Notes under the pieces: model-generated
Database searches by the model: none
The model's input: the letters and a program-made list of their open reading frames with translations, nothing else
What the model was told of the DNA's origin: nothing
In this document: piece by piece, positions 1-32,172 of the stretch
Position numbering within the stretch: position 1 is the stretch's first letter
Layout of the letters: each line of letters starts with the position of its first letter
Translations under genes and position numbers: made by a program
Assembly: GCF_900114545.1 (NCBI RefSeq)
Contig: NZ_FOTI01000034.1
Location: 1-32,172, forward strand
Direction of reading: 5' to 3'
DNA: 32,172 nucleotides
From: Halanaerobium salsuginis
GTDB lineage: Bacteria > Bacillota > Halanaerobiia > Halanaerobiales > Halanaerobiaceae

Positions 1-255
1 GAATCTTTTGCAGGCAGTAGCATTCCCAGGACCAGCCAGTATTATTGTGATGCATATTGCAGCTGGCAGAGAGGCTCAAATGAGGTAGCTAACAGGTTTA
101 TCCGAAGATTCTTACCTAAAGGCACAAGTTTCAGAGGAATCAAAAGAACCCTGGTAAAAAAGATTCAGGAATTCATAAATACTTACCCCAGAAAAATGTT
201 TGATTATGGGAATTCAGATGAAATATTCAGAGAAAAATTAAGTTTTAGTATGTAA
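1..255 (+). CDS. IS30-family transposase, C-terminal 84 residues (5' end outside window)
   Basis: Reading from base 1 without a start codon gives an open frame ending at TAA 253-255. The motif YCSWQRGSNEVANRFIRRF followed by LPKGTSF is the conserved C-terminal catalytic region of IS30-family DDE transposases, where the Glu of 'GSNE' in 'YxSWxRGtNENxNGxiRqffPKGt' is the third acidic residue. The family would cut and paste, or circularise, its element through inverted repeats. About three quarters of the usual 300-350 residue protein is missing to the left. I cannot tell whether the full gene is intact. Confidence 0.85.
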   Translation, partial: ESFAGSSIPRTSQYYCDAYCSWQRGSNEVANRFIRRFLPKGTSFRGIKRTLVKKIQEFINTYPRKMFDYGNSDEIFREKLSFSM

Positions 256-322
256 AAACATTGAAGGTACAGGTAATTTTAAAAAAATCAAAAAAACCGT
301 GCATTGCAACTTGCAATTCACC
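1..322 (+). mobile_element. Right end of an IS30-family insertion sequence (truncated by window edge)
   Basis: The window opens inside an IS30-type transposase whose stop codon is at 253-255. Downstream, around 298-322, lies a short stretch (GTGCATTGCAACTTGCAA) that resembles the terminal inverted repeats of IS30-family elements, so I place the element's right end near 322. The exact boundary is inference because the left end is outside the window. The element stops just upstream of the -10-like TATAAT at 350-355 of the next gene, so it may have changed that gene's transcription. Confidence 0.6.
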
Positions 323-349
323 ATACTTTTTTATTTTAGTAATTTCTGA

Positions 350-355
350 TATAAT
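350..355 (+). promoter_or_regulatory. Possible -10 box upstream of the aminotransferase
   Basis: A perfect TATAAT lies 44 bases upstream of the ATG at 399. No convincing -35 hexamer sits 16-18 bases upstream; that region is a T-rich run next to the IS30 end. It may be a weak promoter, or one whose -35 was replaced when the insertion sequence landed. Confidence 0.35.
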
Positions 356-398
356 TTACTCTAAAGTAGAGAGCATCGAGCGAAATTGGAGGAAAAAG

Positions 399-1613
399 AT
401 GGATTATATAAAAAAATCACTTAAGTTGGAAAATGTTTGTTATGATATTAGGGGACCAGTGCTGGAAGAAGCCACCAGGCTGGAAGAAGATGGCTATCAT
501 ATTTATAAGTTAAATATAGGTAACACAGCTCCTTTTGGTTTAAATGCACCGGATGAAATTATTCATGATGTGATGTATAATTTAAAAAATGCACAGGGCT
601 ATTGTGATTCAAAAGGAATTTTCCCGGCCCGGAAAGCTGTGATGCAGTATTACCAAAAAAAGGGTATTATGGATGTAGATATTAGAGACATCTATATTGG
701 CAATGGAGTTAGTGAATTAATTACGCTTGCTATGCAGGGATTATTAGATAATGGAGATGAAGTTTTAATTCCAATGCCTGATTATCCGCTCTGGACAGCT
801 GCCGTTAATTTAGCTGGGGGAAAAGCGGTTCATTATTTATGTGATGAACAGTCTAACTGGTATCCTGATCTGGATGATATTAGAGCAAAGGTTAATTCTA
901 ATACTAAAGCAATTGTAATTATTAATCCCAATAACCCTACAGGGGCTAACTATCCGCTGGAAATTTTAGAAGGAATTATTGAAATAGCACGAGAAAATGA
1001 GTTGATTATTTATAGTGATGAAATTTATGAAAAGCTTACTTATGAGCGGGCCGAACATACTTCAATTGCAACTCTAACTAAAGATGTGCTTGTAGTTACT
1101 TTTAGTGGATTATCTAAATCACATCGAGTGCCTGGTTTTAGGGCTGGTTGGATGATGTTAAGTGGTAAAAAATATCATGCTAAAAGTTATATAGAAGGCT
1201 TAAATATATTATCATCAATGCGACTTTGCAGCAATGTTCCTTCTCAATATGCTATTCAGACCTCATTAGGTGGCTATCAGAGTATTAATGATTTGATATT
1301 ACCAGGGGGCAGATTAAAGGAACAGCGTGATCTTGCTCATAAACTATTAACTGAAATACCGGGAATTAGTTGTGTTAAGCCAGAGGCTGGTTTATATCTT
1401 TTCCCGCGCCTTGATATAGAACAGTTTAATATTAAAAATGACGAAAAATTTATTCTGGATCTTTTAGTTCAAGAAAAAGTTCTTCTGGTACAGGGGACTG
1501 GTTTTAATTGGCCAGAGCCTGACCATTTCCGGGTAGTGTTCTTGCCAGCAGAGGAAGATTTAGAAATTGCTCTTGGTAGGTTAGCTCGTTTTTTAAGTAC
1601 TTATCATCAATAA
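399..1613 (+). CDS. alaA: Pyridoxal-phosphate aminotransferase, AlaA (alanine/glutamate-pyruvate) type
   Basis: A 404-residue fold-type I aminotransferase. Visible marks: the substrate-side SNPY-like loop NIGNTAPFGL near residues 39-48, the PDYPLW stretch near 127-132, the NPNNPTG motif at 176-182, YSDEIYEKL near 205-213, the PLP-binding lysine K240 in FSGLSKSHRVPGFRAGW, and the C-terminal arginine in DHFRVVF that binds the substrate carboxylate. Length and motif order match E. coli AlaA (about 405 aa), which makes alanine from pyruvate and glutamate in the cytoplasm. I start at ATG 399 because GGAGG lies at 388-392; an in-frame TTG at 261 would add 46 residues read from IS-proximal DNA. The 68-base gap to the ThuA gene suggests possible co-transcription. 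Substrate assignment is by similarity; another 2-oxoacid is possible. Confidence 0.85.
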   Translation: MDYIKKSLKLENVCYDIRGPVLEEATRLEEDGYHIYKLNIGNTAPFGLNAPDEIIHDVMYNLKNAQGYCDSKGIFPARKAVMQYYQKKGIMDVDIRDIYIGNGVSELITLAMQGLLDNGDEVLIPMPDYPLWTAAVNLAGGKAVHYLCDEQSNWYPDLDDIRAKVNSNTKAIVIINPNNPTGANYPLEILEGIIEIARENELIIYSDEIYEKLTYERAEHTSIATLTKDVLVVTFSGLSKSHRVPGFRAGWMMLSGKKYHAKSYIEGLNILSSMRLCSNVPSQYAIQTSLGGYQSINDLILPGGRLKEQRDLAHKLLTEIPGISCVKPEAGLYLFPRLDIEQFNIKNDEKFILDLLVQEKVLLVQGTGFNWPEPDHFRVVFLPAEEDLEIALGRLARFLSTYHQ

Positions 1614-1681
1614 ATAATTTACTTTCTCTAGATAAATTCTGGCTTTGAACTGAAAATATTAAAGAGAAAGGAATGTAATTA

Positions 1682-2311
1682 ATGAAAAAATTAGTCGCTC
1701 TGGTTGGAGATTATTATCATCCAGCTGATTATTTAAGTAAAGCTTTAACAATGCTTAGTCAGCCTGATTGGCAGCTTGAAATATATACGAGAGTAACAGA
1801 AGTAGATTGGAAACATTTGCCTGACTATGATTTGTTTATGCTGGCCACCTGGGGAAAAGTTGGCCCAGAATCTGATGGAGAATATTGGATTACTGATTAT
1901 CAGCAGCAGAAGATTGCTGACTTTTTGGCAGCTGGTAAGAAATTATTCTTACTTCATTCCGGGATTGCCAGCTATCCCAGGACAGGTTTACTGCGTAGAA
2001 TTAGTGGTGGGCATTTTGTTAAACATCCTTCTGAAGAGCAGGAATTACGAGTTTATAAAACCATGGAAACTGAATTTACAGCTGGTGTTTCAGAATTTGT
2101 AATTAAAGATGAACAATATTTTATGGAGATAAGTGCTGATCAAATCACACCTTTTTTAGCAGCTGAAAGTGAAAAATATGGTGAATCAATAGCAGGCTGG
2201 TTTAGAGAGTATAAATCTGGCCAGGTATTTGTTCTGACTCCGGGCCATAACTTAGCTGTACTTGAAAATGAAATGATGCAGCGTTTAATTAAAAATATTA
2301 TTAAGTATTAG
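1682..2311 (+). CDS. ThuA-like domain protein
   Basis: A 209-residue protein of the ThuA (trehalose utilisation) family, a class I glutamine-amidotransferase-like fold. The family pattern is clear: N-terminal beta strand with DYYHP, FLLHSGIASY near residues 89-98, the GGHFVKHP motif near 109-116, FVIKDEQYFM near 139-148, and the C-terminal AGWFREYKSGQVFVLTPGH. ThuA-fold proteins are linked to carbohydrate catabolism and keto-sugar conversion, but the reaction is not settled for most members, so no substrate is given. Its ATG follows GAGAAAGGAA at 1665-1674. It is the last gene before a strong terminator at 2387-2422 and may share a transcript with the aminotransferase. No sugar operon surrounds it, which is unusual for the family. 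Confidence 0.75.
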   Translation: MKKLVALVGDYYHPADYLSKALTMLSQPDWQLEIYTRVTEVDWKHLPDYDLFMLATWGKVGPESDGEYWITDYQQQKIADFLAAGKKLFLLHSGIASYPRTGLLRRISGGHFVKHPSEEQELRVYKTMETEFTAGVSEFVIKDEQYFMEISADQITPFLAAESEKYGESIAGWFREYKSGQVFVLTPGHNLAVLENEMMQRLIKNIIKY

Positions 2312-2386
2312 CTGTTAATTTAATTGATTATTTACTTTAAATTTAATCTAGATAATTTAACAGCAAATAAAGTTCTATTAACTTTA

Positions 2387-2422
2387 AAAACCCCATTTCA
2401 GATTAATCTGAAATGGGGTTTT
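2387..2422. terminator. Perfect bidirectional intrinsic terminator
   Basis: An 18-base perfect inverted repeat (AAAACCCCATTTCAGATT and its complement) with a G+C-rich CCCC/GGGG step. It has A-runs on the left and T-runs on the right, so it can end the thuA transcript on the plus strand and the TRAP permease transcript on the minus strand. Confidence 0.9.
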
Positions 2423-2443
2423 ATATTTAACTAAGCTAATTTT

Positions 2444-4354
2444 TTATTTATTTCTGTATTGTAAGAATAATGCTAAAGCTAAAAGAATTATACCTAAAAT
2501 ATTTGAAATCCAGCCCGGGAACAATAATCCCAGTGCACTGGCCAGTAAAATTATTCTTTCCAGTATAGTAGTCTTTCTATTTAAATAACCGAGTACTGCA
2601 GCAGCAAGTGCAAACACACCAATAATAGAGCTAACAGTAATAGAAATAACTTGAAAAGCATTGGTGTTGATTAACAATAAAGAAGGAGAATATGCAAAAA
2701 TAAAGGGAACAACAAAACCAGCAATTGCTAATTTAACTGCTGTAATACCTGTTTTTAAAGGATTTGAACCAGCTATACCTGCCCCTGCATAAGCAGCTAG
2801 TGCAGCTGGTGGAGTTAAATCTGCTACTACTCCAAAATATAAAACAAATAAATGGGCAGCTAAAATAGGAACTCCTAAATGAGTTAAAGCTGGAGCAGCC
2901 ATTGTTGCTAATACAATATAAGTAGCTGTTGTTGGTAGGCCAGTTCCCAGAATCGTACAGGCAACCATAGTAAAAAATAAAGCCAGAAATAAATTACCAT
3001 GAGCAAGAGCTACTGTTAGACTGGTAAATTTTAGACCAAGTCCAGTTAAAGTAGTAACTCCAACGATAAAACCAACTGCTGCACAGGCAGCAGCTACTCC
3101 AAGAGCAGAGATTGCTCCCTCTCTTAATGTATCAAGCAGGTCTTTTAAACTCATTCTAGTATCTTTTTTAATAAAACTAAGTGCAAACGAAACCAAAATT
3201 CCTAAAAAAGCAGCTCTAAGTGGTGTATAACCACGAAATAGATAATAGAAAATAATAACTAGTGGTAAGATCATATGACCTCTTGTTTTTAAAACATGTA
3301 AAAATTTAGGTGTTAAATCAGCACTCATTCCACTGAGGCCAGCTTTTTTAGCTTCAAAATGTACCATTAAGCCGACAGTAATATAATAAAGAATAGCCGG
3401 TAAAATAGCTGCTTTAGCAATTGTAACATAAGGAACACCAATAAATTCTGCCATAATAAAAGCGGCAGCTCCCATAATAGGAGGCATTATCTGACCACCA
3501 GTTGAAGCAGAAGCCTCAACTGCAGCAGCAAATTTAGGCTCATAGCCAACTCTTTTCATTAATGGTATTGTGAAAGAACCAGTTGTAACTGTATTGGCAA
3601 CAGAGCTGCCTGAAATAGATCCCATTAAACCACTCGAAACTACAGCTGCTTTAGCTGGGCCACCAGTAGTTCTTCCAGTTAAAGACATTGCTAGGTCAAT
3701 AAAAAGATCTCCTAAACCAGTTCGTTTTGCAAAAGCACCTAAGAGTAAAAACAAGAAAATATAAGTTGCAGAAACACCGAGCGGGATACCAAAGATACCT
3801 TCAGTTGTAAAGTACATATGGCTAGCAATTCTGGACCAGGAATAGCCACGATGTGCTAGCATGCCAGGCATTGACTGACCATAGTGAGCATAAAGTAAAA
3901 ATATTATTGAGATTACTGGTAGCTCAGGACCAATAGCTCTTCTAGCTCCTTCTAGTACAATTATAATTGCTAGAATAGCCATTACATGATCAAGTTGAGT
4001 ATACATACCTGCTCTTCTAACCAGTGGTTCATAATTGATTATTATATAAGATGAAACAGCAATACTAATCAGAGCCAGGGCTAAATCAATAGCAAAAATA
4101 AATTTATTTTTTTTATGTTTTTTAGAAGCTGGATAGAGTAGAAAGATTAGAGTGAAAATAAAACCGAGATGAACAGCTCTTTGTTTTAAAGCTAATAAAA
4201 TTCCAAAACCAGCTGTATATAAATGAAAAATTGATAGTAAAACTGCAATAGTAGAAACTATAATAGCAGCTATACCAGTATAATGACGATAATCAGTACT
4301 AGGATCATATTTTTTTAAGAGCTCGTTTTCTTTTAGATGTTCTTTTTCAGCCAT
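2444..4354 (-). CDS. TRAP transporter permease, 4TM/12TM (DctQ-DctM) fusion, TAXI type
   Basis: A 636-residue integral membrane protein. The first ~170 residues carry four hydrophobic segments corresponding to the small DctQ subunit. The remainder is the large DctM subunit, with the glycine/serine-rich signature SGLMGSISGSSVANTVTTG near residues 240-258 and the paired motifs GGQIMPPIMGAAAF and LGTGLPTTATYI. Fused permeases of this kind work with TAXI-type binding proteins as secondary, ion-driven importers. The ATG at 4354 has GGAGG (complement at 4362-4366) 7 bases upstream and overlaps the end of the DUF1850 gene by 22 bases, so translation is probably coupled. Substrate cannot be read from sequence; TAXI systems import organic acids or amino acids such as glutamate in studied cases. 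Confidence 0.93.
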   Translation of the reverse strand: MAEKEHLKENELLKKYDPSTDYRHYTGIAAIIVSTIAVLLSIFHLYTAGFGILLALKQRAVHLGFIFTLIFLLYPASKKHKKNKFIFAIDLALALISIAVSSYIIINYEPLVRRAGMYTQLDHVMAILAIIIVLEGARRAIGPELPVISIIFLLYAHYGQSMPGMLAHRGYSWSRIASHMYFTTEGIFGIPLGVSATYIFLFLLLGAFAKRTGLGDLFIDLAMSLTGRTTGGPAKAAVVSSGLMGSISGSSVANTVTTGSFTIPLMKRVGYEPKFAAAVEASASTGGQIMPPIMGAAAFIMAEFIGVPYVTIAKAAILPAILYYITVGLMVHFEAKKAGLSGMSADLTPKFLHVLKTRGHMILPLVIIFYYLFRGYTPLRAAFLGILVSFALSFIKKDTRMSLKDLLDTLREGAISALGVAAACAAVGFIVGVTTLTGLGLKFTSLTVALAHGNLFLALFFTMVACTILGTGLPTTATYIVLATMAAPALTHLGVPILAAHLFVLYFGVVADLTPPAALAAYAGAGIAGSNPLKTGITAVKLAIAGFVVPFIFAYSPSLLLINTNAFQVISITVSSIIGVFALAAAVLGYLNRKTTILERIILLASALGLLFPGWISNILGIILLALALFLQYRNK

Positions 4355-4887
4355 TTTTTTACCTCCTTTTGATAATAATTAAAATAGCTAACTTGTTTAG
4401 TCCGGATCTGGACTAGAGTTTCCGTTGGTATTTTTTTATATAATTCATATACCTGATCTTGATAAATAAATTCATGTTGAGCATAGTCACTTACTCTCAA
4501 CATAATATCTGGTAAGAATTGATTAATATCTTTTAAAAAGAACTTATCATTTTTAACAACATATTCTCCTGTAATAGCAGTGGTTGGTAAACCAGCACCA
4601 TAAGACTCATATTCAGTTCCTGTTAAAATAATTTTACCTTGTTTAATTTTAAAAATTTCAATAACAGGTGTTCTTTCTACAGAATGAATGTAGCTAATTT
4701 TAAAAACTGCATTTTCAACAGCTTTTTCCTGCCAGAAAATATTATTTTTTTTATAATCTACCAGCTGGAGTGTATTAACTTTTAAGCTCAATAAAAGAAC
4801 TGTAATAATAAGCAAAAAAAATATAAACAAAAAAAATTTAAACTTTTTAGTTTTTAGCATAACAAATGAGAGCCGGGTATCTTTCAA
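4333..4887 (-). CDS. DUF1850 family membrane-anchored protein of a TAXI-TRAP system
   Basis: A 184-residue protein with one N-terminal membrane segment (about residues 19-35), then a soluble domain with the DUF1850 signature: YIHSVERTPVIEIF near residues 67-80 and TEYESYGAGLPT near 91-102. DUF1850 proteins are regularly encoded next to TAXI-TRAP transporters; their role is not established. I chose TTG 4887 because AGGAGG (complement 4899-4904) lies about 11 bases upstream. The alternative ATG at 4860 (175 aa) has no ribosome binding site of its own but gives a more typical N-terminus. The TTG sits at the edge of the loop of an 8-bp hairpin (4873-4894). The gene lies between the binding protein and the permease, overlapping the latter. 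Confidence 0.75.
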   Translation of the reverse strand: MKDTRLSFVMLKTKKFKFFLFIFFLLIITVLLLSLKVNTLQLVDYKKNNIFWQEKAVENAVFKISYIHSVERTPVIEIFKIKQGKIILTGTEYESYGAGLPTTAITGEYVVKNDKFFLKDINQFLPDIMLRVSDYAQHEFIYQDQVYELYKKIPTETLVQIRTKQVSYFNYYQKEVKKWLKKNI

Positions 4888-4894
4888 TACCCGG
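4873..4894 (-). repeat. Intercistronic hairpin spanning the start of the DUF1850 gene
   Basis: CCGGGTAT and ATACCCGG form a perfect 8-bp stem with a 6-base loop. On the minus-strand mRNA it begins 4 bases after the AGGAGG and holds the TTG start codon at the stem-loop boundary. There is no T-run, so it is not a plain terminator. It could lower translation of the downstream genes relative to the binding protein, or protect the upstream mRNA from 3' decay. Confidence 0.6.
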
Positions 4895-4989
4895 TTTTCC
4901 TCCTTAAATATTTTACTTAGAGGCTTAATATGGTTTTTTTAGCTCTAATTTTGCTAAAATTACTTTTAATAGTTATCCTCTAAATAGAT

Positions 4990-5949
4990 TTATTTAACTT
5001 CATCATAGTATTTTTGAGCACCAGGGTGCAGTTTAACAGTCATTCCATCTAAAGCAGTTTCCAATTTTATATCTTTAGCGCGATCATGAGCAGCAATTAA
5101 AGTGTCGCGATTTTCAAAAATTGCTTTAGTAATTTGATAAACAGTATCTTCGGATAGACCTGCTTCAGCAACCAGGATTGCTTTAAGAGCAACAGTTTGC
5201 ACATCTTTATCAAGTCCATTATAAGTACCAGCTGGAACAGTAACCCCGGTTAAAAATGGGTATTCAGCATTTAAAGATGCAATATCATCATCACTAAAAT
5301 TGAGTAGGGTAATATCCTGAGTTGCAGCTACATCCATTACAGCTGCAGTTGGAATACCAGCAGTTAAAAAGGCAGCATCAATCTGTCTATCTTTTAAGCG
5401 GCTAGCTGCTTCACCAAAGGATAAATAGTCTTCATCAATATCATCATAACTTAAGCCAAAAAAATCAAGAATTTGACTTGCATTTGCTTCTACTCCACTA
5501 CCTGGAGCACCAACAGCAACTTTTTTACCTTTTAAGTCAGCAATACTGCTAATTCCAGCATCAGATCTTACAACAATCTGAATAATTTCTGGATAAAGAG
5601 AAGCAATTCCAGTCATATTATTAACCTGATTATCAGCAAACTGCTTTTCGCCATTAACAGCATAACTAGCAATATCATTTTGTAAAATAGCAAGTTCGAC
5701 CTCTTTGTTATAAATAAGGCGTGTATTAGTAACTGAAGCTCCAGTAGATTGAGCTGAAGCATTCATTCCAGCAATATTTTCATTTAATACTTTGGCAATT
5801 GCTCCACCAATTGGATAATAGGTCCCGGAAGTACCTCCAGTAGCTATTGAAAGAAAAGTAGTTTCCTGAGCAGAAACTAGCCCACTGACTAAAAGACTAA
5901 CTAAAATTAAAGTACTTACTAATAAAAATCTTGTTTTGTTTTTTAACAT
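4990..5949 (-). CDS. TAXI-family TRAP transporter solute-binding protein
   Basis: A 319-residue exported binding protein. Residues 1-27 form a signal peptide (basic MLKNKTR, hydrophobic core, cleavage likely after LVSA) with no lipobox cysteine. The mature part opens with the family signature SIATGGTSGTYYPIGGAIA, followed by NDIASYA and the GKKVAVGAPGSGVEANA stretch near residues 143-159, all typical of TAXI (TRAP-associated extracytoplasmic immunogenic) proteins. It should capture a substrate outside the inner membrane and pass it to the fused permease downstream. First gene of the minus-strand operon; the ATG is preceded by AAGGGAG about 12 bases upstream. Substrate unknown. Confidence 0.92.
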   Translation of the reverse strand: MLKNKTRFLLVSTLILVSLLVSGLVSAQETTFLSIATGGTSGTYYPIGGAIAKVLNENIAGMNASAQSTGASVTNTRLIYNKEVELAILQNDIASYAVNGEKQFADNQVNNMTGIASLYPEIIQIVVRSDAGISSIADLKGKKVAVGAPGSGVEANASQILDFFGLSYDDIDEDYLSFGEAASRLKDRQIDAAFLTAGIPTAAVMDVAATQDITLLNFSDDDIASLNAEYPFLTGVTVPAGTYNGLDKDVQTVALKAILVAEAGLSEDTVYQITKAIFENRDTLIAAHDRAKDIKLETALDGMTVKLHPGAQKYYDEVK

Positions 5950-6016
5950 AGAACTTATCTACTCCCTTCTTGTTTTTAATACTTTAAAAAAATGAAGCTT
6001 AAAAAGCTCCTATTCA

Positions 6017-6045
6017 ATTTTACAATATTTTAACCTTAAAAGCAA
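6017..6045 (-). promoter_or_regulatory. Promoter of the TAXI-TRAP operon
   Basis: On the minus strand TTGCTT (complement 6040-6045) and TAAAAT (complement 6017-6022) are separated by exactly 17 bases, a good vegetative sigma-factor spacing. It lies about 70 bases upstream of the binding-protein ATG. Confidence 0.55.
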
Positions 6046-6229
6046 GTTGCAGAATATTAGTTGGGAGGCTGAGAAGACCTGCATAATAGGATTACAGTAT
6101 ACTATGATTATAAAACTTAAATTATTAAATTTTTTCTAAATAGCCAGAATTTACAGTTAATTATTAAAAAGATTAAGCTGGTTTTAATATAAGGAATAAA
6201 AAATTTTTATAATTATATAACGTGAAAAC
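6046..6229. other. Intergenic spacer between divergent TAXI and hyd promoters
   Basis: No open frame with a ribosome binding site and no tRNA-like fold was seen. It contains GGCTGAGAAGACC near 6067-6079, which resembles part of a thi box but lacks the rest of a TPP riboswitch. The remainder is AT-rich. Confidence 0.4.
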
Positions 6230-6258
6230 TTGAACAAAGTTATCGTTTAGGATATAAT
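6230..6258 (+). promoter_or_regulatory. Promoter of the hydrogenase-maturation operon
   Basis: TTGAAC (6230-6235) and TATAAT (6253-6258) are separated by 17 bases, giving a near-consensus housekeeping promoter. Transcription would start near 6265, leaving an untranslated leader of about 180 bases before the first annotated gene at 6445. Confidence 0.75.
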
Positions 6259-6264
6259 TATTGT

Positions 6265-6444
6265 TAAGTTAATATCTGATCAGCCGGGCTAGCCTGTCTG
6301 AGAGGATAATGAATTATTACTTACCTGAATTTAAGGAAGAGGTTCTGCAAATTAGGGGAGGGATTTTTCTATGTTTAATTTATTGCAAATAATTAACTCC
6401 AGAACCTGACTAGTGAGAATTTTTTGATTTTGAGGAGGACCTTA
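6265..6444 (+). ncRNA. Long structured leader of the TM1266-hydG-hydE transcript (class unknown)
   Basis: The ~180-base leader contains an 8-bp pairing of AGGTTCTG (6340-6347) with CAGAACCT (6400-6407), the palindrome GGCTAGCC (6287-6294), and a CTGAGAGG...ACCTGA stretch (6298-6327) reminiscent of a thi box. It lacks the GGGGNGC, GACCC and CCAGCG parts of a TPP riboswitch. The 8-bp helix encloses a strong Shine-Dalgarno and a 12-codon open frame. I do not recognise a known riboswitch class. A T-run (6420-6425) follows the helix at a distance, so attenuation is possible but not shown. Confidence 0.35.
6371..6409 (+). CDS. Possible 12-residue leader peptide
   Basis: ATG 6371 reads MFNLLQIINSRT and stops at TGA 6407-6409. 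GGGGAGGG (6355-6362) lies 8 bases upstream, a stronger and better placed ribosome binding site than those of many real genes here. The frame sits wholly inside the AGGTTCTG/CAGAACCT helix of the hyd leader, and its stop codon overlaps the helix's 3' arm, so translating ribosomes would disrupt that helix. There is no run of a single amino acid as in classical attenuators. It could be chance in AT-rich DNA. Confidence 0.3.
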   Translation: MFNLLQIINSRT

Positions 6445-6708
6445 ATGAAAAAAAGAATCGGTGTAATTGGAATAGTTGTAACAGGTAGAGAAAAGGTGAG
6501 CGAGCAGATTAATAAGATATTAAGTAAGCATGCTGATAATATTATTGGGAGGATGGGAATTCCATCTGCTGAACATGGCCTTTCGCTTATTTCATTAATT
6601 GTTGAAGGCACTCCTGATGAAATTGGAGCGGTAACTGGCCAGCTTGGCAATTTGCCGGGAGTTACGCTTAAGTCTGCTCTAACATCAGTTGAAGTCGAGG
6701 CTGACTAG
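6445..6708 (+). CDS. TM1266-type iron-only hydrogenase system regulator (ACT/NikR-C-like)
   Basis: An 87-residue single-domain protein with a beta-alpha-beta-beta-alpha-beta pattern of ACT/NikR C-terminal-like folds: KKRIGVIGIVVTGRE, then SEQINKILSKHADNIIGRMG, then LSLISLIVEGTPDEIGAVTG and the closing VTLKSALTSV. Small proteins of this family (TM1266 is the structural representative) occur next to hydE, hydG and hydF and are annotated as putative hydrogenase-system regulators. No DNA-binding domain is present, so ligand sensing through a partner is more likely than direct regulation. The ATG at 6445 has GAGGAGG at 6432-6438, 6 bases upstream; an in-frame TTG at 6424 is rejected. First full gene of the hyd operon. 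Confidence 0.8.
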   Translation: MKKRIGVIGIVVTGREKVSEQINKILSKHADNIIGRMGIPSAEHGLSLISLIVEGTPDEIGAVTGQLGNLPGVTLKSALTSVEVEAD

Positions 6709-6771
6709 TTTAATTATTAAAAAATGATTTTGTTTAGTATTATTTTCGGGAGTTAATTTAAGGAGGCAATT

Positions 6772-8220
6772 ATGAGTACAGTAAATTATTATAAAGAAGA
6801 GTTTGGAGAAGATTATCGCACAGGAGTTTGTGATTATATAACAGATGAGAAAATAGAGAGCATATTAGCTGATGCTAAAAAGCCTGATCCAAAAGAGGTT
6901 AAGAGAATTATTGATAAATCATTAAAGCTGAAGGGAATTACTCCGTTAGAAGCGGCTACTTTACTGCAGGTTGAAGATGAAGCATTAATCGATGAGTTTT
7001 TAGAGGCAGCACGTCAAATAAAAGAAAAAATTTATGGTAAGCGCCTGGTTGTTTTTGCTCCTTTATATTTTGCTAATCAGTGTATTAACAATTGTGCCTA
7101 CTGTGGTTTCCGGAAAGATAATGAGCTTGTTCATCGCAAAAAGTTAACTCAGGCAGAGATAGCAAAAGAAGTAGAAGCAATCGAGAGAGAAGGTCATAAA
7201 AGACTTTTAGTCTTAACTGGAGAAGCTCCAAATACAGATCTTGATTATTTAATCGAAGGAATTGAAACTGCCTATAGTGTTAAGACAGAGCATGGAGGAG
7301 AAATTCGCCGGATCAATGTTGAAATAGCTCCTTTGAGTCGAGAAGATTTTAAAAAATTGAAGGCAGCTAAAATTGGTACTTATACCTGTTTTCAGGAAAC
7401 ATATAATCGAAAACAATATCAAAAATTACATCATTCTGGTCCAAAAACTAATTTTGAATGGCGGCTGTCAGTTATGGATAGAGCTCAGGATGCTGGAATT
7501 GATGATGTAGGTATTGGAGCCTTATTTGGTCTTTATGATTATAAATTCGATACAATTGGTATGCTGCTTCATGCTGAATATTTAGATCAAAAATATGGAG
7601 TTGGCCCTCATACTGTTTCAGTTCCCAGAATGAATCCAGCTGCAGGAACTCCTTTAGAAGAGATCCCTTACCCAGTTTCCGACGAAGATTTTCGTAAGTT
7701 AGTTGCTGTATTGAGGCTGGCTGTACCTTATACAGGTATGATCTTAAGCACCAGAGAAAGTGCTGAAATGCGCAATGAGCTTTTCGAACATGGAGTTTCA
7801 CAGGTTTCTGCTGGATCGCGAACAACTCCTGGCGGCTATGATCATAAAGGTGATAATAAAGAGGATTTAGCTCAATTTTCTCTGCATGATTTGCGACCTA
7901 TTGATGAAGTAATTACTGGAATTGCTAAAGATGGTTATATTCCAAGTTTCTGTACAGCCTGTTATCGGCTTGGTCGCACAGGTAAAGACTTTATGGATCT
8001 AGCCAAACCTGGTAAAATCCAGGAATTTTGTCGTCCCAATGCAATGCTGACTTTTAAAGAGTATCTGGAAGACTATGGAACTGAAATTAGTCGTAAATAT
8101 GGAGAAGAATGTCTCACTAATTTAATGGCTGATCTTAAAGCAGATAATCCCAAATTGGCCGCTAATATTGCTGATAAACTAGCAGCAATTGCGCAGGGAG
8201 AACATGACTTATATTTATAG
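6772..8220 (+). CDS. hydG: [FeFe]-hydrogenase H-cluster maturase HydG (tyrosine lyase)
   Basis: A 482-residue radical SAM enzyme. The SAM-cluster cysteines are C104, C108 and C111 in CINNCAYCGFRKDN. The auxiliary-cluster cysteines are C394, C397 and C420 in the CX2CX22C arrangement that is specific to HydG and absent from its relative ThiH. HydG cleaves tyrosine to supply CO and cyanide, forming an Fe(CO)2CN synthon for the H-cluster in the cytoplasm. It is followed 20 bases later by hydE. AAGGAGG lies just before ATG 6772. The length and both cluster motifs make the assignment firm; HydF and the hydrogenase must be elsewhere. Confidence 0.97.
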   Translation: MSTVNYYKEEFGEDYRTGVCDYITDEKIESILADAKKPDPKEVKRIIDKSLKLKGITPLEAATLLQVEDEALIDEFLEAARQIKEKIYGKRLVVFAPLYFANQCINNCAYCGFRKDNELVHRKKLTQAEIAKEVEAIEREGHKRLLVLTGEAPNTDLDYLIEGIETAYSVKTEHGGEIRRINVEIAPLSREDFKKLKAAKIGTYTCFQETYNRKQYQKLHHSGPKTNFEWRLSVMDRAQDAGIDDVGIGALFGLYDYKFDTIGMLLHAEYLDQKYGVGPHTVSVPRMNPAAGTPLEEIPYPVSDEDFRKLVAVLRLAVPYTGMILSTRESAEMRNELFEHGVSQVSAGSRTTPGGYDHKGDNKEDLAQFSLHDLRPIDEVITGIAKDGYIPSFCTACYRLGRTGKDFMDLAKPGKIQEFCRPNAMLTFKEYLEDYGTEISRKYGEECLTNLMADLKADNPKLAANIADKLAAIAQGEHDLYL

Positions 8221-8240
8221 AATATTTAGAGGTGATTTAA

Positions 8241-9302
8241 GTGAATAAATTTGAAATAAAAAGGCTTGTTGACCAGGCTTTTCAAACTGCTAGCTTAACA
8301 GCAAAAGAAATTACAGCTTTATTAGCTATTGATTTGACTGAGCTTGATTACTTGCTTGAAGCTGCTGATCGGAAAAGATCCGAAATTTGTGGAGAAGAAG
8401 TCCATCTGAGAGCTATTATTGAATTCTCCAGTTATTGCAAACAAAATTGTCACTATTGTGGTTTGCGCAAAGATAATCAAGCATTAAAGCGTTATCAACT
8501 GCAGAAAAGTGAAATTATAGAAACAGCGGTTATGGCTGCTCAGCTTGGTTATCAAACTGTAGTTTTACAATCAGGAGAAGATGAACATTCTGCAGCAGAA
8601 ATAGCCGCTATTATTCGGTCTATTAAAACTAAAACAGATCTGGCAATTACGCTTAGCCTCGGGGAAAGGGAGCTTAGTGAGTATAAGCTCTGGCGAGAAG
8701 CAGGAGCAGATCGTTATCTTTTAAAACATGAAATTGCTGATCAAAGTTTATACAGCGATTATCATCCCGGGATGAGTTTTACTAATCGAATTAACTGTCT
8801 TAAAGAGCTCAAAAAAATGGGGTACCAGATCGGTAGTGGTGTAATTATTGATTTACCAGGTCAGACTCCTGAAATTTTGGCTAGAGACTTGTTATTATGC
8901 CAGGAACTTGAACTTGATATGCTTGGTTCAGGACCTTTTATTCCCCATCCCGAAACACCATTAAAAAATAGTAAACAGGGAACAGTAGCAATGACACTTA
9001 AATTCACTGCTCTGAGCAGATTATTATTACCATTTGCCCATATTCCAGCAACAACTGCTCTCGGGACAATTGATGTTGAAGGTCGACAAAAAGCTCTGCA
9101 GGCAGGTGCCAATGTAGTTATGCCTAATGTTACTCAGGGTAAATATCGGGAACAATATCAAATTTATCCTGATAAGATTTGTGTTAATGAAGAAGCAGGA
9201 GATTGTAGGCAGTGTATTGGAGGGATTATTAATTCTCTGGGCAGATTTGTTAGTACAGATCATGGTCATAGTATGCGGAAAGAGTTTGTAAAGCTAGATT
9301 AA
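8241..9302 (+). CDS. hydE: [FeFe]-hydrogenase H-cluster maturase HydE
   Basis: A 353-residue radical SAM protein with the SAM-cluster motif CKQNCHYC (C66, C70, C73) and a second, non-essential cluster motif CX7CX2C at C314, C322 and C325, both as in Thermotoga HydE. Family work assigns HydE the conversion of the HydG iron product toward the bridging dithiolate of the H-cluster. The start is GTG 8241 with AGAGGTG about 6 bases upstream. It ends the hyd operon; a strong terminator follows at 9367-9414. BioB and PylB are relatives, but the hydG neighbour and cluster motifs favour HydE. Confidence 0.95.
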   Translation: MNKFEIKRLVDQAFQTASLTAKEITALLAIDLTELDYLLEAADRKRSEICGEEVHLRAIIEFSSYCKQNCHYCGLRKDNQALKRYQLQKSEIIETAVMAAQLGYQTVVLQSGEDEHSAAEIAAIIRSIKTKTDLAITLSLGERELSEYKLWREAGADRYLLKHEIADQSLYSDYHPGMSFTNRINCLKELKKMGYQIGSGVIIDLPGQTPEILARDLLLCQELELDMLGSGPFIPHPETPLKNSKQGTVAMTLKFTALSRLLLPFAHIPATTALGTIDVEGRQKALQAGANVVMPNVTQGKYREQYQIYPDKICVNEEAGDCRQCIGGIINSLGRFVSTDHGHSMRKEFVKLD

Positions 9303-9366
9303 GCAAATTAATTAGATCAAGGTTGTTTAACTAAATTATTTAAGTAAACTACCTTAACTTAACTAA

Positions 9367-9414
9367 AAAAACCCGGTAAATTAGCAGCTGAAATCAGCTT
9401 ATTTACCGGGTTTT
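9367..9414. terminator. Bidirectional terminator between hydE and the SulP gene
   Basis: AAAACCCGGTAAAT (about 9367-9381) pairs with ATTTACCGGGTTTT (9401-9414), with an additional inner AGCTG/CAGCT helix. It has A-runs on one side and T-runs on the other, so it can end both the hyd operon and the minus-strand SulP gene, whose stop codon directly abuts it. Confidence 0.9.
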
Positions 9415-9416
9415 AT

Positions 9417-11072
9417 TTATTCATGATTATTGTTGCTAAAATCAAGTGCTTTATGAGTTGCAGCAAAATATTCAGTTTCAGGTAGATAGATATTATCTTC
9501 TCCAATTTTTTCGGTTAGTCCAATTTTGCGCATCATTTTTAAGATCCTTTTATTAACCCCAGTCAGCATTACTTCTGCTCCACTTGCCTGTACTTGATCA
9601 ATAAATTCTTCTAGTACTCCGATTATTGTAATATCAACTCTTCTGGCATTACGCATTCTAATAATAAAATCTGTTTCTGGTTCATAAAAATCAGCAAGTT
9701 TGGCTTTTAAATCATCAGCTGCACTAAAATGTACAGCTCCTTTGAGATCAATTACACGTGCCTGTTGGGCAGTTATATCAGCTTGCTTACTTTTTTGACG
9801 AAGGTGGTAACCAGATTCATCTTCTTTTTTATTATAATAAAGCATTTCTATATCAGCTTTTTTAGAAATCTGTAAAATTACAACTAGTGAAATTAAAATT
9901 CCAAAGTAAATAGCATGATCAAGATTAGGAAAAATTAAAGTTGCTGTAAAAGTTGACCAGAAAATTATTGCATCTCCTTTAGTAGTTTTCATATTTTTAA
10001 TTACTTCTTTAAAATCAAAAATACCAAAAGCAGCAGTTATAATTAAACCCGCCAGTACAGCAACAGGTACATAAGCAAGCAAAGGTCTAAAAAAAAGAAT
10101 GAAAATTATAATAGCCAGTGCACAGAAAAGTTGTGATACTTTGTGCCGGGCTCCTGCACTTAAATTAGCAAAAGTATTAGAAAAAGAAGCAGAGATTGCA
10201 AAAGAACTGAAAAAAGCAATAACCATATTAGTGATTCCTTGACTTTTAAATTCTCTTTTAAAATCAACTTCTTCTTCAGTTTTTAGAGAAATAGCCTGTA
10301 AAACTGCCATTGTTTGAATTAAGCCTAATAAAGCAATTGAGAATGCTTTAGAATAAACTAATCCAATTAATTTCCAGTCAAAATTAACTAGATTAAAATC
10401 GATTACTTGTTTAGGCAGTTTGCCAATTAAAGGGATAGAATTATCAATTCCAGTTAAAAAAGTAAAGATTGTCATAATGATAATAGTAATAATATATTCT
10501 GGCAGCTCTTTTTTTATTAATGGAATTAAATAAATTAACAGTATTGTTGTCACACCAATTAAAAGGTTAAGGTAATTAAGCTGAGAAATATTGAGGATAA
10601 AACTCCAGAATTTACTTAAGACATTAGCTCCCTGAATATTAATACCAGTAAAATTCTTTAATTGGCTGAATAAAATTAAAACAGCAGCACCATGGCTTAA
10701 GGCAACTACAACTGGATGTGAAACATATTTTACCAGTTCACTAAGATTAAAAGTTACCAATAAAAACTGAAAAAGGCCAATTAAAAAAGTAGTTAAAAAT
10801 ATAATTTGCAAATAATCCTGTCCCTGAAAATTATGTAAACTACTATAGAGGGCTATTGCCATCATGTTAGTTGGACCTACTATAATATAGCTGGAAAGAT
10901 TAAAAACAGAAGCAACCAGCATCGAAAATATAGAGGCATAGATACCATAAATAGGATTTATTCCCAGGATTAAAGCATAGGCCATATTCTGGGGAAGAGC
11001 TATGGTAGCTGTTGTAAGACCACTGATTAAATCTGGTCGATATTTTACAAATAATTTGTTTAAATTCTGCAA
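9417..11072 (-). CDS. SulP family anion transporter with STAS domain
   Basis: A 551-residue SLC26/SulP transporter. The N-terminal third shows the family hallmark GLTTATIALPQNMAYALILGI near residues 18-38 (only its core quoted here by position), then about ten further hydrophobic segments to ~residue 405. A cytoplasmic STAS domain follows at about 435-535 (ARVIDLKGAVHFSAADDL...). Known substrates include sulfate, bicarbonate and dicarboxylates; none can be read here. The start is TTG 11072, supported by GAGGTGATTATAG with AGGTG (complement 11081-11085) 8 bases upstream. It is divergently transcribed from the SLC13 gene across a 280-base region with promoters for both, which hints at related anion physiology. 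Confidence 0.9.
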   Translation of the reverse strand: MQNLNKLFVKYRPDLISGLTTATIALPQNMAYALILGINPIYGIYASIFSMLVASVFNLSSYIIVGPTNMMAIALYSSLHNFQGQDYLQIIFLTTFLIGLFQFLLVTFNLSELVKYVSHPVVVALSHGAAVLILFSQLKNFTGINIQGANVLSKFWSFILNISQLNYLNLLIGVTTILLIYLIPLIKKELPEYIITIIIMTIFTFLTGIDNSIPLIGKLPKQVIDFNLVNFDWKLIGLVYSKAFSIALLGLIQTMAVLQAISLKTEEEVDFKREFKSQGITNMVIAFFSSFAISASFSNTFANLSAGARHKVSQLFCALAIIIFILFFRPLLAYVPVAVLAGLIITAAFGIFDFKEVIKNMKTTKGDAIIFWSTFTATLIFPNLDHAIYFGILISLVVILQISKKADIEMLYYNKKEDESGYHLRQKSKQADITAQQARVIDLKGAVHFSAADDLKAKLADFYEPETDFIIRMRNARRVDITIIGVLEEFIDQVQASGAEVMLTGVNKRILKMMRKIGLTEKIGEDNIYLPETEYFAATHKALDFSNNNHE

Positions 11073-11128
11073 CTATAATCACCTCATAAATTACTAATAA
11101 AATTAAGCCTGTTTAAATCTTTGCTTCT

Positions 11129-11157
11129 AGTTTAACAGTCGAAGTTCAAACTTGCAA
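11129..11157 (-). promoter_or_regulatory. Promoter of the SulP gene
   Basis: TTGCAA (complement 11152-11157) and TAAACT (complement 11129-11134) are separated by 17 bases on the minus strand, about 57 bases upstream of the TTG start. Confidence 0.5.
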
Positions 11158-11275
11158 TAAAATATCTGCTTAAATTTAAATAAATCTTAAATTAACAAAT
11201 CTCTTCTGTTATTGATTAGCAAATTAAAGGTTAATCAGTAAATTTTAGAATAGAATCTACAGCTCAGTTTAATTA

Positions 11276-11305
11276 TTGGTAAATTTAAGCTAAATTTGCT
11301 AAAAT
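11276..11305 (+). promoter_or_regulatory. Possible promoter of the SLC13 gene
   Basis: TTGGTA (11276-11281) and TAAAAT (11300-11305) with an 18-base spacer, about 48 bases upstream of ATG 11353. Fair match only. Confidence 0.4.
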
Positions 11306-11352
11306 AGAATTAAAAATAGTTAATTAAAACTTACTTGACTGAGGTGAATTTG

Positions 11353-13290
11353 ATGCTGCCTGAAAATAACTTTGCTTTCATTTTTATTTGCTTAATTATC
11401 TGTGGATTTATTTTATTATACCCTACTCTGGGATTAGTAGAGGCACAATCTTTATTAAAAACAAATAATCTCAGTAATAATGGTGGATTAGACAGATCAA
11501 TTATATTTATTTTGCTTTTAATTTTATTATTATTAGTTCTTTTTATCTTTGAACCAATTCCAATTAGCCTAGCTGCACTTTTAGTGCCAATAATTTTAAC
11601 TATTTTTGCTCAATATAGCAGATTAACTACTGCAGAAGCATTGGCTGGTTTTGGTAATCCAGCTGCGATTACTGTAATGGCAATGTTTGTTTTTAGTGCT
11701 GGCATTCAGCGCAGTGGTGCAGTCCAGCTATTAGGAAATAAAATTTCCCACTTAACAGCTGGTCAGCCTCGTCATCAGGTTGCTCTTATTGCAGTATTAA
11801 CTGGGTTTTTATCTGGTTTTATTAATAATACACCGGTTGTTGCTGCTTTGATACCGATGAGTAAAGAACTGGCCCAAAAGAATAATTTATCTCCTTCAAA
11901 ACTTTTAATGCCGCTTTCTTATGCAGCTATTTTAGGTGGTACTGTAACTTTAATTGGTACGTCAACTAACTTACTGGCCAGTGATGTTTCAGAACGACTA
12001 CTTGATCACCCATTTTCGTTATTTGAATTTAGTCTATTGGGAATAATTATTTTGGTAATCGGAATTATTTATATTTTAACTATTGGCTATGATTTGATTC
12101 CAGCCCGGCTTGAGGTAGAAGAGGACTTAACAGACCAATTTGAATTACAAGATTATTTAACTGAAGTTATAATTTCGAAAAACTGTGATTTCATTGATAA
12201 AACAATTACTGAAATTAATACAGAAAAAGAGTTTGATTATGAGATTCTTAGAGTTATTAGAGATAATGAACAGCAGGAGTTTATTGAAGCACAAAGTAAT
12301 TTGAGAATTCAAGCAGAAGATCATTTAATTATTAAAGCAAGACGTGAAGTTTTATTAAAACTTGTTAAAAATAAAGGACTTAAAACCTTGCCTGAAATGA
12401 TACTTAATGATCAGACAATCGAATATTCTTTAACTGGTGAGAATTTGATAGAGGTTGTAATCCCAATTAACTCATTTTTAGTTAATAAAACACTGGCTGA
12501 AATTAATTTTGTAGATCGTTATCAGTGTAGTATTCTAGCACTGCGGCGCGGTGAAGAACTAACTCATCAGCAGCTGCTTTATTATCGTTTTCAACCTGGA
12601 GATTTAATTTTGCTTTTAGCTACTTCCAGAACAGCAGATAGACTGCAGAAAAATAGTAATTTTATTGTTAATCAGAAGTATAATCCACAATTATTTGATA
12701 AAAAAAAGATGATAATTTCAATATCAATCTTATTATTCTTTATAGCAGCTGTAGCCTTAAATATTTTGCCAGTAGCTATTGCTGCATTACTTGGGGCATT
12801 TTTAATGGCTTTTAGTGGTTGTATTGATAAAAATGATTTTTTTGCGGCTATTGACTGGGAAGTTTATTTTCTTCTGGCAGGTTTAATTCCTTTAGGAACA
12901 GCAATTGAGAAGTCAGGAACAGCTCTTTTTTTGGCTCAGAAAATTAATTATCTGGCTAGTTTTTTAGATCCTATTTTTACATTAATGTTAATTTATTTAT
13001 TAACTTCTTTTCTAACTAATTTAATTAGTAATAATGCCAGTGTTTTACTGATGTTGCCTATTGCAGTAAAAACTGCTATTCAAGTAGGAGTTAATCCATT
13101 TGCATTTGTAATTACTACAACTTTTGCTGCCAGTGCTGCTTTTGCCAGCCCGGTTGGGTATCAAACAAATTTAATGGTATATAGTTCGGGGCGTTTTAAA
13201 TTTAGAGATTTTATTATTGCCGGGACACCATTACAGCTTATTTTCACTTTAGTAGTACCAATTTTAGTTAAATTAATTTGGGGTTTTTAG
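11353..13290 (+). CDS. SLC13 (DASS) family permease with two RCK_C (TrkA_C) domains
   Basis: A 645-residue transporter. Membrane half one runs from ~45 to 245, including GFGNPAAITVMAMFVFSAGI and the conserved SNT-type hairpin TGFLSGFINNTPVVAALIP. A soluble insert of ~170 residues (about 255-430) contains two tandem TrkA_C/RCK_C-like repeats. Membrane half two repeats the pattern, with FLTNLISNNASVLLMLPIA and ASAAFASPVGYQTNLMVY. This class is usually annotated as a sodium:sulfate or dicarboxylate symporter. An additional N-terminal hydrophobic segment (residues 5-30) precedes the core and could be a signal anchor. ATG 11353 has GAGGTG 6 bases upstream; TTG 11335 is rejected because it precedes that site. 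Likely partner of the divergent SulP gene by context only. Confidence 0.87.
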   Translation: MLPENNFAFIFICLIICGFILLYPTLGLVEAQSLLKTNNLSNNGGLDRSIIFILLLILLLLVLFIFEPIPISLAALLVPIILTIFAQYSRLTTAEALAGFGNPAAITVMAMFVFSAGIQRSGAVQLLGNKISHLTAGQPRHQVALIAVLTGFLSGFINNTPVVAALIPMSKELAQKNNLSPSKLLMPLSYAAILGGTVTLIGTSTNLLASDVSERLLDHPFSLFEFSLLGIIILVIGIIYILTIGYDLIPARLEVEEDLTDQFELQDYLTEVIISKNCDFIDKTITEINTEKEFDYEILRVIRDNEQQEFIEAQSNLRIQAEDHLIIKARREVLLKLVKNKGLKTLPEMILNDQTIEYSLTGENLIEVVIPINSFLVNKTLAEINFVDRYQCSILALRRGEELTHQQLLYYRFQPGDLILLLATSRTADRLQKNSNFIVNQKYNPQLFDKKKMIISISILLFFIAAVALNILPVAIAALLGAFLMAFSGCIDKNDFFAAIDWEVYFLLAGLIPLGTAIEKSGTALFLAQKINYLASFLDPIFTLMLIYLLTSFLTNLISNNASVLLMLPIAVKTAIQVGVNPFAFVITTTFAASAAFASPVGYQTNLMVYSSGRFKFRDFIIAGTPLQLIFTLVVPILVKLIWGF

Positions 13291-13301
13291 CTGAATTTAA
13301 T

Positions 13302-13330
13302 TTGCTAAAAATTATTTTATGTTATATAAT
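13302..13330 (+). promoter_or_regulatory. Promoter of the thiT unit
   Basis: TTGCTA (13302-13307) and TATAAT (13325-13330) with a 17-base spacer. The transcript would begin about 35 bases before the TPP riboswitch. Confidence 0.7.
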
Positions 13331-13370
13331 ATTAGCTAGATAGAGATCTCTTTATTATTTTATAATTTAA

Positions 13371-13455
13371 GATGCGGGGAGCCAACTGGAGGCTGAGAGG
13401 ATGACTTTAGTCATCGACCCATAACCTGATCCTGGTAATGCAGGCGTAGGTATTT
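13371..13455 (+). promoter_or_regulatory. TPP riboswitch (thi box) upstream of thiT
   Basis: The aptamer core is complete: CGGGGAGCC at the 5' side, GGCTGAGAGG, the ATGACTTTAGTCAT arm, GACCC, AACCTGATC, TGGTAATGCAGGCG and the closing TAGG. It binds thiamine pyrophosphate and, with the hairpin at 13471-13509, should switch off thiT when thiamine is plentiful. Confidence 0.95.
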
Positions 13456-13470
13456 TATACTTAGAATTTA

Positions 13471-13509
13471 ACCCTCCGGTTTGTTCCTTACAAATCAGGA
13501 GGGTTTTTT
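13471..13509 (+). terminator. Riboswitch-controlled terminator that also holds the thiT ribosome binding site
   Basis: ACCCTCC (13471-13477) pairs with GGAGGGT (13498-13504), extended by TTTGT/ACAAA around a TCCTT loop, followed by six T's. The 3' arm GGAGG is also the ribosome binding site of thiT, 8 bases before ATG 13511. The hairpin would therefore both terminate transcription and hide the Shine-Dalgarno. Confidence 0.85.
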
Positions 13510-13510
13510 A

Positions 13511-14044
13511 ATGGATAATAAAATTTCTACTAGAATGATGGCTGAAATAGGAGTTGCAGTGGCTCTGGCTGTTGTGTTAAATTTTATTAAATTATGGAGG
13601 ATGCCGCAGGGAGGATCAGTTAGTTTAGAAATGCTGCCCATATTTATTGTTACATTCCGCTGGGGAATAGGAGCTGGCATGTTCAGTGGACTTGCTTATG
13701 GTCTGCTGCAGTTAATGTTTGGGGCTTATATTATTCATCCTGTACAGTTGATTCTGGATTATCCGCTTCCTTATATGATTTTAGGTATTGCTGGTTTATT
13801 TAATATTTATAAGTCTGGTAAAATAAGTTCAGTAAAACTTTTAGGGGCAGTTTTAACAGCTGGTTTAGCACGTTTAGTTGTTCATGTTTTATCAGGAGTA
13901 ATCTTTTTTAGTAGTTATGCTCCAGAAGGTCAGAATGTCTGGATTTATTCTATAATTTATAATGCAAGCTTTTTAATTCCAACAATTATTGTAAACTACC
14001 TTGCAGTCTTAATTGTCATTAAGGCATTGGAAAATAATAATTAG
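13511..14044 (+). CDS. thiT: Thiamine ECF transporter S-component ThiT
   Basis: A 177-residue membrane protein with six hydrophobic segments. It matches ThiT (YuaJ) through MPQGGSVSLEMLPI near residues 31-44, the glycine-rich GIGAGMFSGLAYGLLQLMFG, and IHPVQLILDYPLPY near 77-90; these line the thiamine pocket in known structures. ThiT captures thiamine and needs a shared ECF energising module (EcfA, EcfA', EcfT), which is not in this window. It is a one-gene unit preceded by its own TPP riboswitch and followed directly by the second riboswitch. I start at ATG 13511; a TTG at 13481 lies inside the terminator hairpin and is not plausible. Confidence 0.93.
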   Translation: MDNKISTRMMAEIGVAVALAVVLNFIKLWRMPQGGSVSLEMLPIFIVTFRWGIGAGMFSGLAYGLLQLMFGAYIIHPVQLILDYPLPYMILGIAGLFNIYKSGKISSVKLLGAVLTAGLARLVVHVLSGVIFFSSYAPEGQNVWIYSIIYNASFLIPTIIVNYLAVLIVIKALENNN

Positions 14045-14073
14045 CTTGCTGTAAAATTTATAATTTAATATTT

Positions 14074-14160
14074 ATCACAGGGGAGCTATCTGGCTGAGAA
14101 AAAGTTAATTACTTTGACCCTTTAACCTGATCTGGATAATACCAGCGGAGGAAAGTGTAT
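14074..14160 (+). promoter_or_regulatory. TPP riboswitch (thi box) upstream of thiC
   Basis: A second full aptamer: AGGGGAGC, GGCTGAGAAA, an AGTTAATTACT arm, GACCC, AACCTGATC, TGGATAATACCAGCG and GAGG. It lies 30 bases after the thiT stop codon and some 60 bases before a strong terminator, so it controls the thiC-thiW-thiD-thiEM operon separately from thiT. Confidence 0.96.
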
Positions 14161-14221
14161 AGTTTAGCAGTTTAATTAACTAGCTTATTAGTTGCAGATT
14201 TGTTAGTTATTTAAAAACTGC

Positions 14222-14258
14222 AAAAAAGGCATAATCCTCAGAGATTATGCCTTTTTTT
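14222..14258 (+). terminator. Intrinsic terminator of the thiC riboswitch
   Basis: AAAAAAGGCATAATC (14222-14236) and its complement (14243-14257) form a 15-bp stem with a 6-base loop, ending in a run of seven T's. It is placed between aptamer and thiC (ATG 14315), as expected for a transcriptional off-switch. Unlike the thiT switch it does not cover the ribosome binding site. Confidence 0.92.
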
Positions 14259-14314
14259 AGCTAATTAAAATTAAGTAAAATTTTTAAATAAAACACTAAA
14301 GGAGATGTTTTAAA

Positions 14315-15598
14315 ATGACTCAAATAACTCAGGCAAGAATAGGAAAAATAACAGCAGAAATGGAGAAAGCTGCTAGTTTAGAAAGTGTTAAACCAGAATT
14401 TATTAGACAGGGCATAGCGGAGGGGACTATTGTTATTCCGGCAAACATTAATCACAATCAGCTGCAGGCCCGGGCTTTTGGTAAAGGTCTAACGACTAAA
14501 GTTAATGCTAATTTTGGTACCTCAGAAGATTATGATCAGATTGAAAAAGAATTGAAAAAATTAAAAATAGCTCAAAATGCTGGTGCAGATGCAATAATGG
14601 ATCTTTCGACTGGAAGTAAAATTAAGCTTACCCGCCAGAAAATATTAGCAGCAGCTCAGCTGCCAGTTGGTACAGTACCAATTTATCAAGCTGCAGTTAA
14701 AACTATTGAATCAGGACGCAGTATTGTAGAGATGACAGTTGATGAGCTATTTGCAGTAATTGAAGAACAGGCAGTAGCTGGAGTTGATTTTATTACAGTC
14801 CATTGTGGTTTAACTCTAGAGACTCTTCGCCATTTAAAAGCTGAAGGTCGAGTAACAGATATAGTGAGCCGGGGTGGTTCTTTTATGGCTGCCTGGATGC
14901 TGCATAATGAACAAGAAAATCCACTTTATCAATATTATGAGAGACTGTTAGAAATTTGTTTTAAATATGATGTAACTCTAAGTCTGGGAGATGGACTTAG
15001 ACCAGGCTCACTGGCTGATGCAACTGATCGAGCTCAAATCCATGAGTTACTAATTTTAGCTGAGCTGGTTGATCAGGCTAGAGCAGCTGAAGTTCAGGTT
15101 ATGGTTGAAGGACCAGGTCATGTTCCTTTTGATCAGATTGAAACAAATATTAAATTGCAAAAAGAATTATGTAAAGATGCGCCATTTTATGTATTAGGAC
15201 CTTTAGTTACAGACATTGCACCAGGCTATGATCATATAACAGCGGCAATTGGCGGTACCCTGGCTGCAGCAGCAGGTGCTGACTTTCTTTGCTATGTTAC
15301 TCCAGCTGAGCATATAGGTTTACCTGATTTAGAAGATGTTAAAGCAGGTGTTATTGCCAGTAAAATAGCAGCTCATGCAGCTGATATTGCTAAAGGCGTT
15401 CCAGGTGCAAAAGCAAGAGATCGGGAAATGGCAGTAGCCAGGAAAAATCTTGATTGGGAAAAACAGATTGAATTAGCTATTGATCCAGCTAAATTAAAAA
15501 AATCACGAGCTGAACATAACCAAACTCTTAAAGAAACTACCGCTTGTACAATGTGTGGCTCTTATTGTGCCATGAAAATAGTTGCAGCAGAATTATAG
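14315..15598 (+). CDS. thiC: Phosphomethylpyrimidine synthase ThiC
   Basis: A 427-residue radical SAM enzyme that turns aminoimidazole ribotide into HMP phosphate, the pyrimidine half of thiamine. Family marks include [25 protein letters not shown] near residues 89-100, [41 protein letters not shown] and the C-terminal cluster motif CTMCGSYC (C411, C414, C418). That spacing is CX2CX3C, one residue shorter than the CX2CX4C of E. coli ThiC, as in other short anaerobe-type ThiC proteins. The length of ~430 also fits the anaerobe form without the ~180-residue N-terminal extension. AAAGGAG lies 10 bases before ATG. First gene of the operon. Confidence 0.97.
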
Positions 15599-15627
15599 TG
15601 AGCTGTTTTTGGAAAGGAGAAGAAAAT

Positions 15628-16116
15628 ATGAAGACTAATCATTTAACTCTGGCATCTTTACTTGTGGCTCTTGGAACTTTAACTGGTAATTTAATTTATA
15701 TACCAGTTGGTGTTGCCCGGGCTTTTCCAGTTCAACATTTGATTAATATTTTAGGAGCAGTTTTGCTGGGACCATTTTACGCAGTTCTAGATGCTTTTTT
15801 AATTTCGTTTTTAAGAAATTTACTGGGGACAGGCTCCCTGCTTGCTTTTCCTGGCAGTATGATCGGAGCTCTGCTAGCAGGCTTATTTTATCGATATTTT
15901 AATAGAACAGAAGCAGCAATAATCGGTGAAATATTTGGTACAGGAATCTTGGGAGCTTTATTTGCTTATCCAATTGCCAGTTTATTAATGGGGAGTAAAA
16001 CAGGTTTATTCTTTTTTATTCCTTCATTTTTACTTAGTTCTGGTGGTGGCGCTATAATTGCTTATTTTTTCTTTAAAGTACTTGAAAAAAGCAATACTTT
16101 GGAGTTTAACAAATAA
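15628..16116 (+). CDS. thiW: ECF transporter S-component ThiW (predicted thiazole importer)
   Basis: A 162-residue membrane protein with about five or six hydrophobic segments. Family features: N-terminal ASLLVALGTL, the conserved IPVGVARAFPVQHLIN near residues 28-43, LGPFYAVLDAFLISFLRN, and FPGSMIGALLAGLFYRY. ThiW is predicted from riboswitch and operon context to import hydroxyethylthiazole with a shared ECF module. Here it lies between thiC and thiD and upstream of a thiM domain, which fits thiazole salvage. The ATG at 15628 has AAGGAG 8 bases upstream; the thiC stop is 29 bases away. The longer upstream frame overlapping thiC is rejected. Confidence 0.9.
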   Translation: MKTNHLTLASLLVALGTLTGNLIYIPVGVARAFPVQHLINILGAVLLGPFYAVLDAFLISFLRNLLGTGSLLAFPGSMIGALLAGLFYRYFNRTEAAIIGEIFGTGILGALFAYPIASLLMGSKTGLFFFIPSFLLSSGGGAIIAYFFFKVLEKSNTLEFNK

Positions 16117-16133
16117 AGAAGGGATTGATTTTG

Positions 16134-16988
16134 GTGCAGAAAGTATTGACAATTGCTGGTTCAGATTCCGGAGGCGGGGCTGGCATTCAGGCTGATTTAA
16201 AAACTATGACAGTTAATCAAGTTTATGGAGCAGCTATCTTAACAGCTATTACTGCCCAGAATACACTTGGTGTACAGGGAGTAAAAGTTCTGGCCCCTGA
16301 AGTAGTTAATTCCCAGCTAGAATCTGTACTGCGTGATATTGATTTTGCTGCTCTAAAAACTGGTATGTTAGCTAATGCCAGAATAACTGCTTTAGTTGCT
16401 GATAAAGTTAAAAAATATAATTTAAAAAATCTAGTTGTTGATCCAGTTATGGTAGCTACTAGTGGAGATTTATTATTAAAAGAAAATGCTCTCGATATTT
16501 ATAAAAGAGAATTATTTCCTCAGGCAGAAATTATTACTCCAAATTTAACAGAGGCTAAAATATTAGCTGGATTTGAGCCAACAACAGTTGTGCCTGGAGA
16601 AATTCTGGCTGAAAAATTAATTAATTTTGGCAGTAAGTATGTTTTAATTAAAGGAGGCCATTTTGAACAATCAGATCAGTCAACAGAGCTAGCTAAGAAC
16701 TCAACTTCTAAAACTTTTCCAGCTCAGGCGGTTGATCTGCTCTATGATGGCTGCAGCATTAAAAGATTTACTGCTCCTTATTTAGAATCAGCCTATAATA
16801 CTCATGGGACAGGCTGTTCACTATCAGCTGCAATAGCTAGCTATCTGGCCCGGGATTATTCGGTTCCAGCAGCAGTAGGAGCAGCAAAAAAGTTTATTAC
16901 AGGAGCTTTAAAACATAGTTTTAAAGCTGGAGCTGGTAGTCGAGTACTCAATCATTTTTGGGAGTTAGAGTATGATAAGGTAAAGTAA
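16134..16988 (+). CDS. thiD: Hydroxymethylpyrimidine/phosphomethylpyrimidine kinase ThiD
   Basis: A 284-residue ribokinase-fold kinase that phosphorylates HMP and HMP-P to HMP-PP. Clear marks: VLTIAGSDSGGGAGIQADLK at the N-terminus, the NTLGVQGV stretch, VVDPVMVATSGD, ITPNLTEAKIL, VLIKGGH, and the anion-hole motif NTHGTGCSLSAAIA with the catalytic Asp/Cys region. It is ~20 residues longer than usual because of an insertion after KGGH (about residues 180-200, rich in S, T, Q). Possible starts are TTG 16131 and GTG 16134, since GAAGGG (16118-16123) is 7-10 bases upstream; TTG 16125 is too close. Seventeen bases after thiW. Confidence 0.94.
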   Translation: MQKVLTIAGSDSGGGAGIQADLKTMTVNQVYGAAILTAITAQNTLGVQGVKVLAPEVVNSQLESVLRDIDFAALKTGMLANARITALVADKVKKYNLKNLVVDPVMVATSGDLLLKENALDIYKRELFPQAEIITPNLTEAKILAGFEPTTVVPGEILAEKLINFGSKYVLIKGGHFEQSDQSTELAKNSTSKTFPAQAVDLLYDGCSIKRFTAPYLESAYNTHGTGCSLSAAIASYLARDYSVPAAVGAAKKFITGALKHSFKAGAGSRVLNHFWELEYDKVK

Positions 16989-17039
16989 TTTAACAATATA
17001 ATTAATTGGCTAATCAATATTATTTGAAAGGAGCTATTT

Positions 17040-18560
17040 ATGAAGAAGTCAAATTGGGATCTATATTTAGTAACTGAAGCAGAACTTTCCAGAGGTAGAG
17101 ACAGTATAGAAGTAGTTAAAGCTGCAATAGCTGGCGGAATAGATGCTGTTCAGCTTCGAGAAAAAAATATGTCTCTGCGGGAAAGATTTAAACTTGGTCA
17201 GCAGCTAAAAAAGATCTGCCAAAAGGCAGGTGTAATTTTTATTGTTAATGACAGAATTGATCTTGCACTAGCTTTAGAAGCAGATGGAGTTCATTTGGGA
17301 CAGTCAGATTTACCAGCCCTGACAGCCCGACAATTGCTGGGCTCAGATCAGATACTTGGAATTTCTGCTCACACCAGAGAAGAAATTGCAGCAGCAGAGT
17401 CAGCTGGAGCAGATTATATTGGAATAGGTGCTATTTTTCCAACTAAATCTAAAAAATTAACGGAAAATAATAATGGAATTGGATTAAAAAAGCTGGCAGA
17501 ATTAAAAAAAATGACTCAGTTGCCAGTTGTAGCAATTGGTGGAATCAATGAATCTAATGTAGGTAGTGTTATTAAAGCCGGAGCTGATACAATAGCTGTT
17601 ATATCTGCTTTAACTAGAGCAGATGATATTAAGCAGGCTAGTCAGAAACTAAAAAACACTATTTTATCTACTTCAAGTGACAGCTCATCAGCTAAATTTA
17701 ATTTAAAAGAAAAAAACTTTAAAAATGAAACTAAAGCTGAATTGGCAATCAATATGCAACACAATACTTTATTAGAATTACCAACAAATTTAGCAGATTG
17801 CTGGCAAATTTTAAAAAATAGTTTAAGCAAAAATAGTCCATTAATTCAGCATTTAACTAATAATGTAACTATAAATGATTGTGCTAATGTTACTCTTAAT
17901 TGGGGAGCACTACCAGTTATGACTTCTGGGGAAAGAGATTCAGTAGAAATGTTAGAATCAGCTTCGGCTCTAGTCTTAAATATTGGTTCTATTGATAAGC
18001 GCTCTTTTAAAGTTATGCTCAAGTCAGGCAAAAAAGCCAATCAGCTTGGAATTCCAATAGTTCTGGATCCAGTTGGAGTAGGAGCAACCGAATATCGCAC
18101 CTGCGCTATCCAGAAATTAATTACTGAATTAGATTTAGCTATAATTAAAGGTAATCAGGCAGAAATTTCTATTTTAGCAGGACAACAGGCAGAACTCAAG
18201 GGAGTTGAATCAATTGGAGAATATCAGCATATTGAAGAAGCTGCCAAAAAGTTAGCTGCTCAACTAAGAACAATAATAGTAGTTTCTGCTGCAGAAGATA
18301 TAATTACAGATGGCATTCAAGTGCAGCGAGTAAAGCGAGGAGACCAGCTATTAGGCCAGGTAGTTGGAACCGGTTGTATGCTTACCAGCAGCTTGGCTGT
18401 TATGATGGGAGTAAAGGTTAAAAACAATTCTAATTTTATAAAAGCTGCTACACTAGTTTATCTTTACTCATTATTGGCCGAAAAAGCAGCAGTTAAAATT
18501 GATACACCTGCTAAGTTTAAACAAGAATTTTTTGATCAGATATTTTTATGTAGTCAATAA
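17040..18560 (+). CDS. thiEM: Bifunctional ThiE-ThiM fusion: thiamine-phosphate synthase and hydroxyethylthiazole kinase
   Basis: One 506-residue protein with two whole enzymes. Residues ~1-212 are ThiE: LYLVTEAEL, AVQLREKNM, FIVNDRIDLALALEADGVHLGQ, YIGIGAIFPTKSK, VAIGGIN. Residues ~250-506 are ThiM: ALPVMTSGERDS, ALVLNIGSIDK, VLDPVGVGATEYR, IIKGNQAEI and the catalytic GTGCMLTSSLAVMMG. Between them is a ~35-residue polar linker rich in S, K and N. ThiM phosphorylates salvaged thiazole and ThiE joins it to HMP-PP to give thiamine phosphate, so the fusion places consecutive steps together. No ribosome binding site is visible at the ATG near the ThiM boundary, arguing against two separate proteins. 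AAAGGAG is 6 bases before ATG 17040. Last gene of the operon. Confidence 0.93.
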   Translation: MKKSNWDLYLVTEAELSRGRDSIEVVKAAIAGGIDAVQLREKNMSLRERFKLGQQLKKICQKAGVIFIVNDRIDLALALEADGVHLGQSDLPALTARQLLGSDQILGISAHTREEIAAAESAGADYIGIGAIFPTKSKKLTENNNGIGLKKLAELKKMTQLPVVAIGGINESNVGSVIKAGADTIAVISALTRADDIKQASQKLKNTILSTSSDSSSAKFNLKEKNFKNETKAELAINMQHNTLLELPTNLADCWQILKNSLSKNSPLIQHLTNNVTINDCANVTLNWGALPVMTSGERDSVEMLESASALVLNIGSIDKRSFKVMLKSGKKANQLGIPIVLDPVGVGATEYRTCAIQKLITELDLAIIKGNQAEISILAGQQAELKGVESIGEYQHIEEAAKKLAAQLRTIIVVSAAEDIITDGIQVQRVKRGDQLLGQVVGTGCMLTSSLAVMMGVKVKNNSNFIKAATLVYLYSLLAEKAAVKIDTPAKFKQEFFDQIFLCSQ

Positions 18561-18590
18561 AGAGAGTTGATTTAGCAACTCTCTCTTTTT
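18561..18590 (+). terminator. Terminator of the thiC operon
   Basis: AGAGAGTTG (18561-18569) and CAACTCTCT (18576-18584) form a 9-bp stem with a 6-base loop, followed by CTTTTTATTTT. It begins immediately after the thiE::thiM stop codon. Confidence 0.9.
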
Positions 18591-18764
18591 ATTTTAAAGG
18601 TATAGTTAGGAAATAAATAGCTTGTAATTAAATATTAAGAATATTCAATGGAAAATGTTATTAAAAAAGGTTATTTAGACTTTTTCTTGAATTATAATAT
18701 CGATTAATTTTAAATTTATTAAATTAGATATTTTTTATATCCCTGTATTCATTTGTTAATTTGA

Positions 18765-18793
18765 TTGACAAGTTTTTGGGTGCTTGGTATAGT
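18765..18793 (+). promoter_or_regulatory. Promoter of the ROK regulator gene
   Basis: Consensus TTGACA (18765-18770), a 17-base spacer and TATAGT (18788-18793). This is the strongest -35/-10 pair in the window. It lies 44 bases upstream of the TTG start at 18837. Confidence 0.8.
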
Positions 18794-18836
18794 AAATTGA
18801 AAATAAGTAATATTTATTTTTAGTAGGAGGTTTATT

Positions 18837-20063
18837 TTGATTAAAAATAAGGCTAATGATATGACTACAATGCGAGCTGCTAATACTATAATGCTTTTAA
18901 AAGCATTATATGAAGAAAATCCTATTTCTCGTTCACAACTAAGCCGTTTGACTAATCTCAGTTCTTCAGCAGTTACTTCAATTGTTAAAGATTTAATCAA
19001 TCAAAAATTAGTAATTGAAAAATCACCAGTTAATATTTCTGGAGTTGGTAGACCAGGCAAACCTTTAGTTATTAACTCGAAAGATTGGTATATAATAGCT
19101 ATCCATCTTTCTGGAGAATTAAGCTTAAAAATTAATGTATTTAATTTGCTGTTAGAAAAAAAAGCTGACTTCAATTTTAAATTAGCTAATTATGAGCCAG
19201 CAACTGTAATTAAAGTGATTATTGAAAATTATCACTATTTAAAGGAATCAGCTGTAATTAAAGGTAGCTTTATTGGACTGGGAATTAGCTTATCTGGAAT
19301 TGTTTCTAGTCAGGAAAATAAATGTTATTATTCGGAAATAATGGGTTGGGAAGATGTAGATTTAGCTGAACTTTTTGCCGATCAATTAGATATTCCAGTA
19401 ATTGTTGCGCGTGATGTTAATGGACTTGCTCTTTCTCAATTTATGAATTTAAAAAAGACAGCAGAACCAGAAAATTTAGCAGTTGTAATGATTGGCCGGG
19501 GAATTGGTCTGGGAATGGTGATTAATGGTAAAATTTATAGTGGGAACTTAGGTGGTGCAGGAGAAATATCCCATCTACTGCAGTTAAAAACAGCTTATCA
19601 AGGCAGATGTAAACTTGGTCAAGCTGGTTGCATTTCAACTTTATTAAAAAAAGAAGTCATCTCAGCTAGATTATTAGACTCGATTAGTGACCAGTGTAAG
19701 TTAAGTCAAACAGAAATTGTTGAATTAAAAAATGAGCCTTTATTATTTCTTGATTCACTATTTGATGAGCAGGAGTTAAAAAAATTGTTAACAGAAGTTA
19801 GGGAATTGGTAGCAGAATTATTAAAATTGATTACTGAAATTTACGCACCAGAAAAATTAATAATTAGTTCTAATTATGGATTTGGTAATAAAATTGTAGA
19901 ATTAATTAAGCTTGATTATTTAAATAAATTTAGTTTACCAGATAAATTTGCAGCAGAGATAATCTTCCAGGAGCATTATGATACAGAATGGGCTAGAGGG
20001 GCTGCAGCTGTAGTTTTAAATAATCTTTTAACAGATAGCTATCTGTTAAGCAGAATAATTTAA
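18837..20063 (+). CDS. ROK family transcriptional regulator
   Basis: A 408-residue repressor-type ROK protein. Residues ~8-75 form a MarR-like winged helix (ISRSQLSRLTNLSSSAVTSI), followed by the linker GVGRPGKPLVIN typical of XylR/NagC-type members. A ROK ligand domain follows, with GLGISLSGIV, DVNGLAL, GRGIGLGMVINGKIYSGNLG and the AGEISHL motif. The family zinc motif CxCGxxGCxE reads CKLGQAGCIS here: the second Cys and the Glu are lost, so zinc coordination may be altered. Start TTG 18837 has AGGAGG 6 bases upstream. It sits directly upstream of the ABC transporter genes, and a 37-base palindrome between them is a candidate operator. The sugar or glycoside effector is unknown. Confidence 0.9.
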   Translation: MIKNKANDMTTMRAANTIMLLKALYEENPISRSQLSRLTNLSSSAVTSIVKDLINQKLVIEKSPVNISGVGRPGKPLVINSKDWYIIAIHLSGELSLKINVFNLLLEKKADFNFKLANYEPATVIKVIIENYHYLKESAVIKGSFIGLGISLSGIVSSQENKCYYSEIMGWEDVDLAELFADQLDIPVIVARDVNGLALSQFMNLKKTAEPENLAVVMIGRGIGLGMVINGKIYSGNLGGAGEISHLLQLKTAYQGRCKLGQAGCISTLLKKEVISARLLDSISDQCKLSQTEIVELKNEPLLFLDSLFDEQELKKLLTEVRELVAELLKLITEIYAPEKLIISSNYGFGNKIVELIKLDYLNKFSLPDKFAAEIIFQEHYDTEWARGAAAVVLNNLLTDSYLLSRII

Positions 20064-20068
20064 TTTTT

Positions 20069-20105
20069 ATTTAATTATTTTTTCCTTCGAAAAAAATAAT
20101 TAAAT
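20069..20105. promoter_or_regulatory. 37-base AT-only palindrome, candidate ROK operator or hairpin
   Basis: Two perfect 15-base arms (ATTTAATTATTTTTT, 20069-20083, and its complement at 20091-20105) flank a 7-base centre, CCTTCGA. ROK repressors bind AT-rich inverted repeats, and this one lies between the regulator and its likely target operon. It could also act as a terminator for the ROK gene, though the stem holds no G+C. It is followed by GGGAGGTGAGG (20109-20119), a ribosome-binding-site-like run with no start codon at usable distance. Confidence 0.4.
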
Positions 20106-20192
20106 AAAGGGAGGTGAGGTAGTTAATAAATAATATATTTTTAAAGTAGGAAAGTAGCAAGTAATCTAACTAAAAAAGAGGAGTGGAAGTTA

Positions 20193-21710
20193 ATGAAAAA
20201 GATTTTATATTTGGCTTTAAGTCTAGTTTTAATATGTTTGCTGAGTAGTGCAGTAGGAGCTGAATCTTTGACTATTATGCATAGTGAACCTCCCCTGACA
20301 ATGGATCCTTCTAATCATAGTGCAAGTTATACGATGGCAGTTTTGTATCCAATGTATGAAACTTTGACTGACTTTAATCAAGACAATGAAGTAATCCCAT
20401 TATTGGCAACAGCCTGGGAAGCTTCGGCTGATGGGAAAACCTGGACCTATCAGATAAGACAGGGAGTAAAGTTTCATGATGGCAGCAAATTAGATGCATT
20501 AGCGGTAAAAAAATCATTTAGCAGAATTCTTAATCCAGATAATGGTCTAAGCAGCAGATCTCGTTTTGCTTCAGTAATTGCTAAAATTGAGACACCAGCA
20601 GAATATACAGTTAAATTTATTTTAAAAAAACCATATCCAGCTTTTCAGCATTTAACTTCAATTCACAGTGGTTCAATTGTTAGTCCAGCTGCTATTGATA
20701 AAGGGAATGATTTTCTGGCTAGAAATGCGGTTGGGACTGGGCCATATAAATTTAAAGAATGGAAAAGTGGCGAGCGGGTTGTAATGGTTAAAAATGAAAA
20801 TTATTGGGGAAAAGTCCCCGAAGTTGATCAGCTAGTTTTTAAATGGTCCTCCGAAAAATCAGTTCGAGTGATGGCCTTACAATCTGGTGAAGCTGATATT
20901 ATTTTTCCTGTTCCACCAGCTTATGCTAAGATTATCAAAAATACTCCGGGTTTAACCTTGATGGAAGAAGCAAGTGATAAAACGGAATGGCTGGCTTTAA
21001 ATACTTTAAATAAACCACTGCAGAGTATTAAAGTAAGACAGGCTTTAAATTATGCTACTGATCGTCAGGCAATAATCCAGTCACTACTTTTTGGGAAAGG
21101 AACAATTGCTAATTCACCGATGGGTCCTGTTTCTTTTGGCTATGATCCTGACTGTCCAGCTTATCCTTATGATCCTGAAAAAGCAAAAGAGTTACTAGCA
21201 GAAGCTGGCTATGCAGATGGTTTTACTCTTGAAATTGCAGTTCAAGAAGCAGAAGCTAATATTGCAGAAGCACTGCAGGGAATGTGGTCGGAAATTGGAG
21301 TCAAAGTTGTAATTCATAAAATGGAATATGGTCTCTGGGCAGATGAAGTTTTTAGTGCCCCAGAAAATAATAAAGGCTACAGCGTAATTGCCTCCTGGGC
21401 CGCTTCTTTACTTGATGCAGATGGATTTTTAACTCCTCTTTTTCATACAGATAGTTTTGTTCCAGCTAGTGCCAATTTAGGATTTTATTCTAATCCAGAA
21501 GTTGATAAATTGCTTGATCAGGCAGCTAATACAGTTGACCAGAGTAAACGGAAAGAATTTTATTCTAAAGCGCAGCGGATTATTCAGCATGATGCAGCTC
21601 ATGTTTCTCTTTATTATGCAAATAGTTTAGCTGGTCTAAATAACAAAGTTGCTAATGTCTGGTTATTAAGTGATATGCTTGTTTTAAGACATCCAACTAT
21701 TCAAGAGTAA
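20193..21710 (+). CDS. Peptide/nickel-type ABC transporter substrate-binding protein (SBP family 5, DppA-like)
   Basis: A 505-residue exported binding protein. Residues 1-23 are a signal peptide ending VGA with no lipobox. The mature protein has the family 5 pattern: LTMDPSNHSASYTMAVLYPMYETL, then TWTYQIRQGVKFHDG near residues 87-101 (the cluster 5 signature), and AVGTGPYKFKEWKSGERV near 174-191. Homologues bind oligopeptides, glutathione, nickel complexes or oligosaccharides, so the substrate is open. GAGGAG is 9 bases before the ATG. It is the first gene of a unit with two permeases, separated from them by a strong hairpin at 21720-21759. Confidence 0.9.
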   Translation: MKKILYLALSLVLICLLSSAVGAESLTIMHSEPPLTMDPSNHSASYTMAVLYPMYETLTDFNQDNEVIPLLATAWEASADGKTWTYQIRQGVKFHDGSKLDALAVKKSFSRILNPDNGLSSRSRFASVIAKIETPAEYTVKFILKKPYPAFQHLTSIHSGSIVSPAAIDKGNDFLARNAVGTGPYKFKEWKSGERVVMVKNENYWGKVPEVDQLVFKWSSEKSVRVMALQSGEADIIFPVPPAYAKIIKNTPGLTLMEEASDKTEWLALNTLNKPLQSIKVRQALNYATDRQAIIQSLLFGKGTIANSPMGPVSFGYDPDCPAYPYDPEKAKELLAEAGYADGFTLEIAVQEAEANIAEALQGMWSEIGVKVVIHKMEYGLWADEVFSAPENNKGYSVIASWAASLLDADGFLTPLFHTDSFVPASANLGFYSNPEVDKLLDQAANTVDQSKRKEFYSKAQRIIQHDAAHVSLYYANSLAGLNNKVANVWLLSDMLVLRHPTIQE

Positions 21711-21719
21711 ACATTAAAA

Positions 21720-21759
21720 TTTATAGTCTGCAGGCTTAAATCAGCCTGCAGACTATAAA
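21720..21759 (+). repeat. Intercistronic hairpin between binding protein and permease genes
   Basis: TTATAGTCTGCAGGCT (21721-21736) and its perfect complement (21743-21758) make a 16-bp stem with a 6-base loop, extended by one further A-T pair. No T-run follows. It starts 10 bases after the binding-protein stop and ends just before the GGAGG of the permease. A stable 3' cap on the binding-protein mRNA, giving more binding protein than permease, is the likely role. Confidence 0.8.
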
Positions 21760-21776
21760 ATATGGAGGTTCAAAAA

Positions 21777-22697
21777 TTGAGCAAATATATTATTCGTAAG
21801 TTGTTAATGCTGCCTGTGGTATTATTGGCTGTTTCTTTTATTATATTTATGATTCTTCGTTTTATACCTGGTGATCCTGCACGTTTGATGGCAGGCCAGC
21901 AGGCTACCCAACAGGATGTCGAAATGATGCGAACTAAGCTGGGACTAGACGAAAATATTTTTATACAGTATGCTGATTTTTTACAGAATGCTTTGCAGGG
22001 GGATTTAGGTAATTCAATGCGTTCAAGTAAACCAGTTATTTCAGAAATAAAGTCCCGTTTTCCTAATACAATGGCACTTGCTTTAAGCAGTTATACAATA
22101 GCAGTTAGTATTGGAATTGTTTCTGGGGTGTTAGCGGCCGTTTTTCAATATTCTCTCTTTGATCAGGCGGTAATGTTTATGGCAATTTTGGGTGCTTCAA
22201 CAGCTAATTTCTGGCTGGCTTTAATAGCTATGAATTTCTTTTCAGTTAAATTAGGTATTTTACCTTTGATGGGTTCCGGCAGCTGGCAGCATTTAATTTT
22301 ACCATCCCTGTCACTGGCTTTTTATCCAACAGCCCTGATTGCCCGGATGAGTCGTTCTAGCATGCTGGAAATAATCAGACAGGATTATATTAGGACTGCT
22401 AAAGCAAAAGGTTTAGGAGCAGTTATTGTTTACTGCAAACATGCTCTACGTAATGCTTGTATTCCAATTATAACTGTAGTTGGTCTTCATTTTGGAGTTC
22501 TTTTTGGAGGAGCAGTTGTAACAGAAACTGTTTTTAATTGGCCAGGTATAGGTCGTTTATTAATAGATTCTGTTCGTTATCGTGATTATCCCTTAATTCA
22601 GGGTACTGTTCTGCTGACAGTAGTAATGGTGGTTTTAGTAAACTTCTTAGTTGATATAATAATTGTTAAAATTGATCCCCGAATTAGACTTGATTGA
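21777..22697 (+). CDS. ABC transporter permease, DppB/OppB type
   Basis: A 306-residue inner-membrane permease with six hydrophobic segments. It shows the DppB N-terminus YIIRKLLMLPVVLLAVSFII, then RFIPGDPARLMAGQQAT near residues 28-44, and the EAA loop RQDYIRTAKAKGLG near 203-216, which contacts the ATPase. The C-terminal ETVFNWPGIGRLL and RDYPLIQG are also typical. I prefer TTG 21777, because GGAGG at 21764-21768 lies 8 bases upstream; ATG 21762 would put that site inside the gene and has none of its own. Thirteen bases separate it from the second permease. Confidence 0.9.
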   Translation: MSKYIIRKLLMLPVVLLAVSFIIFMILRFIPGDPARLMAGQQATQQDVEMMRTKLGLDENIFIQYADFLQNALQGDLGNSMRSSKPVISEIKSRFPNTMALALSSYTIAVSIGIVSGVLAAVFQYSLFDQAVMFMAILGASTANFWLALIAMNFFSVKLGILPLMGSGSWQHLILPSLSLAFYPTALIARMSRSSMLEIIRQDYIRTAKAKGLGAVIVYCKHALRNACIPIITVVGLHFGVLFGGAVVTETVFNWPGIGRLLIDSVRYRDYPLIQGTVLLTVVMVVLVNFLVDIIIVKIDPRIRLD

Positions 22698-22710
22698 GAG
22701 GTGAGATAAG

Positions 22711-23565
22711 ATGTTCAACTTAATAAAAAAATTTTTACCAGGATTATTTTCTAAACAAAAAAGAAGTGTGCTAATTGGAGGATTAATGGTATTACTACTA
22801 TTTGTGGTTGCTGTTATTGCTCCCTTAATTGCTCCTTATGATCCTTTTCAGCAGGATTTAATCAACAGTTTTTCCCCTCCAGATGCAGCGCATTTTTTTG
22901 GCACAGATCAATTTGGGCGTGATATTTTTTCACGTATTTTATATGGAGTTAGAATTAGTGTTTTAGAAATATTTTTAGCTGTTGGTTTATCGATCTTAAT
23001 GGGAGTACCGCTTGGTTTAGTAGCTGGTTTTTTTGGTGGTAAAGTTGATCAAATTATTATGTGGTTTTTAGATATAATATTCTCTTTCCCGGGGATTTTA
23101 TTGGCAATATTGATTGTTAGTGTTCTTGGTACATCATTATTTAATATGCTAATTGCTATTGCAATTTTTTCTGTACCAGTTTACGGTAGATTAACTAGAA
23201 ATTTAACTTTATCTTTAAAACAACAGGATTATGTGCTGGCTGCTCGAGCTTTAGGAGCCAGTAAATTTCGGCTGATGTTTAAACATATTTTGATAAATAG
23301 CCTGGCTCCTTTATTAGTACAGGTTACTTTAACAGCGGGAGGAGTTATTTTAAGTGCATCTTCACTTAGTTTTCTTGGGCTGGGAGTTCAGCCGCCAACT
23401 CCTGAATGGGGCAGTATGATTGGATCAGGCAGAAGTTTTATTGGGATGGCTTCTCATATTTCCTTATTTCCTGGTCTGGCAATTACTTATACTGTTCTTG
23501 CATTTAATATTTTAGGGGATGGCTTACGAGATTGGCTTGATCCTAAATTGAAAAATAGAAGCTAA
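22711..23565 (+). CDS. ABC transporter permease, DppC/OppC type
   Basis: A 284-residue permease that pairs with the upstream DppB homologue. Visible marks: the N-terminal membrane segment followed by APYDPFQQDL, FGTDQFGRDIFSRILYG near residues 66-82, and the EAA loop QQDYVLAARALGAS near 171-184. The end reads LGLGVQPPTPEWGSMIG and GDGLRDWLDPKL, both classic DppC. GAGAGGTGAG is a strong ribosome binding site before ATG 22711. No DppD/DppF ATPase gene follows: the next genes are enzymes. The transporter must borrow ATPases from another locus or be incomplete. Confidence 0.92.
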   Translation: MFNLIKKFLPGLFSKQKRSVLIGGLMVLLLFVVAVIAPLIAPYDPFQQDLINSFSPPDAAHFFGTDQFGRDIFSRILYGVRISVLEIFLAVGLSILMGVPLGLVAGFFGGKVDQIIMWFLDIIFSFPGILLAILIVSVLGTSLFNMLIAIAIFSVPVYGRLTRNLTLSLKQQDYVLAARALGASKFRLMFKHILINSLAPLLVQVTLTAGGVILSASSLSFLGLGVQPPTPEWGSMIGSGRSFIGMASHISLFPGLAITYTVLAFNILGDGLRDWLDPKLKNRS

Positions 23566-23678
23566 TCATAAAAAAATTTAAAGAAAAAATTTAATTAATA
23601 ATAGATTTAGTAAACTTAAGCTTGTAATTTAAGCCAAGATATTTAAAGATAATTTAATGTAATATAGGGGTGTTGAAA

Positions 23679-25124
23679 ATGAAGATATTAGTTGCTTTAA
23701 TTCATCATGAATCTAATTCGTTTAATCCAGAACCAACCACAGAAAAAGACTTTAAAATTTATCAAGCAGATGATATTTTAATTAACAAAGCAAACTATTA
23801 TAATTCTAGCTTGACTGGTATTATTGATACTTTAACTAAATATGACTATGAGATAGTACCAACTGTTGTTGCTCTGCCAACTTCTGAGGGAGGTCTGGTT
23901 AGCAATGATTGTTATCAATATATTAAAGAAATTTATCAAAATGAACTTAAAAAACAGACTGATATAGCTGGTGTTTGTCTAGCTTTACATGGTTCAATGA
24001 CTACTGAAGCAAAACTTGATGTTGAAGGTGATATTCTTGCTTTGACTAAACAACAGCTTGGTAAAAAAGTTCCAATTACAGTTGCTCTTGATATGCATGC
24101 TATGGTAAGTAGTCAGATGATAGAAAATGCAGATGCTATTGTAAGCTATCGTACAGCACCACATATTGATAAGATTGAAACTGGAGTTAAAGCAGCTGAA
24201 CTCCTACATAAGATTTTAGCAGATAAAGTAGAATTAAAGATGGCTGCTGTTAAGATTCCTTATTTAGTTTCAGGAGAAAAATCTGAAAGTGCCAAGTATC
24301 CTATGAATGAACTGCTGGCTGCTGCAGAGAAAATTGAAAAAGAACCTGGAATTATTTCTACTTCTTATTGTCTTGGATTTCCCTGGACTGATCTCGACTT
24401 TAATCATGCAGCTGCATTAGTTATTACAGCTGCTGATCAAAAGCTGGCTCAAGAAAAAAGCTTGCAATTAGCTGAATTATTCTGGCAGAAAAGGAATGAA
24501 TTTAATTTTACTACCCCAGCTTATAGTTTTGCAGAGGCGGTTCGCCTTGGAAAAATGGCAGCCGGGCCAGTTTTTATTATTGACTCTGGCGATAATCCGG
24601 GAGCTGGCAGCAGCCAGCACTTTATTGATCCTTTATATCATTTAATTGATAATCAAGAAAGTAATATTTTGTATGCTTCTTTTTGTGATCCAGCGGCGGT
24701 GGCAAAACTAGATAAAGTTAGAGCTGGTGAGAAAACAATGCTGCACTTAGGTGAAGAATTTGCGGATTTTCCAGATAGAAAAAATGATTTTGAAATAGAA
24801 GTTATTAATAAAAACAATTATCAAGGAGTTAATTCTATCTGGATTAGGCTAGCTGGAATTGATTTAGTTATTGCTGATCAAAAAGTAGTTATGTTAGATC
24901 CAGATTATTTACTAAGCCTGAAAATCAAGCTGAATAATTATCAGCTAGTTATTTTAAAAAGCGGCTATCTTGCGCCAGCATATCAGCCTTATGCTAAATC
25001 AGTTTTATTAGCGATAACACCTGGCTATACTTATCAAGATTTAGAAAAGCTGAATTATCACGCAGTCGAACACCCAATTTTTCCTCTTGATAAAGAATTT
25101 ACAGTTAAGTGGCAGTTATTGTAG
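23679..25124 (+). CDS. M81 family metallopeptidase (MlrC/microcystinase C-like)
   Basis: A 481-residue protein of the M81 family. The N-terminal domain has VALIHHESNSFNPEPT, CLALHGSMTTEAKLDVEGDI near residues 102-121, VALDMHAMVSSQMIENADAI near 135-154 and SYRTAPHIDKIETG. The Asp and His of DMH and the His of APH, together with the early HHES acidic residue, match the predicted zinc ligands. The C-terminal MlrC domain begins around FIIDSGDNPGAGSS near 299-312. MlrC opens linearised microcystin peptides; most relatives have unknown substrates. Start ATG 23679 has AGGGG 8 bases upstream; GTG 23670 and TTG 23673 overlap that site. It follows the ABC permeases by 113 bases. Confidence 0.88.
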   Translation: MKILVALIHHESNSFNPEPTTEKDFKIYQADDILINKANYYNSSLTGIIDTLTKYDYEIVPTVVALPTSEGGLVSNDCYQYIKEIYQNELKKQTDIAGVCLALHGSMTTEAKLDVEGDILALTKQQLGKKVPITVALDMHAMVSSQMIENADAIVSYRTAPHIDKIETGVKAAELLHKILADKVELKMAAVKIPYLVSGEKSESAKYPMNELLAAAEKIEKEPGIISTSYCLGFPWTDLDFNHAAALVITAADQKLAQEKSLQLAELFWQKRNEFNFTTPAYSFAEAVRLGKMAAGPVFIIDSGDNPGAGSSQHFIDPLYHLIDNQESNILYASFCDPAAVAKLDKVRAGEKTMLHLGEEFADFPDRKNDFEIEVINKNNYQGVNSIWIRLAGIDLVIADQKVVMLDPDYLLSLKIKLNNYQLVILKSGYLAPAYQPYAKSVLLAITPGYTYQDLEKLNYHAVEHPIFPLDKEFTVKWQLL

Positions 25125-25233
25125 TTAGCTTAATTATGGTTTAACTAGCTAACTATTTGGCTTAGATTTAGCATTAATATTTAGTAAATTTAGCTGTTTA
25201 CTTAAATTTTAAATTTAAGAGGAGGGTAAATAA

Positions 25234-25974
25234 ATGATTAAGATAGAGATTTGCTGTGCTTCAGCAGCTGATGCTCTGGCAGCAAAAAAGGGGGAAGCAG
25301 ATAGAATAGAACTTAATTCTGCAATTGAATTAGGTGGTTTAACCCCCAGTTTGGCTCAAATTGAAATGACCAAAAAATTAGTTGAATTACCAGTTTTAGT
25401 TATGATTAGACCACGCAGCTATGGATTTTGTTATTCTAAATTAGAATTTAAAATGATGCAACGTGATGCCAGTTTAGCTCTTGCAGCAGGAGCTGATGGA
25501 ATTGTATTTGGCATTTTAACTCCTGATGGACAGATTGATTTAAGTAGAAATAAAATTATGGCAGATATAGCTGGTGAGAAAGAGGCTGTTTTTCACCGTG
25601 CTTTTGATGTTGTTGCTAATCCCTGGCAGGCAATTGATCAGCTGGCAAGTTTAAATATTGATCGCATTTTAACTAGTGCTCAACAACCTAAAGTTAATAA
25701 TAATCTTAGTTTAGCAAAAAAAATAGTTGATTATGCAGCAGGAAAACTAGAGATTGTTTTAGCAGGTGGGATTAGATCTCATAATGCTGCTGAAATAATT
25801 CAGTCTACTGGCTGCAGTCAGATTCATTTAACTGCTTTTAGCTCAAACTATGATGCTTCTCTTCAGCATAAACCAGAAGGTCTAAATTTTAATAGCAAAA
25901 AATTATTGGCCGAATCAGAATATGGGGCAATAGATCCAGAAAAAGTTAAAGTGATATCTGAACTAATAAAGTGA
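25234..25974 (+). CDS. cutC: CutC family protein
   Basis: A 246-residue TIM-barrel protein of the CutC family. Diagnostic stretches: MIKIEICCASAADALAAKKG, ADRIELNSAIELGGLTPSLA, VLVMIRPRSYGFCYS near residues 55-69, GADGIVFGILTPDG, FHRAFDVVANPWQAID and ILTSAQQPKV, then VLAGGIRSHNAAEI. CutC was named for copper homeostasis in E. coli, but that role is disputed and the barrel looks enzymatic. In this operon-like run of transporter, metallopeptidase and hydrolase, a role in catabolism is at least as likely as copper handling. GAGGAGGG precedes ATG 25234 by about 8 bases. No copper-transport genes are near. Confidence 0.88.
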   Translation: MIKIEICCASAADALAAKKGEADRIELNSAIELGGLTPSLAQIEMTKKLVELPVLVMIRPRSYGFCYSKLEFKMMQRDASLALAAGADGIVFGILTPDGQIDLSRNKIMADIAGEKEAVFHRAFDVVANPWQAIDQLASLNIDRILTSAQQPKVNNNLSLAKKIVDYAAGKLEIVLAGGIRSHNAAEIIQSTGCSQIHLTAFSSNYDASLQHKPEGLNFNSKKLLAESEYGAIDPEKVKVISELIK

Positions 25975-26048
25975 GATTAAGATTTTGCCAATTGCTAACT
26001 TGCAAAAAGATAGCGGATCTGGTAGGCTAATTTCAGGAGTTGATAATT

Positions 26049-26798
26049 ATGCAAGCAGAAATTTATCATCTTTTTCATAGTAGTGTAGCAATTAAAATAG
26101 CTAAGAGTTTATTTATCTTTGATTATTTTAAAGATCAATTTGCTGAAACTTCAGCAGCTAAGTCTGCTTTAGAAAATGGTTTGATTCGAGAAACTACTTT
26201 TTCTGAGGTAGAAAAGGCTTATGTTTTTGTTTCACATAGTCATCATGATCATTATAATCCAGTTATTTTTGATTGGGAAGATTATGATGTAGAAATTGAA
26301 TATATTATGGCAGCTGAAGTCAATCCCGCTGCTGAATATAGAGCAAAAGCCAATCTTTATTTAATGGAAAAAGATAATGAACTGGAATTAGATAATCTGA
26401 AAATCAATACTTATGGTAGTACAGATAAGGGCGTCTCTTTTTTAGTTAATCTGCCTGAATTGAGTATTTTTCATGCTGGTGATCTCAATTGGTGGAAGTG
26501 GAAGCGTTTTAGCGAAAAAGTTCAAGAAAAAGAAGAACGAGACTATAAAAAAGAAATAAAAAAACTGTTGAAACATAAAATTGATTTAGCTTTTGTGCCA
26601 GTTGATCCCCGACTAGAAGAATATTACTATCTAGCTGGTGAGTATTTTATTGATCAGCTTAAACCAGCCGTTTTTGTACCAATTCATTTTGCGGATAATT
26701 ATGATATTAGTAAATTTTTTGCTGAAAAGATGGCTCAAGCTAAAACTAAAGTAGCTGTTATTAACGAAAGAGGTCAGAAAATAAACTTTAACAAATAA
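26049..26798 (+). CDS. Metallo-beta-lactamase fold hydrolase
   Basis: A 249-residue MBL-fold protein of the compact UlaG/YtnP-like kind. The metal site is visible as VSHSHHDHYNP near residues 59-69, then FHAGDLNWWKW near 144-154 and the late histidine in VPIHFADNYD near 216-225. It lacks any signal peptide or extra domain, so it should be a cytoplasmic hydrolase; the substrate (lactone, phosphodiester or other) cannot be read. A charged EEREYK-like stretch around 163-180 replaces the usual short helix. Start ATG 26049 has AGGAG 9 bases upstream. It closes the gene run before the terminator at 26833-26862, 74 bases after cutC. Confidence 0.75.
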   Translation: MQAEIYHLFHSSVAIKIAKSLFIFDYFKDQFAETSAAKSALENGLIRETTFSEVEKAYVFVSHSHHDHYNPVIFDWEDYDVEIEYIMAAEVNPAAEYRAKANLYLMEKDNELELDNLKINTYGSTDKGVSFLVNLPELSIFHAGDLNWWKWKRFSEKVQEKEERDYKKEIKKLLKHKIDLAFVPVDPRLEEYYYLAGEYFIDQLKPAVFVPIHFADNYDISKFFAEKMAQAKTKVAVINERGQKINFNK

Positions 26799-26832
26799 TT
26801 ATTTTAATTAAGCATATAGTATAACTATTCTT

Positions 26833-26862
26833 ATTAAGACCAGTTATCAAACTGGTCTTAAT
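26833..26862 (+). terminator. Probable terminator of the ABC-M81-cutC-MBL run
   Basis: ATTAAGACCAGTT (26833-26845) and its perfect complement (26850-26862) form a 13-bp stem with a 4-base loop. The T-run is weak (ATTATATAGTTTTATTTC), so termination may be partial. Confidence 0.65.
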
Positions 26863-27162
26863 ATTATATAGTTTTATTTCTTAAAATTCTTTATTTTGGA
26901 ATTTTTAATAATTAATAATAATAATTAGGATAACTCTAATTTAAAACGATAATCAATTGGTCGGGAAAAGAAGACTATTTTAATTTAGAAAGATAAGTAA
27001 TTTTTTTAACATTGCAGTTGATTTTTTTAATACACTAGTAATTAAAGCAGCTGAAAAAAGCAACCAGGAAAATTAATATTTAAAGAGAAGCAAATAACTA
27101 AGGGATAAATTCAAACTATGCTATTAGTTATAATTAAATAAATTTAAATTGGAGGAGTTTGT
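26863..27162. other. AT-rich intergenic region upstream of the GH3 gene
   Basis: About 300 bases without a credible gene. A TATAAT at 27129-27134 lies close to the GH3 start but has no matching -35. No riboswitch motif, tRNA or strong inverted repeat was recognised. Confidence 0.4.
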
Positions 27163-29361
27163 ATGAAAATTGATCAGTTATTAACTGAGTTAACTATTGC
27201 AGAAAAAATAAGCTTGTTATCTGGTGCTGATTTCTGGCATACAGAAGCCATTGAGCGCCTTGCTATCCCAGCTTTGACGTTAACTGATGGACCACATGGA
27301 GTTAGATTGGCAGAAGGTGGTGATCTTGAGGGATCTCAACCTGCTACTTCCTTTCCAATTGAAGCACTGGCTGCTGCTAGCTGGAATAAAGGCTTAATAA
27401 GCAAAATGGGAAAAGCTATTGCTAGAGAATGTTATCATTATGGTGTTAATGTTCTCCTTGGACCAGGAGTTAACGGAAAGCGTTCACCTCTGGGAGGCAG
27501 GAATTTTGAGTATTATTCTGAGGATCCTTATCTAACTGCAGAACTGGGAACGGCCTTTGTAAAAGGAGTGCAAAGCCAGGGGATAGGAACCTCAGTTAAA
27601 CATTTTGTAGCTAATGAACAGGAAACAAACCGGATGGTAGTTAGCTCAGAAGTTTCGGAACGTGCTTTGCGGGAAATTTATTTTTATCCATTTGAAATGA
27701 TAGTTAAAAAAGCAGAACCATGGACAGTAATGTGTTCTTATAATAAGGTTAATGGTTGTTATATGTCAGAAAATAACGATTATCTAACTAAAGTTTTAAA
27801 AGAAGAATGGAATTTTAAAGGATTAATTATGTCTGACTGGGGAGCAGTTGCTGATAAAGTTTCTTCTCTGCAGGGAGGACTTGATCTTGAAATGCCCGGG
27901 CCAGGAAAAGCTGATCAGCAGGCACTTGCTGCTTATCAGAAAGGTGAATTAACTTTAGAAATAATTGACCAACGGGTTCGTAAAGTCCTGGAACTAATAG
28001 CTAAATCTGCTGCAGAAAAGCAGCAGCTTAACTGTGATTTTGAGGAGAATCATAAACTAGCTCAACAAATTGCTGAGGAAGGAATAGTACTTTTAAAAAA
28101 TGAAGCTGAAATACTGCCTCTGCAGACAAGCGATAAAATAGCCGTTATTGGAAAATTTGCTGAAGAACCACGTTTTCAAGGAGGGGGAAGTTCTCATATG
28201 ACCCCCTATAAATTGGAGAATCCTTTAACTGCAATTAAAAGAATTGCTGAAGTAAAATATGCTCAAGGTTATCAGGAAACAGGAATAGATAAAGATCTTT
28301 TAGCAGCTGCAGTTAAAGTAGCAGAACAGGCTGAAAAGGTAATTTTATTTGTAGGCACAACTGAAATGATTGAAAGTGAAGGCTATGATAGAAAGGATAT
28401 TGAACTACCAACTAATCAGCTTAAATTAATTAAAGAGGTTGCCCGAGTAAATCAAAACCTAGTTTTAGTTAATTATAGTGGAGCCGCAGTTAATTTAACA
28501 AAAATTGATTCTAAACTTAAAGCAGTTCTGCAGGCCTGGCTACCTGGACAGGCAGGAGCGGCTGCTGTAGCTAATATATTATTTGGTCAAGTTAATCCCT
28601 CTGGAAAATTATCAGAAACCTTTCCGTTAAATTATAAGCATAACCCCTCTTATCTTAATTTTCCCGGAAATATAAATAGTGTTGAGTATAAAGAGGGAAT
28701 CTTTGTTGGATATCGTTATTATGATAGTAAAGAATTACCTGTTAAATACCCCTTTGGCTATGGGCTGTCTTATACAAAATTTGAATATAAAAATCTTGAA
28801 TTATCTCATAGCAAATTAAAAAATGGCCAGGATTTAAAAGTTGCAGTTGAAATTAAAAATATTGGTGAGCGGACTGGTAAAGAAATTGTTCAGCTCTATC
28901 TCCAGGATCAGGTTTCAACAGTAAAACGACCCAGCAAGGAATTAAAAGCTTTTGCTAAAGTAAATTTAAAACCTGGTGAAAGTAAAGTGGTAACTTTAAC
29001 TTTAGTTGAGAGAGATTTCGCATTTTACTCCGAAAAGTTAAATGATTTTGCTGTCGAATCAGGTAAATTTACTATTTTAGTTGGTGCTTCTAGTCGAGAT
29101 ATTAGATTAACTTCTGAAGTGGAATTTGATTCAGAGTCTGATTTACAGGAAAAACTAACTGTTAAGCATAGTATAGAAAGATTTTTAAATGATCAGCGTA
29201 CAGGAGCTGTAATGAAGAATATCTTACAGCAAATGGGAGTTGATAATAAAGCAGCTATTTATCCAATTATTTTAGGTATGCCGCTGCAAAATTTAGCTAT
29301 GTTTGAATTTGCTCCGGATGATCTTACAGAAATTTATCATCAGCTAGGAATAGAAGAATAG
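27163..29361 (+). CDS. Glycoside hydrolase family 3 beta-glucosidase-type enzyme
   Basis: A 732-residue GH3 enzyme. The N-terminal barrel (about 1-290) shows TDGPHGVR, a GPGVNGKRSPLGGRNFEYYS stretch near residues 100-119, the KHF triad near 146-148, and the nucleophile D225 in GLIMSDWGAV. The second alpha/beta domain (about 300-520) has GGGSSHMTPY and the GTTEMIESEGYDR stretch, which carries the likely acid/base Glu. A fibronectin-III-like domain (about 560-650, KNIGERTGKEIVQLYLQDQ) and a further ~75 helical residues follow. There is no signal peptide, so it acts in the cytoplasm on imported glycosides. GGAGGAG precedes ATG 27163. It is a separate unit from the upstream MBL gene. Substrate could be beta-glucosides or beta-xylosides. 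Confidence 0.93.
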   Translation: MKIDQLLTELTIAEKISLLSGADFWHTEAIERLAIPALTLTDGPHGVRLAEGGDLEGSQPATSFPIEALAAASWNKGLISKMGKAIARECYHYGVNVLLGPGVNGKRSPLGGRNFEYYSEDPYLTAELGTAFVKGVQSQGIGTSVKHFVANEQETNRMVVSSEVSERALREIYFYPFEMIVKKAEPWTVMCSYNKVNGCYMSENNDYLTKVLKEEWNFKGLIMSDWGAVADKVSSLQGGLDLEMPGPGKADQQALAAYQKGELTLEIIDQRVRKVLELIAKSAAEKQQLNCDFEENHKLAQQIAEEGIVLLKNEAEILPLQTSDKIAVIGKFAEEPRFQGGGSSHMTPYKLENPLTAIKRIAEVKYAQGYQETGIDKDLLAAAVKVAEQAEKVILFVGTTEMIESEGYDRKDIELPTNQLKLIKEVARVNQNLVLVNYSGAAVNLTKIDSKLKAVLQAWLPGQAGAAAVANILFGQVNPSGKLSETFPLNYKHNPSYLNFPGNINSVEYKEGIFVGYRYYDSKELPVKYPFGYGLSYTKFEYKNLELSHSKLKNGQDLKVAVEIKNIGERTGKEIVQLYLQDQVSTVKRPSKELKAFAKVNLKPGESKVVTLTLVERDFAFYSEKLNDFAVESGKFTILVGASSRDIRLTSEVEFDSESDLQEKLTVKHSIERFLNDQRTGAVMKNILQQMGVDNKAAIYPIILGMPLQNLAMFEFAPDDLTEIYHQLGIEE

Positions 29362-29404
29362 TATTACTTTTCTAACGTTATGAAGCTAAAACACAGAAAT
29401 ATCT

Positions 29405-29697
29405 CAGACACTTTATATTAATGTAGCAGATGACTTATCAGCATCAGATTTAGTTTTTAAATATTATCAAAAATTAATTCATTTACGAAAAAAATATCAA
29501 GTTTTTATTGATGGAAAATATAAACTATTATTGAAAGATGATGAAAATATTTATGAATATTTAAGAATTATAATTTATTAGTTTTGCTTAATTTTAGTAA
29601 TCAAAATCAAGAATATGATTCAACTGATTTTAAAATAATATTTTGTTCAGAATTAAGGCCATATGAAGCAAGAATTTATATTTGTAAAAATTTTTAG
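29405..29697 (+). pseudogene. Remnant of a GH13 oligo-1,6-glucosidase/alpha-glucosidase (C-terminal end, frameshifted)
   Basis: One frame from about 29405 reads INVADDLSASDLVFKYYQKL, then IHLRKKYQVFIDGKYKLLLK and DDENIYEYLR, ending at TAG 29579-29581. The next frame continues from about 29566 as NLLVLLNFSNQNQEYDSTDF and ends SELRPYEARIYICKNF at TAG 29695-29697. Together they match the C-terminal 90-100 residues of GH13 oligo-1,6-glucosidases (VLxYYkkLIxLRk, NFS, LrPyEA). The catalytic barrel is absent, and the reading frame shifts near 29566-29580. It is a dead relic of a gene that once lay upstream of the LacI regulator. Confidence 0.8.
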
Positions 29698-29704
29698 AAA
29701 GCTA

Positions 29705-29733
29705 TTGACAAAGAATAAAGAGAGTGATATTCT
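29705..29733 (+). promoter_or_regulatory. Promoter inside the decayed sugar locus
   Basis: TTGACA (29705-29710), 17 bases, then TATTCT (29728-29733) preceded by an extended TGA. Predicted start near 29740, 8 bases before an operator-like site. It reads toward the LacI gene but meets a terminator at 29817-29862. Confidence 0.6.
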
Positions 29734-29747
29734 ATTAATAGAATATT

Positions 29748-29763
29748 TGAATACGTATACAAA
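29748..29763. promoter_or_regulatory. Operator-like site A (LacI family)
   Basis: TGAATACGTATACAAA contains the CG-centred palindrome ATACGTAT, as in LacI-family operators. It sits just downstream of the promoter at 29705-29733. The same 16 bases recur in inverse orientation at 29873-29888. Confidence 0.6.
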
Positions 29764-29816
29764 AAATATATAACATAAATATAAGAAGTATAATAATCAT
29801 AATAAATTAAGATAAG

Positions 29817-29862
29817 AGCTCTTATAATGCTAGTTTAATCAAGCATAAAGTAAGAGCTTTTT
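29817..29862 (+). terminator. Hairpin terminator between the two operator-like sites
   Basis: AGCTCTTA (29817-29824) pairs with TAAGAGCT (29851-29858), and TGCT (29828-29831) with AGCA (29842-29845), across a small internal loop. It ends in five T's. It would end a ~120-base RNA made from the promoter at 29705 before LacI. Confidence 0.6.
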
Positions 29863-29872
29863 ATAATCATTA

Positions 29873-29888
29873 TTTGTATACGTATTCA
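29873..29888. promoter_or_regulatory. Operator-like site B (LacI family)
   Basis: TTTGTATACGTATTCA is the exact reverse complement of site A, 125 bases downstream of it. It lies just upstream of the predicted LacI -35 region. Two such sites could support looping and autoregulation by the LacI protein encoded next. Confidence 0.6.
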
Positions 29889-29913
29889 TTAAATACATTT
29901 TATTCAAAGGATG

Positions 29914-29922
29914 TGATATAAT
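29914..29922 (+). promoter_or_regulatory. Extended -10 promoter of the LacI gene
   Basis: TGATATAAT, a perfect extended -10 element (TGnTATAAT), 30 bases upstream of ATG 29953. The -35 position (about 29894, TACATT) is weak, which extended -10 promoters tolerate. Confidence 0.6.
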
Positions 29923-29952
29923 AGATAATAAAAATAAACAGAGGTGTTTGTA

Positions 29953-30981
29953 ATGGCAACTATGGAAGAAATAGCAGAGAAGGCTGGAGTATCACAGGCG
30001 ACAGTTTCTAGAGTTATTAATGGTTACCAGGGTGTTAGCGAAAAAAAGAAAAAATTAGTTATGGATTGGGCAAGAAAATTAGATTATCAACTTAATATGA
30101 CTGCTCAAAGTTTAAAAAATAATAAATCTTACTTGATTGGTCTGATTATTAGTGATATATCAAATCCATATTTTGCAGAAATAGTACATGCTGTAGAAAA
30201 AGAAGCTACTCGGAATGGGTACAATATTATTATTTGTAATACTGAAAGTAATATTCAACGCGAAAAAGAAGCAATTAATAGTTTAAGAAGTAGACAGGTG
30301 GAAGGTATCTTGCTTGTTCCAGCTAATAAAAATGCTGCCCATTTGAGATCATTGCAACAAAAAAATCTACCGGTAGTAGTAATAACTCAGTTTTCCAAAT
30401 TATTTACTTCAGTTGCAGTTGATCATGTTAAAGGTAGTGAATTAATTATTAAACATCTAGTTGATTTAGGTCATACTAAAATAGGTTATATAGGCCCTGA
30501 TAAGTATTCTGGTTGTAAAGAAGATAAATTTGAAGGTTTTAAAAAAGGAATTAAAAATTCAAATTTAAACTTAGATTCAGATTATATAATCAAAACAGCA
30601 GGAGGTTTGCCAGAGTTAAGCTCACAAGATGTTTTTAAAAAAGTAACATCTTTTTTAAAAACATCTGATAAAAAAATAGCTACTGCATATTTTGCTTATA
30701 ATGATTTAGCTGCTTTTGAAGCTATTAAAGCTTTTGAAGATTTTGGCTATGAAGTTCCCTTGGATATTGCAATTGCAGGTTTTGACAATACTTCTCTTTC
30801 CAAGATAAATAGACCTAGTTTAACAACTATATCTCAACCTATCAAAACTATTGGTCATTTAGCTTTTGAAATTCTATTAGAGAAAATATCTAAATCTGAA
30901 TCAGACACAGAAAGCATAGTTTTAAGTCCAAGTTTAATCATTAGAGATTCAACTTTAATGTATGAGAAAATAAATAAATAA
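29953..30981 (+). CDS. LacI family transcriptional regulator
   Basis: A 342-residue repressor. Residues 3-48 form the LacI helix-turn-helix (ATMEEIAEKAGVSQATVSRV, then INGYQGVSEKKKK) with the hinge helix MTAQSLKNNKS near 51-61. The rest is a periplasmic-binding-like effector domain: LIGLIISDISNPYFAEIV, IGYIGPDKYSGCKEDKFEGF, and the closing IAIAGFDNTSLSKINRPSL and TTISQP typical of sugar-responsive members. ATG 29953 has GAGGTG at 29941-29946, 6 bases upstream; GTG 29944 overlaps that site. It probably binds sites A and B and controls the sugar transport genes that follow. The broken binding-protein gene starts 45 bases downstream. Confidence 0.93.
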   Translation: MATMEEIAEKAGVSQATVSRVINGYQGVSEKKKKLVMDWARKLDYQLNMTAQSLKNNKSYLIGLIISDISNPYFAEIVHAVEKEATRNGYNIIICNTESNIQREKEAINSLRSRQVEGILLVPANKNAAHLRSLQQKNLPVVVITQFSKLFTSVAVDHVKGSELIIKHLVDLGHTKIGYIGPDKYSGCKEDKFEGFKKGIKNSNLNLDSDYIIKTAGGLPELSSQDVFKKVTSFLKTSDKKIATAYFAYNDLAAFEAIKAFEDFGYEVPLDIAIAGFDNTSLSKINRPSLTTISQPIKTIGHLAFEILLEKISKSESDTESIVLSPSLIIRDSTLMYEKINK

Positions 30982-31026
30982 ATTTATTTTTAAAACTATT
31001 ATTTTCATTCAAAGGGAGGAAAAATA

Positions 31027-31824
31027 TTGATTTCTAAAAAAATTAAAGTTATATCTTATTTTATTATAATTTCTTTGTGTTGTTTATTTTTAATCAATAT
31101 TATTAATTTCAAGGTACTAGCCGCGGACAAAAAAGAATTAGAGTTTTTTCTGCTGGGAGGGCAAGATGAAATAAATGCTCAAAAAGAAATAGTAAAAATG
31201 TTTGAAGAAGATAACCCTGATATAAAAATTCGGACAACTTGGGTTCCACCAGATAATTATTATGATAAGTTAAAAGTAAGAATTGCTAGTGGTAATTCTC
31301 CTGATTTAATGAGAATTGTTATTGAACAATATCAAGATTTAGCTGATAAAGGAACATTTCTTGACCTTAAACCATATATAGAACAAGATAGAAAAAATAA
31401 TGAAGATTTTTCTAAACAATATGAAGATTATTTTAATATCTTAATTGATGCTCTTAAGTATAAAGATGGAATATTTGGTCTGCCAAGTGATTGGAATAAT
31501 GCCGTAATTTTCTATAATAAAGATCTTTTTGATACGGCTGGAATTGACTATCCAAAATCAGATTGGACTTATAAAGAGTTTTTAGATGTAGCCAAAAAAT
31601 TAACTAAAGATTTAAATAATGATGGTAGAACTGATCAATATGGTTATTTAGTTACGGGCGATTGGTTTGACTGTATTGCTCCTTGGATTTTTACTTTTGA
31701 TGGTAATATTTTAAATAAAGATTGGACAAAATCTACAATTAATTCAGCAAATTCTACTCAAGCTATAAGCTTTATTAATGATTTAGTTAATAAATATCAG
31801 GTTTCTCCTCCTCCAGCTGGGTAA
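31027..31824 (+). pseudogene. Sugar ABC transporter substrate-binding protein (SBP family 1), cut by an IS256-type element
   Basis: The first ~264 residues of a family 1 extracellular sugar-binding protein. Residues 1-34 are a signal peptide ending LAA without a usable lipobox. The mature part has EIVKMFEEDNPDIKIRTTWV, VRIASGNSPDLMRI near residues 88-101, DGIFGLPSDWNNAVIFYNKD and LFDTAGIDYP, and ends in the family stretch DLVNKYQVSPPPA. The frame runs into the insertion sequence at about 31819 and stops at TAA 31822-31824, so roughly 170 residues of the usual ~430 are lost. Start TTG 31027 has GGGAGG 7 bases upstream. Loss of this protein should disable the transporter, unless the element excises. 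Confidence 0.85.
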
Positions 31825-32172
31825 CGTCAAGTATTTTGTGTAAATAAATTAATATCGTTCTTCAAATAGTTGAATTAGTTTATCTCTAGCAGCTAAAAAT
31901 CCCTTTAGTCTTCGTTCTGACCACTTAGAATTATAGTCTAAGATTTTAAGATATAGTATTTTTTCTGCTGCCTTTTCATTTGGTAAACTATTCATTGTTT
32001 TAAGTCTTTTTCTGATTTCTTTATTGGCTCTTTCAATCCAGTTAGTTGTATAAATTGATTTTTGAATACTATCTGGATATTTGTAAAAAGTAAAGAGTTC
32101 ATCTTTATCTTCAAACCAGCTTTGAGCTAAGCGGGGGTAGATTCTATCCCACTTTGAACTGAAATCATTTAA
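31819..32172 (-). mobile_element. IS256-family insertion sequence (right part outside window)
   Basis: Begins with the terminal-repeat-like GGGTAACGTCAAGTATTTTG just after the interrupted sugar-binding frame, followed by the 3' end of an IS256-type transposase on the minus strand. The other end and the target duplication are beyond the window. Confidence 0.85.
31849..32172 (-). CDS. IS256-family (Mutator-type) transposase, C-terminal 107 residues
   Basis: The minus strand is open from the window edge to TAA (complement 31849-31851). It reads the family C-terminal core: WFEDKDELFTFYKYP, IQKSIYTTNWIERANKEIRK (containing the catalytic Glu in TTNxxExxNKEIR), RLKTMNSLPNEKAAEKILYL, and the closing helix WSERRLKGFLAARDKLIQLF. 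IS256 transposases are ~390-410 residues, so about three quarters lies outside the window. No frameshift is seen in the visible part, so the element may be active. Confidence 0.92.
   Translation of the reverse strand, partial: LNDFSSKWDRIYPRLAQSWFEDKDELFTFYKYPDSIQKSIYTTNWIERANKEIRKRLKTMNSLPNEKAAEKILYLKILDYNSKWSERRLKGFLAARDKLIQLFEERY

What the first reader, a model, noticed from the sequence alone, without database searches (positions are those of the whole stretch)
6265..6444. Unclassified structured leader before the hydrogenase-maturation genes
A near-consensus promoter lies ~180 bases upstream of the first hyd gene. The leader has an 8-bp long-range helix, a palindrome and a thi-box-like CTGAGAGG...ACCTGA stretch without the other TPP elements. 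HydG and HydE consume SAM, tyrosine and iron, so a metabolite or iron sensor would make sense.
Basis: partly seen in the sequence, partly recalled or inferred. Interest (0 to 1): 0.55.

Follow-up and report, generated by a model that had tools for sequence, protein, structure and literature searches.

The report
Unlisted RNA switch before hydrogenase-maturation genes
The RNA leader in front of these hydrogenase-assembly genes belongs to a conserved, two-hairpin regulatory RNA family that is not in the RNA-family library searched, sits before the same genes in many bacteria, and seems to come only with a small regulator protein (TM1266) of unknown function.

Summary
The leader is real, structured and unclassified. 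Alone it looks unremarkable: its fold is no better than shuffles and an 8-bp helix occurs in 24 of 150 shuffles. Relatives settle it. A ~97-nt element (6268-6364) is conserved between poorly conserved flanks and folds into two hairpins with heavy compensatory change. No Rfam match.

A model scores at E<=0.003 in 100 of 398 genomes of the phylum. Of 41 places read outside the order, 40 precede TM1266, hydG or hydE; some hydF genes and ABC transporters also carry it. In Spirochaetes, Acidobacteriota and Delongbacteria it covers the TM1266 start codon.

A terminator follows in 57 of 79 rows and can pair with the element's 3' strand: an attenuator.

Among HydG genomes the element occurs in 93 of 181 with TM1266 and 0 of 33 without. 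TM1266 is my preferred partner; a metabolite riboswitch remains open. Binding and expression are untested.

The parts
6222..6258 (+). Conserved promoter: GTGAAAACTTGAACAAAG (6222-6239), containing the -35 TTGAAC (6230-6235), and the -10 TATAAT (6253-6258)
6274..6307 (+). Hairpin A: AUCU 6274-6277 / GGAU 6304-6307; 2x2 loop GA/GA; UCAG 6280-6283 / CUGA 6298-6301; C.U mismatch; CGG 6285-6287 / CUG 6294-6296
   Evidence: RNAalifold on a MAFFT alignment, pair counts; predicted probability of the pair tested about 1.0 in the window sequence
6321..6360 (+). Hairpin BC: outer 6321-6326 / 6355-6360 (A6323 and G6358 mismatched), loop, middle 6329-6332 / 6349-6352, loop, inner 6335-6337 / 6344-6346
   Evidence: Columns of the alignment. 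Inner pair P 0.97 in prefixes ending at 6364 and 6375 (where the outer helix was tested in the neighbouring register CCU 6324-6326 / AGG 6354-6356)
6340..6347 (+).
6400..6407 (+). 3' arm of the 8-bp helix, in the spacer where many relatives carry a terminator
6420..6425 (+). Run of six U; the hairpin before it is only -0.7 kcal/mol, so not a convincing terminator
6432..6438 (+). Shine-Dalgarno sequence GAGGAGG of TM1266
   Evidence: read from the sequence
6445..6708 (+). TM1266-family gene (ACT-like putative regulator), first gene after the leader
   Evidence: TIGR03959 99.8 bits, PF21699 99.4 bits; solved homologue 2NZC, 'Hypothetical protein'
6772..8220 (+). hydG
   Evidence: TIGR03955 532.5 bits
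8241..9302 (+). hydE
   Evidence: TIGR03956 369.4 bits

Best explanation
The leader is a cis-acting attenuator RNA for [FeFe]-hydrogenase (H-cluster) maturation genes. It is a two-hairpin element, A and BC, with three internal loops that are mostly 2x2 purine loops, followed in most members by an intrinsic terminator. When BC is held together its 3' strand cannot reach the terminator's 5' arm, the terminator forms, and the operon is off. When BC is not held, that strand pairs with the terminator arm and the operon is on. In members where the element lies on the ribosome-binding site or start codon, holding BC would hide those instead, again off. What holds BC is most likely the TM1266 protein, so the system would be feedback control of the maturation genes by a small ACT-like RNA-binding regulator. 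Shown by computation: the conserved fold, the gene association, the terminators and competing pairings, and the co-occurrence with TM1266. Inferred: direction of control, RNA binding, TM1266 as binder, and any ligand. Sub-estimates: conserved structured cis-regulatory element 0.97; attenuation or start-site occlusion 0.8; TM1266 as trans-acting partner 0.5.
For: Fold: found de novo by RNAalifold on a MAFFT alignment of 15 leaders. On 78 distinct rows 90.2% of cells pair, with 404 both-side changes against 130.5 +- 13.7 in shuffles (0 of 500) and at most 131 in slid controls (that alignment was fitted to the structure). Conservation: element 63.9% mean identity to 13 relatives, flanks 28-29%. 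Gene association: 33 TM1266-first, 4 hydG-first, 3 hydE-first and 1 permease-like-first of 41 places; hydF-first in L040/L057, L051/L052, L053 and L285, L287, L289. Platform: terminator in 57 of 79 rows against 12 of 78 control stretches; pairing of the element's 3' end with its own terminator arm -14.2 against -11.4 kcal/mol for mismatched pairs, permutation p 5e-5, 49 distinct terminators.
Against: The window copy has no convincing terminator, and in this scan neither do L002, L004, L006, L007, L008 of the same genus, so their expression platform is unknown. Shared ancestry is only partly controlled: families f8, f13 and f76 each hold both TM1266+/element+ and TM1266-/element- genomes, but the models were trained on loci from TM1266+ genomes. 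TM1266 occurs without a detected element in 108 of 206 genomes, and upstreams of TM1266 in 10 HydG-negative genomes gave only one weak match, E 0.071. The hydF upstreams L055, L056 (own genome), L058, L059 and L060 in the genus show no element by eye. No ACT-domain protein that binds such an RNA is known to me (recall).
Confidence: 0.5

Rival explanations
1. A metabolite or metal riboswitch: the two-hairpin element itself binds a small ligand tied to H-cluster assembly (for example an iron, cysteine, tyrosine or SAM-derived species, or a maturation intermediate) and turns the maturation genes off.
For: Copies before hydF, hydG and hydE without TM1266 in between, deep conservation, terminator and start-codon platforms. 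ABC transporters directly after the element (L277, L286, L288, by eye) or after TM1266 (L177, L192) and an ECF-like component after TM1266 (L165, L171 by Pfam below its cut-off, L166 by eye) are typical of riboswitch regulons (recall).
Against: Not detected in any of the 33 HydG genomes without TM1266. Architecture is two hairpins with repeated purine loops and no junction found. In G322 and G424 the element occurs with TM1266 but HydG and HydE were not found.
Confidence: 0.35
2. The element is a binding site for some other trans-acting factor (a different RNA-binding protein, or an antisense RNA), with TM1266 merely co-inherited in the same operons.
For: Most elements lie next to TM1266, so co-inheritance is expected (33 of 41).
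Against: Elements on another contig or far from TM1266 (G076, G414, G307, G277, G323) still lie in genomes that have it (19 of 19 genomes tested).
Confidence: 0.1
3. A TPP or other known riboswitch, as the thi-box-like letters suggest.
For: CTGAGAGG and ACCTGA strings in 6298-6328.
Against: No Rfam family at E<=5 on the leader, E<=3 on 19 Halanaerobiales loci (two matches, CRISPR-DR2 and SCARNA8, both away from the element) or E<=2 on 19 further loci.
Confidence: 0.01
4. Conserved DNA rather than RNA: promoter and operator spacing only.
For: A conserved palindromic promoter lies immediately upstream.
Against: Changes on both sides in 20 of 24 pairs (15.8 +- 1.4 in shuffles, 3 of 500 reach 20) and 404 such cells; the element overlaps the translated start in other phyla.
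Confidence: 0.02

Closest known systems
Protein-dependent attenuators such as PyrR/pyr leaders, TRAP/trp, BglG-type RAT and ANTAR tandem hairpins (recalled)
   Same: Short hairpins ahead of a terminator, with a regulator that decides between terminator and antiterminator; regulator gene often in the controlled operon
   Different: Different hairpins and loops (three mostly RA/RA 2x2 loops), different genes, and the proposed regulator is an ACT-like protein
Metabolite riboswitches with terminators, e.g. TPP (RF00059) or Moco/Wco RNA
   Same: Conserved 5' leader, terminator or ribosome-site platform, biosynthesis and transporter genes downstream; tandem Wco riboswitches are reported before some hydrogenase genes (PMC9481103, one passage seen)
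   Different: No Rfam match; no ligand shown; tied to presence of TM1266
TM1266 family (TIGR03959, PF21699, PDB 2NZC)
   Same: The window gene is a member
   Different: Annotated only as a putative regulator; solved homologue is 'Hypothetical protein'; no RNA role found in my searches (listings only)

Membership tests
TPP riboswitch RF00059 | Match to the Rfam covariance model | tested here: not met
   No match at E<=5 on 5950-6800, while the true TPP riboswitch at 14069-14171 scores 65.8 bits
Any of the 4227 Rfam 15 families | Match to a family model at the element | tested here: not met
   Searches (E<=5; E<=3; E<=2): the window leader and 38 relatives' loci, not all of which carry the element
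Attenuator with intrinsic terminator | Terminator between element and gene, competing with the element | tested here: met
   For the family: 57 of 79 rows against 12 of 78 controls, pairing test p 5e-5. For the window copy itself: not met, no terminator found
ANTAR-type tandem hairpins (features recalled) | Two tandem stem-loops with six-base loops | tested here: not met
   Nested hairpin BC pairs 93.0% with 166 both-side changes; two tandem hairpins in its place, columns chosen by me, pair 77.5% with 22 (on an alignment fitted to the nested fold); de novo RNAalifold also gives the nested fold. Loop sizes were not tested as such
Riboswitch | Conserved covarying structure in a 5' leader | tested here: met
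Riboswitch | Direct binding of a small ligand that changes expression | not testable with these tools
   Needs probing and reporter work
TM1266-dependent attenuator (proposed here) | TM1266 present wherever the element is | tested here: met
   98 of 100 genomes at E<=0.003, the matches of the two exceptions lying inside other ORFs; 87 of 87 at E<=5e-4
TM1266-dependent attenuator (proposed here) | TM1266 binds the RNA | not testable with these tools
   Needs gel shift or footprinting

The most novel reading that the evidence does not exclude
TM1266, a protein family known only as a putative hydrogenase regulator, is an ACT-like RNA-binding protein that grips a two-hairpin leader with three tandem purine loops and thereby shuts off hydE, hydF, hydG, its own gene and associated transporters, by terminator formation in Bacillota and by covering its own start codon in Spirochaetes and other phyla: one RNA regulon for building the hydrogenase active site.
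Probability: 0.42. Interest if true: 0.9.

Novelty: new variant of a known kind. Interest (0 to 1): 0.8.

Why it matters
To my knowledge control of H-cluster assembly is poorly understood. If true, one RNA family links the three maturases HydE, HydF and HydG into a regulon across several phyla, gives TM1266 a testable job, and points to a handle for controlling biological hydrogen production. The element also marks transporters (an ABC system, and an ECF-like component in the same operon) that may carry something the pathway needs or senses.

Tried and rejected
Single-sequence folding and the 8-bp helix as evidence of structure: not significant. TPP and all other Rfam families: no match at the element. 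My first reading of the 3' part as two tandem hairpins (B and C): rejected for one nested hairpin. Weak R1 matches L041, L042, L044-L050: mostly inside or overlapping ORFs, several of them a topoisomerase subunit (recognised by eye); treated as chance. R3 matches L290, L293, L294 inside other ORFs and L284 before an unknown ORF: not counted as members. Leader peptide: an SD and AUG follow the element in several Halanaerobium copies, but the short frames differ in sequence and length; not pursued. hydF in the window's own genome (L056): no element seen in the 420 bases upstream, and the genome has one match in all. TM1266 genomes without HydG: 10 upstreams, one match at E 0.071. Named TM1266 loci: by my count about half of the 80 gave a match at E<=0.1 in one or other search; not every locus was scanned with every model. 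Phage collection: no match. Literature: searches with hydrogenase/riboswitch/hydG/RNA motif, TM1266, noncoding RNA + riboswitch candidate + hydrogenase maturation, structured noncoding RNA + riboswitch candidates + hydrogenase, genome-scale ncRNA surveys, candidate structured RNAs, HydE/HydF/HydG + riboswitch, hydrogenase maturation + transcription attenuation and 'iron-only hydrogenase system regulator' listed nothing whose title or shown abstract describes this RNA. In three surveys (PMC11109978, PMC8632094, PMC6429828) I saw only search passages: 'hydrogenase' occurs 0 times in their main texts; supplements could not be read, so prior listing there is possible. PMC9481103 and PMC3543383: passages only; the riboswitches named in the latter's passages are for molybdenum cofactor and cobalamin. 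The other listed papers were not opened.

Limits: models R2 and R3 were trained on loci found by the preceding model, and A3 and A5 are fitted to the structure; the window leader was in every training set. In the R3 locus test 5 of the 13 TM1266+ matches (L234, L238, L242, L243, L245) had been in its training set; with R2, which had not seen them, the figures are 9 of 20 at E<=0.08 against 0 of 20 at E<=1. Of the nine matches in other phyla five loci (L106, L129, L138, L149, L150) were in R3's training set and four (L111, L118, L119, L124) were not. The 79 rows of A5 hold one locus twice (L097 = L164). About 1 chance genome is expected among 398 at E<=0.003. Handle lists were copied by hand. 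For the locus test only the 20 TM1266-negative hydG places printed, of 33 such genomes, could be fetched; three of these stretches are shorter than 3 kb.

Full report
What is there. The leader at 6265-6444 precedes TM1266 (6445-6708), hydG (6772-8220) and hydE (8241-9302), identified by NCBIfam and Pfam. No Rfam family matches at E<=5.

Relatives. TM1266 was found in 23 of 38 genomes of the order. Many of the upstream regions share a promoter and a ~97-nt element. Against 13 relatives the element averages 63.9% identity, the spacer to the gene 28.3%, the stretch upstream of the promoter 29.1%, and the first 97 bases of the gene 69.5%. L005/L043 is an exception in the genus: its hairpin A region is replaced, with only the 3' part left. 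L018 gave no match and shows no recognisable copy, L023 gave no match, and L019-L022 match weakly (E 0.011-0.26) and show by eye only the second hairpin.

Structure. RNAalifold on a MAFFT alignment of 15 leaders gave hairpin A and one nested hairpin BC, 24 pairs, 9 with compensatory changes (counts: 96.7% paired, 26 both-side cells against 7.5 +- 2.4). Extended to 38 rows: 92.3%, 145 against 50.8 +- 5.6. To 79 rows, 78 distinct: 90.2%, 404 against 130.5 +- 13.7, covariation 0.577 against 0.206, slid versions at most 0.140. The last two alignments were fitted to the structure. The three internal loops are mostly 2x2 with RA/RA letters (GA or AA on both sides): 46, 45 and 59 of 78 rows for hairpin A, BC outer and BC inner loop, summed from the joint counts (for example GA/GA 23 and GA/AA 14 in A; AA/GA 35 and GA/GA 19 in BC inner).

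Where it occurs. Model R1 found it in 21 of 38 genomes of the order at E<=0.1, several of the weak matches lying in ORFs. In L038 it lies between TM1266 and hydG; in L040 and L051 it precedes hydF, as in L053; five other hydF upstreams in the genus show none by eye. Among named TM1266 loci R1 matched 13 Desulfosporosinus records and Desulforamulus, Desulfotomaculum and HGW-Firmicutes records. Model R2 gave 46 of 398 genomes of the phylum at E<=0.001, 47 places. Six are in the order; I read the other 41: 33 TM1266-first, 4 hydG-first, 3 hydE-first, and L175, at a contig end, before a fragment that looks like an ABC permease by eye but has no Pfam match. Model R3 gave 100 of 398 at E<=0.003. Twenty chosen places, picked because most were not beside TM1266, gave hydG 6, hydF 3, hydE 1, TM1266 2, an ABC transporter (by eye) 3, hydF beyond a transposase-like ORF (by eye) 1, an unknown ORF 1, and 3 inside other ORFs; the remaining R3 places were not read one by one. 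No copy was seen directly before a hydrogenase structural gene among the places read, but I did not search hydrogenase upstreams as such.

Other phyla. In Spirochaetes (including Treponema and Brevinematales), Acidobacteriota and Delongbacteria records the BC hairpin covers the ribosome-binding site and start codon of TM1266. R3 matched 9 of 12 such genomes, and all nine best places fall on the TM1266 starts by coordinates; five of these loci had been in its training set. Two further weak matches (E 0.088, 0.192) were not examined, and the Synergistaceae and two Bacteroidales genomes gave no match. Bacteroidales show a similar string by eye only. Because the start region encodes conserved Met-Glu-Lys-Arg, conservation of the 3' strand there is partly coding.

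Mechanism. A terminator lies within 260 bases 3' of the element in 57 of 79 rows (one locus counted twice), beginning 8-51 bases after it; one, in L150, lies inside the TM1266 coding sequence. Control stretches upstream gave 12 of 78. The element's last 34 bases pair better with their own terminator arm than with others' (-14.2 against -11.4 kcal/mol, p 5e-5 by permutation over 49 distinct terminators, relatedness not corrected; several individual members rank poorly). So a formed BC hairpin should favour termination. In the window, folding of growing prefixes predicts that BC forms (inner pair P 0.97 at 6364), then is displaced by the 8-bp helix once 6408 is made (P 0.915); in the full 6265-6460 sequence the 8-bp helix has P 0.80 and BC 0.14-0.16. 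The energies are -41.6 and -39.6 kcal/mol (BC outer helix in the register given under parts). In prefixes ending at 6426 and 6444 the 8-bp helix is itself disfavoured (0.16, 0.11) and BC stays low (0.05-0.07), so the prediction is unstable. The window has no convincing terminator, so how its copy acts is open.

The partner. In 398 genomes of the phylum HydG (E<=1e-70) is present in 214 and TM1266 (E<=1e-12) in 206, both in 181. The element at E<=0.003 is in 93 of the 181 and 0 of the 33 with HydG but no TM1266 (Fisher p 7e-10, not corrected for ancestry); at E<=5e-4, 83 and 0. The two matches in genomes without TM1266 (G084, G427) lie inside ORFs. In 20 of the 33 TM1266-free genomes, about 3 kb upstream of hydG (three stretches shorter) holds no match at E<=1, while 13 of 20 random TM1266+ genomes that R2 had scored negative genome-wide do, at E<=0.021 (with R2 on the same stretches 9 of 20 at E<=0.08). 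G322 and G424, of one genus, have TM1266 and the element before TM1266 and an NMT1/SsuA-like ABC transporter, without HydG or HydE at the thresholds used. TM1266 is ACT-like by Pfam (PF22629, below its cut-off) and its solved homologue 2NZC is unnamed. I therefore prefer TM1266 as the RNA's partner, at about one half, over a small-molecule riboswitch at about one third.

Novelty. No description was found in Rfam 15 or in the open papers searched (listings and passages only); subscription papers and supplements were not available.

Noticed in passing
14069-14171: A genuine TPP riboswitch (RF00059, 65.8 bits) between ThiT (13481-14044) and ThiC (14315-15598).
   Followed up: partly
6222-6239: The promoter's -35 region is a conserved imperfect palindrome (TTTTGTGAATACTTGCACAAAA in L016), resembling Rex or CRP/FNR sites (recalled consensus); similar letters precede some hydF genes.
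   Followed up: no
L003, L006, L007, L008, L010 spacer between element and TM1266: A palindromic repeat (about GGTACCAGGTACAAAAAGGCCTTTTTGTACCTGGTA) sits where other members carry the terminator; it may be an inserted repeat element.
   Followed up: no
L177, L192, L175, L277, L286, L288: The element, directly or through TM1266, precedes an ABC transporter (NMT1/SsuA-like by family search in L177, by eye in the others) whose substrate is unknown; L165, L166 and L171 have an ECF-like component after TM1266.
   Followed up: partly
L056 (own genome, contig 35): The window genome's hydF stands alone, away from hydG/hydE, with no element seen in 420 bases upstream, unlike hydF in G007, G011 and G018.
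   Followed up: partly
L283: An element is separated from hydF by a transposase-like ORF (recognised by eye).
   Followed up: no
6371-6409: An SD-like run and AUG (6371) follow the element and open a 12-codon frame ending TGA at 6407-6409; other short frames of different sequence occur in congeners.
   Followed up: no
L014 3110-3139: A CRISPR direct repeat (RF01315) near the hyd locus of G020.
   Followed up: no
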